Positions 1-57,980 of a DNA stretch of 57,980 nt are shown here, piece after piece. Both the position numbers and the translations under genes were made by a program. This DNA comes from a candidate division LCP-89 bacterium B3_LCP. GTDB lineage: Bacteria > Electryoneota > B3-LCP. Numbering within the stretch: position 1 is the stretch's first letter; every line of letters begins with the position of its first letter. The notes below the pieces were generated by a model. It did no database searches, was not told where the DNA came from, and saw nothing but the letters and a program-made list of their open reading frames with translations. The DNA is taken from the NCBI GenBank assembly GCA_005223185.1, contig NJBN01000015.1, positions 1-57,980 on the forward strand. Reading direction: 5' to 3'.

Positions 1-1
1 G

Positions 2-127
2 GACCGCATGGGATCAGATTAGCAGATTTTCAAAGAACAATTGAATTGCTGATCCACGCTATCTTAGTATTCGTATCTCCAAAGAGATTATGTTATGTCC
101 GGTAATAAATATTCTCGGACAGACTCG
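2..127. repeat. 126 bp terminal inverted repeat, left copy
   Basis: Bases 2-127 are the exact reverse complement of 57855-57980. Just inside the exact match the two sides stay loosely similar (CCAGGAATGAC here, GCAGGGATGAC on the other side), which suggests a real dispersed repeat that has diverged and not only an assembly overlap. No coding capacity is evident. It probably marks where assembly stopped at a multicopy repeat. A linear-element terminus is less likely because the genes inside are housekeeping genes. Confidence 0.9.
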
Positions 128-159
128 CAAGCCAGGAATGACATTTCTAAGGCTCGTTG

Positions 160-225
160 CGTCAGGTCTTAGACGCCGAAGGCGGGGATCCTGTCCGTCA
201 GCCGACGGACTGATGTGACCTGACG
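160..225. repeat. branched palindromic repeat (family shared with 24582-24623)
   Basis: Outer arms CGTCAGGTC and GACCTGACG are perfect complements. Inside lie two smaller hairpins, CGCC-gaa-GGCG and GTCCGTC-agcc-GACGGAC. The outer arms plus the flanking TT and GATGT match the repeat at 24582-24623, which carries a different inner hairpin. This resembles REP/BIME-type intergenic repeats. Function is unknown. Confidence 0.75.
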
Positions 226-249
226 TTTTCTCGTCTTTCTGGTTGTCGG

Positions 250-326
250 AACCACGGATGAACGCGGATGTCGCAGATTGCACGGATTATCCGCGTTATC
301 TGTGTTATCCGTGTTCATCCGTGGTT
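250..326. repeat. inverted repeat with AACCACGGATGAAC arms
   Basis: The arms AACCACGGATGAACGCGGAT and ATCCGTGTTCATCCGTGGTT are near-perfect reverse complements around a short spacer that is itself made of degenerate GGATTATCCG units. This type of CGGAT-rich palindromic repeat is common between genes in environmental genomes. No reading frame through it looks real. Confidence 0.8.
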
Positions 327-377
327 CTGATGATTTTGCTGCTTTCCCCTGCTGTCATAGTGCAACAATGGAAAAAG

Positions 378-414
378 CTGAACCACTGATTACGCTGATT
401 ACTCTGATTTATTG
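378..414. repeat. degenerate short tandem unit (TGATTACGC-like)
   Basis: The sequence is built from drifting copies of a roughly 10 nt unit (TGATTACGC, TGATTACTC, TGATTTATT). It sits with the other repeats in the first 470 bases. The 1-467 stretch as a whole holds repeats only and no gene I can support. Confidence 0.5.
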
Positions 415-467
415 GCGGCCTATGTCCCGACAAGTCGGGACTTGTCTTCCCCACTTGACGAATGTAT

Positions 468-1316
468 TTAGTCGAAATTTCTGAGAAGATTCTCAAGCGT
501 GTGCCTTCTCCGTTTGCTTAGCGGCATTCTATGGGACCTATCTCCCTGTTCATGTACTCTTATATTCCTCTTCTGTTTATTTATCAGCGTTTGCTGGAAC
601 TTATCTCGGTCGGTCAATACCCTATATATCTCTCTGGTATATAAAGATTTAACCCCTTTAATATACAACAAGACCATTGTTACAAATGCTAAACCGAATA
701 TTAAATTTAGAGTCACAAGTATTTTTAATGTAGAGTCATAAACGGTTTTTTCCTCTAATGAGGTGAAATCGATTTCTTTTCGCACTTTTAGGTCTACTGC
801 CTTAGCTATCATATCCCATTCTTGAAAGAGAGCAGAGGCTATTAAAGTATCCGGCAGATCCACAATGTATACGTCAACCTTGATGTAATCTCCCTCATTA
901 AAGACACCTAATCCACTAATATCTATTTTGCGATTGGTTGAATCAGTGTATGTTTCCTTATTATATTTAAGTAGTGGGGAAGCCTCTGATATTCTTGCTT
1001 CAGTTACTATCATTCCCTCTGGAAATAGGATTGTTGGACCTGATTCAAATTCCGCTATTCCTTTAGACCCAGAATTTAAAATTTTCCATGAAACTTTGAG
1101 TATATTTCTCACTGGTATGTCTTTATAAATAAGACTAAGATCAGAAAGTTCACTTTCAAGGTTGGAACCAACAGTGATCCAACTGTCAAGCTTAAAAGTA
1201 ATTTCAGTTTTGTCTTCCCCAATGAGTAAAACTATATAGCCCGTAAAGATACCTATAAGCAAAGGTATAATGATAATTGAGGCAGTTTTTAAACTGATAT
1301 TTTTTACTTTCGACAC
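468..1316 (-). CDS. hypothetical membrane protein with two transmembrane segments
   Basis: I do not recognise this 282-residue protein. Residues about 10-33 form a hydrophobic N-terminal segment (IIIIPLLIGIFTGYIVLLIG) and residues about 198-222 form a second one, so residues 35-195 probably lie outside the membrane. The C-terminus is a basic, Lys/Arg-rich cytoplasmic tail. The start is a GTG with AGGGAG about 8 nt upstream, which supports a real gene. Base composition is visibly more AT-rich than the hem genes next door. The gene is enclosed by dispersed repeats on both sides (1-467 and 1508-1642), which suggests transfer or insertion as a unit. It faces the same way as the hem operon, but the repeat block makes co-transcription doubtful. 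Confidence 0.6.
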   Translation of the reverse strand: MSKVKNISLKTASIIIIPLLIGIFTGYIVLLIGEDKTEITFKLDSWITVGSNLESELSDLSLIYKDIPVRNILKVSWKILNSGSKGIAEFESGPTILFPEGMIVTEARISEASPLLKYNKETYTDSTNRKIDISGLGVFNEGDYIKVDVYIVDLPDTLIASALFQEWDMIAKAVDLKVRKEIDFTSLEEKTVYDSTLKILVTLNLIFGLAFVTMVLLYIKGVKSLYTREIYRVLTDRDKFQQTLINKQKRNIRVHEQGDRSHRMPLSKRRRHTLENLLRNFD

Positions 1317-1507
1317 TTCTAAATCTCCCTAAATTGTAAAGATTCTCATACTTAGCCAACATCCCCAATTTTTTTACATCAGGTCCTGTCCGTCTGTTGA
1401 TGAATGTGAACTCTGGCTTAATCCAATAGCCAACAGAATGAATTCTGTTGCTCAAATTCTTGTAGAAAAAGTCTCTGAAGAGACTAGTGCGCTGTCCAGC
1501 AGCAATA

Positions 1508-1642
1508 GTAGGTTGGGTTAAGCGTAGCGAACCCAACAATTTATATCACATCACCTTACATCAACGGTAGCGCATACATTTCAAAACATAAGTTGTTGGG
1601 TTGCGTCCCGATTTCATCGTGATTTGACTTAACCCAACCTAC
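1508..1642. repeat. 135 bp MITE-like element with 15 bp perfect terminal inverted repeats
   Basis: The ends GTAGGTTGGGTTAAG (1508-1522) and CTTAACCCAACCTAC (1628-1642) are perfect complements. A second, inner pair (GAACCCAACAA near 1529 and TTGTTGGGTTGC near 1591) nests within. There is no ORF inside. GTAGGTTGGGTT-type palindromes are widespread in environmental bacterial genomes. One end overlaps the 3' end of hemB, and the TAG at 1639-1641 serves as the hemB stop codon. Confidence 0.8.
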
Positions 1643-2616
1643 CTTCTGCCTTCTAACCACCCCGCCACATCCCTTGCATGATAGGTTAAGATCAGATCCG
1701 CACCAGCGCGTTTGATGCCGGTCAGTATCTCCATGACGATCTGGCGTTCATCAATCATCCCCGCGTTAGCTGCTGCCTTGACCATAGAATATTCTCCGCT
1801 GACATTAAACGCAGCTATGGGCAGATCGGTGATCTGCCGGACGCTACTGATAACGTCCAGAAAAGCCAGCGCCGGCTTGACCATGATAATATCAGCGCCC
1901 TCTTCCAGGTCCAGTTCAACTTCGCGAAAAGCTTCGCGTTCGTTGGCGGGATCCATCTGGTAGCCCTTGCGGTCGCCGAATTCCGGCGCTGAACCGGCAG
2001 CTTCCCTGAACGGTCCATAGAACGATGAGGCGTACTTGACGCTGTAAGCCATTATAGCCCTGTCGGTGAATCCGGAATTGTCGAGTTCATCTCTGATGAA
2101 GCCGACGCGCCCGTCCATCATGTCAGAAGGAGCCACTACGTCAGCGCCAGCTTTGACGAAACTCACCGCCTGGCGCGCCAGCAGATCCAACGTAGCATCG
2201 TTGTCCACTTCGCCGTCTTTGATGACACCGCAGTGACCGTGATCGGTGTACTCGCACAGGCAGACGTCAGCCATGACGATCATCTCAGGAACGGCTTTCT
2301 TGATCTTACGCACTGCCTGCTGAATCACACCATCCTCTTCCCATGAAGCAGATCCTAAAGCATCTTTGCTGTCCGGTATACCGAAGAGGATAACTGCCGG
2401 AATCCCCGCTGCGAATGCCTTTGACGCCTCTTCTGCTGCTCTCGATGGATTGTATCTGAACACACCCGGCATGGCGTCTATCGCTTCATCCTTCCCCTTG
2501 GATTTGACGAACATGGGCCAGATCAGGTCATCAGTGCTCAAGGTTGTCTCCCTGACCATGCGGCGCAGAGTCTCCGTGCGGCGTAATCTGCGCGGGCGTT
2601 CTGTTGGAAATGCCAT
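1639..2616 (-). CDS. hemB: delta-aminolevulinic acid dehydratase (porphobilinogen synthase)
   Basis: HemB condenses two 5-aminolevulinate molecules into porphobilinogen in the cytoplasm, the second committed step of tetrapyrrole synthesis. The 325-residue length is normal. Visible signatures are the zinc-site cysteines Cys119, Cys121 and Cys129 in ADVCLCEYTDHGHCG, the first active-site lysine Lys194 (YSVKYAS) and the Schiff-base lysine Lys247 (MVKPAL). An AAGGAAG ribosome site precedes the ATG. It is the last gene of the minus-strand hem operon and follows the carbonic anhydrase by 38 nt. The stop codon lies inside the end of the MITE-like repeat at 1508-1642, so the repeat may have set the present C-terminus. 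Family assignment is very secure. Confidence 0.97.
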   Translation of the reverse strand: MAFPTERPRRLRRTETLRRMVRETTLSTDDLIWPMFVKSKGKDEAIDAMPGVFRYNPSRAAEEASKAFAAGIPAVILFGIPDSKDALGSASWEEDGVIQQAVRKIKKAVPEMIVMADVCLCEYTDHGHCGVIKDGEVDNDATLDLLARQAVSFVKAGADVVAPSDMMDGRVGFIRDELDNSGFTDRAIMAYSVKYASSFYGPFREAAGSAPEFGDRKGYQMDPANEREAFREVELDLEEGADIIMVKPALAFLDVISSVRQITDLPIAAFNVSGEYSMVKAAANAGMIDERQIVMEILTGIKRAGADLILTYHARDVAGWLEGRR

Positions 2617-2654
2617 ATTATCTTCCTTAATATTATTGTCTTGACAGTTGGCAG

Positions 2655-3233
2655 CTATTCTGTTATGATCTCCACTTCGCCGTTCTCCAGCCGGTAATAT
2701 CCACCAATGATCTTCAGCTTGCCTTCTGAAATGAACTTTGTCAGGATCGGTTGGGAATTGCGCAGTTTCTCTACCACCAGCTTGACGTTCTCTTTAGCAA
2801 CATTGTCCTGTAGATTTCCAGGCTGTTTCTTCGCCTCTTCTATCACCGGTTTGATTTTATCCATAACACTGCCTATATGACCCTTAAAATCCGATTCGCT
2901 AATGGCAAATTTGATGGCGCCACAATTTTCATGACCCAGCACCATGATCAACTGCACGCCGAATTCTTCCACGGCGATTTCCATACTGCCCACAGCCACG
3001 TCGTCCGTCACGTTGCCAGCGGTACGCACAATGAACAGATCTCCAATACCCCTGTCAAAGATGATTTCCGGCGGAGTGCGGGAATCAGAACAGGTCAATA
3101 CAATAGCGAAAGGTTCCTGCCCGGAAACAACTTCCCTGCGCCTCGCTTCCGTCTGATTGGGGTGAGTTAAATTGTTCTGGGTGAACCGCGTATTTCCCTT
3201 TTTTAGTGACTTCAAAGCTTCATCTGCGTTCAT
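2655..3233 (-). CDS. beta-class carbonic anhydrase
   Basis: This enzyme interconverts CO2 and bicarbonate with a zinc ion. The 192-residue protein shows the beta-class zinc ligands Cys48, His101 and Cys104 (CSDSR and GHENCGA) and the Asp50-Arg52 dyad. There is no signal peptide, so it should act in the cytoplasm. Its ATG overlaps the stop of the upstream cobA-hemD fusion by 4 nt (ATGA), so it is translationally coupled inside the tetrapyrrole operon. That is an unusual place for a carbonic anhydrase. In a cell that fixes CO2 through CODH/acetyl-CoA synthase, the enzyme could serve inorganic-carbon supply. Its link to tetrapyrrole synthesis is not evident from sequence. Confidence 0.95.
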   Translation of the reverse strand: MNADEALKSLKKGNTRFTQNNLTHPNQTEARRREVVSGQEPFAIVLTCSDSRTPPEIIFDRGIGDLFIVRTAGNVTDDVAVGSMEIAVEEFGVQLIMVLGHENCGAIKFAISESDFKGHIGSVMDKIKPVIEEAKKQPGNLQDNVAKENVKLVVEKLRNSQPILTKFISEGKLKIIGGYYRLENGEVEIITE

Positions 3234-4789
3234 GCTTTTTCCTTGGTATTATTGACGATTGCTTCTACTAATCCTGCAACGGAATACGTTTCCGCTATCA
3301 CGTTCACTTCAATTCCAGCCACTTCTGCGATCTGGGCTGTCACGGGTCCTATGGCAGCCACGACAGCCTTTTTAGTAAGCTGAAGCGCCCGTTCTTTCCC
3401 CAACATCTCCAGCAAGCCATTCACCGTCGAACCACTGGTAAAGGTGATGACGTCGGGTGGATTCTCTCTCAGTAGGGCTTTCATCCCATCATCCCAAACA
3501 GCGGTGGAAGTACGGTACACCTGCAGTGGTATAACTTGCGCCTTTACAGCTTCCAAGGAACGTTCCACCGTGTCGTCACCCAAATTGCCCCGCACCCGGA
3601 TCACACGGCTGTCTTTTCCGGCGATGCGCTTGGATAGTTCCTTTGCCAAGGTCTTAGTTGTCGCTTCCGTAGGGATGAAATCTGCGGGTAAATCCATCTC
3701 CTGCAACGCGCGCGCCGTGCCTGTACCAACAGCGGCGATACTGAAATTGCCGATGCTACGATAGTCGTATCCTCCTTCACGCAGCTGTTGGAAGAAATAG
3801 CTCACTCCATTCTCACTGGTAAACACCAGCCAGTGATCACCATTGTTATCGCTCCGGTTCTGCGCAGATTTGAAGATAGTCTTTAGCTCTTTCCATTGCT
3901 TTATATCCACATGTTCGGTAATGGAAATTGTCGGTAGAGGCAGCACTTCCGCTCCGTATGAACGAAGCTCTTCATACATAGCCTGCGCTTGGCTGGCAGG
4001 GCGCGTAACCATGACTTTATTCCCCGAAAGGAACCCCTTACCGAACCATGAGAGTTCATCAGCTAAAGCGACCGTGTCTCCTATGACAAACAGACTGGGA
4101 GGTTGGACGTCTGCGTCTTTAGCAAGTGTAGGTAAATACTGCAACTCTCCTCTGATAGTCCGCTGCATTCCTGTAGTACCGCGTTCGATCAATGCCGCGG
4201 CAGTCGTTGGTTTCATCCCTCCAGCGATTAGTTTGTCAACGACAGAAGGTAACTGTTTAACGCCCATATACCCCACGATTGAACCGTTGCGAACTTTACC
4301 CAACCAATCCCAGGGAACCTGCTTATCCTGCTTGCCATCTGCTTCATGGGCTGTTACGAATATGGTAAAAACGGATGTACTTCGATGCGTAATGGGAATG
4401 CCAGCATAGGCAGAACCGGCTGCGCCAGCGGTTATGCCAGGGACGATTTCAAAAGGAATGCCTTTATTCTTCAGATACAGCGCTTCTTCGCCGCCGCGAC
4501 CGAACATTAAAGGATCACCGCCTTTTAAGCGCACAACTTTGAGTCCTTTTCCCACCAGATCAACTAGCAAATCGTTGATTTTATCTTGTGGTAGAGAATG
4601 CTTCCCTGCAGATTTGCCCACGTAATATCGTTGAACTTTTAGCGGTAGAGTAACCACCAGCTCCAGTGGAACCAGCCGATCATAAACGACGGCTTCGCAA
4701 CCCAGCAACAACCGCTTTCCCTTTACTGTGATCAGTTCCGGATCGCCGGGACCCGCGCCGACTAAGTAAACCTTCCCTTTATTTGCCAT
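3230..4789 (-). CDS. cobA-hemD: fused uroporphyrinogen-III C-methyltransferase / uroporphyrinogen-III synthase
   Basis: Residues 1 to about 245 are an SAM-dependent uroporphyrinogen-III methyltransferase (VGAGPGDPELIT near residue 10, RLKGGDPLMFGRGGEE near 87, GITAGAAGSAYAGIPITHR near 119). It makes precorrin-2 for siroheme and corrinoids. Residues about 255-515 are a HemD-type synthase that closes the uroporphyrinogen III ring (VMVTRPASQA, then VFTSENGV and ITFTSGSTVNGL). Both domains look complete at 519 residues. The CobA-HemD fusion is known in clostridia and other anaerobes. The gene overlaps hemC by 11 nt and the carbonic anhydrase by 4 nt. It sits at the branch between heme and corrinoid synthesis, and corrinoid is needed by the AcsCD protein encoded further on. 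Confidence 0.95.
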   Translation of the reverse strand: MANKGKVYLVGAGPGDPELITVKGKRLLLGCEAVVYDRLVPLELVVTLPLKVQRYYVGKSAGKHSLPQDKINDLLVDLVGKGLKVVRLKGGDPLMFGRGGEEALYLKNKGIPFEIVPGITAGAAGSAYAGIPITHRSTSVFTIFVTAHEADGKQDKQVPWDWLGKVRNGSIVGYMGVKQLPSVVDKLIAGGMKPTTAAALIERGTTGMQRTIRGELQYLPTLAKDADVQPPSLFVIGDTVALADELSWFGKGFLSGNKVMVTRPASQAQAMYEELRSYGAEVLPLPTISITEHVDIKQWKELKTIFKSAQNRSDNNGDHWLVFTSENGVSYFFQQLREGGYDYRSIGNFSIAAVGTGTARALQEMDLPADFIPTEATTKTLAKELSKRIAGKDSRVIRVRGNLGDDTVERSLEAVKAQVIPLQVYRTSTAVWDDGMKALLRENPPDVITFTSGSTVNGLLEMLGKERALQLTKKAVVAAIGPVTAQIAEVAGIEVNVIAETYSVAGLVEAIVNNTKEKA

Positions 4790-5714
4790 CTCTTAAAAGA
4801 TCCTTCGCTCCCTGTGAGATTAAATTTTTCGCTATGCGCCTGCCTAAGATTTCAGCATCATCTGCTGATTTAACTTCCCCAGACGATCGGATTGCATTCC
4901 TACCTTCAATATCGAGAACTACAGCGTCCATTTTTAAACTACTGTCCTCCCACCGAGCCCAACCACCAATCGGGAGGCTACACCCTGCCTGCAATGTTGA
5001 TAACAGGACTCTTTCGGCATTCAGTGCAGTGTGATCCATCCGGGAATCTATCTTGCGCGCTATTTCCATGATGTTATTGTCGTCCTTTCGTACTTCCAAT
5101 GCTAATGCTCCCTGTCCGGATGCCGGGATGAATTCATAAGGACTAAGGACCTGAGTTATGTGATCTTCCAACCCTAATCTTAGCAATCCCGCACGCGCCA
5201 GAATTATCGCATCGAATTCTCCTTCATGCAGCTTCCGTAATCTGGTATCGATGTTTCCGCGAACGTCAACGAATTCGGCTGCAGGAGCCATCATCTTCAC
5301 CAATGCCCGGCGGCGCGGAGAACCGGTGGCAAGTTTCGTCCCTGGAGGTAAGCTCCCCAGTTCAATGTTATCTTTGGAGATCAACACATCTTCAACCGGC
5401 GCACGTTCCGGTACGGCAGCTATACAGTATGCTTCGTCTAATACTGAAGGCATATCCTTGGCGCTGTGCACGGCGATATCTATTCTGCCATCAGATAAGG
5501 CACTTTCCAGTTCTTTGATAAATACACCGCGTCCTTCAAAACCAGCTAACGGCGTTTGCCGGTCATGATCACCTTGCGTTTTAATGGGAAATAATTCGAA
5601 TTGAACTTCCGGTGATACTGCCTTAAGTTTCTCCAGGACAGCGCCTGCCTGCGCCAGGGAAAGCTTGCTGCCTCGAGCGCCCACTTTTACTAACAATGGT
5701 TGTCCGTCAGCCAT
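4779..5714 (-). CDS. hemC: porphobilinogen deaminase (hydroxymethylbilane synthase)
   Basis: HemC joins four porphobilinogen units into hydroxymethylbilane. The 311-residue protein carries the dipyrromethane cofactor attachment cysteine Cys245 (LQAGCSLPIGG), the catalytic Asp87 in HSAKDMPS, the substrate-binding GSPRR at 131-135 and RGNIDTRL near 152. Length is typical. It overlaps its neighbours at both ends (8 nt with the upstream dehydrogenase and 11 nt with cobA-hemD), so the operon is read as one unit. No hemA or hemL gene is in the window; these precursor steps must be encoded elsewhere. Confidence 0.97.
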   Translation of the reverse strand: MADGQPLLVKVGARGSKLSLAQAGAVLEKLKAVSPEVQFELFPIKTQGDHDRQTPLAGFEGRGVFIKELESALSDGRIDIAVHSAKDMPSVLDEAYCIAAVPERAPVEDVLISKDNIELGSLPPGTKLATGSPRRRALVKMMAPAAEFVDVRGNIDTRLRKLHEGEFDAIILARAGLLRLGLEDHITQVLSPYEFIPASGQGALALEVRKDDNNIMEIARKIDSRMDHTALNAERVLLSTLQAGCSLPIGGWARWEDSSLKMDAVVLDIEGRNAIRSSGEVKSADDAEILGRRIAKNLISQGAKDLLRDGK

Positions 5715-6360
5715 TATCCTCTTCCAGCCATTTCAGCCATAGATCATAAGGCGGTTCCGATTCTGACCATTGCATCCACTGCTCCGCATCGCAGGAGACC
5801 AGTTTTTCGTATGCTCTCTCTTTTACTGAACTATCCTTCGAGTTTCTGCGTACGAATTCACGAAACTTCACCAGTAATTCCGGCTTGTCTAAAAGATGTG
5901 AACTTTCCAGGAATTCTTCCAACTTCTCCCGCAGAGCCTTGGTGAAAAAGGGCGCCTTCCCCGCAGAACTGATCGCCAGCGTCATTATACCCTTACGGAT
6001 GATGGAAGGAAAAATAACCATGCACAATTCCGGCTGATCAACTACATTTACGGGGATACCATGCTGTTCACATTCGTTATAGATCTGACGGTTCAAACCA
6101 GAGTCATTCGTAGTGGCGATAACCAGACGGTAGAAGGAAACTTCGCCCACTTCGTACTTGCGACATAACCAGACGCATTCATCCGGTTTCAATAGTTGCT
6201 TGAGTTCAGGGTGTATCTGCGGTGAGACGACGGTGACTTTAGCTCCGGCAATTAATAACTGTTCCACTTTGCGCAGAGCTACTCTGCCGCCACCGACAAC
6301 GAGACATGCCTGATCATTCAGGTTGAAGAACAGGGGCAGATAAGTCGTTACTGATTTCAT
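5707..6360 (-). CDS. precorrin-2 dehydrogenase (siroheme synthase N-domain type)
   Basis: This NAD-dependent enzyme oxidises precorrin-2 to sirohydrochlorin for siroheme and possibly corrinoid synthesis. The Rossmann motif ACLVVGGGRVALRKVEQLL and the phrase VVDQPELCMVIFPSIIRKG, followed by AISSAGKAPFFTKALREKLE, are typical of the CysG N-terminal/Met8 family. I chose the ATG at 6358-6360 (MKSVTTYLPLFF), giving 217 residues. A TTG 39 nt upstream would add a short non-conserved extension. It is the first gene of the hem operon and overlaps hemC by 8 nt. Whether it also chelates iron, as Met8p does, cannot be seen. Confidence 0.9.
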   Translation of the reverse strand: MKSVTTYLPLFFNLNDQACLVVGGGRVALRKVEQLLIAGAKVTVVSPQIHPELKQLLKPDECVWLCRKYEVGEVSFYRLVIATTNDSGLNRQIYNECEQHGIPVNVVDQPELCMVIFPSIIRKGIMTLAISSAGKAPFFTKALREKLEEFLESSHLLDKPELLVKFREFVRRNSKDSSVKERAYEKLVSCDAEQWMQWSESEPPYDLWLKWLEEDNG

Positions 6361-6506
6361 GAGAATTCTAAGTGATATATTGGCGAATATACAATACAAC
6401 CTTTGTCTTGGCTATTGTATGGGCAGTTGGGATTGAAAATATTGCTTGCGGAATTCTCTATATTTTACAGCAAAATATGCCAAAAATCAAGGAGAAGGAG
6501 CTCTAA

Positions 6507-6659
6507 GTGCCGACCATTACTCTATCGCGCGGATCGAAAAAGTGGAGGTCAGGCTTTGGCGGAAGGATCAACTGGGAAGGTTTGCACGAGAGGATCATTG
6601 ATGCTGTCGCTTATGTGAAGAGCGTGGCGGAGGGAAAGGATAATCTGGCGTCCGTGTAA
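6507..6659 (+). CDS. possible small protein, 50 residues
   Basis: A short frame starts at GTG with a strong purine-rich ribosome site (AAGGAGAAGGAG) about 6 nt upstream. It would encode a 50-residue basic protein that begins PTITLSRGSKKWRSGFGG and ends in a helix-like stretch (ERIIDAVAYVKSVAEG). I recognise no family. It lies between the divergently transcribed hem operon and the end of pyk. The good ribosome site and protein-like C-terminal half are the only support; it could be chance. Confidence 0.35.
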   Translation: MPTITLSRGSKKWRSGFGGRINWEGLHERIIDAVAYVKSVAEGKDNLASV

Positions 6660-6757
6660 GGGGAGACTTTCTTTGGAACGGTTTGCCAACAGACTCTTGT
6701 TTACCGTCGCAGACGGATGTTCTATAGCACTTCTATACAGTGTTAATTCGTTAACAT

Positions 6758-8623
6758 TTATCTCACATACAGCCAGTCACTTAATTTAAGTTTTCTCTCT
6801 CTTAGTGATATTAAACGTAGCTGGTTTGTCGTTCCCGGATCTCCAAGCGGCGTCCCTGATATGGTCAAAACCAGGTTTTCCTTTGCCAATGGATGATTAT
6901 CCGTTATCAAATATCTGTGGCGCTTAAGTACTTCAAAGGCACTTTCGTACATCTCCTCGGTCGTGTTGGAACCCAGACCAATATTTAATGGATAGACGCC
7001 ATACGATAGGATGAGTTTTCTCCTGTTCTCGTCGTCGTGTGTGAGTCCGAAAATTGGGATATCAGGTCTGTATCTGGCTAACATTCTCGCTGTGCGACCA
7101 GAAGTAGTTGCAGCAATGACTGCACCTATCTCGCGGGATATGATCATGGTCCAGGCTGATAAACATACCATGTCAGTAACCGACTGCCGCCAATTCTTTT
7201 CCTTTTTATCATCATAGATTCGTCTGATAACAGCACGTAGAGATTTATCAGTGACGGCTTTTAGCATTTTATTTTCTTCATCTGGAAGGCGTTGTTCAGC
7301 CGAACTAATAATTTCTTCCAAAGATATGCTTAGTTCATCTAATTCTACGGAATGTTTACGACGACATTTATAATAGTACGTCTCCGCCGCAGATAGAACT
7401 TCTCCCATTATCTCCACAGCTTCTTGCGGATATTTTCCGTTGGTAGTTTCCCCCGAAAGCATTGTGGCGTCCGTTCCGTCCATGACCGCATTGAAAACGT
7501 CATTTACCTCAGCCCTTGTGGGGCGCGAATGATCTTCCATGGAATGCAACATCTGTGTTGCTGTAATAACAGGCTTGCCTCGCAGGCGGCATAGTTCAAT
7601 AATTTCTTTCTGTTTGCCTGGCACATCCTCAGAATTCATTTGAAGAGCTAAATCACCTCTTGCGACCATTACACCATCAGCTACATCTATGATGCTGTTT
7701 AAGGTGTCTTTATCTTTTGCTGCTTCAATTGTCTCGATTTTTGCGATTATATCTGGAGCTAAAGTTCTCTTTAAGATAGAATCTCTATCCGGTCGATCAT
7801 CCTGGGGAATCAAATCCTTAAACCGCTCTATTTGCCCGGCAATGAGGTTCTTGTCCTCTTCAATCCTCTTCCGCAATGATAGAATATCCAGTGGATGCTT
7901 CACAAATGAGAGCGCAATGTAGCTTAAAAAACGATTACCTTCCTTCAAAAGAAACTTTAAATCTCTTCCGTCTTTGTCAGTTATTACTGAATCCACCTCG
8001 ACGGAAATTCCCTTGGGCATCACTCCTTTACCTGACTTCACCTTACCACCAACTGAAACCTTGCATTCAATGTGATTATCTTTTATGCTGCCCTCATTCT
8101 CAACTTTGAGCCAGGTATCGCCGTCACCAATCCCTATTTCCACAACGCCCTGATCTTCTATACCTTGACGAATGGAATTTCCTAATTCCCTAAAGAAATC
8201 ATCGTTCAGTAGAACTACGGCAAGATCTGAATTGCCCTCTGTATGCTTTTCTATGTTGAGCTGAGTGTCCTCTTTGAAATATAGTTTATAAGATTTACCA
8301 TCCTCTAAAGTGATACCTTCATCAGGCTTTATCTTCCCAAATCTTAGTTTTGGACCTTGTAGATCGGCAAGTACGGTTACATCTTTTGCCTCAGAACGTT
8401 CATGATCTTTAAACCATTGGAATACCCATTTGATGAATTCATCCCCCATCTTTTTTCGGAAGGACATATTTAGACGGAAAACATCCACACCAGACTCCGC
8501 TAATTTACTAAGAGCTTTTTCAACTTCAGAACTGTTCAATGTACTATCTGGAGCTGTTCCATTTACTTTATGTATAGTATGTGGTGCAATTGTGGCTACA
8601 ATCTTGGTTCTTCGATATAGCAT
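6758..8623 (-). CDS. pyk: pyruvate kinase, divergent and long
   Basis: Pyruvate kinase transfers phosphate from phosphoenolpyruvate to ADP. Recognisable parts are the N-terminal RRTKIVATIAP, LADLQGPKLRFGKI, the catalytic IIAKIETIEA, VMVARGDLALQM and ATQMLHSMEDHSRPTRAEV followed by DGTDATMLSGET. I chose the ATG at 8621-8623, which has AGGAGAA upstream, giving 621 residues, longer than the usual 470-590. Extra sequence sits before the AKIE motif (about 255-295) and between the A and C domains (about 425-500). The usual RLNFSHG reads RLNMSFRKK here. A consensus promoter lies at 8746-8774. The catalytic core is present, so it should be active, but the allosteric C domain may behave differently. 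Confidence 0.9.
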   Translation of the reverse strand: MLYRRTKIVATIAPHTIHKVNGTAPDSTLNSSEVEKALSKLAESGVDVFRLNMSFRKKMGDEFIKWVFQWFKDHERSEAKDVTVLADLQGPKLRFGKIKPDEGITLEDGKSYKLYFKEDTQLNIEKHTEGNSDLAVVLLNDDFFRELGNSIRQGIEDQGVVEIGIGDGDTWLKVENEGSIKDNHIECKVSVGGKVKSGKGVMPKGISVEVDSVITDKDGRDLKFLLKEGNRFLSYIALSFVKHPLDILSLRKRIEEDKNLIAGQIERFKDLIPQDDRPDRDSILKRTLAPDIIAKIETIEAAKDKDTLNSIIDVADGVMVARGDLALQMNSEDVPGKQKEIIELCRLRGKPVITATQMLHSMEDHSRPTRAEVNDVFNAVMDGTDATMLSGETTNGKYPQEAVEIMGEVLSAAETYYYKCRRKHSVELDELSISLEEIISSAEQRLPDEENKMLKAVTDKSLRAVIRRIYDDKKEKNWRQSVTDMVCLSAWTMIISREIGAVIAATTSGRTARMLARYRPDIPIFGLTHDDENRRKLILSYGVYPLNIGLGSNTTEEMYESAFEVLKRHRYLITDNHPLAKENLVLTISGTPLGDPGTTNQLRLISLRERKLKLSDWLYVR

Positions 8624-8745
8624 GCAGATTCTCCTATCAGGGGTCAAGGTATAATCTGGTGACAATGTATCATCAGTCCTTGGGGATAACTATTCCGATT
8701 CAATTTTTAAAGGTAAATTTGAAAGTTAAACAGAGTATCACCGAA

Positions 8746-8774
8746 AATATACGCACTAATTATCACAAAGTCAA
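8746..8774 (-). promoter_or_regulatory. predicted sigma70-type promoter of pyk
   Basis: On the minus strand TTGACT and TATATT are separated by 17 nt. An A-rich tract preceded by CCCC lies upstream of the -35 box, as at several other promoters in this window. The leader to the pyk ATG would be about 115 nt. Confidence 0.65.
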
Positions 8775-9275
8775 GCGCTTTATACAATAATTGCTTTTTT
8801 TAGATTCTTTTTGGGGTAGCTTGGACCACTTATTGCCACTTTCCTCCACCCTTCTACTACCCCACCCCCACCTCAAAATCCCCAAAATAATCCTTGCTTT
8901 TCTCCATGATCTGTTGTATATTATATACAAGAGCCCTAATGTCTCCACAATTCTTCATCCCTGAAATCTCCCCCAAAACATATCCCTACAATGCACCACG
9001 CCCTTTCACTACTATCTCCCTGTAGTGTCAATAATGTCGCTGCCTATAAAAACCCCTCTAAATCCAGCAGGAATCACTGTCCAAAACTGTCGGACAAAAT
9101 TGACCGCCACGATTTGTCCGCCACATCTGTCACTTTCCATATCGCGCTAGACCCCCACTCGGCGATTGCCTCCTTTTCTCAAGGGGGGTGTCCCGCTCGG
9201 GCGGGATGGGGGGATCAAAAGCCGCTAACTTCCACGTAGTGGTCCTTACGGACAGGGTGCCAACAGCACCAATGA
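8775..9275. other. long intergenic stretch without a convincing gene
   Basis: About 500 nt with no supported gene. It holds a pyrimidine-rich tract on the plus strand (about 8838-8880), a 17 nt palindrome TTGTATAT-T-ATATACAA at 8914-8930, and a C/G-rich hairpin of the GTCCCGC-GCGGGA type near 9189-9207. Frames through it are short and repeat-derived. Confidence 0.5.
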
Positions 9276-11633
9276 TTATTTCATCAGTACTATCTTACCC
9301 GTCGCCTTAGTCGGGGTCGCCTGCCCCTTTGGGGTCTCCGACCCCGATATCTTTAGTCTGTAAACATATAATCCCGATGCTAGATTTGATCCATCAAACA
9401 TCACCTCATGTACACCCGCATCCCGCCAGCCGTTCACCAGTTCGGCAACTAAACGCCCGGAAATATCGTAAATCTGTAGGCGCACAAATCTTGCATCCTG
9501 CAACTTGTAACTGATAACTGTCGTGGGATTGAATGGATTAGGATAGCAACTGACCAGAGCGGATTTTTCAGGTATTTGAACATCCAACTCCGTATCAAAA
9601 ATTTCGCCGTAGTTAATCCAATCTGATATGATAGCACCATCACCATCAGCTAACTTCTCAAAGGCAAAGCTGTTATCATCCCAGACAACGCCGGGGTATT
9701 CTCCCACACGAGCCTCGTACAGGTAAGTTCCTGTGGGTGCATTCCCAGGTATGTCCTGAGTTCGATCGCGATCCAGGGAAACGCTTGCAGGGATGGTCAG
9801 GTTGATAGGACCCAGCACAGGTCCGTACCAGAATCCGTTGGGCAGTTCCACCATAATCCAGACGTCAAAAGTGCTGGGTGATGCTTCATTATTAGTAACT
9901 GCGATGTTAAAGTCGAAACTGCCTCCAGAAGCAGGTACGGTAACCGGTGGATTGAACGGCGTCAGGGTGACCGTTACCGGAGAAGTCGAAGTCTGATCGA
10001 AGTAGAAAGCGCCCATATCGGCAATAGTACCGTCTGGATCATACGGAGAAGCAGGATCACCTGCATCTATACAAGGGGAACTGGCTTGCAGATTGAAATC
10101 ACCGGCTGTGGGGTTGACGAACAGGGGATCAGCGAAGATGTTGTAGAATATATCGCAGGAATCTCCATTGGCATTTACCGTGGTCAGGACGCCCAGATCA
10201 GGCGGCACCGTACCGGTAAAGCTGCCTCCTGTATTACCGTAAAAATCACAGTAATTGATTTCGACAGAGAGGGTATCAGCGAAATAAATTCCCCCTTCGC
10301 TGGAATTGCCCTCTATTATGGTGTTGACTATCACCGGATGTGAGTTATCACAATAGATACCTCCACCAGTGGGGACTATATTGCGGCTGATGGTGCAGTT
10401 AGTGATAGTCGGGTCTGAAGTGAAGCAGCCTATACCTCCGCCCCAGCGGGTAGCCGTATTATCGCTGATCAGGCAGTGATCTACGTAAAGACTATCGTTG
10501 GTTTCAAGGTACAATCCACCTCCGTTGTTGGCATCGTTTGAGGTGATTTCACAATCTGATATGATCACATTACTCAACTGAGCACAGAATACTCCTCCCC
10601 CTGAAAGAATGGCAGTATTATCATAAATCTCACATTCCAATAACTGCACGTGTGAATTATCATTGATGCTGACGCCGCCGCCGTTCTCGTTGGTGTAATT
10701 ATCGGTTACAATGCAGTTTTCGACGATGGGGCTGGAGGAATGGTTGGCGCAGATCCCTCCGCCGCCTCTACCACTGCCCCCGCCGTACATATTGCAGGCG
10801 TTTCCGGTGATTATACAATCGACAATGTGCGGGCTGCAGTGCGTACAATAGATCCCTCCACCATTGTTAACACTCTGGTTACCGCTGATGAAGCAATCGG
10901 AAATCGTGGGGTTGGCATTGGAACAATAGATCCCTCCGCCCCAGTTCGCTCGGTTGTCAACGATGCTGGAATGAGATATGGAAATATCGGTGTAATATAC
11001 GTTGATGGCACTCCCACCAGCGCCCGAAATACGGCAATAGGAAACCTGATTATCCGGAGATGAACCAACCCTGAAGATGATACTTCCCCAGATCAGAGTA
11101 CTGGTTGGCGAGAGGAAGAATATGCTGTCCATTTCAGTTCCAACAGCGCTGAAATAACCGTAAATGTTAAGATTGCTATCGCTGGTGAAGTAGAATATAG
11201 CGCCCGGCTGTATGGTCAAAGAGTCGCCTGCTTCTACAGACAGATCACCGATAACGACGTAAACGGTATCGCTCAATATACCGCTCAATGAGCCGGAAAT
11301 CGGCACTCCGTCAGGTGGTTCCATCAGCGTCATATCAGGTAAAGTGGCAGGAAGACTGAAATGCTGACCGGGCAGCATGGCATCTACGTAGCCATTATGT
11401 GTATAGACGATGCTGTAAGATCCTTCGGTGAGATCGATCTGATAATAACCGGATGCATCCGTGAAGGCAGAATCCGTCACCGCGCCAAGCGAATCAGCGG
11501 TGAACAAAACCCGCGTGCCATCATGATTAGTCTGATTTTCTAAAAAACAATCACCGTCAACCATTACGGCGAAACAAGTTATAGCGGTCAAGGACAACCC
11601 CGCAATTATTCCCAGCATCTTTCTTCTAAACAT
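9276..11633 (-). CDS. secreted right-handed beta-helix protein with type IX sorting domain
   Basis: The 785-residue protein begins with a signal peptide (MLGIIAGLSLTAITCFA). A carboxypeptidase-regulatory-like domain follows (about 40-95; DASGYYQIDLTEGSYSI). Residues about 190-500 form a parallel beta-helix of repeated units with GGGIYC and xISDC phrases, as in polymorphic outer-membrane and pectate-lyase-like proteins. A beta-sandwich follows at about 550-650 and a type IX-secretion sorting domain at about 690-785 (YPNPFNPTT, YDISGRLV, GKIVLMK). It is therefore exported and probably surface-attached; the ligand is unknown. GAGGAG precedes the ATG and a consensus promoter lies at 11695-11723. 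The last strand of the sorting domain is interrupted by an in-frame palindromic insertion (9311-9347). Confidence 0.88.
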   Translation of the reverse strand: MFRRKMLGIIAGLSLTAITCFAVMVDGDCFLENQTNHDGTRVLFTADSLGAVTDSAFTDASGYYQIDLTEGSYSIVYTHNGYVDAMLPGQHFSLPATLPDMTLMEPPDGVPISGSLSGILSDTVYVVIGDLSVEAGDSLTIQPGAIFYFTSDSNLNIYGYFSAVGTEMDSIFFLSPTSTLIWGSIIFRVGSSPDNQVSYCRISGAGGSAINVYYTDISISHSSIVDNRANWGGGIYCSNANPTISDCFISGNQSVNNGGGIYCTHCSPHIVDCIITGNACNMYGGGSGRGGGGICANHSSSPIVENCIVTDNYTNENGGGVSINDNSHVQLLECEIYDNTAILSGGGVFCAQLSNVIISDCEITSNDANNGGGLYLETNDSLYVDHCLISDNTATRWGGGIGCFTSDPTITNCTISRNIVPTGGGIYCDNSHPVIVNTIIEGNSSEGGIYFADTLSVEINYCDFYGNTGGSFTGTVPPDLGVLTTVNANGDSCDIFYNIFADPLFVNPTAGDFNLQASSPCIDAGDPASPYDPDGTIADMGAFYFDQTSTSPVTVTLTPFNPPVTVPASGGSFDFNIAVTNNEASPSTFDVWIMVELPNGFWYGPVLGPINLTIPASVSLDRDRTQDIPGNAPTGTYLYEARVGEYPGVVWDDNSFAFEKLADGDGAIISDWINYGEIFDTELDVQIPEKSALVSCYPNPFNPTTVISYKLQDARFVRLQIYDISGRLVAELVNGWRDAGVHEVMFDGSNLASGLYVYRLKISGSETPKGQATPTKATGKIVLMK
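9311..9347. repeat. 37 nt palindromic element inserted in frame in a coding region
   Basis: TCGGGGTCG and CGACCCCGA form perfect 9 bp arms around an inner CCCC-ttt-GGGG hairpin. It lies within the C-terminal sorting domain of the beta-helix protein and is translated as about 12 extra residues (SETPKGQATPT) between YRLKISG and KATGKIVLMK. The paralogous domain ending at 24558 has only EFNV at that place. Confidence 0.75.
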
Positions 11634-11694
11634 GTCCGGCTCCTCAAAGTAATTATTGTCTGATTTTGTACAGCGATAAAGTTATATCCTATAT

Positions 11695-11723
11695 AATATA
11701 CTAAAATGATCCACATTTGTCAA
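11695..11723 (-). promoter_or_regulatory. predicted sigma70-type promoter of the beta-helix gene
   Basis: Minus-strand TTGACA and TATATT are spaced by 17 nt, about 60 nt upstream of the start codon. CCCCAAAAAA lies roughly 30 nt further upstream, like an UP element. The spacer resembles that of the promoter at 22345-22373. Confidence 0.75.
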
Positions 11724-11803
11724 GGTACTTTTTGGATTCGAGCATTTTTTGGGGTGGTTTGCGTAGGGGTAGGTGAATGGGGAAGATGACGCATCTCAGC
11801 AAC

Positions 11804-12871
11804 TCAGGGGGTAAGCTGCGCAAAATGGTCTAAATAGAGAGCTTTGGTTCTTTTATTATATTGATATTGATCGTATTCCTTATCTTCCACTTCTTTAAAA
11901 GTTGGGCTTGCACTGGATAAATCCATACTTAAGAAAATGCTGCGCTTCGCCTCATTCTCGCTGTTATCCCACCATTTGACCAATACGTAAGAGTGGATGG
12001 TCGATCCTGATTTCCACTGGCTGAAGCCCAAGGCGTCAATGGTATAATCCCCGGATTCACCGGCCATCCTGGCGATATCCAACTCCTCGAAATCCAAACT
12101 GGAATACCCACCGCTGATGCGGTAAAAGGTGGTCGGATATTCATGACTTCCCTGGCAATCAGGGTTATCACCCATTACAAACAGCACGTTGGGTGTTCCC
12201 ATATCCCGGAAGAATTTGGTGAATTGGCTGCCGGGATCGCTACTGTAATCATCATCCACACGGGCGAAAGCATCAGGCTGAAGAGAAGTGTCCCACCTAT
12301 AGATCCCGCTGTTCCAACTGCTGCCCATCCAGTCCTCAACGTCAATCATCAGGATGAAATACTCCTCCTCGGGAGCAGGATAACTGCCACTGGTATTGCA
12401 GTAAAAAGCCACGTCGTGGATTTTGGTGTTTTTCCAGTCGTGTGTAGTAGGATAACCGCTAGGATAGCCCCACTCACTCTGAGTAAACGTCCCGGTGGTG
12501 GATGCATCATACTTCACACCGGATCCCCCGGTGCTCACCATAACGTATTCGGTAGCACTCCCACCCGTAGGCGTAAAGTAAACGGCATCCATGCCTAAAC
12601 AACCGGTACCGGGGAGATATTCATCCCAGCCGGCGCTATAAGAGCTTGTTCCACTCTGCCACTCAGATCGGAAGAGTCCACTGCCCATAGCAGCAGCCCA
12701 GACCACATCACTGCCCGCCGCTAAAATCTGCATGTCTTCCACCACACCGCCGCCGGGCAGGGCGATACGCGACCAATCCTGAGCTTCAGCTACATCCGCC
12801 TTGAGGCATAAAAACCCCAGGAATGTAAAAACGCCCAGGATCGTGACTAAAACGTTGTTTCTCCGTTTCAT
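11804..12871 (-). CDS. secreted protein of unknown function, lacking a sorting domain
   Basis: A 355-residue protein starting at the ATG at 12869-12871, with GAGG upstream; the GTG four codons earlier is less likely. The signal peptide runs to about residue 31 (GVFTFLGFLCL ... VAEAQ). The body has propeller-like phrases (VVWAAAMGSGLFRS, FVMGDNPDCQG) and many aromatic, Gly and Ser residues, suggesting a BNR/sortilin-like beta-propeller, but I cannot name a family. Unlike its three secreted neighbours it ends abruptly (DHFAQLTP) without a type IX sorting domain. It may be a truncated relative of those proteins or use another export route. It lies between them on the same strand. Confidence 0.7.
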   Translation of the reverse strand: MKRRNNVLVTILGVFTFLGFLCLKADVAEAQDWSRIALPGGGVVEDMQILAAGSDVVWAAAMGSGLFRSEWQSGTSSYSAGWDEYLPGTGCLGMDAVYFTPTGGSATEYVMVSTGGSGVKYDASTTGTFTQSEWGYPSGYPTTHDWKNTKIHDVAFYCNTSGSYPAPEEEYFILMIDVEDWMGSSWNSGIYRWDTSLQPDAFARVDDDYSSDPGSQFTKFFRDMGTPNVLFVMGDNPDCQGSHEYPTTFYRISGGYSSLDFEELDIARMAGESGDYTIDALGFSQWKSGSTIHSYVLVKWWDNSENEAKRSIFLSMDLSSASPTFKEVEDKEYDQYQYNKRTKALYLDHFAQLTP

Positions 12872-13176
12872 AATGCACCTCACGTTTTAACTAAAATCCC
12901 CGACCCCACGTCAGGGAATGATTTCTGACAGGTGGCGTGAAATGGTTCATGCCACCCTGAATAAAATCAAATGCTGTCATTCTGGCAAACGAAGTGCGTC
13001 CGGAATCTGACAGCCGGGCAATGTCTGATTCTGGACTATGCCAGAATGACATTGCCATTATATTGCTCATGGTTGCTTTCAGTGTCGCTGACTCCCCGCA
13101 GTCAGCGGTTACCTTCGCCGAGTACAGGGACTCGACGGCACATATGATGTTTTGTGCTTTCATGAATATTTATTCC
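12872..13176. other. hairpin-rich intergenic stretch
   Basis: About 300 nt packed with inverted repeats and no supported gene: GGTGGC/GCCACC near 12935-12956, the long pair GTCATTCTGGCA (12976-12987) and TGCCAGAATGAC (13039-13050), CTGACT/AGTCAG near 13088 and CGAGT/ACTCG near 13119. These look like REP-type dispersed elements. Small frames on both strands here are produced by the repeats. Confidence 0.6.
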
Positions 13177-14837
13177 CTACCTAATTACCACCACTTTTTT
13201 AGTTTGCTGACCGAAGTCCGTTATCATACGTACAAGGTAAATACCGGAGGTCAGATTGACTTTATCCATGTTAACCTCGTAAATCCCGGCGTCCCGGTGG
13301 CTCTCTTCAATCAGAGCCACCCGGCGACCCATGATATCGAAGATGGTCAGCTCTACATTGCCAGCCTGAGGCAGGGTATATTGCAGTGTACTGCCTCTTA
13401 AGGTTAACTCTGCATCTATACCGGGCTGCGAAATTGGTGGAGCGTATTTTGTATAGGCCAGACTACCATCCCAGAGCAGACGCTGAGCGGAAATATCTTC
13501 TTCAGTTGTGGATGTCTGGCGACGATCTTCAAAAACTACAACTGCTCCACCTTTTCCATCTGATACACATTCAGGATAAGAAAATATCGGTCCACCTGAA
13601 GGGGTTGCTCCACCTAAAGCAACCGAACTCTCCCAGATCAGATTTCCGGAGCTGTCCAGCCGCCTTCCTTCGAGACAGGTATTCAAATGAGTCCACTCTG
13701 TCTCAAAAATGATCACTCCATTAAAAGTGGCGACCATGTCCTCCCCACCCAAAGGCACTCCCGAAGGACCAAAAAACTGCTCTCCGGTCAAGAGGTCAAA
13801 CTGATAGAGCACGTAAGCATTGCCGTTGGGCCAGTAGTTCTCCCAGGTACACATCCAGATCTTGTCATCGGCTGGATGACGCAGTAACTGCCAAGGAAGG
13901 TAACTATAAGCCGTCGCTACGGTCCACCACCAATCAATCTGCCCGTCCCCCATCAGGCGGAACACATTCGGCTGCCCGAAACTGCCTCCTGCAAAGAGAA
14001 AAATCCCATTACCCTGACCGTCAGGAACGCAATCACACACAAATGCGGACCAGGGTAGCGCAATCCCATTGGCGGTCCATAGTGGATTACCGTCAGAATC
14101 CAGGTGTTGAGCCCAAAGATAATAATCATTCCCACCCCCATGACGATTGTCCCGCCAAACGCACAGTACGCCTCCCTCTCCGTCGGCAACAATATATGGG
14201 GCTTCACATTGGGAGATCCCCCCGTACACTATCGCACCCAGGCCACCCCAGAGGCACTCTCCTGTGATAAGATCGAACTTCTGGACGTAAACTGTATCTA
14301 TATCGTAGGCTGAACCAGGCGTGACCCAGGAGACAAAACCGTTATCGAGTGAATCCATACAGACGTCGTTTGCCCCGATATCATCATCCTCGGGATAGAC
14401 CGCTAACGGCAGACCCGTGTCCCCCCACAGACGATTTCCCTGAGCATCGAAACGCTGGCCGTAGATGTCATATTCGCCATCGCGCTTATCCACAAGGATG
14501 GCAACCGCACCATCCTGACCATCTGGGACACAATGGGTTGGTCCGAAGTGATATTCACCATCGATTATGGGAAGACCATCCTGGGGGAAAGCTGCACACC
14601 TGAAGGAGTCAAAACCTGGTATCTTCCCTCCAGAGGTAACTCATAATTTTGATTCCAAGTCCAGGTAATTATAGTGTTTCCATTATCTAAGTGAAGAAGC
14701 ATTGCCCCATGTTCACGAGGTTCATCAGAGGCTATCGATACCATACCGCGCCATGGGTCAGGGGTCCATTGGGCGGAGAGAGGGTGTGGGAGTGCCAGAA
14801 GAAGGGCGGGAAGAAGAAGTAGGATTTTGGTGCGCAT
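13177..14837 (-). pseudogene. frameshifted secreted protein with type IX sorting domain
   Basis: Two frames join into one protein. The first part starts at an ATG (14835-14837, with GAGGAG upstream) and carries a signal peptide (ILLLLPALLLALPHPLSA). It stops after MVFP at 14565. The second frame continues QDGLPIIDGEYHFGP from about 14587 and runs to a sorting domain (TLPQAGNVELTIFDIMGRRVALI ... KKVVVIR). The break lies at a run of five G on the plus strand (14583-14587); one extra base would restore a single frame of about 550 residues. The body repeats phrases such as FDAQGNRLWG and VPDGQGNGIF/VSDGKGGAVV, a beta-propeller-like pattern found in secreted FCB proteins. It may be a sequencing slip, a true pseudogene or a phase-variable tract. 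Confidence 0.75.
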
Positions 14838-14881
14838 GATAGGTCTCCTCATAGAGGGACTATAACAAATACCCAAATAAC

Positions 14882-14910
14882 AATATACAAAATAAATAGC
14901 CAAAAGTCAA
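14882..14910 (-). promoter_or_regulatory. predicted sigma70-type promoter of the frameshifted secreted gene
   Basis: Minus-strand TTGACT and TATATT are 17 nt apart, 45 nt upstream of the ATG. CCCCCCAAAAAA lies just upstream of the -35 box. Confidence 0.7.
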
Positions 14911-14939
14911 GAGGGGAGATTTTTTGGGGGGATTTAGGA

Positions 14940-15120
14940 ACTGTCATTCTGAGCAAGCCGAAGGCGCAGTGAAGAATCTCTTTCATTCTCATGTTCAAAT
15001 CAGGAAACGAGATCCTTCGCTTCGCTCAGGATGACATATTCCTTACTCACTGGATTCTCCTTAGGTCCGAGGGACTCCTACGGAGAGTACTGCGTACCGG
15101 ATCGGAGTCCGGAATGACAC
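14940..15120. repeat. dispersed intergenic repeat of the GTCATTCTGAGC type
   Basis: Begins with CTGTCATTCTGAGCAAGC and returns as CGCTCAGGATGACA near 15022-15036, making an imperfect inverted repeat of about 97 nt. A second hairpin-rich unit (GGTCCGAGGGACTCC ... GGAGTCCGGAATGACAC) runs to about 15120. This class of repeat, with AGATTCTTC/GAGATCCTTCGC phrases, is frequent in environmental genomes. No gene lies here. Confidence 0.7.
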
Positions 15121-15163
15121 ACCAGAAACTTGCTTGTTACGTCAGATAATTTTAAAAAGAAAA

Positions 15164-15195
15164 GAGGTGACCCGCGAAGGTCAACCTCTTTTTCA
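15164..15195 (-). terminator. rho-independent terminator after the response regulator
   Basis: On the minus strand AGAGGTTGACC-ttcgc-GGGTCACCTCT is followed by TTTTC and more T residues. It lies 30 nt past the stop codon of the response regulator. A-rich sequence on the other side may let it work in both directions. Confidence 0.8.
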
Positions 15196-15224
15196 TATTC
15201 AGAGTAAGCAGAATCAGATCAGGA

Positions 15225-15599
15225 CTAAGCAGACGCCGTTTCCGGCAGGAGCTTGTTTATCATCTCCTTCATCTGCCAGAACATGTACGGTTTTTCCAGA
15301 AAACCGTCGGCGCGTTCCTGCTGCATCTCGATTTCAGTCTGGTTTAAGGGAACGCCGCTAATCAGCATTACCGGCGGTGGATCGTCGCTGTCTTTTATCT
15401 TTTCCGTCAGTTCCAGCCCGTTCATTTCCGGCATAAAAATATCGGCGATCACCAGGTCCGGGCTATGCTGTCGATACAGAGCCCATCCTTCACGACCATC
15501 CGTAGCGTGAAGAATTTCAAAATCCAATTCGATTAAATAGTCATCTAACAAAGTTCGGATGGAAGGATCATCATCCACGATCAGCACTTTACGGCTCAT
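15225..15599 (-). CDS. single-domain response regulator (CheY-like)
   Basis: A 124-residue receiver domain without an output domain. The acidic pocket is VLIVDDDPS at the N-terminus, the phospho-acceptor Asp lies in LVIADIFMPEMNG near residue 53, and the conserved Lys is in FLEKPY. I chose the ATG at 15597-15599, preceded by GGGGG; the longer frame begins in the untranslated leader. It stands alone with its own terminator. No cognate kinase is adjacent, although two histidine kinases without receiver domains occur in the window (20181-21374 and 33665-37771). It may relay phosphate or act by protein contact. Confidence 0.92.
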   Translation of the reverse strand: MSRKVLIVDDDPSIRTLLDDYLIELDFEILHATDGREGWALYRQHSPDLVIADIFMPEMNGLELTEKIKDSDDPPPVMLISGVPLNQTEIEMQQERADGFLEKPYMFWQMKEMINKLLPETASA

Positions 15600-15624
15600 A
15601 TCTACCCCCTGTTTATTTTGATTC

Positions 15625-15656
15625 GTTCTATCGTGGCAAAGTGTCAATGATAGAAC
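15625..15656. promoter_or_regulatory. inverted repeat upstream of the response regulator
   Basis: GTTCTATC and GATAGAAC are perfect 8 bp arms separated by 16 nt, beginning 25 nt upstream of the response-regulator ATG. A TTGACA-like hexamer on the minus strand lies within the loop. It could be an operator or a leader hairpin; no clear -10 box follows, so the promoter is not certain. Confidence 0.45.
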
Positions 15657-15741
15657 TACGTGAGCTTCGCTGCCAGTATGATTACATCCAATTACGCAAT
15701 TATCGCTTTAATTCCCCTTTTGAAAAAGCAATTACATAAAC

Positions 15742-15816
15742 TGGTGACCCCCAGGGGACTTGAACCCCTGTTGCAGGGTCGAAAACCCTGAGTCCTAACC
15801 ACTAGACGAGGGGGCC
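15742..15816 (-). tRNA. tRNA-Glu (UUC)
   Basis: Read on the minus strand, the acceptor arm GGCCCCC pairs with GGGGGTC. The anticodon stem CAGGG/CCCTG encloses the loop TTTTCGA with anticodon TTC (glutamate, GAA codons). The T arm AGGGG-TTCAAGT-CCCCT is canonical. The 3' CCA is encoded (plus-strand TGG at 15742-15744). The D-arm TCTAGTGGTTAGGA matches bacterial tRNA-Glu. It stands alone between the response regulator and the next secreted gene. It would also supply the charged tRNA used for C5 aminolevulinate synthesis, if that route is used. Confidence 0.97.
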
Positions 15817-16003
15817 TAATACTGATTTATCAGTTTAGCAATATAATAACAGGAATATGCCAATTCAAGGAAATTTTCACAATTTAATCATGTAGCCGTA
15901 AGCACGTCTGCAAAATTACCGATATTTTCATTTTTTCTGCAATGCGGAAAATTTTGTCTACTCGCTGGTATTACCGCAAAAAACTGCATTTTTTTAAAAA
16001 GTA

Positions 16004-16032
16004 TTGCTTTTGGGCGAATTTTTTAGTATATT
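16004..16032 (+). promoter_or_regulatory. predicted sigma70-type promoter
   Basis: TTGCTT and TATATT are spaced by 17 nt, 28 nt before the ATG of the deacetylase-like gene. A T/A-rich tract lies upstream of the -35 box. Confidence 0.6.
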
Positions 16033-16034
16033 AA

Positions 16035-16047
16035 GGTAAGTCTTACC
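16035..16047. promoter_or_regulatory. 13 bp palindrome at the predicted transcription start
   Basis: GGTAAG-T-CTTACC is a perfect palindrome that begins 3 nt after the -10 box and covers the expected +1. Its position suits a repressor operator. No regulator can be assigned. Confidence 0.45.
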
Positions 16048-16059
16048 AAAGGTATTATC

Positions 16060-18342
16060 ATGAAAAGAAATCTGAAGACAGCTTTCATTTACGTTCTGTT
16101 GACATTATGTATCTGCAATGTGTCCGATGCAGTTCAGTATGAACCGCCTATAAATATCGTTTTCATGGTTCACGTGGAACCGCTGGATTTCCCGGGAACC
16201 TATGCGAATAGGATTGCCTTTTTAGAGTGGTTGCAACAGGAAGCACTGAGTCGTCCGAATCCCTTTAAGCTAACGATACTCATGAACGGCGAATTTGCTG
16301 AATATGCATATTACAATGGTGATCAGCCTTTCCTTGAACAGCTGGAGAATGAGGGGCATGAATTGGGAACTCATGCGCATACAATGGTACAGTTAGCACC
16401 TTTCACCTGGCTGGATGTCGACGAACAGACTCACCGCTACGGGATTCCGATTTACAATGGACCTATAACCGAACAGACGTGGTCGGATGCAAAGTACTGG
16501 GTGGACTCGCTTACGACGAATAATCATACATTCTGCGGTACGGCTTTCCTGTGCAGCACTGAAGGTCAGATGATGACTTCCAATAACTTCTTATGCGGCC
16601 CCGGTAACCGATCCGAAAAGGGACCGGATTACTTAGGACATCTCCTCAGGCACCCCTTTCGACCAGCATCTGATAACCGGCTCGGCCATGAGATAGAAGA
16701 AGATTTAAATTCCTCTTTTATCTATATTGACCATTTTGCTCAGATAGGCTATGAGAATGCGCACGGTTACAACTGCTCAGCACCAGCTCTAGCTGCGGCA
16801 ATGGACGAATGTTATCAGGACTGGTTAGCAGCCGAGATAATACAGGGTGATTCTCTTGAGCACAAGGTATGGACATTCGGATTTTTGACTCACCTCTGGC
16901 TCTACGAACAATATTTCGAACAGCAAATTACTCTGCTCCTGAATTACATGGATTCGCACTACGTGGGACAGTACACCCCTCGTGGGAACTTGATCGCCAG
17001 GTACGCTACCTGCAACGAAGTAACGAACGAATTCATCGCCTGGGAAGCATCACATCCGGGGGAATCATCATTTTCTTACATACACCCGTATCCACAGGAA
17101 CCCCTCTTGAATGAAGCCATGATCATCCCTGAGGATTTCCTGAACGGCTCGGAATGGATTGAGATTTACAATCCCACAGATCAGTGGATCGACGTCAGCG
17201 GGTACGAAATATATAGCGGAGAACTGGAATACACTGATTTCTGGCGTTTTCCGCCTCAGTGCTACTTAGGACCGTATGAATACCTGATAGCCGCTGGCAA
17301 CGGAATGTTCTTCCTGGATCGATACGGTCTTCGGCCCGATTTTGAAATTGCGGGGGGATCCGGGGCTCGAGAACTGTATAGTGAAGGTTATTACACACTT
17401 CATAACAACCGAGACGGATGCGTCATTACGAATACCGACTCGATACCAATAAATACCAATACAGCGATAACAGATGGACTTTCCTGGGGTGAAGATTACG
17501 TGGCGGGATTTACACTTTCCCAACCTGTAGCCGGGGAAACATACGGTCGAGATGCATATTCGACGGACACAGGTTATGGCAATGATTGGTCGTTGAATGG
17601 CGGAGCTGTCGCACCGACTCCGGGAGGTGCGAATTCGGCCAATTATTTCAACCCGGAAATTTTTGCGCGGGTGGATCCTGATTGGAGTCCAATGCAGGTC
17701 GATCCCTGGGGAGGAACGGTTCATTGCACCGCGACATTGGGTAATGAATACCCCTATGTCCAGCCGATCGACGTCTGGACAAATGTCGTGCTGCCAAACG
17801 GCAACCTATATGGTCCTCTTATTTTAAGAGAGAACCGTAATTTAGCCCCCTCCGATTCATTCAGCGTTAACATATCTCAATATGTCCCTGAGAACGCTCC
17901 TTCCGGTCATTACCGTTATAACCTCTATATCGGTGATTATCCATCCAATCCAACCACATGGGGATATTTTTACTTTGAAAAATTGGGATATACGGATGGT
18001 GACGATTTCGAATTACCGGAGCCGGATTTTTCATGCTTAGATGGGAAACTTTCAGAAAGCGCCACAGCAGATTTAGAGACACCGAGCTTCCATATGCATG
18101 CATCACCCAATCCCTTCAACCAGACGACAGCAATCAACTTCGCTTTACCTGTAAACAGTGACGTAAAGCTCAAAGTATTTGACGTCAGCGGCAGGTTGGT
18201 GATGCAGAAATCCATGAATGGGCTACCTGCTGGTGGACATTTACATCACCTGGATGGTTCCAATTTAAGTTCAGGAGTTTATATAGTGGCACTGGAAGCT
18301 GGCAATCTTTCAACAAGGTCTAAGATACTACTGCTCAAATAA
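16060..18342 (+). CDS. secreted polysaccharide-deacetylase-like protein with lamin-tail and type IX sorting domains
   Basis: The 760-residue protein has a signal peptide (FIYVLLTLCICNVSDA). Residues about 30-330 resemble the NodB/polysaccharide deacetylase fold: INIVFMVHVEP stands where TFDDG is usual, and HELGTHAHT supplies His105 and His107 of the metal site. Residues about 355-480 form a lamin-tail-like beta-sandwich (LNEAMIIPEDFLNGSEWIEIYNPTDQWIDVSGYEI, split by the fold). A CARDB-like sandwich follows, then a type IX sorting domain (SPNPFNQTT, VFDVSGRLV, KILLLK). It is probably exported to act on, or bind, an extracellular glycan; catalysis is uncertain because the first motif is altered. 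A promoter with a palindrome lies just upstream and a strong terminator follows. Confidence 0.8.
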   Translation: MKRNLKTAFIYVLLTLCICNVSDAVQYEPPINIVFMVHVEPLDFPGTYANRIAFLEWLQQEALSRPNPFKLTILMNGEFAEYAYYNGDQPFLEQLENEGHELGTHAHTMVQLAPFTWLDVDEQTHRYGIPIYNGPITEQTWSDAKYWVDSLTTNNHTFCGTAFLCSTEGQMMTSNNFLCGPGNRSEKGPDYLGHLLRHPFRPASDNRLGHEIEEDLNSSFIYIDHFAQIGYENAHGYNCSAPALAAAMDECYQDWLAAEIIQGDSLEHKVWTFGFLTHLWLYEQYFEQQITLLLNYMDSHYVGQYTPRGNLIARYATCNEVTNEFIAWEASHPGESSFSYIHPYPQEPLLNEAMIIPEDFLNGSEWIEIYNPTDQWIDVSGYEIYSGELEYTDFWRFPPQCYLGPYEYLIAAGNGMFFLDRYGLRPDFEIAGGSGARELYSEGYYTLHNNRDGCVITNTDSIPINTNTAITDGLSWGEDYVAGFTLSQPVAGETYGRDAYSTDTGYGNDWSLNGGAVAPTPGGANSANYFNPEIFARVDPDWSPMQVDPWGGTVHCTATLGNEYPYVQPIDVWTNVVLPNGNLYGPLILRENRNLAPSDSFSVNISQYVPENAPSGHYRYNLYIGDYPSNPTTWGYFYFEKLGYTDGDDFELPEPDFSCLDGKLSESATADLETPSFHMHASPNPFNQTTAINFALPVNSDVKLKVFDVSGRLVMQKSMNGLPAGGHLHHLDGSNLSSGVYIVALEAGNLSTRSKILLLK

Positions 18343-18360
18343 TCAGCGAATACTTCAGAT

Positions 18361-18399
18361 AAAAATAGGGGCTGGAGATATACACCAGTCCCTATTTTT
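18361..18399. terminator. bidirectional rho-independent terminator
   Basis: AAAAATAGGG-g-CTGG and CCAG-t-CCCTATTTTT form a long stem around a 9 nt loop, with T and A runs on both sides. It lies between two convergent genes (ends at 18342 and 18418) and can serve both. Confidence 0.88.
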
Positions 18400-18417
18400 A
18401 TATATATCATTATATCG

Positions 18418-20184
18418 TCATTCCTCAGAGAGCTTCACAGACTCGACTAAAGTACCCTCGGCTGAATACACTTTTAACAACACATCCGAAGAATTAACCT
18501 CAACAAGGCAATAGTGATTTAATGGGTAGAAGCTCTTCACTGTATGTGCCCAAGGAACGTCAGTATCGTGATTGTAGTATGGCGCTCCTGCACCCCCGGT
18601 TACTATTTGCCATACAGGAATGGAGAAGTCTTTGTTAACGGTACTGTCTATCTTTGCCAGGCTGAAATTGTGTTCATCGCCAAAGAAGGCAGCTAATACT
18701 CCATAATTGCATAGAATCCTCCAGAATTTGTTTCTGACCTCAATAACTTCCGGGATGTTTCCATTCCACCACATAGCGTCATGTTTATGACCACCATTGG
18801 GGAAAGCCGGTTCATGTGTGAACACAAAGAGGTGTTTCTGACCTCTATCGCGGGCGTTACGCAAATCATCATCAAGCCAATCCAGTTGTTCCTGGCGAAG
18901 GTTGCCCTCTCTATCGCCGCGTTTATGGGCGACAGACTTTCCTGATCCTTTCTGGAAATAGTTGGTATTGAGCATAACAAAATGTGAATTCCCCCAGTCG
19001 AGGCTGTACACATTTTCAGAATAGGGAGGGTCTTCAGGGTTTCTGGGAATGGGACCATTTAAGGGATTTACGAAATGCTTAGCAAAGATTACTTCAGCAG
19101 CTTCCGGTCCCAACCGGGGGATGCAGTCATCTTCTCTATCACCTTCAAAGAAATGAGCTGTGATGTCATGATTTCCCATACCTTCATAAATTGGAATCCT
19201 GCCGGCAATCGGCTGAACTACTCTCTTCCACGACCGATATTCATATTCCAGATCTTTGGGATCACTTATATATCCATTTACCAGATCGCCGGGAAACGTG
19301 ATAAACGATACATCCTGATTATAGATGTGGTTTAACAGTGCTTCCATAGTACGCTTGTTCACGCCTTCGACATAACGCTCACCGGCACCGTAACTCCCGC
19401 GCCCATCGGCAAGAACTGCGAACCTGAAAGGATCATCGACACCTGCAGGCGGCGCAGTTTCAAATGTGTAATGTCGGCTCGATCGTGTGACGTCTTCATC
19501 ATGCCAGGTAATCGAATAAGTATAAGTCTGTGAAGGTATTAAGCCGCTGATAGATACTTCGAAACGCCGTGCCTTTTCACATCCAATGACGCTATCGCCG
19601 GGACTGAATTCAACATTACAGAAGGAAGGCTTATCAAATTCCCAGGAGATGATAGCTGAGGTGTCGGTGACGCAGTCTATAATGGGTCCTTCAACGATAG
19701 CAGTAGATTTGTAATATTTATCGTCAACAGTACGACGATAGGCAAAAACTCGGTCTATAGTATAAAGTCTTTCAGCGAAGACGAGGACACGAAGGTTGAG
19801 ATGACCACCTCTACGCTTGATATATCGGTTCAGATCGAAAACTTCTCGTTCAAGTTTGGTGAGATCAAACTCAAAAATTAATGTAACAGCATCCGGTTGA
19901 GATAGTACTCCCCGTCTGCGAAAGGCAGGATACCCGAGCTCTGCTACATCAGGGACAATACCTAAATACGCTCGTCCACCTGAACATGGCTGAGTTGTTC
20001 TTATACGTATATGAACAGTACCATTTTCGGCAATTTTAATCTGGGGCTCTTCGGCGAGGAAACGGTTGGAGTAATGGACCTCATCAGCGGAGAAGCCAAT
20101 TTCAGTCCATAAGAATAATTGTACAAACAGGAAAAATGGAAGGAGAAGTTTGTTTATTTTTACAGGTTGGCGTGCGGGCATCAT
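18418..20184 (-). CDS. secreted metallophosphoesterase with fibronectin-type domain
   Basis: The 588-residue protein begins with a signal peptide (INKLLLPFFLFVQLFLWTEIGFSA). Residues about 160-245 are a fibronectin III or purple-acid-phosphatase N-domain (DTSAIISWEFDKPSF, SQTYTYSITW). The calcineurin-like metal site follows: VLADGRG, FPGDLVNG, GMGNHD, FTHEPAFPNGG and GDEHNF. It should hydrolyse phosphate esters outside the cytoplasm; the substrate is unknown. The last motif reads GDEH instead of the usual GHxH. Its start overlaps the stop of the upstream sensor kinase by 4 nt, so the pair is co-translated from the promoter at 21416-21445. No sorting domain is present. Confidence 0.88.
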   Translation of the reverse strand: MMPARQPVKINKLLLPFFLFVQLFLWTEIGFSADEVHYSNRFLAEEPQIKIAENGTVHIRIRTTQPCSGGRAYLGIVPDVAELGYPAFRRRGVLSQPDAVTLIFEFDLTKLEREVFDLNRYIKRRGGHLNLRVLVFAERLYTIDRVFAYRRTVDDKYYKSTAIVEGPIIDCVTDTSAIISWEFDKPSFCNVEFSPGDSVIGCEKARRFEVSISGLIPSQTYTYSITWHDEDVTRSSRHYTFETAPPAGVDDPFRFAVLADGRGSYGAGERYVEGVNKRTMEALLNHIYNQDVSFITFPGDLVNGYISDPKDLEYEYRSWKRVVQPIAGRIPIYEGMGNHDITAHFFEGDREDDCIPRLGPEAAEVIFAKHFVNPLNGPIPRNPEDPPYSENVYSLDWGNSHFVMLNTNYFQKGSGKSVAHKRGDREGNLRQEQLDWLDDDLRNARDRGQKHLFVFTHEPAFPNGGHKHDAMWWNGNIPEVIEVRNKFWRILCNYGVLAAFFGDEHNFSLAKIDSTVNKDFSIPVWQIVTGGAGAPYYNHDTDVPWAHTVKSFYPLNHYCLVEVNSSDVLLKVYSAEGTLVESVKLSEE

Positions 20185-21374
20185 TTATTCTCCAGAGGGA
20201 GATGGATAGTGAATTCAGTTCCTATACCCAACTCACTTTGCACTGAAATCGTTCCCTGATGAGCTTCGATAATCCTCTTTACGATAGCCATACCCAGACC
20301 AGTGCCATCCTTACTCTGAGAGAAGAAATCATCGAATACGCGCTCTGATGCTTCATCACCCATACCGATACCATCGTCTATGAAATCAAATCTTACTTTA
20401 TCCTTATCTAATGATGTCTTCAGGGTGAAAGTGCCACCATGCGGCATAGCGGCTGTGGCATTAGCAGTGATATTATAAAACACGCTCTTAAATTTATCGA
20501 CATCGATATAGATTGAGCCATCGTATTTCAGATTCTTCTTAAAATTAATACTGGCGTTGCTAAAACCCTGACAGAAATATTCTTCTTCTTCCCTAATCCA
20601 CGTTTTAATATCCACTTTTGTCAAGGTAATTTGCTGTTCACCTCGTGAAAATTGCAGGATTTCATTTATCATGTTCACTAAACGCTGTATTTCCTGAGTT
20701 ATCTTATCAGCGTATAGAACTCTTTTCTCCTCCTTGATATTGGATACCTTGAGAAGTTGCGCATACCCGCTAATACAGGTCATGGGCTTCTTCAGATCGT
20801 GGATAATCCCTGAAGCAAGTCTGCCCACCATTGACAGACGTTCCTTGCGCAGGAGTTCATCCTGGGCAGCTTTTAGGTTAGTTAATGCATCAGCCAACTG
20901 CTTATTTTTCTGTATGATGGCTTCCACAAAATGGCTATCGGATTGGCGCATATTATGCGTCAGCGCTCTGGTGACCCGCTCCTGAATTGAGGGATAACAG
21001 CTTACCAGTTCAGTAAAATCAGATCGGAAAATAATTAACAGCGAAGCGGGAATGACAGCTTTAACAGTAGCTAACCTCTGATTATCTTCTATCAGCGCTA
21101 TTTCACCGAAGAAATCACCGCTGCGTCCCAGACTGGCGATTACTTCAGGTTTCTCAAACGTTTCCATGATAATTTCTATTCTGCCCGATTCGATGACATA
21201 AAAAGCTTCCGCGGGGTCGCCCTGTTTAAATACTATATCGTCTTTATCGTAGGTTTGTCTTTTCACCAAACCTGCGACTAATTCGAGTTCCTCGGTAGTC
21301 AGATCATCAAAAAATTGGATACGTCTGAGGATGATGGTAATATTCTCTTCAACCATTGAAGAAGCGCTGATCAT
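20181..21374 (-). CDS. cyclic-nucleotide-binding histidine kinase
   Basis: A 397-residue soluble kinase. Residues about 12-135 are a cNMP-binding domain with phosphate-cassette-like residues (FFGEIALIEDNQRLATV, Arg100). A coiled coil (about 148-180) leads to HisKA with phospho-acceptor His192 (MVGRLASGIIHDLKKP). The HATPase domain has NITANATAAM (N box), DDGIGMG (G1) and GTGLGMAIVKRI (G2). It lacks transmembrane segments and a receiver domain. It probably couples cAMP, c-di-GMP or a similar signal to phosphotransfer; a partner could be the stand-alone receiver at 15225-15599. It is followed, with 4 nt overlap, by a secreted phosphoesterase. Confidence 0.92.
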   Translation of the reverse strand: MISASSMVEENITIILRRIQFFDDLTTEELELVAGLVKRQTYDKDDIVFKQGDPAEAFYVIESGRIEIIMETFEKPEVIASLGRSGDFFGEIALIEDNQRLATVKAVIPASLLIIFRSDFTELVSCYPSIQERVTRALTHNMRQSDSHFVEAIIQKNKQLADALTNLKAAQDELLRKERLSMVGRLASGIIHDLKKPMTCISGYAQLLKVSNIKEEKRVLYADKITQEIQRLVNMINEILQFSRGEQQITLTKVDIKTWIREEEEYFCQGFSNASINFKKNLKYDGSIYIDVDKFKSVFYNITANATAAMPHGGTFTLKTSLDKDKVRFDFIDDGIGMGDEASERVFDDFFSQSKDGTGLGMAIVKRIIEAHQGTISVQSELGIGTEFTIHLPLENK

Positions 21375-21415
21375 TACTTTGCCTCTCTATATTGAACACT
21401 CGTGTTAACGCTCGT

Positions 21416-21445
21416 AATATAAATTGGTTTGCCACGCATTGTCAA
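21416..21445 (-). promoter_or_regulatory. predicted sigma70-type promoter of the kinase/phosphoesterase pair
   Basis: Minus-strand TTGACA and TATATT are 18 nt apart. An imperfect palindrome with arms AACAC/GTGTT (21395-21406) sits at the predicted start site and could be an operator. Confidence 0.65.
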
Positions 21446-21583
21446 ACAAAATTACCAAATATTAACCCGGAGATTCACTCCCGAAATATTACTGGGAAGA
21501 ATGTACGCTTATCGCTTGCTTATCAAATTTTTCGCCTTTAAATTCGTTCAGTGATCCTCCGGTATTTCAGATGAATACAGGTT

Positions 21584-22267
21584 ATGAAAATCGCAGAATT
21601 GCATAGCTGGCCGAACGATCATAAGGCAGCTTTGCAGATACAGAAAGATCTCTCTTCAGAGATTATCACAAGGGCAGAATCTAGTATTAAGCCGCGAATT
21701 GTGGTAGGCGTCGATGTATCAAGCGTGCGCGGTAATACCAGATTATGGGCTGCAGTAGTAGCTATACACCTACCTGAATTAAAGATAGTTGAGGAGGCTT
21801 TCGCTACAATAGAAGCAGGCTACCCGTATATTCCGGGGTTGCTCTCCTTCAGGGAAATACCGGTACTTATAGAAGCGATGCGAAACCTGACTTCGAAACC
21901 TGACTTAGTAATATGCGATGGGCAGGGGATAGCGCACCCGCGCTTTTTCGGTTTAGCTTCCCACTTGGGGTTGTGGTTGAACGTACCAACTATAGGGTGT
22001 GCCAAGTCTCTGCTGGTGGGAGAAGCCGCTGAACCTGGCATTCACGCAGGTGATTGGCAGCCTCTGAAGTACAAGAATAGAACCGTGGGCGGAATACTCA
22101 GAACTCGTAAAGGCTGCAAACCAATGTACGTATCACCGGGTCATATGATCGATGTGGATAGGTCAATCAGTTTGGTACAAGCGACCAATAAGGGGTATCG
22201 TCTCCCGGAACCGACACGATTAGCACATTTGGCGGTGACGCGGTATCGGTTAAGTTTTAGTGAGTAA
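21584..22267 (+). CDS. nfi: endonuclease V (deoxyinosine 3'-endonuclease)
   Basis: Endonuclease V nicks DNA (and in some cases RNA) one nucleotide 3' of deoxyinosine and starts repair of deaminated adenine. The 227-residue protein has the expected active-site residues: Asp44 (VGVDVSS), the strand-separating wedge PYIPG at 81-85, Glu91 (SFREIP) and Asp112 (DLVICDGQGIAHPRFFGLASH, split here by function). Length is typical. It is transcribed divergently from the sensor kinase and stands alone. Confidence 0.96.
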   Translation: MKIAELHSWPNDHKAALQIQKDLSSEIITRAESSIKPRIVVGVDVSSVRGNTRLWAAVVAIHLPELKIVEEAFATIEAGYPYIPGLLSFREIPVLIEAMRNLTSKPDLVICDGQGIAHPRFFGLASHLGLWLNVPTIGCAKSLLVGEAAEPGIHAGDWQPLKYKNRTVGGILRTRKGCKPMYVSPGHMIDVDRSISLVQATNKGYRLPEPTRLAHLAVTRYRLSFSE

Positions 22268-22344
22268 ATATTTCAGAGATTTTGACTATCGGTGAACTAA
22301 TTTCCGGTTTACTTGGCTATTGCTCTCGGATTTGATAAAAACCC

Positions 22345-22373
22345 TTGACAAACGCTGATAAATTAGTTATATT
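22345..22373 (+). promoter_or_regulatory. consensus sigma70-type promoter of a secreted-protein gene
   Basis: TTGACA and TATATT are spaced by exactly 17 nt. The leader to the ATG at 22498 would be about 115 nt. The hexamers and part of the spacer match the promoter at 11695-11723. Confidence 0.8.
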
Positions 22374-22497
22374 ATTTATTAGGAAAAATTCACGTCAAAG
22401 GTTGAGAATAAGGGAAGTACTTTTTAATTAACATACTGTAAATAAAGAACATCTAAACAATAACAATCAATCAACAAACTTCATGGAGGCAGGACGC

Positions 22498-24558
22498 ATG
22501 TTTAAAACAGTTACAGTTTTAATCTTCGTGCTTTCGGTCACGGTTTCACTTGCGCTGGCAACGCCACAACCGCAGGCGATTCAGGCAACGATGGCACCAC
22601 TACCGATGTTAGATACGTTCGACGATACGTTGACGTACGACGATGGACAAATTGCTCTCTGGTATGGCGGTTTGAGCGATTTCCAATTAGCAACCCGATT
22701 TACTCCTTTGACTGATTTCGAGATGCAGGAGATACTGATTGCATTTATGGACGGTGGACCCACACCGCTTGATCTATACCTGAAGAACGACGACAACGGT
22801 ATTCCCGGCAGCACCATTTACTGGTCTGGTACTTTTACGTACTATCTTGCAACAACCTGGTTGCCTGTACTGGTAGATACTACCGGGATGTACACTTTCG
22901 CAGCTCAAGAGGATTTCTGGATTGAGATTCACTCTGCGGGACCTCCCCACGAAATGTTCGATGCGTCACCTACCATCCCGCAGCGTTCTTTCTTCAAAGC
23001 CTGGGGTTCGACCACCTGGTATAATTCACCTGGCGATAATTTCATACGTGCGGCGGGTGAATATGCATCCGTGCCCAATGACGTCGGGGTTGATTCGGTT
23101 GATCACGACGAGAATTTTTTCGTCACGAACGGGACCAGTTTCTCGGTAAACGCAACTGTAACCAACTACAGTGCAATTCCCGCCATCTTCGACGTTGGCT
23201 GTGTGATCTATACTGAAATCACGGAAAATACTTACGTTTACTTTGACTCTTTAGCTCCTCAGAATGCAATGCTAATACCGGGTCAAAGTTCAGAGATTAC
23301 CTTCCCGGCATATGCCTGGAATACTAACGATCGGTATAAGATAGATGTGCGTACTTACTGGAGCGAAGATTCGAATCCCGATAATAATGTACTCGCCATT
23401 GAGACGCAAGTTTATGAAACACCTGCAGAATTGCGCTACGATGATGATGTACCTGATGGCGGTGTAACCTCTTCGACGGTTGATTTCGGCTGGGGGATGA
23501 AATTCGATCCGCATCAGTCAGGTGAATACACCATTGCGAGCATCCAGGTTTACACCAGTACCGGTGATTCTGCTGCTCGCGTACAGGTGCTGAACGATCT
23601 TGGGTACGCACCCGGCTTAGTCCTCTGGGAAGAGGTTGCCGTAATGGAAAGTGGGTGGAATGAATTCACCGTTGATGTAACCAACAGCGATGCTTTCTTC
23701 ATCTTCTATCTCTTCGAACATGGGGCAAGTTCACCAGCGTTGTGGCGTGATGGCTATCCCACATCGGGACAGGGTTGGCAGAAGAGCGGAGTGATTTATA
23801 CTCCTGATCCAACCGCTGAAGATTGGGCAATGCGTCCCACGATATCAGGCGGAACTTCCTACCCAAGCTGGGATATTGATGTCTGGCATGTCAGTGGTTC
23901 CCCGATTCCTGCCAGTGGTGACACACTGTTCTGGGGTGTTCTTGCTGAAAATACCAGCGGCCAGGTATTGAATGGAGACGTCTGGGTCGATGCAGTTTAC
24001 AACGGCACGACTACTATCCAGATTCTCTCACGTCCTCTGACTAACTACCAGCCGGGTTGGACGATCGACCGCCCGGACGTCTGGTATAATGTGTCTGAGG
24101 GCTGGCCTGGTGGCAACTACCAGTGGTTCGTGCGTACGGGTGTACTCCCCAGTGTAACCTGGGAAGAGGGCTACTTCGACTGGTCGAAATCAGGTCCTGT
24201 GGATCTTGACTACGACTTCGAAGCTAACATGCCGCTGAACGCTCCGGATTTCTTCGGCGACCTCACTATGACCCAGGTCGATTACAGCGTACCAACAGAG
24301 TATGCAGTCATGGGTACATACCCGAATCCGTTCAACCCGACCACCAACATCAGCTTCGCTCTGCCGTTAGATGCGAAGGTACTGCTTTCCGTCTATGACG
24401 TAAGCGGTCGTCTGGTGACAACTCTGGTTGACGGTTACCGCAACGCTGGTATCCACGACGTCACCTTCGACGCTTCTGACTTAGCATCAGGTATCTACCT
24501 GTATCGCTTAGAAGCAGGTGAATTCAACGTTACCGGTAAGATGGTGCTGATGAAGTAG
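22498..24558 (+). CDS. secreted beta-rich protein with type IX sorting domain
   Basis: I start this gene at the second ATG, because GGAGG lies 8 nt before it; the first ATG (22483) overlaps that site. The product is 686 residues: a signal peptide (FVLSVTVSLALA), several beta-sandwich segments without a named family (a CARDB-like one near 200-305, FSVNATVTNYSAIPA), and a complete sorting domain at about 605-686 (YPNPFNPTT, VYDVSGRLVTTLV, GKMVLMK). It should cross the outer membrane by the type IX system and be surface-attached or released. It has its own strong promoter and is followed by a palindromic repeat. Function is unknown; a structural or adhesive role is a guess. Confidence 0.85.
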   Translation: MFKTVTVLIFVLSVTVSLALATPQPQAIQATMAPLPMLDTFDDTLTYDDGQIALWYGGLSDFQLATRFTPLTDFEMQEILIAFMDGGPTPLDLYLKNDDNGIPGSTIYWSGTFTYYLATTWLPVLVDTTGMYTFAAQEDFWIEIHSAGPPHEMFDASPTIPQRSFFKAWGSTTWYNSPGDNFIRAAGEYASVPNDVGVDSVDHDENFFVTNGTSFSVNATVTNYSAIPAIFDVGCVIYTEITENTYVYFDSLAPQNAMLIPGQSSEITFPAYAWNTNDRYKIDVRTYWSEDSNPDNNVLAIETQVYETPAELRYDDDVPDGGVTSSTVDFGWGMKFDPHQSGEYTIASIQVYTSTGDSAARVQVLNDLGYAPGLVLWEEVAVMESGWNEFTVDVTNSDAFFIFYLFEHGASSPALWRDGYPTSGQGWQKSGVIYTPDPTAEDWAMRPTISGGTSYPSWDIDVWHVSGSPIPASGDTLFWGVLAENTSGQVLNGDVWVDAVYNGTTTIQILSRPLTNYQPGWTIDRPDVWYNVSEGWPGGNYQWFVRTGVLPSVTWEEGYFDWSKSGPVDLDYDFEANMPLNAPDFFGDLTMTQVDYSVPTEYAVMGTYPNPFNPTTNISFALPLDAKVLLSVYDVSGRLVTTLVDGYRNAGIHDVTFDASDLASGIYLYRLEAGEFNVTGKMVLMK

Positions 24559-24581
24559 TTGCAAGATGCAAGCTTACAGTT

Positions 24582-24623
24582 GTGTCAGGTCTTGTCCCGC
24601 TCCGGCGGGATGTGACCTGACAC
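24582..24623. repeat. palindromic repeat (GTGTCAGGTC family)
   Basis: GTGTCAGGTC and GACCTGACAC are perfect 10 bp arms around an inner CCCGC-tccg-GCGGG hairpin. The outer arms belong to the same family as 160-225. It follows a gene end by 24 nt and could double as a transcript-end structure. Another small CCCGC/GCGGG hairpin occurs near 24709-24725. Confidence 0.75.
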
Positions 24624-24792
24624 CTTAGAAATAGAAGTAGAAAGGATTTAGAACATCTTTAGCTTCCTGAAGAAAAGGTAACAAGATACCGATGTATAGG
24701 TAGGGAACATCCCGCCTAAGCGGGATAGGAATTGGATTTGTAGATTAAGTGTGGATATGTATAACTTTAGAATTAAATGAGATGAGTGTACT

Positions 24793-25275
24793 ATGGAAGC
24801 AGAAACAGATCAGTTAAGTGTTGAACCCGCAGAGGGGTTCATGAAAAGAGCACGGTTCTACTATCTGAAGTCTGATACGAGGGACAAGCTGGATCAAGTT
24901 TTGACTGAATACCTCAATAAAGAATCGCCAAATGATTTCATGGGGACAATGGGGAAGACACTCCCGGTGGAGAAACTCAACCCGGGCACTCTTCGTGTGC
25001 GTGTTGAAGGGATGCATTACCTTGCCGAAAGACTCTGGTCTATAGGTTTGGCTACGGGAAAGCAAAAATACGGAGAGGATTTTTCCCGGGAAAACTTCCT
25101 GCAGATCACCAAGACCATGCCCATGAGCCATTATCATTATTTAAATGGTTCACGAGAACCGATGGAGGTCCTGCTGACGCGTGATGACGTATTACAGGAT
25201 CCATCTACAGCCATGGTAAAATTAGAAACCGATATAAGGACGCGTTTAGCCTTTATACAGGATTCTTCTGTATAA
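24793..25275 (+). CDS. conserved-looking hypothetical protein
   Basis: I do not recognise this 160-residue soluble protein. It is mixed alpha/beta by appearance and has a His/Tyr/Met-rich patch (KTMPMSHYHYLNGSREPM) near residues 108-126. It has no signal peptide or membrane segment. A possible promoter (TTGTAG, 16 nt, TATAAC) lies at 24738-24765 and a terminator follows at 25364-25398, so it seems to be a separate transcription unit. Confidence 0.7.
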   Translation: MEAETDQLSVEPAEGFMKRARFYYLKSDTRDKLDQVLTEYLNKESPNDFMGTMGKTLPVEKLNPGTLRVRVEGMHYLAERLWSIGLATGKQKYGEDFSRENFLQITKTMPMSHYHYLNGSREPMEVLLTRDDVLQDPSTAMVKLETDIRTRLAFIQDSSV

Positions 25276-25363
25276 TCCCAATTACGTACGTCTTAGTACG
25301 CAAAAAGTGGAGAACGTTCAGCAGATGCTGATATTCTCTTAAGGGAATTTAATCCACGTTTAC

Positions 25364-25398
25364 AAGCCGTCCCAGTTCTGGCTGGTACGGCTGTTTTT
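25364..25398 (+). terminator. rho-independent terminator
   Basis: AGCCGT and ACGGCT arms with an inner CCAG/CTGG pairing are followed by GTTTTTATT. It lies 90 nt after the end of the 160-residue hypothetical gene. Confidence 0.8.
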
Positions 25399-25454
25399 AT
25401 TGGATAAGCTGTTTTATTGTGAATAATCAGCAATCCAGAATTCATAGAAACCTT

Positions 25455-25483
25455 TTGCGATCGGGCAGACAGATTCTTATATT
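25455..25483 (+). promoter_or_regulatory. predicted promoter placing the transcript start at the ATG
   Basis: TTGCGA and TATATT are spaced by 17 nt. The -10 box ends only 8 nt before the ATG at 25492, so the transcript would begin at or just before the start codon. No ribosome site is visible, which fits a leaderless message. Confidence 0.5.
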
Positions 25484-25491
25484 ATCGAGTC

Positions 25492-27498
25492 ATGAAAGAG
25501 AGAAAACAGAAATTTCGCTTCATCTTAAGAACGGTCCTGATCTGTGTTGTTGTATCTATTGCACTACTGCAACCGGGATGCGATGGCAAGCGAGACCGGA
25601 GGACAGAATCCACGGGGGACAAGTCCGTTCTTGAATTTGCTGGTGATATAGCCATCACCCGATTGGAAGCGCCCGCTTTTGAATCGCTTGCCAGCGATGA
25701 CAGAATAGTAGCTTATTACCTGTCGAAAGCGATCTTAGCTGGCCGTAATATTTCTTATGATCAACTTCATCCAAAGCATTTGGAAAGCATAGATTTCCTT
25801 GAAGATATCAGTTTGAATATTGATTATGGCGCTCCGGATTATATCGTCAATCCGTTTTTGGAGTACCTGAAACTGCTCTGGGTTCATAACGGGTTTTACA
25901 ATCTGGGGACACTAAGGAAAGTAAAATCGCCCATTACCAGCCGGGAATTGGATCAACTGATGTACCTGGCATTATCGAATTCCGGCGGGCAGTTGGGAAC
26001 GGTGACCGATATCAATTTCAAGCGGTTCTGGATAGTGAAGCATCTTTTTGCTCAGGGAGTCGATACGGTATTGTTTTCACCTGATTTTCCCGGACATATC
26101 GAGCCGGATAAAGACCCTGTACCGAATTTCTATCAGAACATATCCACCCAGGAAGCACGACAGTTCCAACACCAGTACCCCTTTAATTCGCGCCTTTGTA
26201 CACAAAATGACAAAATTGTTGAATTGGTCTATCGCGCCGGTGATGAAACTTGGTCGGCTGGACCTTATGCGGAACAAATTTCCGCTGTCATCGTACATCT
26301 GGAAAGAGCCCGTCCGTATTTAGAATCCAACCGTGTCGCTGTCGTTGATCACTTGATCGATCATTTCACCACCGGTGATCCGGGAAGTTATTTAAAGGCA
26401 TTGGAGATTCAGCGGGAGAGGTCGGCTTCGGTGGATTTCATTTTAGGATTTCACGATAAACGTTACGACCCTCTGAGATTGAAAGGGTTGTGGACGGGAC
26501 TGTTATTTATTTCCGATAAGGATGCGCAGGAAAAGGTCACTACGATAAAAACCCTGCTTCCCCAAATGCTGGAGCGATTACCCGCTGCATTGCATGAAAT
26601 GTTCTCATGTTATAATGGTGAGATCATTGCCGCTCAACTCATTACCGGTATTGGAAATACAGCTCCACTCTGTCCTGATATCTATGAGGATCCACCGTTA
26701 AAGTCAGATAAAGGAGATGATAACCGCAGGATAATCTTCACGAATGTTGTCAATGCTCGGACAAACACGCTGGTGGAGATTTCTGATGCAATGTTGATAT
26801 CTACTGAGGAAGTTGGTATTCAAGCTGCACAAGAATTGGCATTCGTAAGCACTGCCATATCAGCTTTGCTGGACTACCCTGATAAGGAGATAAATCCGGT
26901 GCAGCGTGGGGAAAAGACATATCACAGAGTGGTATTGGAGAATGTCTTAGAACGAATAGCATTGTTTATGCTATTACTAGATGAGGAATTGCCAGGATCT
27001 GGGTTGATTGAGGGAACATGGACGGCTAATGACGTCTTTGATCTGTTCTGTCGTAGTTATGTGCGTTTACTGAAGAGTTCCGAACAGGCTTATTACCTGC
27101 CGGAATATCTTTCCGTCAGATTAATCGGTGGGTATTTGCACGAAGCGTTAGGCACGTTCGTGGAAGAAGATCTAGACGGGTGCTATGAACAAGCCTCTAT
27201 TGATTCCGATCTATCAAATGAGGCGTTAAATAATTTAGCACAACAAGTCGTTAAGCTTTTATCAGATGGTGACGATGATGAAATAGACAGATTTGTGATG
27301 GAATACTGCACCAAGCCGGATCCGATTATTGATGAAGATCGTGGAAGAAGGCAGACAGAACGTTATCTGCCTTATGGCGAAGCGTTCGTTTTACCGCAAA
27401 TAAGGGCAGATTTTAATCCCATGGGTGGAATTAAGAGTATCTTTTTAGAATTTCCTTCGACCTTAAGTGAACAGATGTACGAGTTTCGCGATAAATAA
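25492..27498 (+). CDS. lipoprotein related to dipeptidyl-peptidase III (M49), zinc site apparently lost
   Basis: The 668-residue protein has a lipoprotein-type signal (VVVSIALLQPGC, lipid-bearing Cys about 30). Its order of motifs resembles peptidase M49: GFHDKRYDPLRLKGLW near 319, LITGIGNTAPLCPDIYEDPP and IIFTNVVNAR in the middle, and a C-terminal stretch (MEYCTKPDPIIDEDRGRRQ ... GIKSIFLEF ... SEQMYEF) that fits the family's end. Where M49 enzymes carry HExxGH, this protein seems to read AQELAF (446-451). A separate HEALGT at 550-555 lies too far downstream to align. The comparison is from memory. If correct, it is a membrane-anchored pseudo-enzyme, perhaps a peptide-binding protein. A YbjQ protein and a PTS EIIA protein follow, likely in one operon. 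Confidence 0.65.
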   Translation: MKERKQKFRFILRTVLICVVVSIALLQPGCDGKRDRRTESTGDKSVLEFAGDIAITRLEAPAFESLASDDRIVAYYLSKAILAGRNISYDQLHPKHLESIDFLEDISLNIDYGAPDYIVNPFLEYLKLLWVHNGFYNLGTLRKVKSPITSRELDQLMYLALSNSGGQLGTVTDINFKRFWIVKHLFAQGVDTVLFSPDFPGHIEPDKDPVPNFYQNISTQEARQFQHQYPFNSRLCTQNDKIVELVYRAGDETWSAGPYAEQISAVIVHLERARPYLESNRVAVVDHLIDHFTTGDPGSYLKALEIQRERSASVDFILGFHDKRYDPLRLKGLWTGLLFISDKDAQEKVTTIKTLLPQMLERLPAALHEMFSCYNGEIIAAQLITGIGNTAPLCPDIYEDPPLKSDKGDDNRRIIFTNVVNARTNTLVEISDAMLISTEEVGIQAAQELAFVSTAISALLDYPDKEINPVQRGEKTYHRVVLENVLERIALFMLLLDEELPGSGLIEGTWTANDVFDLFCRSYVRLLKSSEQAYYLPEYLSVRLIGGYLHEALGTFVEEDLDGCYEQASIDSDLSNEALNNLAQQVVKLLSDGDDDEIDRFVMEYCTKPDPIIDEDRGRRQTERYLPYGEAFVLPQIRADFNPMGGIKSIFLEFPSTLSEQMYEFRDK

Positions 27499-27541
27499 TT
27501 ACAACTAAATAGCGGAATTATCCAATTACTGAGGTGAGAAA

Positions 27542-27859
27542 ATGATCGTTACAACCACACCACAAATTGAGGGTAAATCAATAAGCCAGTACTTAGGAAT
27601 CGTTACTGGTGAAGCAATCATGGGTGCCAACATTTTTAAGGATTTCTTAGCCGGTGTGCGCGATATAGTCGGTGGCAGATCGGCTGCGTACGAACAGGAA
27701 TTGATTCGCGCCAAAGACATTGCACTGCAGGAGATCCAGGAACGAGCTGCTGCAATGGGCGCTAATGCAGTAGTGGGAGTCGATCTTGATTACGAAGTCC
27801 TGGGGAGCGGTAATTCGATGCTCATGGTTTCTGCATCAGGCACAGCCGTCAAAATCTGA
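27542..27859 (+). CDS. YbjQ/UPF0145 family protein
   Basis: This 105-residue protein matches the YbjQ family: an N-terminal [24 protein letters not shown] (split: ...IEGKSI then YLGIVTGE), a central helix with [26 protein letters not shown] and a final strand [13 protein letters not shown]. The family forms a pentameric barrel; the proposed heavy-metal binding is not proven. GAGGTGAGAAA gives a strong ribosome site. It lies 43 nt after the DPP III-like gene and 16 nt before the EIIA gene. Confidence 0.93.
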
Positions 27860-27875
27860 TAGCAGGGCATTTTAA

Positions 27876-28328
27876 GTGAAGGATTTACAAGACTTACTAC
27901 AGCCTAAAGCTATTTTCCTGGACATTGCGGGAAAAGATAAATTTGACGTGATCCACCAGATTATAACGAAGATGGGTGATCTGGGCTTAGTCCAGGATAC
28001 CGTTCAATTTGAAGAAGAGGTAATCCAGCGGGAAAGAGAGATCCCCACCGGATTGCAGACCGGTACGGCGTTGCCGCATGCTCGATCAAAGGTGGTATCG
28101 GAAATTGTTATGGCTTTCGCTCGCCTTAAAGAGGGAGTTGACTTTGGTGCGAGCGACAGTGAACCGGCGAAGCTGATCTTCCTTTTTGGGGTACCCAACG
28201 ATCAAATTAACGAATATCTAAAATTAGCTGCAAAGCTATGCCGTCTGCTTAAACAGAAGAAATTCCGCAGGAAATTACTGGATGCAAAATCAGCGAACCA
28301 GATAATCAAAATATTAAGTATTCCTTAA
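27876..28328 (+). CDS. PTS EIIA domain protein (fructose/nitrogen type)
   Basis: A 150-residue EIIA-2 domain like PtsN or the EIIA of fructose/mannitol systems. The phospho-acceptor is His68 in TGTALPHARS, and IPTGLQTG precedes it. The start is GTG. No EIIB or EIIC transporter genes are nearby, so a regulatory role in a nitrogen-PTS-like chain is more likely than sugar uptake. It closes the three-gene run beginning at 25492. Confidence 0.92.
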   Translation: MKDLQDLLQPKAIFLDIAGKDKFDVIHQIITKMGDLGLVQDTVQFEEEVIQREREIPTGLQTGTALPHARSKVVSEIVMAFARLKEGVDFGASDSEPAKLIFLFGVPNDQINEYLKLAAKLCRLLKQKKFRRKLLDAKSANQIIKILSIP

Positions 28329-28361
28329 GCCATGACTTCGTATTCATAAACTCGACCACTC

Positions 28362-28393
28362 AATCCCGGATCTGGTTGTTGGATCTGGGATTT
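28362..28393. terminator. stem-loop after the EIIA gene
   Basis: AATCCC-g-GATC and GATC-t-GGGATT form a stem around a short loop about 34 nt past the stop. The following sequence is only weakly T-rich, so termination efficiency is uncertain. Confidence 0.45.
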
Positions 28394-28502
28394 GTCATTA
28401 TGAATTCTTGCTGACAACTAAGGCAGGTTCTGTTCAGGCGTTGTCAGAGACCAGTTTATAGTTGACTTTCGACAGAACTGTAGTTAAATTCTGGGGTGGA
28501 AA

Positions 28503-29459
28503 TTGGGGAAGAATAGTACGCGTTTAGAGCGCATCCACATAGAACTCGAAAAGCTGACGACTGAAGGCGTTCACCCAGACTCGTTAGATTTAGATATTTT
28601 CAGCACACGACAGATTCTAGAGTTCATGTCTGTTGAAGATCACAAGGTCGCACCTGCAGTCAAGTCAGTTCTGCCACAGGTAGAAAAGGCAGTTGAAAGG
28701 GTTGTCAGTTCCTTCAAAAACGATGGTCGAATAATCTATGTCGGTGCAGGGACGTCAGGGCGGCTGGGGATATTGGACGCATCAGAATGCCCTCCGACTT
28801 TCGGGAGTGATCCATCGCAGGTGGTAGGACTTATCGCTGGTGGGCATGATGCGGTATTCATGTCGCGTGAAGGCGCTGAGGATGAATCTGACGTCGGCGC
28901 TGAAGATTTAAAGGCGGTGAACCTGCAAGCTCAGGACACAGTACTGGGGATTGCGGCTTCCACGAGAACGCCATATGTTCTGGGAGCTTTGCACTATGCT
29001 AAAGAAGTGGGTGCGGGAACGATATTCCTCACGTGCAATCCTTCACCGAACGATAAAACTTCAGCTAAATTGGCTGATGTGGTCATTTCCTTGAGCTTGG
29101 GTCAGGAAGTGGTTATGGGGTCAACGCGATTGAAAGCGGGAACGGCTACAAAACTGGTCTTGAACATGATAACCACAACAGCCTTCATTCACTGCGGACA
29201 CGTTTATAAGGGCATGATGGTTGATCTGAAGACCTGGTCTGATAAATTACAAGCTCGGTCGAGAAGAGTGTTGATGCTGGCAACGGATTTGGGATTCGAT
29301 CAAGCTGACCGATTACTGGAAGAATCGGGTGGCAGTGTGAAGACCGCAATCATAATGGCATTATGTAATGTTGATAAAGATCTGGCTGAATCGTTGCTGC
29401 AGGAATCGGGAGGATTCGTTCGACCAGCAATCGAAAAGGGATCATCGACTTCGGAGTAA
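28503..29459 (+). CDS. murQ: N-acetylmuramic acid 6-phosphate etherase
   Basis: MurQ splits the lactyl ether of MurNAc-6-phosphate to give GlcNAc-6-phosphate and D-lactate in cell-wall recycling. The 318-residue SIS-domain protein shows IYVGAGTSGRLGILDASECPPTFG (as two adjoining phrases, IIYVGAGTSGRLG and ILDASECPPTFG), GLIAGGHDAVFMSREGAED, VLGIAASTRTPYV, and GSTRLKAGTATKLVLNM. The start is a TTG with GGGTGGA upstream. No anmK or PTS importer is adjacent, so the source of its substrate is not shown. Family assignment is secure. Confidence 0.95.
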   Translation: MGKNSTRLERIHIELEKLTTEGVHPDSLDLDIFSTRQILEFMSVEDHKVAPAVKSVLPQVEKAVERVVSSFKNDGRIIYVGAGTSGRLGILDASECPPTFGSDPSQVVGLIAGGHDAVFMSREGAEDESDVGAEDLKAVNLQAQDTVLGIAASTRTPYVLGALHYAKEVGAGTIFLTCNPSPNDKTSAKLADVVISLSLGQEVVMGSTRLKAGTATKLVLNMITTTAFIHCGHVYKGMMVDLKTWSDKLQARSRRVLMLATDLGFDQADRLLEESGGSVKTAIIMALCNVDKDLAESLLQESGGFVRPAIEKGSSTSE

Positions 29460-29613
29460 AACAGGTCTGATATTTGCAAATACACCTACAAATCGATGAT
29501 TTTGCGAGCGAAAGGTTCAATAATTATACCTGTAAGGCGTCAGCCAGCCAGCAGAATGAAACTAAAGGTCTGGTGCAACCCTTTTTAACAGGTAACACTT
29601 CTGGGGGAAATAA

Positions 29614-30630
29614 ATGGAATTAGCACTTGAAAGCAGACTCGTCCTGGAAAGTACGGACATCGAGATAGTAGTGTTGGACCTTGATTATAATATTATTGAC
29701 GCCAACCCCGCCTGCCTGGAGAAAACCGGGAAGCATCGGGAGGTTATTATCGGTCAATCGGCTCGTGAAATATGGGATGAACCAAGCTATCAACAGATTA
29801 CCGAAGATCTGCAGCGTCAGCGTTCGTTCCATGGCGAGGTTAGAGAGTTATCTCCCGAAGGGGAACGTCGCATCGTCCATTATAATATTTCATCGGTTAA
29901 GAATAACGGGCACTTAGAAGGTTATGCAGGTTTCGGCCGCCCGGTACTGGATACGGATCACTATGAGGCTGAATTACAACAACGTATGGAACAACTGCGT
30001 AAGACACAGGGCGCAGCGATGGTGGGTTTAGCCAAACTGGCGGAGATAAGAGATCCTGAAACAGGACTGCATTTAGAAAGAATGAGTAATTATTCACGCC
30101 TAATTGCAGAAGAGATGTCAACGTTACCGGATTATGATCTGTATATCACTGAAGATTACATTCAAGATATTTACAATTCAAGTCCGCTGCATGATATAGG
30201 TAAAGTGGGAATTCCCGATGCTATCCTTTTGAAACCTGGTCGTTTAACTCCTGAAGAATTTGAAATAATGAAGGAACATTCTGCTATCGGCGGTGATGCC
30301 TTGCGCGCGGCAGATAAGCAGTTAAGCGGTGAATCCTTCCTGACTTTGGGCAAGGAAATAGCCTACCACCACCATGAAAAATGGGACGGTAGCGGTTATC
30401 CGGATGGGTTGGCTAATGTGGATATTCCACTTTCCGCTAGAATTGTGGCGCTTGCTGACGTTTATGACGCACTAACTTCAAAGCGTGTGTACAAGGAAGC
30501 TGTTTCCCACGACCAGGCGCGGGCAATAATCCTGGAGAGTTCCGGCTCTCATTTTGATGAGAACATCGTGCGTACTTTTCTGAAGCGCGAGCAGGAATTC
30601 TTAAAGGTGCAAGACAGGTTCAAGGACTAA
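29614..30630 (+). CDS. PAS / HD-GYP cyclic-di-GMP phosphodiesterase-like protein
   Basis: The 338-residue cytoplasmic protein has a PAS domain (about 8-112; LDLDYNIIDANPACLEKTG) and an HD-GYP domain (about 130-325). Catalytic elements are complete: HLERMSNYS, His193-Asp194 in PLHDIGKVGIPD, MKEHSAIGGD, HHHEKWDGSGYPDG at 252-265 and ADVYDALTSKRVYKEA. It should hydrolyse c-di-GMP or a related dinucleotide in response to a small-molecule or redox signal. It has its own terminator. No diguanylate cyclase gene is in the window. Confidence 0.94.
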   Translation: MELALESRLVLESTDIEIVVLDLDYNIIDANPACLEKTGKHREVIIGQSAREIWDEPSYQQITEDLQRQRSFHGEVRELSPEGERRIVHYNISSVKNNGHLEGYAGFGRPVLDTDHYEAELQQRMEQLRKTQGAAMVGLAKLAEIRDPETGLHLERMSNYSRLIAEEMSTLPDYDLYITEDYIQDIYNSSPLHDIGKVGIPDAILLKPGRLTPEEFEIMKEHSAIGGDALRAADKQLSGESFLTLGKEIAYHHHEKWDGSGYPDGLANVDIPLSARIVALADVYDALTSKRVYKEAVSHDQARAIILESSGSHFDENIVRTFLKREQEFLKVQDRFKD

Positions 30631-30657
30631 GTTTAATCTTCAAAGTAAAAGAAATTT

Positions 30658-30690
30658 AAAGGGACACTGGAACGGTTTCGTCCCTTTTTT
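30658..30690 (+). terminator. rho-independent terminator
   Basis: AAAGGGAC and GTCCCTTT arms with a 15 nt loop lead into TTTTTTC, about 30 nt after the HD-GYP gene. Confidence 0.88.
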
Positions 30691-30779
30691 CGTTATAGTA
30701 ATGGGTAGGTAGTTATTTACCTCTTTAATGCATTAAAGATATTTACAATCCATATTGCCGTAAATAGTTATTAAATAAC

Positions 30780-30808
30780 TTGATCAGTGGCGATTTTTAC
30801 ATTACAAT
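30780..30808 (+). promoter_or_regulatory. predicted promoter of the outer-membrane operon
   Basis: TTGATC and TACAAT are spaced by 17 nt and lie 37 nt before the ATG of the first gene. Confidence 0.5.
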
Positions 30809-30844
30809 ATGAGAACTTAAATAATTACAAATTACTGGAGTAGT

Positions 30845-31609
30845 ATGAAAAAAGTTTACTTCTTTTTACTCATAATCATCCTCATTTCAGTTGCCTCTGC
30901 GCAGGATCAGGGATTACTTCAGGTTGAGATTCAGGAACTGATAGACCAGCCTACAGCAGGGACGCTGGAAAAAGGTGAATATGGGTTCGATGTGCGCCTT
31001 TTCCCGTATGGGGGGGCACTGTGCGGCTTGAGAGCGGGTCTGTTTGACCGCTTCATGATCGGGGTGTCTTATGGCGGAATCAATATTATCGGCCGCGGTG
31101 AACCGGAATGGAATGAATTACCTGGTGTGCTGATCAAGTACAGGCTTTTCGAGGAGACGGATCTTCCGGCTGTATCCATCGGTTTTGACAGCCAGGGGTA
31201 CGGGTTGTGGTCTGACGGTGATAATCGATACGAGACTAAAGCGAAGGGAGTTTTCGCAGTTGCGAGCAAGAATTTCGCTTTAGAATGGTTGGGGACACTG
31301 GGACTGCATGCGGGAATAAATTACAACTCATTTGAGGATGATGACGACAAGAATCTGAACGGATTCTGCGGTTTTGACAAGAGCATCAATCAGCAGATAT
31401 CTCTGGTTGCGGAATACAACCTTGGCCTGGATGATGATAACGAGCGAGCCTGGGGTCGCAACCGAGGATACCTGAATACCGGTATTCGCTGGATTTTTGC
31501 TGAGCGTTTGGGAATAGAAGTTAATTTTAAGGATATCCTGGAGAACCGCAAGGACGTATCCGCTATCTCACGTGAAGTGCGGATAACGTATGTAGAGAAG
31601 TTCTTTTAA
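30845..31609 (+). CDS. predicted outer-membrane beta-barrel protein
   Basis: A 254-residue protein with a signal peptide (FFLLIIILISVASA, cleaved before QDQ). The body alternates polar and hydrophobic residues in strands (GEYGFDVRLFPYGG, RFMIGVSYGGINIIG, AVSIGFDSQGYGLW) and ends in a typical barrel-closing strand (VRITYVEKFF, terminal Phe). It looks like a small 10-12-strand porin-like barrel, possibly YjbH-related. It is first in a three-gene run with a lipoprotein (13 nt downstream) and a FadL/PorV-like barrel, suggesting a joint envelope role. Confidence 0.75.
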   Translation: MKKVYFFLLIIILISVASAQDQGLLQVEIQELIDQPTAGTLEKGEYGFDVRLFPYGGALCGLRAGLFDRFMIGVSYGGINIIGRGEPEWNELPGVLIKYRLFEETDLPAVSIGFDSQGYGLWSDGDNRYETKAKGVFAVASKNFALEWLGTLGLHAGINYNSFEDDDDKNLNGFCGFDKSINQQISLVAEYNLGLDDDNERAWGRNRGYLNTGIRWIFAERLGIEVNFKDILENRKDVSAISREVRITYVEKFF

Positions 31610-31622
31610 CGAGAGCGGAATC

Positions 31623-32171
31623 ATGAGAGTTCCAACATCAGTCAGAGGGATCTCTATCGGATTCTTGGGGATTATGTTCCTCATAGGAGCTGCGGGTTGC
31701 TACACCACTTTACACCACCCGAATGTCGTACAAGAGGACACTGGCGTCGTTCACGAAGTAGAGTCATCCAGTACATCCTGTACAGCTTGCCACAACAATG
31801 ATTACGATCACCGTTGGGTTTCCCCTCACAACTGGGGGTTCGGTTACTGGGGCCAGAATTATCCGTCATATTACAACGGATATGGGTATGGGTATTCCGG
31901 TTGGCAGCGGTATTACTATGATCCCTGGTGGAGTGCGTGGTATTATGATCCATGGTATTATAATTCACCAGGTGGAGGAACCTACTCACCAGGTGTTCCA
32001 CCCGTAGAACGTGATAATTCACGGCGTGGATTCATGCCAGCACCAATGGGGACGACTCCTGTTGCAGCGCCTCCACCGGCATATTCTCCCCCGCCGCCTC
32101 AGTCTCAAGGAGATCAGCAGGATAGCCAGGACAATCAAGGCGAGGGCAGAAGTGGAAGAAGGGGTAAATAA
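31623..32171 (+). CDS. Tyr/Gly/Pro-rich lipoprotein with a single CxxCH motif
   Basis: The 182-residue protein has a clear lipobox (FLIGAAGC, Cys26). Directly after it comes TSCTACHNND with Cys53, Cys56 and His57, a c-type heme or metal-binding motif, and further His residues (YDHRW, SPHNW). Residues 70-120 are extremely rich in Tyr, Trp and Gly (YNGYGYGYSGWQRYYYDPWW). The rest is a Pro-rich, then Gln/Asp/Gly-rich tail. I do not recognise a family. It sits between two outer-membrane barrels. A lipid-anchored monoheme or zinc-binding surface protein is possible. The low-complexity middle may mediate self-association. Confidence 0.75.
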   Translation: MRVPTSVRGISIGFLGIMFLIGAAGCYTTLHHPNVVQEDTGVVHEVESSSTSCTACHNNDYDHRWVSPHNWGFGYWGQNYPSYYNGYGYGYSGWQRYYYDPWWSAWYYDPWYYNSPGGGTYSPGVPPVERDNSRRGFMPAPMGTTPVAAPPPAYSPPPPQSQGDQQDSQDNQGEGRSGRRGK

Positions 32172-32199
32172 ATAAGCACTTATTATGCAAGGGATTTAC

Positions 32200-33468
32200 A
32201 TGAGAATCCTGGTTGTTATTCTGGTAACTTCAAGTTTCTACGTAGCTCTGCTGTTTAACTGTGCTTTAGCAACTACCTCGGAGGATTTATACGGTGAGGT
32301 GGTTTTTCTCCGCGGGTTGGAATTGGGCGCAGGAGGGCGCGCTTTAGCATTGGGCGGAGCTTATAGAGCAATATCCGAAGATTTGTCAGCACTCTACTGG
32401 AACCCCGCAGGATTGGCAACTATCAGGCGTTTGGAAGTGGGAATAGGCATTTCACAATCAATGACTCAGGATGACGCTTCTATCAGCACGACAGTAGTAT
32501 CAAATCAGCTTTCAAAGACCAGACTTAACGAATTGGGAATGGTACTTCCATTTCCAACATATCGTGGCAGCCTGGTTTTCGCTTTGGGTTATCATCAGGT
32601 CAGGCAGTATGATTCTTTCGGAACTTTTCAGGAGATTACATCCAGTTACAATTTCCAGGGCGATGAACTGGAGGCAGGCAGGTTAGGGAAATGGGCGTTA
32701 GGGGGCGCTATTGACGTTTCCCCCGTTGTTTCGGTGGGTTTAGCGCTTAATTTCTGGACTGGATATGACGATTATAGTTATAACGGGTATCAGTTTGAAG
32801 ATAGTCAGAACTGGCAGGAATTCGACCAGGCAATCAACTGGGAATTATCAGGTTTTAATCTAATCACCGGGGTGCTTTTACGGCCTGCACACTGGCTGCG
32901 GATTGGCGCTTCACTTGAATCGCCTTTAAAGCTAAAAGTTGGGGAAAGCTATTCGGAACTGGGCAAGCAGTTAATCAGTGGCGTTTATACAGAATCTCCA
33001 TTTGCTGAGAATTACGATTACAAGGTATCCTATCCTTTTCGTGCTGGTTTAGGAACAGCGGTAACGTTGGGACCTTTGGGGCTCTCTTCTGATGTTGTTT
33101 TCAACGATTGGAGCCAGATCATGTTCTCCGGAGAGCCGCCTTTCACAGGACTGGACCGTGAAGAAGCAAATCGAGAGATAGCACGGCTTTTACGCCCTAC
33201 AGTCGATCTGCATTTCGGGGCAGAGCTATGGGTGCCTGCCTCTCCTGTGAGGATACAAGCTGGCTATGCCTGGCTTCCATCTCCTTTCAAGGATGATAAT
33301 CTATTGACCGATAAGCATATTTTTTCGGGGGGAATAAACACACTACTGGATCAAGCCTTGCTGGCTCAGGCAACACTTGCCTGGACCGGCTGGGACAGAA
33401 CATTGGGGGGATGGGGGGAAAATCTCCAATTTACCCACCTCCTTTTAACCCTTTCGTACAGATTCTAA
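32200..33468 (+). CDS. FadL/PorV-like outer-membrane protein
   Basis: I start at the ATG preceded by AAGGGA; another ATG lies 15 nt upstream. The 422-residue protein has a signal peptide and the hallmark GLELGAGGRALALGGAYRA followed by SEDLSALYWNPAGLATI of the OmpP1/FadL and PorV (UPF0164) families. It ends in a barrel strand with a terminal Phe (LLLTLSYRF). FadL proteins move hydrophobic molecules inward, while PorV carries type IX substrates across the outer membrane. The many sorting-domain proteins in this window make a PorV-like role reasonable, but sequence alone does not separate the two. It is third in the operon starting at 30845. Confidence 0.8.
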   Translation: MRILVVILVTSSFYVALLFNCALATTSEDLYGEVVFLRGLELGAGGRALALGGAYRAISEDLSALYWNPAGLATIRRLEVGIGISQSMTQDDASISTTVVSNQLSKTRLNELGMVLPFPTYRGSLVFALGYHQVRQYDSFGTFQEITSSYNFQGDELEAGRLGKWALGGAIDVSPVVSVGLALNFWTGYDDYSYNGYQFEDSQNWQEFDQAINWELSGFNLITGVLLRPAHWLRIGASLESPLKLKVGESYSELGKQLISGVYTESPFAENYDYKVSYPFRAGLGTAVTLGPLGLSSDVVFNDWSQIMFSGEPPFTGLDREEANREIARLLRPTVDLHFGAELWVPASPVRIQAGYAWLPSPFKDDNLLTDKHIFSGGINTLLDQALLAQATLAWTGWDRTLGGWGENLQFTHLLLTLSYRF

Positions 33469-33476
33469 AAAAAGCA

Positions 33477-33515
33477 GATGCTCTTAAGGGGAGATACTCC
33501 CTGCTCAAGAGCATC
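33477..33515. terminator. stem-loop after the outer-membrane operon
   Basis: GATGCTCTT and AAGAGCATC form a perfect 9 bp stem around an inner GGGAG/CTCCC pairing. A run of A precedes it and no T run follows on the plus strand, so it may stabilise a 3' end instead of terminating alone. Confidence 0.5.
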
Positions 33516-33664
33516 GTAATAGTTAGGTAGATGAAGAGTCGGTTTCTTCATTCGCTTGAGGAACCTTTGGCTCTGCACTCAACTTATACCGAAGCTTCCC
33601 GCAGATACCAGGCGTGGTGAATGCAAATCGTTATACGTATTCCCAGGCCAAGGAGAAAACAATT

Positions 33665-36600
33665 ATGCAGACTGTCCAACCCAACTCAAACAGTCAACTT
33701 AAAATAGCAATATTGACAGGGATATGGTTATCCATCATCTACTGGACTTTCGAAGCCGCAGTGGATGCCTTCTTCCTGACAGGTGAATTTTTCACAGATC
33801 AGCTTTTCACTCCGGGTACGCACGAATTCTGGATGCGTACCACTACGATAATATTTTTAATGACAGCGAGTATTTTGGGTGGTATCATCTGGAAGCAGCA
33901 TCGCAAGACGTCTGATGAATTACTCGGTGAAAAAGATAAAGCTCAGGCGTATTTCGATAACGCGGGAGTTATTTTTGTAGTACTCGAAATGGATTATAAC
34001 ATTAAGCATATCAACAAGAGGGGATGCGAAGTATTAGGTTTCCAAACGGATGAATTGATAGGTAGGAACTGGTTTGAAACCTGCGTGCCCATATCGAAGA
34101 GAGATGGAATAGAATCATATATAAGTAAGCTGCTTTCCGGCGAGATAATATCCGAAGAATACCTTGAAAATCCAGTCCTCACAAAAGACGGCTCCGAGAG
34201 AACGATAGCATGGCACAATGTAATATTAAAAGATGAGTTTGGGAAAATCATTGGGCTCTTAAGTTCTGGTGAGGACGTCACAGAACGCAAGAGAATCGAA
34301 AGGGAGCTGAAAGAGTATCAGCTACATCTCGAAGAGATAGTTTCTGAAAGAACTGAGGATTTAGAGCAGACCAACCAGATGTATCAGTTAGAGATAAAAG
34401 TGAGGGAGGAAACCGACAGAAAACTACAGGAGAGTGAAGAAAAATTCCGCACGATAGCCTCATCTGCATTAGATGCCATTGTCATGATCGATAACGATGG
34501 TAACGTAATCTACTGGAATACAGCCGCGATTAAAATCTTCGGTTATACTGAGGAAGAAATTCATGGTTTGAACGTTCATAAAGTGTTAGCACCGCCAGAG
34601 CTTCTTGCAACCCACAAGAAAGCTTTTCCGGAATTTATCAGCACTGGTAGAGGTCCTGCCATCGGTAAAGTGCTGGAATTTAACGCGAGAAGAAAGGATG
34701 GTTCAGAATTCCCCGTAGAGTTAACCGTTTCTGCCGTGAAAATAAGTGATAAATGGAACGCTATTGCCATCATTCGTGACATCACTGAACGCAAGCAGGT
34801 AGAAGAAGAGCTGCACAGACACCGCGATCATTTAGAGGAATTGATCGAAAACCGCACCGCGGAGCTTCTCAAGGTGAATGTGGAATTGAAGCAAGAGATG
34901 GCGGAGCGTGAACGTGCCGAAAAACAGGTTGAGCACTTAGCATCCTTCCCTAAGTTCAATCCAGATCCTATTATCGAAGTTGACAGCAATGGTGAAATTG
35001 TATTTATTAACCCGGCGGCGCAAGAATTACAAAATAATATACCTCAAGAGAGCTTTAAAGACTTTATTCCCGATGATATAGGAGAGATTATAAAATCATC
35101 ACAAGATGATAAGAAATCGTCCATATATCGGGAAATGAGGATAAATGAGCGGATTTTTAGTCAGAACCTTTACATAACGCCGAATTCCAATGCAATCAGG
35201 ATATACATGCGCGATATTACTGATCGTAAGCGAAGGGAAGAAATACAAACAGTACTTTTCAACATCGCTCAGGCAACCAACGAATCGGACAGCTTAGAAG
35301 AGTTGATGAAGGAAATTCACGAACAATTAGGCATGTTGGTTGATACAACAAACTTCTACATTGCCCTTTATGATGAAACCAGCGGCGTTTATTCCTTCCC
35401 CTATTGGTCGGATGAGAATGATACAGCAGAAACTTTCACTCCCCGAGCACTACCAGGTAGCCTCACTGATTACGTTCGCCGGACGGGTAAACCCTTGTTA
35501 GCCGATCCGGCAACAAACCAGAGACTGGTGGAAAGTGGCGAAATAAAACTTATAGGAGCTCCTTCGGAGATATGGCTGGGCGCTCCTTTGAAGACGCCTG
35601 GTGGAATAATTGGAGTGGTAGCGGTGCAAAATTATGTAAAACCGGATGCCTATACAGAAGACGACATGGCTTTGCTATCCTTTGTATCGAGGAATATAGC
35701 ACTTTCAATTGATAAGAAACGGGCGGAACAAGCACGTCGGGAATCTGAAGCGAAGTATTCGATATTTGTGGAAAAGGCTAAAGACGGAGTATTCATCGTT
35801 CAGGGCAAGAAATTAATATTCACCAACAAGGCATTAGCGGATATCTTAGGCTACAATGTTGAAGATCTCCAGGATAAAAATTTCATGAAGTTTATAGCGC
35901 CTGATGCTAAGGGAGTTGTTGAACAACATTACAGGACACGTATGACAGGTAAGGATATTCCTGCCATGTACGAATCCAGGCTAATTCATAAGAATGGGAA
36001 CATCCTGGACGTGGAGATTTCCAGAGGTACTGTTTCATACGGCGGCAAGCCTGCTGATATTGGCATTATTCGTGATATTACACAACGCAAAAGAGAAGAA
36101 ACGGAGAAAGAATCGATACGTGAAATAAACGCGCTGTTACTGGGGGAATTGGACTTAGAAAGAGCCATCTCCGGCTTAAGCCCACATATTTCTAAAGTCA
36201 TTCCTCACGATTTGCTGGCCCTGAGTTTTATACACAAAGATCGAGATTATGTAGATACTCATATGATTGAAAGTGGTGATGAGGACCCGAGTAAAGACAT
36301 CTCTTTAAGCGAACCTCATTCGGAAACGTACAATGGGTCCTTACTTCATCAGATAGTAAATGATAAACGCCTCAACAGGGAAGCCAGTATCCCTGAATCC
36401 GGAACTTCTCTTGATGCGAAGATGCGGGAAGCAGGGATGAGGTCATATATTGCCACACCTCTGATAAATGCAGGGATACCGTTAGGGATGCTCTTCCTGG
36501 CTGATAAACATGAGGATTCTTTCAGTACTGAACACAGTAATTATCTCGAAAAGATTCAATCGCAGATGGTCCTCTGGATTCAGCATCATTATTTAATCGG

Positions 36601-37771
36601 ACAGCTTTCAGATTCGGAGGTAAAATTCCGGAATCTGTTCGACAATTCAAACGATGCAATATACATATTACAAGGAAAACGTTTCGTATATATAAATATG
36701 AAATTCCAGACACTCTTTGAATATGAGCTTGATGAAGTAAATATGCCCAACTTCAACTTTATGGATCTGGTTGCTTCTGAATCGAGGGGATTGATAGAGG
36801 AACGTTCCAGAAGGGTTGATGTCGGCGAAAAACTACCTCCTAATTACGAATTCAAAGGTCTGTCAAAAAGCGGCAGATTAATTGACCTAGATGTGAATGT
36901 TAGTTACACCGTTCTTAATGGTGAACCTGCCGTTCAGGGGATTCTAAGAGACATTTCTGAGCGTAGGCGATTTGAAGATATAGAGAATGAAATGCAGATG
37001 GAGTTAATGCAGCATTCTCGTCTGGCTTCAATAGGCATGCTGGCAGCGGGAATTGCGCATAACATAAACGTTCCTCTTCAGGGCATCACTAACCATTTAG
37101 AGTTACTTAGGATGACGCAGGATGACGTACCTTATCTAGATCAGATGCTAACCCAGGTTCAGCGGATCAGCGCCATCATTAATAACATGTTGTTTAAGAG
37201 CCGTCAAGAGCAAGACCAGAAAGAGAAATTGGTTAACATCAATCAACTTTTAGTTGAGGAGTTGACCTTCCTGGATGCGGACTTAGATTTTAAGCATAAC
37301 ATCAATAAGGACTATGAATTTGATTCGAACCTTCCACATCTGCAGGGAATCTATAGCGATTTTTCTCAGGCTTTCATAAATATCATCAAGAATGCCGTCG
37401 ATGCTATGTACAATGCAGAATTGAAAAAATTAAACGTAAGAACAACTCTTACACCGCAGGACGAGATCCTGGTTGAGATCAGCGACAGCGGGTATGGAAT
37501 ACCTAAAAAGCACTTAGAACACATCTTCGATCCTTTTTTCACCACAAAACCAAATGCAGATGAACGTCGGGAGAACGAGCCCATCGGCACCGGTTTGGGA
37601 TTAGCATCATCATACCAATTATTAAAGAGGTATAACGCACGATTTGATGTTGAAACAGAAGAGGGAGAGGGGACGACTTTCAGGATATTCATACCGGCAT
37701 GCCAGCGGGATACTCAGTCTGATGAGATTGAGGCATGTGAATCAGAAACTGAAGAATTGGAAATGGCATAG
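33665..37771 (+). CDS. membrane multi-sensor (PAS/GAF) histidine kinase
   Basis: I start at the ATG with AAGGAG upstream, giving 1368 residues. Two transmembrane segments (about 12-38 and 58-76) lead to a chain of cytoplasmic sensors: PAS (92-210), coiled coil, PAS (257-375), coiled coil, PAS (422-520), GAF (525-680), PAS (695-815), GAF (816-965) and PAS (984-1105). HisKA has His1132 in GMLAAGIAHNINVPLQ; the usual HExxxP box reads HNINVP. The HATPase domain shows IIKNAVDAMY, ISDSGYGIPK and GTGLGLASSYQLLKRY. No receiver domain is attached and no regulator gene is next to it. It integrates several, probably redox or ligand, signals. Confidence 0.93.
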   Translation: MQTVQPNSNSQLKIAILTGIWLSIIYWTFEAAVDAFFLTGEFFTDQLFTPGTHEFWMRTTTIIFLMTASILGGIIWKQHRKTSDELLGEKDKAQAYFDNAGVIFVVLEMDYNIKHINKRGCEVLGFQTDELIGRNWFETCVPISKRDGIESYISKLLSGEIISEEYLENPVLTKDGSERTIAWHNVILKDEFGKIIGLLSSGEDVTERKRIERELKEYQLHLEEIVSERTEDLEQTNQMYQLEIKVREETDRKLQESEEKFRTIASSALDAIVMIDNDGNVIYWNTAAIKIFGYTEEEIHGLNVHKVLAPPELLATHKKAFPEFISTGRGPAIGKVLEFNARRKDGSEFPVELTVSAVKISDKWNAIAIIRDITERKQVEEELHRHRDHLEELIENRTAELLKVNVELKQEMAERERAEKQVEHLASFPKFNPDPIIEVDSNGEIVFINPAAQELQNNIPQESFKDFIPDDIGEIIKSSQDDKKSSIYREMRINERIFSQNLYITPNSNAIRIYMRDITDRKRREEIQTVLFNIAQATNESDSLEELMKEIHEQLGMLVDTTNFYIALYDETSGVYSFPYWSDENDTAETFTPRALPGSLTDYVRRTGKPLLADPATNQRLVESGEIKLIGAPSEIWLGAPLKTPGGIIGVVAVQNYVKPDAYTEDDMALLSFVSRNIALSIDKKRAEQARRESEAKYSIFVEKAKDGVFIVQGKKLIFTNKALADILGYNVEDLQDKNFMKFIAPDAKGVVEQHYRTRMTGKDIPAMYESRLIHKNGNILDVEISRGTVSYGGKPADIGIIRDITQRKREETEKESIREINALLLGELDLERAISGLSPHISKVIPHDLLALSFIHKDRDYVDTHMIESGDEDPSKDISLSEPHSETYNGSLLHQIVNDKRLNREASIPESGTSLDAKMREAGMRSYIATPLINAGIPLGMLFLADKHEDSFSTEHSNYLEKIQSQMVLWIQHHYLIGQLSDSEVKFRNLFDNSNDAIYILQGKRFVYINMKFQTLFEYELDEVNMPNFNFMDLVASESRGLIEERSRRVDVGEKLPPNYEFKGLSKSGRLIDLDVNVSYTVLNGEPAVQGILRDISERRRFEDIENEMQMELMQHSRLASIGMLAAGIAHNINVPLQGITNHLELLRMTQDDVPYLDQMLTQVQRISAIINNMLFKSRQEQDQKEKLVNINQLLVEELTFLDADLDFKHNINKDYEFDSNLPHLQGIYSDFSQAFINIIKNAVDAMYNAELKKLNVRTTLTPQDEILVEISDSGYGIPKKHLEHIFDPFFTTKPNADERRENEPIGTGLGLASSYQLLKRYNARFDVETEEGEGTTFRIFIPACQRDTQSDEIEACESETEELEMA

Positions 37772-37848
37772 CTTAATAATGGCATGAAGGGTTGTTTAAG
37801 TGGACCGGACCCGACCTCAATCAGGGACGTTTTCAGACTAAAAATACC

Positions 37849-37877
37849 TTGCTCACGGCATAGTTTTTTTTTATATT
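37849..37877 (+). promoter_or_regulatory. predicted promoter of the Wood-Ljungdahl operon
   Basis: TTGCTC and TATATT are spaced by 17 nt, the latter within a T-rich tract, 34 nt before the first gene. It is the only promoter I see ahead of the run of genes to 51382. Confidence 0.5.
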
Positions 37878-37911
37878 TATTGATTGGCAAACCATTAGAT
37901 TATCACCGATT

Positions 37912-38985
37912 ATGCGCTTTTCTCCAGGATGTCTTCCAGCCGCTGTAGGCAGTTTACCACATCTCAATCCACAGGATGGTGTGGAGCTGATGCTCAGCAC
38001 TCTACCTGAAATCCCAGCTTGGCCGCAACTGCCAAAATCCAACTTTTTAGAATCCATGTACATTCAGTTTTCCGGCGGGATGCCCTTTGTGGAACTCGAT
38101 CTGGAAAAGGGGAGAATGCACATGAATCTATCAGGAGACATTTATGGCGAACTGGAAAAATTCTATACGCGTGTAATCGATGAGGATTTGGATTATTTTT
38201 CCATACATGCGGATTACGCCAGGGGATTAGAAGCGTTCAAGGATAGAATGTGGCGTCAAAAGCCGGAAACAGTAAAGTGGGTCAAGGGTCAGATCACAGG
38301 ACCCATTAGTTTCGGTTTGATGATAACCGATCACCGAAAAAGGGCGGTATTATACCACGAAGAGGTTTTTGATAGTGTACTCAAAACGCTCGTTTTGAAA
38401 TCGCGCTGGCAGGTGCGTTTATTGAAGAAACTGTGTGATCAGGTGATCATTTTCATCGATGAACCTTACCTGTCCAGTTTCGGTTCGGCTTTTATTAATG
38501 TCACCAGGGAGCAGGTAGTCAGCTATTTAGGAGAGGTCATCGAGGCGGTGCACAATGAAGGCGCTTTGGCTGGAGTGCACTGCTGTGGCAATACTGACTG
38601 GTCGATCCTGATGGAGACGGATATCGACATAATAAATTTCGATGCCTTCGAGTATTTCCAGGGTATGACCCTCTACATCGACCAACTAAAGGATTTCCTG
38701 GATCGTAAAGGTATATTAGCATGGGGAATTGTACCAACTTCAGAACGTATCGAGAGTGAAAGCGTGCAGTCCCTCACCACAAACTTCATGGGGAAGATCG
38801 ACGACTTAGCCAACAGAGGAATTTCGCGAAATACTCTGCTCAAGCAGGCATTGGTTACACCGTCCTGCGGGATGGGCACCATGAAGTATCAGCAAGCTAC
38901 ATTGGTATTGGGTTTGCTGGCAAATGTATCACGGGCTTTGCGTGAGGAGACAGCACGAAAAAAGAAGAGGAAAAAGGCAGTTTGA
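37912..38985 (+). CDS. core-MetE-like methyltransferase (MetE C-terminal type)
   Basis: A 357-residue protein of the UROD/MetE-like barrel family that lacks the MetE N-terminal half. Likely zinc ligands are His223 and Cys225 (GVHCCGNTDW) and Cys319 (VTPSCGMGTMKY, compare MetE NPDCGL). VKGQITGPISFG and IFIDEPYLSSFG match MetE substrate loops. Such short core enzymes are known to make methionine using methyl-corrinoid protein instead of methyl-tetrahydrofolate, for example in Dehalococcoides with the corrinoid iron-sulfur protein. It is the first gene of the CODH/ACS cluster, 80 nt before cooC, which supports AcsCD as methyl donor. That donor is inferred from context only. Confidence 0.82.
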   Translation: MRFSPGCLPAAVGSLPHLNPQDGVELMLSTLPEIPAWPQLPKSNFLESMYIQFSGGMPFVELDLEKGRMHMNLSGDIYGELEKFYTRVIDEDLDYFSIHADYARGLEAFKDRMWRQKPETVKWVKGQITGPISFGLMITDHRKRAVLYHEEVFDSVLKTLVLKSRWQVRLLKKLCDQVIIFIDEPYLSSFGSAFINVTREQVVSYLGEVIEAVHNEGALAGVHCCGNTDWSILMETDIDIINFDAFEYFQGMTLYIDQLKDFLDRKGILAWGIVPTSERIESESVQSLTTNFMGKIDDLANRGISRNTLLKQALVTPSCGMGTMKYQQATLVLGLLANVSRALREETARKKKRKKAV

Positions 38986-39065
38986 AACCTAACGCAAGCT
39001 GGCAGATTTTATTCAGCGGTGAACCTGCCCGGTTCTCCGCTCTTTTACGGATGGAAATTTAACAG

Positions 39066-39851
39066 ATGCCTGAATCCCCCTGTATTGCATTGGTCGGCAA
39101 AGGCGGCGTTGGCAAGACGACGATGTCCGCCTTTACGATCAGGTACCTTATTGAAAAAGGCATCAATCCCGTTCTGGCGGTGGACGCTGATCCGAGCGTG
39201 TGTCTGGCGGGTGTTTTAGGAATAGAGACCGGTGAAACCATCGGTGGAATCCGTGAAGATACCAGATCAGTAGCTAAGGGTATTCCCGATACAATCCCCA
39301 AGCAGCAGTACTTAGAACTCAAAGTTCAGGAAGCTGTAACCGAATCTCGCGATTTTGACTTGTTGACCATGGGGCGTCCTGAGGGACCTGGGTGCTACTG
39401 TTTTGTCAATAACATCCTCCGCGATAATTTAGACCGTCTGACCAGAGGTTACAAGGTAACCGTAATCGATTGCGAGGCTGGACTGGAACACATATCCAGG
39501 CGTACTGGTCGTGACGTCAACGTCATGATTTTCGTGGCTGATCCAACAGTCAAAGCCTTGAATACGCTGAAGAGCGTATTGGAAATAGGTGAAGAGGTAT
39601 CCAATAAGATATTGCGTAGATTACTCATCTTGAACCGGGTTCCTGACGGCAAGGAGGAGAAAGTACTGGAAGCAGCAGCGGGAATCCTGGATTTGAAGCT
39701 ATTCGAAGCGGTTGGCGTAATCCCCGGTGACAGCGCGGTATTCGATGCTGAGTTAGAGGGAAGCAGCCTGCTAAACATCGATTCATCAATTTCTTCATAT
39801 CAAGCTTACATCGGTTTTCTAAATTCATTGGAACACCCTATTTCTGCTTAA
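39066..39851 (+). CDS. cooC: CooC-type nickel-insertion ATPase (CODH maturation)
   Basis: A 261-residue MinD-family ATPase. The deviant Walker A is GKGGVGKTT (12-20) and the dimer-interface metal site is Cys110 and Cys112 (GPGCYCFVNNIL). CooC delivers nickel to the C-cluster of carbon monoxide dehydrogenase at the cost of ATP. It precedes cooS by 28 nt, as expected. A second family member (46877-47659) lies next to the acsB/acsD genes, so the two may serve CODH and ACS separately. Confidence 0.93.
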   Translation: MPESPCIALVGKGGVGKTTMSAFTIRYLIEKGINPVLAVDADPSVCLAGVLGIETGETIGGIREDTRSVAKGIPDTIPKQQYLELKVQEAVTESRDFDLLTMGRPEGPGCYCFVNNILRDNLDRLTRGYKVTVIDCEAGLEHISRRTGRDVNVMIFVADPTVKALNTLKSVLEIGEEVSNKILRRLLILNRVPDGKEEKVLEAAAGILDLKLFEAVGVIPGDSAVFDAELEGSSLLNIDSSISSYQAYIGFLNSLEHPISA

Positions 39852-39879
39852 GCTTACTGAAAACACAAGGGAGTTAAAC

Positions 39880-41805
39880 TTGGCTAAGCGAACAATTTCC
39901 GCTGATCCAGCGACGACTAAAGCATACGAACATGCCCGCACTCAGGATATAACTACTATCTGGGAACGGCACGAAGCCATGCAGCCCATCTGCGCTTTTG
40001 GTGATTTGGGACTCTGCTGCACAATTTGTTACATGGGACCCTGCCGCATTGATCCATTTTCCAAGGAGGACATTCGTGGGGCGTGCGGTGCGGGTCGCGA
40101 TACAATTTCCGCCCGAAATTACACTCGCGCGGTGGCGGCGGGAACGGCAGCGCATTCGGATCATGCTCGCGGTATCTGTCATACGCTGCTGGAGGCTGCC
40201 AGCGGAAGCGCTCCGGATTACAAGGTCATAGATATAGAGAAGCTGAAAACCATAGGTGCTGAGTTAGGCTTGAAGACGGAAGACGTTTCCTATGCAGATC
40301 TGGCTCTTCAGTTGGGAAAACGCTTGCTGGAAAATTTCGGTAAATCAGAAGGTACGGTCGATTTCGTAAAAAGAGCGCCAAAGGGCCAACAGGATAAGTG
40401 GGAAGCTGCTGGTGTGATTCCACGAGCCGTTGACAGGGAAGTAGTGGAATGTATGCATCGCACACATGAAGGTGTGGACGCCGATCCCAAGAGCTTGATT
40501 CTGCAGGCAATACGCTGTGCTCTGGCTGACGGTTGGGGTGGTTCCATGATGGCTACTGAACTGCAGGACATCCTGTTCGGTTCACCCAAGCCAATACGTT
40601 CCAAAGTGAATTTAGGCGTGCTTAAAGAAGGTTGCGTCAACGTGGTCGTTCATGGACACGAACCCGTATTGTCCGAAATGCTGGCGATAGCCGCACGGGA
40701 AAAGGAAATAATCGATTATGCAAAGTCAAAGGGCGCAGAAGGATTGACCCTGTCAGGAATTTGCTGCACTGCCAATGAAATATTAATGCGTCAGGGTTAC
40801 CCCGTTGCAGGTAACTTCCTGCAGCAGGAACTGGCTATTTCAACAGGCGCGGTGGACGCCATGATAGTTGACGTTCAGTGCGTAATGCCCGGATTAGCGC
40901 AGATTGCAGAGCATTTTCACACTCACTTGGTGACAACGTCTGACAAGGCTCGCATCCCCGGAGTTAATCATTTTGACTTCCATGAAGAGAAAGCGTTAGA
41001 TTGCGCCCGTGAACTTCTAAAAGACGCGGCTGACAGTTTCGCTAAGCGGGATAAGAGTTTGGTTGACATCCCGCAGGAGAGCATGGATTTGGTGGCCGGA
41101 TTTACCGCAGAGAACACCTTCCATCACTTAGGAGGGACTTTCCGGGGGACTTACCGTCCGTTGAACGATGCCATAATGTCAGGGAGGCTACGTGGTGTTG
41201 TCGGTGTAGTTGGCTGTAACAACGTAAAGATCAATCACGATCACAACCATAAAGTAATGGTTGAGGAACTACTTAAGAATGACGTTTTAGTAGTTCAGAC
41301 CGGATGTTCTGCTCTGGCATGCGCCAAGGCGGGTTGGCTGCGTCCTGAGGCTGCTTCTGAAATGGCAGGGAAAGGTCTGCAGGAGATCTGTGAAGCGGTC
41401 GGTATTCCACCAGTCCTTCACATGGGTTCTTGCGTGGATAATTCGAGAATCCTGATTGCCTGCTGCGAGATGGTAAAGGAGGGCGGCATTGGGGAGGACA
41501 TTTCTCAACTGCCAGTAGCTGCAGCAGCGCCGGAAGCGATGTCCGAGAAAGCTGTAGCGATTGGTCTGTACGCGGTGGGGTCGGGTATCACAACCTTTTA
41601 CACACCAGCGCCGAGAGTGCTAGGAGCTCCTGCCGTTCTGGATTACTTGACTAACAGCATGGAGCAGGATTTCGGAGCGCACTGGGTATTTGAGGATAAT
41701 CCGCTTACCGCCGCCAGAGGCATCATTGAACATCTGGATAAGAAACGGGCTGCGCTAAAACTTGATCCCATGATGTACAATCCCGACGTGGCGAGGTCAG
41801 CCTGA
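39880..41805 (+). CDS. cooS: anaerobic Ni-Fe carbon monoxide dehydrogenase catalytic subunit
   Basis: CooS/AcsA reversibly oxidises CO to CO2; in this operon it would reduce CO2 to CO for acetyl-CoA synthase. The 641-residue protein starts at TTG with AAGGGAG 6 nt upstream. D-cluster cysteines are Cys38 and Cys46; B-cluster cysteines are Cys47, Cys50, Cys55 and Cys69. C-cluster ligands fit His260 (VVHGHEP), Cys295/296 (GICCTAN), Cys334 (DVQCVMPG), Cys446 (VVGCNN), Cys476 (QTGCSALAC) and Cys518 (HMGSCVDN). All are in the spacing known for Carboxydothermus CODH-II. Its stop overlaps the next start by 1 nt. Confidence 0.97.
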   Translation: MAKRTISADPATTKAYEHARTQDITTIWERHEAMQPICAFGDLGLCCTICYMGPCRIDPFSKEDIRGACGAGRDTISARNYTRAVAAGTAAHSDHARGICHTLLEAASGSAPDYKVIDIEKLKTIGAELGLKTEDVSYADLALQLGKRLLENFGKSEGTVDFVKRAPKGQQDKWEAAGVIPRAVDREVVECMHRTHEGVDADPKSLILQAIRCALADGWGGSMMATELQDILFGSPKPIRSKVNLGVLKEGCVNVVVHGHEPVLSEMLAIAAREKEIIDYAKSKGAEGLTLSGICCTANEILMRQGYPVAGNFLQQELAISTGAVDAMIVDVQCVMPGLAQIAEHFHTHLVTTSDKARIPGVNHFDFHEEKALDCARELLKDAADSFAKRDKSLVDIPQESMDLVAGFTAENTFHHLGGTFRGTYRPLNDAIMSGRLRGVVGVVGCNNVKINHDHNHKVMVEELLKNDVLVVQTGCSALACAKAGWLRPEAASEMAGKGLQEICEAVGIPPVLHMGSCVDNSRILIACCEMVKEGGIGEDISQLPVAAAAPEAMSEKAVAIGLYAVGSGITTFYTPAPRVLGAPAVLDYLTNSMEQDFGAHWVFEDNPLTAARGIIEHLDKKRAALKLDPMMYNPDVARSA

Positions 41806-42311
41806 TGAATGACACTAAGAAAATCTTCGCAATATCGGGACTTTGCACGGGTTGCAGAACCTGCGAAGTCGCTTGCGCTGTAGCGCACTCAAAATCGAAC
41901 ACGATATGGGGGGCGATCACAGAATTGCCTGCGCCTCGATACAGGATTGAGATACAGACAGTTGGTGAAGTAAAGCTGCCTCTGAACTGCCGTCAGTGTG
42001 ACGAACCGGATTGCCTCTTTGCCTGCAAGGCTGGAGCAGTCAGCAAGGACCCGGAAGACGGGCAGGTGAAGTTGAATCTGGACAAATGCGTGGGCTGCTG
42101 GATGTGCGTCATGGTCTGTCCATTTGGAGCGGTAACTCCTGATGAAGGCAGCAGCAAAGCCTTAAAATGCGATCTGTGTGAAGGGCGATCAGAAGGTCCT
42201 GCATGCGTATCATCCTGTCCGACGCATGCTTTGATCTATGGTACGATTGACAATGCCAGAGCTTATCTCAAGAACTTGGGAAACAAGGGAATAGTCATTA
42301 AATCCGCTTAA
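41805..42311 (+). CDS. cooF: CooF-like four-cluster ferredoxin
   Basis: A 168-residue iron-sulfur protein with four cysteine quartets: Cys14/17/20/24, 62/65/70/74, 95/98/101/105 and 122/125/134/138, enough for four [4Fe-4S] clusters. The layout matches CooF/HycB/DmsB-type electron carriers. It overlaps the cooS stop by 1 nt, so it should carry electrons to or from CODH. The FAD oxidoreductase 19 nt downstream is the probable next partner, linking NAD(P)H to CODH. Confidence 0.92.
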   Translation: MNDTKKIFAISGLCTGCRTCEVACAVAHSKSNTIWGAITELPAPRYRIEIQTVGEVKLPLNCRQCDEPDCLFACKAGAVSKDPEDGQVKLNLDKCVGCWMCVMVCPFGAVTPDEGSSKALKCDLCEGRSEGPACVSSCPTHALIYGTIDNARAYLKNLGNKGIVIKSA

Positions 42312-42330
42312 GATTACTGCGAGAGATATA

Positions 42331-43614
42331 ATGCGTTATGTGATAATCGGCAATTCTGCGGCTGGAATCGGGGCGGTGGAAGCCATCCGGGAGGTGGATC
42401 AAGAATCTGATCTGACCGTGATTTCGGATGAACCCGAAACTGCGTACAGCCGCGCCCTGATTTCCTATGAACTGGCGGGCTGGATTGAAAAGGGCAGACT
42501 CGATCTGCGTTCACCTGATTTCTACAAGAAGAACAAAGTCGAGATCCGTTTAGGTCAACGTGCCGTTAAAATAAATGCGATCAAGAAAACCATACAGCTT
42601 GATAGCGATGATCAGGTACATTTTGATAAACTGCTTTTAGCTGTGGGTGGTTCTCCGCAAAAGACCGGCGTGAAGGGTGAGGATAAGAAGGGAGTGTTCG
42701 GATTCCGGACGTACGGTGACTTACTGCAGATCTATGATACTATCAAGGATGCCAAGGAAGGGATAGTATTGGGTGGTGGTTGTGTGGGGCTGCAGGCTGC
42801 TTCCGGGTTGCATCATCATAATGTAAAGACGCACGTTGTCATTACTTCTCCTCATTTGTTATCCCAGGTTGCCGATCCCGAATGCGGCGATTATTTCCAG
42901 GAACTGTTCGAGAATCATGGCATCCAGGTTAAAACAGGTTTGAGCACTTCTGAATTCAAGGGCGGGGAACGCGTCGAAAGCGTTCTCTTTAATGATGGGA
43001 CTGAACTACCGGCGCAGGTAGTCATCACTGGCAAAGGGGTGAAACCTAACACCGAACTGACAGAAGGAACGGGGATCAAGGTTGACTGGGGGATTAAAAC
43101 TGATAATCGCATGCAGACCGATGAAGCGGATATCTATGCTGCTGGTGACGTAGTTGTATCAACGGATCGCGTCAGCAACGAAGAAACCGTCAACGCGGTA
43201 TGGCCCTGCGCTTATGAACAGGGCAGGGTAGCCGGATTTAATATGGCTGGTGCGGAGAGGATATATGATGGTTCCATGCGTATGAATGCTGCGGATTTCT
43301 TCGGAGTATCATTCATATCGATCGGTATCGTCAAACCAAAAGGCGAAGGGTACGAAATGCACAGCCACTTCAATCGCAGTAAAGGCAGATACTGGAAACT
43401 GGTCTTTAAGGGAAATGCGCTTGTAGGGGCAGTATTAATTGGCAAGGTTGATGGAGCTGGAGTTCTGCATAATCTCATGCGCAAACGCGTTGATATATCG
43501 GATATAAAAGATGACCTGCTGGCAGGGCATTACGAATATGCGAAGATTCTTCCTTTGGTACGGAAACAGGGAGATGATTTTAAGGAAACGGAATACGAAG
43601 AAACGTTGTTGTAA
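42331..43614 (+). CDS. FAD-dependent NAD(P)H oxidoreductase of the CODH operon
   Basis: A 427-residue pyridine-nucleotide-disulfide-type flavoprotein: an FAD-binding N-terminus (MRYVIIGNSAAGIGAVEAIR), the NAD site GIVLGGGCVGLQAASGL near 148 and a second FAD motif (ADIYAAGDVV) near 270. It lacks a redox-active CxxxxC. Similar proteins accompany cooS-cooF in anaerobes and pass electrons between NAD(P)H and the CooF ferredoxin. It lies between cooF and acsB with short spacers. Confidence 0.9.
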   Translation: MRYVIIGNSAAGIGAVEAIREVDQESDLTVISDEPETAYSRALISYELAGWIEKGRLDLRSPDFYKKNKVEIRLGQRAVKINAIKKTIQLDSDDQVHFDKLLLAVGGSPQKTGVKGEDKKGVFGFRTYGDLLQIYDTIKDAKEGIVLGGGCVGLQAASGLHHHNVKTHVVITSPHLLSQVADPECGDYFQELFENHGIQVKTGLSTSEFKGGERVESVLFNDGTELPAQVVITGKGVKPNTELTEGTGIKVDWGIKTDNRMQTDEADIYAAGDVVVSTDRVSNEETVNAVWPCAYEQGRVAGFNMAGAERIYDGSMRMNAADFFGVSFISIGIVKPKGEGYEMHSHFNRSKGRYWKLVFKGNALVGAVLIGKVDGAGVLHNLMRKRVDISDIKDDLLAGHYEYAKILPLVRKQGDDFKETEYEETLL

Positions 43615-43653
43615 CAGCTTTTTTACAGTGAATAACCAATAAAGAGAATAGAT

Positions 43654-45843
43654 ATGTCCCGAATTATAGCAACAGCCGCCATTAGGGGCGCGCATAAGAT
43701 CGTTGAAAGAGCAGAAGAGCAGCTTGGTAAGTCAATGGAAGAACTGGGTGCGGATAAAATCATCGACCTGCCGGATACCGCTTACTATCTGCCTGTCATC
43801 TACGCCATGTTGGGTTTAAAAGTACAGAAAGTGGGTGATTTGCAAGAGGTTATCCAGCATTGTAAGAACCTCCTCCCCCCTATCCCGACAGATGGTCTTT
43901 GGCTGCCCTATTTAGGCTCAGCTTTGGATGCTGGTATGGCAACTTTGTTCGCTCAAGAAGTGCTTGAAGGGCTAAAATACGCTCACAATCCCAATCCTTA
44001 CAATGACATCTGGCTGGGCGCTACATCAGATGCGATCCTGCGGGAACAGGGCATCAAATTAGTTGATGGGCGCATGCCAGGATTTGCGGCATGTGTCGGT
44101 GCGCTGCCCACAACAGAAGCGGCGGTTAAGCTTGCCCGCGACCTGCAGGAGAGGAACATCTTGGTATTCCTGTCATCGAGTACGAACGGCGTTTCCATGG
44201 CGGAGCAGTTAGCTGAAGCGAATGTCGAGATGAACTGGGATACATTCCTGGTTCCTTACGGCAAAGATACGTCAGCTACCGTTTGGGCGCTCGGATTCGC
44301 AGCTAGGTCAGCGATGACTTTTGGCGGTTTAACACCCGGTGGATTGAAGGAAGCGCGGGATATTCTACTCTACAACAAGGAACGCGTGCATGCTTTCGTG
44401 CTGGCGCTGGGGGAAGTCGATGATGAGAAATACGCCACCGCCGCGGGTGCTATCAACTTCGGATTCCCGGTGATAGCCGATACGGACATACCGGAAATCC
44501 TACCGACGGGAATCTGTACCTACGAACACGTCGTTTCCAACATTTCGCATGACGATATGCCATCGCGCGCAATTCAAGTGCGAGGCGTGAAGATAAAAAT
44601 CCAGAAGATAGACATTCCGGTGCGTTATGGTCCCGCATTTGAAGGTGAACGCGTGCGTAAGGATGACCTGCAGGTGGAATTCGGCGGTAAATACCACACG
44701 GCTTTCGAGTACCTTTCCATGAAGCAGTTGGATGAAGTGGAAGATGGGAAGATAGAAGTCATCGGTCCTGAGATAAGCGAAGTGGAAGAGGCTGCCAAAT
44801 TACCGATAGCGATCTGGGTGGAGGTAGCCGGACGCAAGATGCAAAAGGATTTTGAAAGTATCCTGGAACGGTACGTCCACACCATGCTATCCATGCCGAT
44901 GGGGGTCATGCATTTGGGTCAGCGGGATACCATCTGGGTACGCATATCAAAAACGGCGTATAATGCAGGGTTCACCCTTAAGCATTTAGGTGTTACGCTT
45001 CGGTCAATGCTCTTAAACGAATTTCCGGCAATAGTGGATAAGGTGCAGGTTAAATTATACACCAATACTGAAGACGTTGAACGACTATACCAGGAAGCCA
45101 AAGCGGCATATGAAATCAGAGACAAGCGCATGGGTGAATTGGTGGATGAAGCGGTCGACACCTTCTATTCCTGTCAGCTTTGTCAATCGTACGCTCCCAA
45201 CCATGTATGCATTATAACTCCAGAGAGATTGGGACTGTGCGGAGCATACAACTGGTTGGACGGCAAAGCGGCTTATGAGATAAACCCAACTGGAGGCAAT
45301 CAGCCGGTTGCCAAAGGTGATTGCTACGATGAAGAAAAAGGCAAGTGGAACGGTGTGGACGATTTTATCCAGAGTAAGTCAAACCAGGCGGTGGAACGGT
45401 TCAGCGCTTACTCCATGATGGATGATCCCATGACATCGTGCGGCTGCTTTGAAGCTATCACCTGCGTTCTTCCGGGAACGGGGGGCATTATGATCGTGGA
45501 TCGTGAATTCCAGGGTATGACGCCTGCGGGCATGACCTTCTCTTCCCTGGCGGAAGTGGTGGGTGGTGGACAGCAGACGCCGGGTTTCATCGGTATTGGC
45601 ATCCTTTATGTTCTTTCGAAGAAGTTTATATCCGCCGATGGCGGTTTGAAGAGAGTTGTATGGATGACTTCCAGTATTAAAAACCGCTTGGGTGATAAAC
45701 TGGCGGAACGCTACAAAGAGATCGGTGAACCTGATCTGCTGGACAAAATCCCCGATGAATCAATTACTGACGATCTGGAGAAGTTGGCTGAGCATCTGGC
45801 TGAAGTCGGGCATCCGGCTTTAGAGATGGGGGAAATGGTTTAA
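43654..45843 (+). CDS. acsB: acetyl-CoA synthase (CODH/ACS alpha/beta subunit)
   Basis: AcsB joins CO, the methyl group from the corrinoid protein and CoA to form acetyl-CoA at a nickel-nickel-[4Fe-4S] A-cluster. At 729 residues it has the length of the Moorella enzyme. The A-cluster ligands are Cys507, Cys510, Cys519 and Cys529 for the cubane and Cys596-Gly-Cys598 for the distal nickel (TSCGCFEA). The bacterial-type N-terminal CO-channel domain is present, which suggests tight association with CooS. It is followed by a foreign-looking gene and then by the remaining pathway genes. Confidence 0.98.
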   Translation: MSRIIATAAIRGAHKIVERAEEQLGKSMEELGADKIIDLPDTAYYLPVIYAMLGLKVQKVGDLQEVIQHCKNLLPPIPTDGLWLPYLGSALDAGMATLFAQEVLEGLKYAHNPNPYNDIWLGATSDAILREQGIKLVDGRMPGFAACVGALPTTEAAVKLARDLQERNILVFLSSSTNGVSMAEQLAEANVEMNWDTFLVPYGKDTSATVWALGFAARSAMTFGGLTPGGLKEARDILLYNKERVHAFVLALGEVDDEKYATAAGAINFGFPVIADTDIPEILPTGICTYEHVVSNISHDDMPSRAIQVRGVKIKIQKIDIPVRYGPAFEGERVRKDDLQVEFGGKYHTAFEYLSMKQLDEVEDGKIEVIGPEISEVEEAAKLPIAIWVEVAGRKMQKDFESILERYVHTMLSMPMGVMHLGQRDTIWVRISKTAYNAGFTLKHLGVTLRSMLLNEFPAIVDKVQVKLYTNTEDVERLYQEAKAAYEIRDKRMGELVDEAVDTFYSCQLCQSYAPNHVCIITPERLGLCGAYNWLDGKAAYEINPTGGNQPVAKGDCYDEEKGKWNGVDDFIQSKSNQAVERFSAYSMMDDPMTSCGCFEAITCVLPGTGGIMIVDREFQGMTPAGMTFSSLAEVVGGGQQTPGFIGIGILYVLSKKFISADGGLKRVVWMTSSIKNRLGDKLAERYKEIGEPDLLDKIPDESITDDLEKLAEHLAEVGHPALEMGEMV

Positions 45844-45844
45844 G

Positions 45845-45880
45845 GCAGGATTCAGGAGACAGGAGTCAGAATACAGAATG
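45845..45880. repeat. short degenerate AGGAG/CAGAAT repeat after acsB
   Basis: A purine-rich stretch built from CAGGA, CAGGAG and CAGAAT units, seen between genes in other environmental genomes. With the hairpin array at 46736-46851 it brackets the TIR-like gene. Confidence 0.35.
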
Positions 45881-45892
45881 TGGAGGTGATTT

Positions 45893-46732
45893 ATGCCAGG
45901 ATTTGATTTTATTTGTCCGATGAATTACCCGAATAAGTGCGATCTTTCTCAGACAGTAGTAGATAGTCTACAAGCTTCTGAAGGGGAAAAAACCGGGTTT
46001 TTAATGTATCAATTTCAGAATAAAGACCAGTATTTAGTTGAGACTATCAAGAAAAAATTCAAAAGCTGGAATTGCCTGATACGAGAGGCAGCAAGTGAGC
46101 CAGGGACGGGGATTAAGTTTTGTAAGGTCTGCAGACTTGCTACTGCAAGCGATTTTGGCATTGGTGTTCTCACACCTGAGAATCTAAACGTCTATCTCGA
46201 ATTGGGCCTGATATGGGGACAAGGGAAGGATATACTCCTACTCGCAAATCCCAAGAAATTACCAAAAGGCAAATCATTAAATGATCTCCGTTTTGATGTC
46301 AATGCATTTATGGTGATAGAATACAAAAGTAAGAACGAACTTGAGGAAAAACTAGACATCCAGGCACCCCCATTCCTTGATAGGGTTCGTGTTATGGGCA
46401 TTTATCAGCAGGAATTAGTTAAGTCGGTAAGGCACAGACTAAAATTATTAAAGCAGCAGAAAAAGGAGAATATTGAATTTCTTAAGGTGGTTTTATTAAT
46501 GGGTAAAGAACAATTCGGGAGTAAATTATTACAGACTTATATACGTGTTATGTTGGGAACTCCGCATGATTTTCATGAAAATAGTCATCAGTATATGTCG
46601 AATCTTGGCGGATTTGGATTCGTTGAATGTGAAGACTTAAGAAGAGTTCAAGGTAGAACTGAAGCTTGGCGTTATCATTTTAATTTGACTCTATTACATA
46701 TCCTATGTCAAGAAGCATTTAAAGAGATCTAA
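45893..46732 (+). CDS. TIR-like / nucleoside-deoxyribosyltransferase-like domain protein, AT-rich insertion
   Basis: The 279-residue protein has an excellent ribosome site (GGAGGTGATTT). Residues about 30-155 look like a Rossmann-type TIR-like or nucleoside 2-deoxyribosyltransferase-like domain: TGFLMYQFQNKDQYLVETI opens it, ASDFGIGVLTPENLNVYLELG carries a candidate catalytic Glu, and GQGKDILLLANP follows. Two Cys pairs occur (FICPMNYPNKC, FCKVCR). The C-terminal 110 residues are helical with a conserved-looking HDFHENSHQYM patch. TIR-like proteins often cleave NAD or sense nucleotides in stress or phage defence. It interrupts the acs operon, is markedly more AT-rich than its neighbours and is flanked by repeats, so it is probably a late arrival. 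Function is not known. Confidence 0.7.
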   Translation: MPGFDFICPMNYPNKCDLSQTVVDSLQASEGEKTGFLMYQFQNKDQYLVETIKKKFKSWNCLIREAASEPGTGIKFCKVCRLATASDFGIGVLTPENLNVYLELGLIWGQGKDILLLANPKKLPKGKSLNDLRFDVNAFMVIEYKSKNELEEKLDIQAPPFLDRVRVMGIYQQELVKSVRHRLKLLKQQKKENIEFLKVVLLMGKEQFGSKLLQTYIRVMLGTPHDFHENSHQYMSNLGGFGFVECEDLRRVQGRTEAWRYHFNLTLLHILCQEAFKEI

Positions 46733-46735
46733 CTC

Positions 46736-46851
46736 CCCGGGAATGAATTCCCGGGCTAATATACTTCAGTCCCGCCAGGGCGGGACGGAGAAAAAGAAGC
46801 GTCCCACTTCAGTGGGACAGTATTAAACTAGCCCGGAAATTCATTTCCGGG
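46736..46851. repeat. array of four evenly spaced palindromes
   Basis: Four hairpins follow at about 32 nt intervals: CCCGGGAATGAATTCCCGGG (46736-46755), GTCCCGCC-ag-GGCGGGAC (46769-46786), GTCCCACT-tc-AGTGGGAC (46801-46818) and CCCGGAAATTCATTTCCGGG (46832-46851). The first and last are variants of each other, as are the two inner ones, so the whole array is itself symmetric. It resembles REP/BIME elements. It lies between the TIR-like gene and the second nickel-ATPase gene. Confidence 0.85.
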
Positions 46852-46876
46852 TGGTGTGAAGCTTTTCAGAAAACCA

Positions 46877-47659
46877 ATGAAAATAGCCATAACCGGCAAA
46901 GGTGGTGTTGGTAAGACAACGCTGACAGCATTGCTGGCAAAGACATACGAAGAAGAAGGATACAAAGTCTATGCGATAGATGCTGATCCCGATGCTAATC
47001 TGGCTTCAGTATTGGGCGTTCCAGAGCCAGATGGTATTGTCCCCATCGTGGAGATGAAGGAACTGATCAAAGAGCGGGTGGGTTCCACCTCCGAAGATAT
47101 CGGATCGTACTTCACGATGAATCCGCGGGTAGATGATATTCCTGAAAAATACGGTATTAGAATCGGTGATATTCGTCTGTTGGTATTGGGACATATCCCC
47201 AAAGCCAGGGGAGGTTGTGCTTGCCCTGAAAACATATTCTTAAGGGAATTGGTAAGTCATGCTCTGACGCAAAAAGGTGAGATCGTTCTCATAGACATGG
47301 AGGCAGGTATTGAACATTTAGGTCGCGGGACGGCTCAGGGTGTGGACGTGATGATCATCGTGGTGGAGCCATCCCGCCAGAGCATTGAAACATCGAAGAG
47401 GATTTTCAAGTTAGCCAGGGAACTGGGTGTGCCGAAGATAGTGGGAGTGGTGAACAGGGTGGCATCTCCTGATGAGAATACACTGGTACAGAATGCGCTT
47501 GAGAATATTCCTTTAATTGCCAGTATTTCCAACGATGATGATATCCGAACTAATTCTATTAATAACCAAAGTATAGTTGTTAATGATACGATGAAGTTGA
47601 GTATTGCAGAGATAACGGGCGAATTGAAGGCATTTTCCGCTTCAGAAACAGAAATCTGA
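46877..47659 (+). CDS. second CooC/AcsF-type ATPase (ACS or CODH maturation)
   Basis: A MinD-family ATPase of 260 residues from the ATG (MKIAITGKGGVGKTT); a GTG 21 nt upstream, inside the palindrome array's end, could also start it. It has a Cys114-x-Cys116 metal site (GGCACPENIF) in the position used by CooC and AcsF to bind nickel. Adjacent to acsD and acsC and after acsB, it most likely loads nickel into acetyl-CoA synthase, while the cooC at 39066 serves CODH. This division is inferred from position. Confidence 0.88.
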   Translation: MKIAITGKGGVGKTTLTALLAKTYEEEGYKVYAIDADPDANLASVLGVPEPDGIVPIVEMKELIKERVGSTSEDIGSYFTMNPRVDDIPEKYGIRIGDIRLLVLGHIPKARGGCACPENIFLRELVSHALTQKGEIVLIDMEAGIEHLGRGTAQGVDVMIIVVEPSRQSIETSKRIFKLARELGVPKIVGVVNRVASPDENTLVQNALENIPLIASISNDDDIRTNSINNQSIVVNDTMKLSIAEITGELKAFSASETEI

Positions 47660-47677
47660 AAATAGAAAAGAATCACC

Positions 47678-48652
47678 ATGCCAATAACTCTACCCACAAA
47701 AACATGGTCAGGCGTAATCAGGGAAGTACAATTAGGCCGTACTGCTGAACAAGGCGGCAGCCGGACGTCACAGTTAACCATTGGCGGGCAAAAAGCGCTT
47801 CCTTTCCACCACTTCGAAGGTGAAATTCCGCACAGACCAGTGATAGCTTACCAGATTCCTGATGCGGATCCGCCCCAGAACGACTGGCCTGACGCATTGA
47901 AGGAGCCTTTCAAGGACGTCATCGGTGATCCGGTTGATTGGGCGAAGCTGGTGGTTGAGAAATATAACGCTAAGCTAATCTGCCTGAATTTCATCAGTGC
48001 GCATCCTGACAGAGGAGACAGACCGGTTGATGACTGTGTAAAGCTTCTGCGGGAAGTGATGGAAGTAGTCGGTGTACCGATCATAGTACAGGGCTATGGA
48101 TCAGATGAGAAGAATGCCGAAATCCTGTCGAAATGCGCTGAAGAATGCCGAGGAGAGGGTTTAACTCTGGCTTCAGCTTTCGAGGAACAGTATAAGACTC
48201 TGGCTGCGGCAACGGTTGCTTACGATTGTAACTTAGTCGCAGAGACGCCCATCGACGTCAACTTAGCAAAACAGTTGAACATATTATTGACGAATATGAA
48301 CGTACCCTCCGAAAAGATCATCATCGATCCGTTGACCGGCGGGCTGGGATACGGGTACGAATACACCTATTCAGTGATGGAGCGTATTCGGCTGCAGGCG
48401 TTGGGTGACGATTCGATGATGTGCATGCCTTTCATCAATTTCGTCGGACAGGAGACCTGGAAAACGAAAGAAGCCAAGCTTCCGGAACTGGAAGCTCCAA
48501 GCTGGGGATCAGAACTTGAACGGGGTGTGCTCTGGGAAGCCATCACCGCACATGGACTGCTTCTGGCAGGGTCTGACGTGCTGGTCATGCGCCACCCGGA
48601 AGCTGTCAAACAGGTTGAAATAGTGATAGATGAACTAATGGCTACAGATTGA
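47678..48652 (+). CDS. acsD: corrinoid iron-sulfur protein small subunit (CODH/ACS delta)
   Basis: AcsD pairs with AcsC to hold the cobamide that carries the methyl group from tetrahydrofolate to acetyl-CoA synthase. The 324-residue protein begins TKTWSGVIREVQLG and has a TIM-barrel core with KLICLNFISAHPDRGDRP, VPIIVQGYGSDEKNAEIL (adjoining phrases) and KIIIDPLTGGLGYGYEYTY, all typical. It is followed after 7 nt by acsC. No acsE methyltransferase gene is in the cluster. Confidence 0.95.
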   Translation: MPITLPTKTWSGVIREVQLGRTAEQGGSRTSQLTIGGQKALPFHHFEGEIPHRPVIAYQIPDADPPQNDWPDALKEPFKDVIGDPVDWAKLVVEKYNAKLICLNFISAHPDRGDRPVDDCVKLLREVMEVVGVPIIVQGYGSDEKNAEILSKCAEECRGEGLTLASAFEEQYKTLAAATVAYDCNLVAETPIDVNLAKQLNILLTNMNVPSEKIIIDPLTGGLGYGYEYTYSVMERIRLQALGDDSMMCMPFINFVGQETWKTKEAKLPELEAPSWGSELERGVLWEAITAHGLLLAGSDVLVMRHPEAVKQVEIVIDELMATD

Positions 48653-48659
48653 GGATATC

Positions 48660-50033
48660 ATGGCTTTGACGGGATTGCAGATATATAAACTTCTACCGCA
48701 GACAAATTGCAAGGAATGCGACTTCCCCACCTGTCTGGCTTTTGCCATGAAACTGGCGGCAAAGCAGGTGTCTCTGGATCTCTGCCCTTATGCTTCGGAT
48801 GAAGCGAAAGCCGCATTAGGTGCAGCGTCGGTGCCGCCCATCCGCAAGGTAACAATAGGCGGAAATGACAAGAAACTGGAATCAGGTGAAGAAGTAGTTC
48901 TCTTCAGGCATGATAAGACTTTCTATCATCCCACAATCCTGGCAATGGGTGTGAGTGATGATCTTTCCGCTGATGATTTCGACAGTGCAGTGAAAACCAT
49001 AAATGAAGCATCCTACGATCGCGCTGGTGAAACTATCGCTATAAGCATGATTGCCTTGTTTGACAGGTCGAATGACACCGGCACATACACTGAAAAAGCA
49101 AAGCGGATAGCCGAATTATCAGATCTGCCTGTGGCAATAATCAGTGAAGACCCGCAAAGAGCTGGAGAAGCAGTCAAAGCATTGGACGATCAGGCAGGGT
49201 TCGTGTATTGCCCCAACAAGGAAAAAGCTATTGCTTTTGCTGAAATTGCCAAAACGAATAAAATACCCATTATATTAAATGCCGATTATCTGGATAATCT
49301 GGCTGTATTAGCTGAAGAGATTGCATCACAGGGAGTGGAAGATATTTTACTCGATCCCGGTTTCGGAAGCCAGTCTGAGTTACTGAAAAATCACACGCTG
49401 ATACGCAGAATGGCGCTGGATAAAACTGATAAAGGCTTCGGGTATCCATCGGTCATAAGGATTCCGGACGATGCCGATCCATATCAAGTAGCGCTTGCTG
49501 CTTCGTTGGGAATCGCCAAGTACGCCGGGATTGTGATCTTTCCGAACTGGCAACAATGGCAGTACCTGCCGTTGTTAACTCTGCGACAGAACATCTACAC
49601 CGATCCGCAGAAACCGCTGCAGGTTGAGGGCGGAATCTACTCGGTAGGTGAACCTGATAGTGATAGTCCAGTTTACGTTACTACCAATTTCTCTTTAACT
49701 TACTTCATGCTTTCCAGTGAAGTTGAAGCCTCCGGGGAACCGGCACACTTAGTCATAGTCGATGCAGAAGGGATGTCAGTGTTGACCGCCTGGTCGGCGG
49801 GTAAATTCGGTGGCGAACTGGTCGGGAAGGCTGTTCTGGAATCCGGTATTGCCGACAAAGTCAACCACAGAAAAGTCATCATTCCGGGATACGTCGCGGT
49901 CATTAAAGGTGAGATGGAGGACGCCATGCCCGGCTGGGATATCCTGGTGGGGCCACAGGAGGCTTCAGACGTACCCGCTTTTGTGAAGGATGTATGGTTG
50001 GAAACTTCAGAAAGCGTGAACGCAAAAAACTAA
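48660..50033 (+). CDS. acsC: corrinoid iron-sulfur protein large subunit (CODH/ACS gamma)
   Basis: The 457-residue protein carries the [4Fe-4S] cluster that reactivates the cobamide: Cys17, Cys20, Cys25 and Cys42 (TNCKECDFPTC ... LCPYAS). A TIM barrel follows, then the C-terminal cobamide-binding region (DAEGMSVLTAWSAGKFGGE, VIIPGYVAVIKGEMED). Length matches the family. With AcsD it accepts methyl from the folate branch and hands it to AcsB, and possibly to the core-MetE-like protein at the head of the operon. Confidence 0.96.
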   Translation: MALTGLQIYKLLPQTNCKECDFPTCLAFAMKLAAKQVSLDLCPYASDEAKAALGAASVPPIRKVTIGGNDKKLESGEEVVLFRHDKTFYHPTILAMGVSDDLSADDFDSAVKTINEASYDRAGETIAISMIALFDRSNDTGTYTEKAKRIAELSDLPVAIISEDPQRAGEAVKALDDQAGFVYCPNKEKAIAFAEIAKTNKIPIILNADYLDNLAVLAEEIASQGVEDILLDPGFGSQSELLKNHTLIRRMALDKTDKGFGYPSVIRIPDDADPYQVALAASLGIAKYAGIVIFPNWQQWQYLPLLTLRQNIYTDPQKPLQVEGGIYSVGEPDSDSPVYVTTNFSLTYFMLSSEVEASGEPAHLVIVDAEGMSVLTAWSAGKFGGELVGKAVLESGIADKVNHRKVIIPGYVAVIKGEMEDAMPGWDILVGPQEASDVPAFVKDVWLETSESVNAKN

Positions 50034-50078
50034 GTAGAGGACAGATCTCCACTGTCAATTTAGATCTGGTGGATTAAA

Positions 50079-50522
50079 ATGAGCAAAAACACTCTTAATG
50101 AAATCAAATTGTTGTTTGCGGCGCAGGAACAACACGTTGTCTATTTAGCAACTCTTGACAGTTCAGGGCATCCGCGTGTAAGACCTGTGACGCTCATGGT
50201 AACGCCGTCCGGTTATTACATAGCCACTTCACGGATGACGCGTAAAGCCGCAGAAATCAGAGAATGCGACAAGGTTGAATGGGTTACGCTGTTTCCGGGC
50301 GAGAGAGGAACCGGTTACATCCGATTTGCAGGTAACACCATTGAGGTTTTTGGGCAAGAAAAGCGCCAGGCGGTCGAAGAGAATGACTATCCTGTCGAAA
50401 AATACTGGACAGGAATAGATGACCCGGATTTTGTCGTATTCCGCATCGAACCGGAACGGGTTGAGTTCATTCGCCCCGGAGAAAATGACGCTCTGGACGT
50501 TACCGATACTTTTATAAATTAA
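50079..50522 (+). CDS. pyridoxamine-5'-phosphate-oxidase-like flavin-binding protein
   Basis: A 147-residue split-barrel protein (VVYLATLDSSGHPRVRPVTL, YYIATSRMTRKAAEI, VEFIRPGEND). This fold binds FMN, F420 or heme. The substrate is unknown. It lies 45 nt after acsC with GGTGGA before the start and is probably part of the operon, so an electron-transfer or corrinoid-related role is possible. Confidence 0.85.
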   Translation: MSKNTLNEIKLLFAAQEQHVVYLATLDSSGHPRVRPVTLMVTPSGYYIATSRMTRKAAEIRECDKVEWVTLFPGERGTGYIRFAGNTIEVFGQEKRQAVEENDYPVEKYWTGIDDPDFVVFRIEPERVEFIRPGENDALDVTDTFIN

Positions 50523-50572
50523 GAAATACTTCATCATGCAAACCGGGGAAGAAACTAAAAGAGCCCTGCCTG

Positions 50573-51382
50573 TTGAAACTTCTGATAATCTGTTCTGAAC
50601 CAACTGACCAACCACAACGCCCCGGTCCCTTCGATCGAACCTTCGATACTGCCTGGGCTGACCGCTTTATCAAGCATCTGAAAAATGACCGTACATTCTG
50701 TACTGGCTGCGGGGATAGCTGCATACACTGCCGCGATTGGCGAGTAACAGATTTCAGCAACGATATCGTAAAAATCCTCTATGTTCCCTCTCTACTCCCT
50801 GAATTGCTCGATGACCCAGCGGAATACCTACCCAATAAGCTCCCTCAACACGACGTCTTAGCAGCGATAGCTATTCACGAGGAGATCTTGATTGAGCTTC
50901 CGGAGATGATAAATGAAGCCGGGGGAAAATCCATGATTGTTCCAGCAGAAGCGCCGGATTGGGTTTCACGCTGGGCTAAGGGGAAACTGAAGGAAGCATC
51001 TAAGAAATACGAGGTAGAATTCGCAGCACCCAAACCGTTTTGTGATCTCAGATTCGGCATCGGTCCTGTTACAGATGAGTTTATAGAACGGTTCCGAATC
51101 GGCTATCCACAAGTTGAAATAGAAGAAGACAGCGGACGAATTGCCACGGCAACTGCTAAAATATCAGCGCCATGCGGGAACAGTCATTATGTTGCTCACA
51201 ACCTGCAAGGGCACAGCATCAATGATAAATTGGAATTTGAGGTGAGTCATTACTGGCACGCTTTCCCCTGTACTGGCAGTATGAAGAATGACCCGGAATT
51301 AGGCGGTGATACTATATTGCATAAAGGGGGGCAAATCCACATGAATAGTTTCTGCAGAGCAGCAGGGGTGAAGCGGAAGTAG
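50573..51382 (+). CDS. DUF166-like cysteine-rich protein
   Basis: The 269-residue protein appears to belong to the DUF166 family, best known from methanogens and other anaerobes. It has an N-terminal Cys cluster (FCTGCGDSCIHCRDW), a Rossmann-like middle (HDVLAAIAIHEEIL) and a C-terminal Cys/His-rich part (ISAPCGNSHYVAHNL, SHYWHAFPCTGSM). These look like iron-sulfur or zinc sites. The start is a TTG without a clear ribosome site, so the exact N-terminus is uncertain, but MKLLIICSEPTD is sensible. It closes the Wood-Ljungdahl gene run. Function is unknown; position suggests a role tied to the corrinoid protein or the pathway. Confidence 0.75.
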   Translation: MKLLIICSEPTDQPQRPGPFDRTFDTAWADRFIKHLKNDRTFCTGCGDSCIHCRDWRVTDFSNDIVKILYVPSLLPELLDDPAEYLPNKLPQHDVLAAIAIHEEILIELPEMINEAGGKSMIVPAEAPDWVSRWAKGKLKEASKKYEVEFAAPKPFCDLRFGIGPVTDEFIERFRIGYPQVEIEEDSGRIATATAKISAPCGNSHYVAHNLQGHSINDKLEFEVSHYWHAFPCTGSMKNDPELGGDTILHKGGQIHMNSFCRAAGVKRK

Positions 51383-51432
51383 ACAGAAAAGGGGCTGTCC
51401 CAAATATATCAAGCATCAATTTCTGATAAACA

Positions 51433-51642
51433 TCAACCGTCTTCACCATCCGGTATGATCTTCTTACCGATTTCTTTTTTTTCCTCTTCGGATACAATGC
51501 GCCGATCCATTTGGCGCCGCTCACCTTTACGTCGATCAGGGAAGGGAAGAGTAGCCGGATCTGTATGAACTTTTCGCCGGTCTCCTCCTTTTCGCCGATC
51601 TTCACTTCGCGGGGATTTATTCACTTCAACTTCTTTGGACAT
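51433..51642 (-). CDS. small Arg-rich protein with DRR repeats
   Basis: A 69-residue, highly charged protein with repeated DRRKG(G/E)(D/R)RR motifs (SEDRRKGGDRRKV, FPDRRKGERRQMDRR). It begins 6 nt after the MinD/ParA-like gene on the same strand, so the two are co-transcribed. Similar DRRxGxDRR phrases occur in small bacterial proteins and as tails of signalling proteins, but I know no established function. It may bind nucleic acid, a nucleotide or its ATPase partner. Confidence 0.7.
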   Translation of the reverse strand: MSKEVEVNKSPRSEDRRKGGDRRKVHTDPATLPFPDRRKGERRQMDRRIVSEEEKKEIGKKIIPDGEDG

Positions 51643-51648
51643 AATATA

Positions 51649-52686
51649 TCAGACTTTTAAGAACTGCCAGGAAGGCGCTTCTATTTTCGTGTAACGAATG
51701 AACTGCGAGAAACTTTCGATCCTCTCACCGGAATTGGTTTTATTTAAACCAGCTACGACCAAGAGTTCGAACAGTGCTTTAGCCACGTGGCATTTTGGAT
51801 ACCGCAGTAAAAACGGTTCGCTGTGAGCGTATGCTCTCTCCACGTCACGATCCAATGGGAAATAACCGACAGTCTGCATTCTAAATCCAAAGTTCTCCAA
51901 TATAAAGCTGAACATCTGGTCGGCTGTTTTCTTGGCGGCATTTGACTCTACTTTGTTAAATACCAACTTCGGTTGAAATGTCTCCAGTACCATTTCCAAC
52001 CTGCCATGAACTTCGCGGCTCGCAGCCCTGATAGAACCGATCAGATTCCTGCGTTTGCGACTCCATCCCTGGTTCTGAAAATCGTTAATAATGTTGAGGA
52101 TATACTGCTCCTTTTTAAATTCCTGCTTTAACCGCCTTACGAATGCAGCTTTGAGAAAGCGATAGAATCCTAAGATTATAGGATCAATATTCTGAGTAAT
52201 CAGGAATCCAACAGGGGCTGCATTGAAGAAATCCAAATTATTGAAGGAAATATCCGGTCCTAAATCAACGATGATATAATCCGCTTCCAATTGGGACATA
52301 TTGCGAATTAGCTTCATTTTCTGCTGATAGAGAGGGTTGGATATCGAGACAATATCGGAGCCTCCTGCGATCAAACGCAGTTTAGGTGAAGGCGTGGATT
52401 CGAGAACTTCAGCTAAATAGGTCACTTCACCATGTATGAAGTCCTTCATGGTATATCTGGGTGTGCTTATTCCCAGCAGATTGGAAATGTCCGCTCCACC
52501 AAGGTCGGCATCAATCAGGATGACTTCATGTCCTAATGCAGCAAGTGCTAAGGAAAAGTTAATGGCGAAAGTTGATTTGCCAGTTCCTCCTTTACCGCTG
52601 GCTATGGCAAATATCTTCTTTTCCACTCCGAGGTCTTCTGCAGCGTCAGAAAAAATTGAATTGTTTGACTGGTTGGGAATCATCAT
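51649..52686 (-). CDS. MinD/ParA-family ATPase (FlhG/FleN-like)
   Basis: The 345-residue protein has an N-terminal tail and a deviant Walker A box (ASGKGGTGKSTFAINFSLAL), switch motifs (LIDADLGGADISNLLG; IIVDLGPDISFNNLDFF) and a long C-terminal extension ending in helices. It lacks an obvious membrane-targeting amphipathic tail. Family members position flagella, chemoreceptors, chromosomes or organelles. No flagellar, parB or microcompartment gene is adjacent. A promoter lies at 52730-52758. It is followed by a small Arg-rich gene likely made with it. Confidence 0.9.
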   Translation of the reverse strand: MMIPNQSNNSIFSDAAEDLGVEKKIFAIASGKGGTGKSTFAINFSLALAALGHEVILIDADLGGADISNLLGISTPRYTMKDFIHGEVTYLAEVLESTPSPKLRLIAGGSDIVSISNPLYQQKMKLIRNMSQLEADYIIVDLGPDISFNNLDFFNAAPVGFLITQNIDPIILGFYRFLKAAFVRRLKQEFKKEQYILNIINDFQNQGWSRKRRNLIGSIRAASREVHGRLEMVLETFQPKLVFNKVESNAAKKTADQMFSFILENFGFRMQTVGYFPLDRDVERAYAHSEPFLLRYPKCHVAKALFELLVVAGLNKTNSGERIESFSQFIRYTKIEAPSWQFLKV

Positions 52687-52729
52687 CAGTAATCTCGGTT
52701 ACCGGAACGTCATATTCATAATCAAAGTC

Positions 52730-52758
52730 AGTATAGCCATATTCTACGCGGGAGTCAA
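52730..52758 (-). promoter_or_regulatory. predicted sigma70-type promoter of the MinD/ParA operon
   Basis: Minus-strand TTGACT and TATACT are 17 nt apart, 44 nt before the ATG. Confidence 0.65.
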
Positions 52759-52854
52759 GCAAATTCTATTACCTTTAGAGGGAAGAAACTTTTCAAGAGG
52801 CAAAAAGTATAACATCACACAGCTAAAAACATCCATAAATACTCTGGAGGTTAC

Positions 52855-53337
52855 ATGAAAAGCAGGTTGAAATTGACAATGGGAACTGTTGTTCTAACGG
52901 CTTTTGTTATAAGCATAGCTCTGATGAAGATAGGATTTGCCGACAATCCTGAAAATGGAAACGGTAGCGTCCAAATTTCACAGACATCTACGGATATCCT
53001 TTTATTGGCTGATGCTTCCCAAGATTCTGAAGGCAGATCCTCTGACCTTTCGGCTATCTATGCTGAGTTGAGAGAATTAACCAAAAAATACCGCCATGCA
53101 AAGGAGCGCAGTTCCAAGGAACGTATAAGAGTACGTACTGAAGAACTGATGAATCATCTTTTCAATGCCAAAGTGCAACATGACAGAAAGCGGTTACAGG
53201 TTTTAGAAGAAAAAGTACGCAAGGTGCGAGAACGCCTAACGGAATTGCAATCACATAAAAGCGATTTAGTGCACAAGGGCGTCCAGAGAGCTCTTGACTC
53301 AGGTACACTACCAGATTGGGCACCAGATCAGGAATAG
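52855..53337 (+). CDS. secreted coiled-coil protein of unknown function
   Basis: A 160-residue protein with a signal peptide (VVLTAFVISIALMKIGFA, cleaved before DNPE) and a strong ribosome site (GGAGG). A short Ser/Asn-rich linker leads to a highly charged coiled coil (about 65-145; RELTKKYRHAKERSSKERIRV, then EKVRKVRERLTELQ). No family is recognised. It is divergent from the MinD/ParA gene and has its own terminator. It probably acts in the periplasm. Confidence 0.78.
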   Translation: MKSRLKLTMGTVVLTAFVISIALMKIGFADNPENGNGSVQISQTSTDILLLADASQDSEGRSSDLSAIYAELRELTKKYRHAKERSSKERIRVRTEELMNHLFNAKVQHDRKRLQVLEEKVRKVRERLTELQSHKSDLVHKGVQRALDSGTLPDWAPDQE

Positions 53338-53363
53338 TCTTGAAAACAGCACTTAGCTTATAG

Positions 53364-53390
53364 AGCGCCTGTGAAAAGGGCGCTTTTTTT
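53364..53390 (+). terminator. rho-independent terminator
   Basis: AGCGCC and GGCGCT arms with a short loop are followed by seven T. It lies 26 nt after the coiled-coil gene. Confidence 0.9.
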
Positions 53391-53456
53391 AGTTTAACAT
53401 TTAAGGTTTGCCAGGTAGAGTGTGATTATTGTTAAGAATCATTTAGGCAAAAGCTC

Positions 53457-53485
53457 TTGAAATATTTAAACAAAAGATGTATAAT
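53457..53485 (+). promoter_or_regulatory. predicted sigma70-type promoter of the transporter operon
   Basis: TTGAAA and TATAAT are spaced by 17 nt, about 70 nt before the EamA gene. Confidence 0.7.
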
Positions 53486-53556
53486 TGGAGCCAGATGAAC
53501 TACCCTTTAGGTCGATACAGAAATAAAATACTTTCAACCGTTCAACACTGAATCAT

Positions 53557-54453
53557 ATGACGACGTCCATACCCTATTTAGGTGAATCAATAGCACTGTT
53601 AACGGCGTTTGTATGGGCATTTGCGGTTATTTTATTTAAAAAAAGCGGTGAGGCGGTTCATCCCATCGGGCTTAATCTTTTCAAGAATCTTTTGGCGGCT
53701 GTATTGATTCTCCCCACAATGTGGTTCTGGGGTGAGACATTTTTACCGGATGTTTCAGCCACTGATTACTGGTTGTTAATATTTTCAGGTGCTATAGGAA
53801 TAGGCGTTTCCGACACACTGTTTTTCATGTGTTTAAACCGCTTAGGTGCAGGGTTGACGGCTATCGTTGATTGTTTTTACAGCCCTTCCATAATTGGATT
53901 ATCCATCATCTGGCTGGGTGAACGGCTCACTACTCTACAGGTTATCGGAGTTCTCCTGATTATTTCGGCGGTTCTAACTGCAACACAGCGAAAGGGACGG
54001 GGGAATATCTCCAGGAAAGATTTGGTATTAGGGGTTATTTTCGGCATCCTGGCAATGATCACTATTGCCACCAGTATAGTATCCATAAAACCACTCCTGG
54101 AAAGATCATCATTACTGTGGGTCTCCGAAGTTCGGTTGATGAGCGGTGCAGCCGTTCTCATTATAGCCCTCCTTTTTCATCCTCAGCGGAAGAAGATCGT
54201 TGGATCTGTCCTATCAGTGAAGAGCTGGAAATATACGCTTTCAGGTTCGTTTATCGGCGCTTATCTTTCGCTTATCCTATGGCTGGCAGGAATGAAATAT
54301 ACTCAAGCTTCAGAGGCGGCAGCTTTAAACCAGACCAGCAGTATATTCGTGTTCATTTTAGCGGCGATATTCTTAAAAGAACCGATTAACCTGCAGCGTT
54401 CTGCTGGAATTATTCTGGCAGTTGTAGGGACCTTCATTGTGCTGTTTGGATGA
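53557..54453 (+). CDS. EamA/DMT-family transporter
   Basis: A 298-residue inner-membrane protein with two EamA repeats and about ten hydrophobic segments. The first repeat starts LGESIALLTAFVWAFAVILFKKSG, a typical opening (split at the helix), and the second ends SAGIILAVVGTFIVLFG. Family members export amino acids, nucleosides or other metabolites; the substrate cannot be told. It is 3 nt upstream of an NmrA-like gene in the same operon. Confidence 0.92.
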   Translation: MTTSIPYLGESIALLTAFVWAFAVILFKKSGEAVHPIGLNLFKNLLAAVLILPTMWFWGETFLPDVSATDYWLLIFSGAIGIGVSDTLFFMCLNRLGAGLTAIVDCFYSPSIIGLSIIWLGERLTTLQVIGVLLIISAVLTATQRKGRGNISRKDLVLGVIFGILAMITIATSIVSIKPLLERSSLLWVSEVRLMSGAAVLIIALLFHPQRKKIVGSVLSVKSWKYTLSGSFIGAYLSLILWLAGMKYTQASEAAALNQTSSIFVFILAAIFLKEPINLQRSAGIILAVVGTFIVLFG

Positions 54454-54456
54454 TAT

Positions 54457-55329
54457 ATGATATTGGTGACTGGAGCCACCGGAAGAATTGGCAGGGAAGT
54501 CGTGAAGCAATTAGCTGTTTCAGGATTTCCCATGCGGGCGATGGTCAGGGATGACCGCAAAGCTGAATTGTTAAAGGATCATGCCCATGAGATTGTAGTT
54601 GCGGACTTTAGTGTTGAGGATTCGATGCGAAACGCTCTCGATGGGATAGAGAGCGTTTTTCTCTCAAGCCCTAGTCATCCCCGGCAGGTTGAATGGGAAG
54701 CAAATGTCGTCAGGGCTGCCAAGAAGGAGGGGATCAGGCACATTGTCAAAATATCCACATTGGGGGCCAAACCGGAAGCTGATTTATCCATGAGTCGATG
54801 GCACGGAGAATCGGAAAAGATGATAACCGAATCGGGTATCCCCTACACTTTCCTGCGCTGCCACAATTTCATGCAGAATCTGTTCGGTCTTATCCCAGAG
54901 GTCATATCTGACAGTACTATACGTCTACCGGTAGGAAGTGGTAAAGTTGCAATGATTGACGCGCGTGACGTTGCGGCTGCTGCTGTGGCAACTTTAACTG
55001 AAACTGGGCATGAAAATAAAATATACCGGCTGACCGGCGGGGAAGCTTTATCATTCTATGAAATTGCCGAGGCGATTTCGAATGTGATTGGTAAAGAGGT
55101 AACCTACCGGGACATCTGTTCTGAAGATGCAAGAAAGGAGATGCTGAAGCGGGGAGTCGCTGATTGGTTAGTGGACGATCTGATCAGATTGTACGATCAG
55201 TTTCGTGATGGTAAAGGCGCACGGGTTTGGGATGATTTCTATCGTATAACTGGCCGGCAGCCGATTATATTTCAAAGATTCGTCAGTGATTATACGCACA
55301 GGTTCAAGGAGCAATCTGACACAGCCTAA
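54457..55329 (+). CDS. NmrA-like NAD(P)-binding protein (atypical SDR)
   Basis: A 290-residue protein with an N-terminal Rossmann motif MILVTGATGRIGREVVKQL and the NmrA-type phrases FLSSPSHPRQVEWEANVV and YTFLRCHNFMQNL. Such proteins act as quinone/azo reductases or as redox sensors; the catalytic YxxxK of classical SDRs is absent. It follows the EamA gene by 3 nt. Its 3' end overlaps the convergent fabG-like gene by 4 nt. Confidence 0.88.
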   Translation: MILVTGATGRIGREVVKQLAVSGFPMRAMVRDDRKAELLKDHAHEIVVADFSVEDSMRNALDGIESVFLSSPSHPRQVEWEANVVRAAKKEGIRHIVKISTLGAKPEADLSMSRWHGESEKMITESGIPYTFLRCHNFMQNLFGLIPEVISDSTIRLPVGSGKVAMIDARDVAAAAVATLTETGHENKIYRLTGGEALSFYEIAEAISNVIGKEVTYRDICSEDARKEMLKRGVADWLVDDLIRLYDQFRDGKGARVWDDFYRITGRQPIIFQRFVSDYTHRFKEQSDTA

Positions 55330-56066
55330 ATACCGGTAGTCATACCTCCATCGACGAAAAGCACCTGACCGGTGATCAATGACGCATCATCCGAACAGAA
55401 GAAGAGATGGGCGGCGGCGATGTCTTCCGGTCTGGAGAACTTCTTCAAGGGGATCATCTGCAGCATTTGATCGCGCATTTCTTGCTTCAATTCCTGCAGC
55501 ATGGGAGTGTCCGTAGCGCCGGGCGCCACGCAGTTAACCCTAATACCGAAATGCGCTAATTCGACAGCAAGCGTTTTAGTCAAGCCAATGATGCCTGCTT
55601 TGGCAGCAGAATAATTCACCTGACCCGGATTGCCCAATGAAGCAACCGACGCAGTAGTAACGATGCGTCCGGATTTCTGGCTCATCATGTGGCGCATGGC
55701 TGCCTGGCAGCAGAGGAAAGTCCCCTTCAGGTTCACGTCCAGCACCAGATCCCACTTATCTTCGGACATTTTCAATGACAGCCCGTCACGAGTTATTCCC
55801 GCATTGGCAATCAGGATATCCAGTCTGCCGAATTTATCCACAATAGCTTTGGCAGTCGCTTGCACCTGTTCTCTGTTGGAAACGTCGGCAGTCATGGTGA
55901 AAACATCGCCGCCGATAGCCTTGGCAGCTTTCACCAATCCTTCTTCATTGACGTCAGTGATGGCGATTTTGGCGCCTTCTGCTGCGAAACGCTTTGCTGT
56001 TGCCAAGCCGATACCGGACGCTCCGCCGGTTATCCAGGCTGTTTTATCTTTAAGGTGGTGCTGCAT
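55326..56066 (-). CDS. fabG: FabG-like short-chain dehydrogenase/reductase
   Basis: A 246-residue classical SDR: cofactor site TGGASGIGLATAKRFA, structural NAG (LIANAGITRDGL), catalytic Ser in VTTASVASLG, and YSAAK (the catalytic Tyr and Lys). It ends LFVDGGMTTGI. It could be 3-oxoacyl-ACP reductase, or an acetoacetyl-CoA or alcohol/aldehyde reductase working with the aldehyde dehydrogenase immediately upstream. AGGAG precedes the ATG. No other fatty-acid genes are near, so the fabG name is by family only. Confidence 0.88.
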   Translation of the reverse strand: MQHHLKDKTAWITGGASGIGLATAKRFAAEGAKIAITDVNEEGLVKAAKAIGGDVFTMTADVSNREQVQATAKAIVDKFGRLDILIANAGITRDGLSLKMSEDKWDLVLDVNLKGTFLCCQAAMRHMMSQKSGRIVTTASVASLGNPGQVNYSAAKAGIIGLTKTLAVELAHFGIRVNCVAPGATDTPMLQELKQEMRDQMLQMIPLKKFSRPEDIAAAHLFFCSDDASLITGQVLFVDGGMTTGI

Positions 56067-56084
56067 GGGGGGCTCCTATACCAT

Positions 56085-56131
56085 CCGTAGGTTGTACCTA
56101 CGGCTATTCATGTTTGGCCCCATTCGGGGTC
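56085..56131. repeat. double palindrome between the dehydrogenase genes
   Basis: CCGTAGGT-tgt-ACCTACGG (56085-56103) is followed by GGCCCC-attc-GGGGTC (56116-56131). This two-hairpin arrangement with TATTCATGTTTGGCCCC between is a recurrent intergenic repeat in environmental genomes. It separates the aldehyde dehydrogenase from the FabG-like gene and could modulate readthrough. Confidence 0.75.
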
Positions 56132-56142
56132 ATTTATCTTCT

Positions 56143-57720
56143 TTATTCTGGCTTCTGATTCCCGAATTCCTTTATTATCGCATCAATCTGGTCTTCGGTG
56201 ATGCCGGAAGTGCCGTATTGTCTCTGAGAACCGGGAAGCGGCGATGGTGAAGCGGGCGCATCTGCATGGGTTTCAGGTTTGGCAGCTTCCTCTTCTGCTG
56301 GGCGGTAGTGGTACTGATCATCATAGCGCCAGCGCGCTGTAGGCTTGCTTTCTGTGGTAGTATCGCCTTCGTGGAGAGGATTAGTTTCGTAAGCTAACCT
56401 CTTTATATTTATCAGGTGCAGAGGAGTGACGTTATCACTGGTACTGGATCCCGCCCAGGTGCCGCAGCCTAAAGTCAGCGCTGGTTCCAGGCCGGTGGTG
56501 TAACCTATGGCTCCGTGCGTGGCAGGTGTGTTAACAAGCACGCGGAAGACGGGTTTCTTCAGCGCAAATTCACGGATGATCTTCTCATCGCGGCTGTGGA
56601 TGACCAGAGTGTGTCCGATGCCGCCGAAGTTCAGAATCTCCAGGCTCTTCTCACAGCCCTGTTCCCAACCGTCCACCTCGTAGAAGCAGATCACCGGAGA
56701 CAGTTTTTCGATGGATAACGGATAGTCCTTCCCCACTCCGGTCATGGGAAGCACCAGCATGCTGGTCTCAGGTGTTACCTCGAAGCCTGCCATTTCAGCT
56801 ATGCGGTGAGCGGGCTGTCCCACGATGCCGGAGTTAATTCCACCAGTGGATTTAATCATGGTCTTTTCCAGAGCAGCGATCTCCGAAGAGGTGCAGAAGT
56901 AGGCATTGTTGCGCTTAAGTTCCGCCACGACCTCGTCCTTGACTGGCAGATCAGCGACAATGGACTGTTCGGAAGCGCAGACGGTGCCGTAATCGAAGGT
57001 TTTGGAAGCGACAATGTCCTTCACTGCTTTGCGCACGTTAGCGGTGCGCTCTATAAAGGCGGGGACATTGCCGGGACCTACGCCAAAGGCAGGTTTTCCA
57101 GCAGAATAGGCGGCTTTTACCAGACCGGTGCCGCCGGTCGCCAGGATGACGTGAGTGCTTGGATTCTTCATCAGTTCCTGCGTGCCGGACATTTCGGGAA
57201 TGGACATGCAGAGAATGGCATCTTTGGGAGCTCCGGCGCGCTGAGCGGCTCCGGACAGAACGTTGCACACTTCGATGGTACAGCGCACGGCAGCCGGATG
57301 TGGCGACATGACGATGGGGTTGCGGGCTTTTATAGCAATGATGGCTTTGTACAGCGCCGTGGAAGTCGGATTGGTGGAAGGAATGATGGCTGCCACCACA
57401 CCCATCGGTTCGGCGATCTTATGCACCTTGCCGACAGAGTCTTCCTCGATAAAGCCGACTGTTTTCAGCGGAGCTATGTACTGAAGGAGATTACGGGTGG
57501 CAAAGCGATTTTTGGTTACTTTATCTTCGTATTTGCCGAAGCCGGTCTCTTCGACAGCCATTTTCGCCAGGCTCTCTGCGGCTTGATAACCGGCATCAGC
57601 CATAGCTTCGGTGATGCGGTTGACGTCTTCCTGGGAAAGTTCCTTCAGGGCAGGCAGTGTGCTTTCGGCTCGTGAAAGCAGTTCCCGCACTTCCTGAACG
57701 GATGATAGATCGCGGTCCAT
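56143..57720 (-). CDS. CoA-acylating aldehyde dehydrogenase with probable microcompartment encapsulation peptide
   Basis: A PduP/EutE/AdhE-N-type enzyme that converts acetaldehyde or a similar aldehyde and CoA to acyl-CoA with NAD+. The catalytic cysteine is Cys248 ([12 protein letters not shown]), and [10 protein letters not shown] and [14 protein letters not shown] are family marks. The enzyme core ends near residue 450. An Ala/Pro/Glu-rich linker (about 473-504) then leads to a short amphipathic helix ([14 protein letters not shown], 507-520). That layout is typical of cargo enzymes of bacterial microcompartments that carry a C-terminal targeting helix. No shell-protein gene is in the window, but the contig ends just upstream. 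A promoter lies at 57764-57792; no clear ribosome site is seen. Confidence 0.88.
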
Positions 57721-57763
57721 AATGGGTTTTAAAGTTAATTGTTGAAGGTTTTGAAGTAATTTA

Positions 57764-57792
57764 AAGATAGGTTAATTTCGGATTAAAGTCAA
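57764..57792 (-). promoter_or_regulatory. predicted sigma70-type promoter of the aldehyde dehydrogenase
   Basis: Minus-strand TTGACT and TATCTT are spaced by 17 nt, about 45 nt before the ATG, with C-rich sequence upstream. Confidence 0.65.
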
Positions 57793-57854
57793 GGGGGGAT
57801 TGGGGGTGTTGTTTATGGAGAGGGTATAGTCAAGCGTCCGGTCATCCCTGCGGA

Positions 57855-57980
57855 CGAGTCTGTCCGAGAATATTTATTACCGGACATAACATAATCTCTT
57901 TGGAGATACGAATACTAAGATAGCGTGGATCAGCAATTCAATTGTTCTTTGAAAATCTGCTAATCTGATCCCATGCGGTC
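57855..57980. repeat. 126 bp terminal inverted repeat, right copy
   Basis: Exact reverse complement of bases 2-127. It begins directly upstream of a GCGGACGAGTCTGTCCG hairpin and runs to the last base of the window. Confidence 0.9.

Follow-up and report, generated by a model that had tools for sequence, protein, structure and literature searches.

An AT-rich gene for a predicted NDT/TIR-like two-domain protein between acsB and acsF in the CODH/ACS operon of a candidate division LCP-89 bacterium

The window analysed here, a stretch of 57,980 nucleotides from the genome of candidate division LCP-89 bacterium B3_LCP (contig NJBN01000015.1), contains a CODH/ACS operon whose genes all lie on the forward strand. 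The order runs from cooS (starting at 39880), a ferredoxin (41805) and an NAD(P)H-type oxidoreductase (42331) through acsB, the acetyl-CoA synthase subunit (43654–45843; Pfam ACS_CODH_B_C, 1.5e-113), to acsF, a cooC-type nickel-insertion ATPase (46877–47659; Pfam CbiA), acsD (47678) and acsC (48660), the names of cooS, the ferredoxin, the oxidoreductase, acsD and acsC being assigned from sequence. The ATG of acsF is at 46877, with an alternative GTG start at 46856, and its sister-genome counterparts begin at the same MKxAxTGKGG. Between acsB and acsF, in the same orientation, lies a gene that we call X279 (45893–46732), which encodes a protein of 279 amino acids with an NDT/TIR-like N-terminal domain and a helical, winged-helix-like C-terminal domain, both as predicted. 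The open reading frame, one orthologue and the identity by codon position establish X279 as a real gene. The sequence context of its ribosome-binding site, AATGTGGAGGTGATTT, occupies positions 45877–45892 (+) directly 5' of the ATG, and the strong site is found at the start of the reading frame as GTGGAGGTGATTTATG, also given as GGAGGTGA.

The first-pass annotation had described an AT-rich gene with a perfect ribosome site that stands between acsB and the nickel-ATPase, acsD and acsC genes and there breaks the operon, and the composition, the ribosome site and the location are borne out. X279 has 37.6% GC (GC3 34.6) against 45–52% for the operon genes, the second lowest value among the window's 43 genes (mean 47.2, sd 3.9). 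The lowest belongs to a gene at 468–1316 on the reverse strand (35.3% GC), whose product of 282 amino acids has two likely membrane segments and no Pfam family. X279 does interrupt the gene order, but to say that it breaks the operon is too strong: spacers of only 50 bp to acsB and 144 bp to acsF, one shared orientation and the lack of any forward-strand terminator-like site in the spacers on either side make read-through across the gene possible.

Degenerate repeats had been noted on both sides of the gene, and repeats are indeed present, but the two are different sequences and do not form the ends of a cassette. On the left, CAGGAGACAGGAGTCAGAATACAGAAT (45853–45879, +) is short and degenerate, with a single other near match at two mismatches. 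The right-hand element (46733–46858), between X279 and acsF, is a dispersed composite palindrome of ~120 bp, MITE/BIME-like, with 40 matches at ~34 places in its own genome and an RNA fold of -74 kcal/mol (z -7.5); similarities of this palindrome to Rfam MIR399 and Acido-Lenti-1 were below cut-off and were taken as chance. As the flanking sequences differ, the repeats do not frame a cassette; neither matching repeats nor an integrase mark both ends of the locus, and no recombinase lies between acsB and acsF. The patchy presence described below and the AT-richness agree with the idea of an inserted cassette, whereas the same placement in a second genus and repeats that do not bracket the gene speak against it.

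On its own, the X279 protein gives nothing significant in Pfam, NCBIfam or the PDB, and no family model reaches its threshold. No TIR model, including the canonical PF01582 and PF13676, matches it at E<=10 in Pfam, and PF05014 has no match to X279 itself, a relative in genome G027 staying below the cut-off (24.1 of 28.8 bits) for that family while matching the PADLOC model 'Effector, TIR' at 2.2e-16. A relation emerged from a wider comparison. A profile built from 17 relatives at other loci only scored X279 at 47 bits (E=2e-13), compared with at most 5 bits for 2000 shuffled sequences and at most 3 bits for the other reading frames of the window, and hhalign gave a probability of 98% between X279 and the relatives, a statistically significant sequence relation to the DrHyd/NDT/TIR (TDS) superfamily. 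We aligned 20 members, with relatives taken from the phylum and from viral contigs, along the whole N-terminal domain; the shared segments are FLMYQF/FVVMQF, N-x-N-V-x-x-E-x-G, GK-x-ILLLA and FDV-x-x-F-x-x-I-x-Y. Among the 20, Nuc_deoxyrib_tr (PF05014) matched 11, CAP12/Pycsar TIR three and TIR_2 one, and the alignment profile found DNPH1/Rcl in the PDB at E=2.6e-5 and CAP12 more weakly.

The predicted structure agrees with the profiles. AlphaFold places five strands in the N-terminal domain (residues 33–38, 61–65, 88–92, 113–118 and 140–143; pLDDT mostly ~90+), giving the Rossmann-like alpha/beta fold with a five-stranded sheet that typifies the superfamily. Foldseek ranked the BcmB N-glycosidase, DNPH1, TIR-1, SARM1 and NDT at the top, with a probability of 1.00 to DNPH1, BcmB and SARM1 and TM-scores (by target) of ~0.57–0.76 for most single-domain DNPH1, BcmB and NDT chains. 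Alignment, HMM, hhalign, AlphaFold and Foldseek (4jen, DNPH1, SARM1) delimit the domain to residues 33–150 (45989–46342, +), and the modelled fold, the Foldseek matches and the positions of the active-site residues are the structural grounds for membership. Residues 33–150 thus very probably adopt the nucleoside-deoxyribosyltransferase/DNPH1/TIR (DrHyd) superfamily fold. The TIR or nucleoside-deoxyribosyltransferase reading of the first pass, including NVYLELGLIWGQGKD with its candidate catalytic glutamate, could have fallen had structure prediction yielded another fold, and it stands.

That glutamate, the one in NVYLELG, is E103. Together with N97, N99 and V100 it belongs to a loop-helix segment (46181–46207, +) in which these four residues are conserved in at least 90% of the 20 aligned sequences; E103 and N97/N99 follow strand 88–92, at the usual active-site place of the superfamily according to the alignment and the AlphaFold model, and are also kept in the orthologue. 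The acidic residues of 'RAD' and of 'ADIT/AEIT', present in most aligned family members, are missing from X279, so a binding-only version or a nucleotide sensor stays conceivable. The span from C8 through C16 and C77 to C80 (45914–46132, +) holds four cysteines common to X279 and the orthologue, which has no others in its N-terminal half; the wider family has no cysteines at the positions aligned with C77 and C80, and the four together are a possible metal site.

Residues 147–279 (46331–46729, +) form the C-terminal region, in which AlphaFold predicts a long helix of 43 residues (147–189), helices at 191–240, a beta hairpin at 244–263 and a last helix. The confidence is modest, with pLDDT ~52–86 by block, mostly ~65–75, and ~52–75 over the greater part of the end. 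A model of the domain folded by itself was unreliable (pLDDT ~51). With low confidence, the region resembles a winged helix mounted on a stalk. It had been left unassigned in the first pass, and the databases searched gave no family hit for residues 147–279; a profile of the C-terminal domain run on 386 genomes found the two known copies and nothing further. The patch HDFHENSHQYM singled out in the first pass is present at residues 225–235; we do not regard it as a motif, as it is replaced in the sole orthologue. A PADLOC match of the domain to PDC-S47 (E=0.008, 13.8 bits, 60 residues) was not repeated by the orthologue and was judged chance, leaving no convincing match of X279 to a known anti-phage system.

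The helix-helix-helix-beta-hairpin-helix end, the two lost acidic residues and the position inside the operon are what would be expected of the main rival to an enzymatic function, a one-component regulator in which an NDT-like, non-catalytic nucleotide sensor is joined by a helical dimer stalk to a winged-helix-like DNA-binding end, perhaps tuning the acs operon. Inactive members of the DrHyd clade do serve as nucleotide sensors (PMC9503650). However, the winged-helix reading depends on a part of the model with pLDDT ~52–75, X279 keeps the catalytic glutamate, and four sister genera carry the acsB of the operon without X279; we consider such a regulator unlikely.

Among ~390 genomes searched, the full X279 protein was found in one other, G004, a metagenome-assembled genome from Lake Pavin sediment that represents a sister genus (contig JAPKYS010000064.1). 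The two proteins are ~51% identical, and the orthologue too lies directly behind acsB, its reading frame divided near codon 109 by a frameshift that is either genuine or introduced by the assembly. With 38% GC, both copies are AT-rich relative to host genomes of ~50% and ~56%. In the remaining four genera of the family (genomes G001, G002, G003 and G005), acsB is present and X279 is not, and a search of the gaps in three of them (G001, G002, G003) turned up no remnants. Scans of genome contigs returned the G004 contig itself and nothing further, the X279-specific motifs had no counterpart in viral sequences, phages gave no matches, and plasmids gave only distant relatives of the N-terminal domain. 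Tiny 3.6-kb plasmids (L025) from Citrobacter freundii, and in one case from Salmonella, encode a TIR/NDT-like hypothetical protein of the same wide family among their very few genes. A related protein in another genome (G328; L065:1018–1932) has an N-terminal CxxC zinc-ribbon-like segment and carries its TIR/NDT-like domain at the C-terminal end.

Presence is therefore patchy, and the first-pass proposal, which conservation of the gene across the phylum with normal composition would have undone, holds in this respect. Trees of the acs genes and of rpoB do not group the B3_LCP genome with G004, albeit with weak support (53–63% at the relevant nodes), and we rejected the idea that one clean insertion in their shared ancestor explains both copies. 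Vertical loss, repeated gain and transfer are not distinguishable from these data, the persistent AT-richness of the gene in both of these more GC-rich hosts arguing mildly for gain.

Identity between X279 and the orthologue is 0.63, 0.73–0.77 and 0.37–0.41 at first, second and third codon positions, and the far better conservation of second than of third positions indicates protein-level constraint. This bears on the view that X279 is a passenger in decay that no longer has a function, to which the frameshift in the G004 copy and the patchy presence could be credited; with the codon-position contrast, an intact copy behind a strong ribosome site in B3_LCP and the retained active-site residues against it, we find decay quite unlikely. 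A working partner of CODH/ACS, which might for instance handle a nucleotide or corrinoid-related metabolite or protect the enzyme, appears improbable. It would account for the same place behind acsB in two genomes that are not clear sisters by rpoB and for four conserved cysteines that could bind metal in an anaerobe, yet X279 is absent from four genomes that possess acsB, its base composition is strongly unlike that of its neighbours, the orthologue is frameshifted, and what stands beside it at the junction differs between genera.

The acsB–acsF junction varies through the family. It is ~200 bp without a gene in G001, holds a small reading frame and an S9 peptidase in G003, and holds the X279 orthologue, an NRAMP-USP transporter and an AT-rich reading frame of 529 amino acids in G004; in G005 acsB is followed by an aldehyde dehydrogenase, an NRAMP protein and an S9 peptidase, and in G002 acsB is apart from acsF-acsD-acsC, on another contig (L088, L012). 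The peptidases and the dehydrogenase at these junctions were likewise named from sequence. With different genes in six genera, we regard the junction as plastic. Around the separated genes of G002, GroEL lies near the downstream side of acsB and two S9 peptidases precede acsF. The 529-residue product in G004 (L010:6309–7898, between acsB and acsF; 36% GC) has an RSELVHG motif resembling HEPN-type proteins and a weak match to MauJ (E=0.006), possibly marking a second conflict-type gene of the junction. In G001, a reading frame of 280 amino acids upstream of acsB (L011:10364–11206, between acsB and the oxidoreductase; 35% GC) holds VVIFIDILGFRDRIKRT and has no Pfam family; it is a further accessory gene within the acs operon of a sister genome.

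The sequences closest to X279 are FVVMQF/NPNVYYELG TIR/NDT-like proteins, placed near PF05014 Nuc_deoxyrib_tr and PF10137 CAP12-PCTIR, with PHROGs 3634 and 26406 and PADLOC PDLC00733 ('Effector, TIR'). X279 has in common with these proteins the FLMYQF of strand 1, the NxNVYxExG loop-helix, the GKxILLLA strand, FDVxxFxxIxY and the fold; compared with the aligned members it has two acidic residues fewer, extra conserved cysteines and its own C-terminal domain. By fold, the best matches of solved structure are DNPH1/Rcl, which is also matched by profile, and BcmB, N-glycosidases of 2'-deoxynucleoside 5'-phosphates and of CMP, respectively. Both have the catalytic glutamate in the helix after strand 3, as X279 does, but identity is only ~16–24% and the known enzymes are single-domain. 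The TIR NADases SARM1 and TIR-1 and the DUF4062 'Swarozyc' TIR-like NADases share the fold and the catalytic glutamate, while TIR and DUF4062 models show no sequence-level match to X279.

In the effector of the type II-A retron Ec86, a winged helix accompanies an NDT-like domain, the arrangement predicted for X279, which has no detectable sequence similarity to it and no adjoining reverse transcriptase. An orphaned effector of this kind would fit with the description of NDT-like and winged-helix domains in retron effectors (PMC12548924) and with the action of Retron-Eco1 through NAD+ hydrolysis (PMC12405507). We nevertheless hold this origin to be extremely unlikely: retron effectors are absent from the sequence hits and from the top structure hits listed, the nearest relatives are FVVMQF-type proteins, and membership was rejected as the neighbours are acsB and acsF in place of the reverse transcriptase and msr-msd that define the type.

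Taken as a whole, the reading that we put forward, tentatively and with a little less than even confidence, is that X279 is an accessory DrHyd enzyme that travels as a passenger in the acs operon, at a junction prone to gene exchange, and serves as a conditional stress or anti-phage effector. The N-terminal domain would cleave or transfer an N-glycosidic bond in a nucleotide, the candidate substrates being NAD+ and (deoxy)nucleoside monophosphates, with E103 as the catalytic acid/nucleophile in a pocket shaped by N97/N99; from the residues kept and the modelled fold, catalysis has a slightly better than even chance, and NAD cleavage is plausible. The long helix and the winged-helix-like end may hold an oligomer and switch the enzyme on upon binding of a signal or nucleic acid. 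Translation would start at the ribosome site of X279 itself, probably within the acs mRNA, and use of the protein is likely conditional. Two other AT-rich genes lacking a family assignment in sister acs operons support the reading, against which count the frameshifted orthologue, the low-confidence C-terminal fold and the two missing acidic family residues. Kinship, composition and patchiness hint at a role in defence, in which other bacterial TIR-like proteins act (PMC13174449); we consider it possible and rather doubtful, and no known defence genes lie beside X279 among the window genes examined.

It is very unlikely that X279 is a new architecture in which an NDT/TIR-like N-glycosidase or sensor is combined with a four-cysteine metal or Fe-S gate and a winged-helix-like stalk within the acs mRNA. 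If it were, the level of an effector or regulator would track the CO/CO2-fixation activity of an anaerobe, and nucleotide or NAD+ cleavage would be linked to the Wood–Ljungdahl pathway. With X279, the TIR/NDT superfamily of nucleotide-cleaving proteins gains a rare and divergent lineage, whose C-terminal domain and cysteine set are not described in current databases. Should X279 be an active NADase, an accessory effector would share the transcript of an essential operon, which is not the usual way for such a gene to be retained. In this one uncultured bacterial family, a core carbon-fixation operon tolerates unrelated and often AT-rich genes at its acsB–acsF junction.
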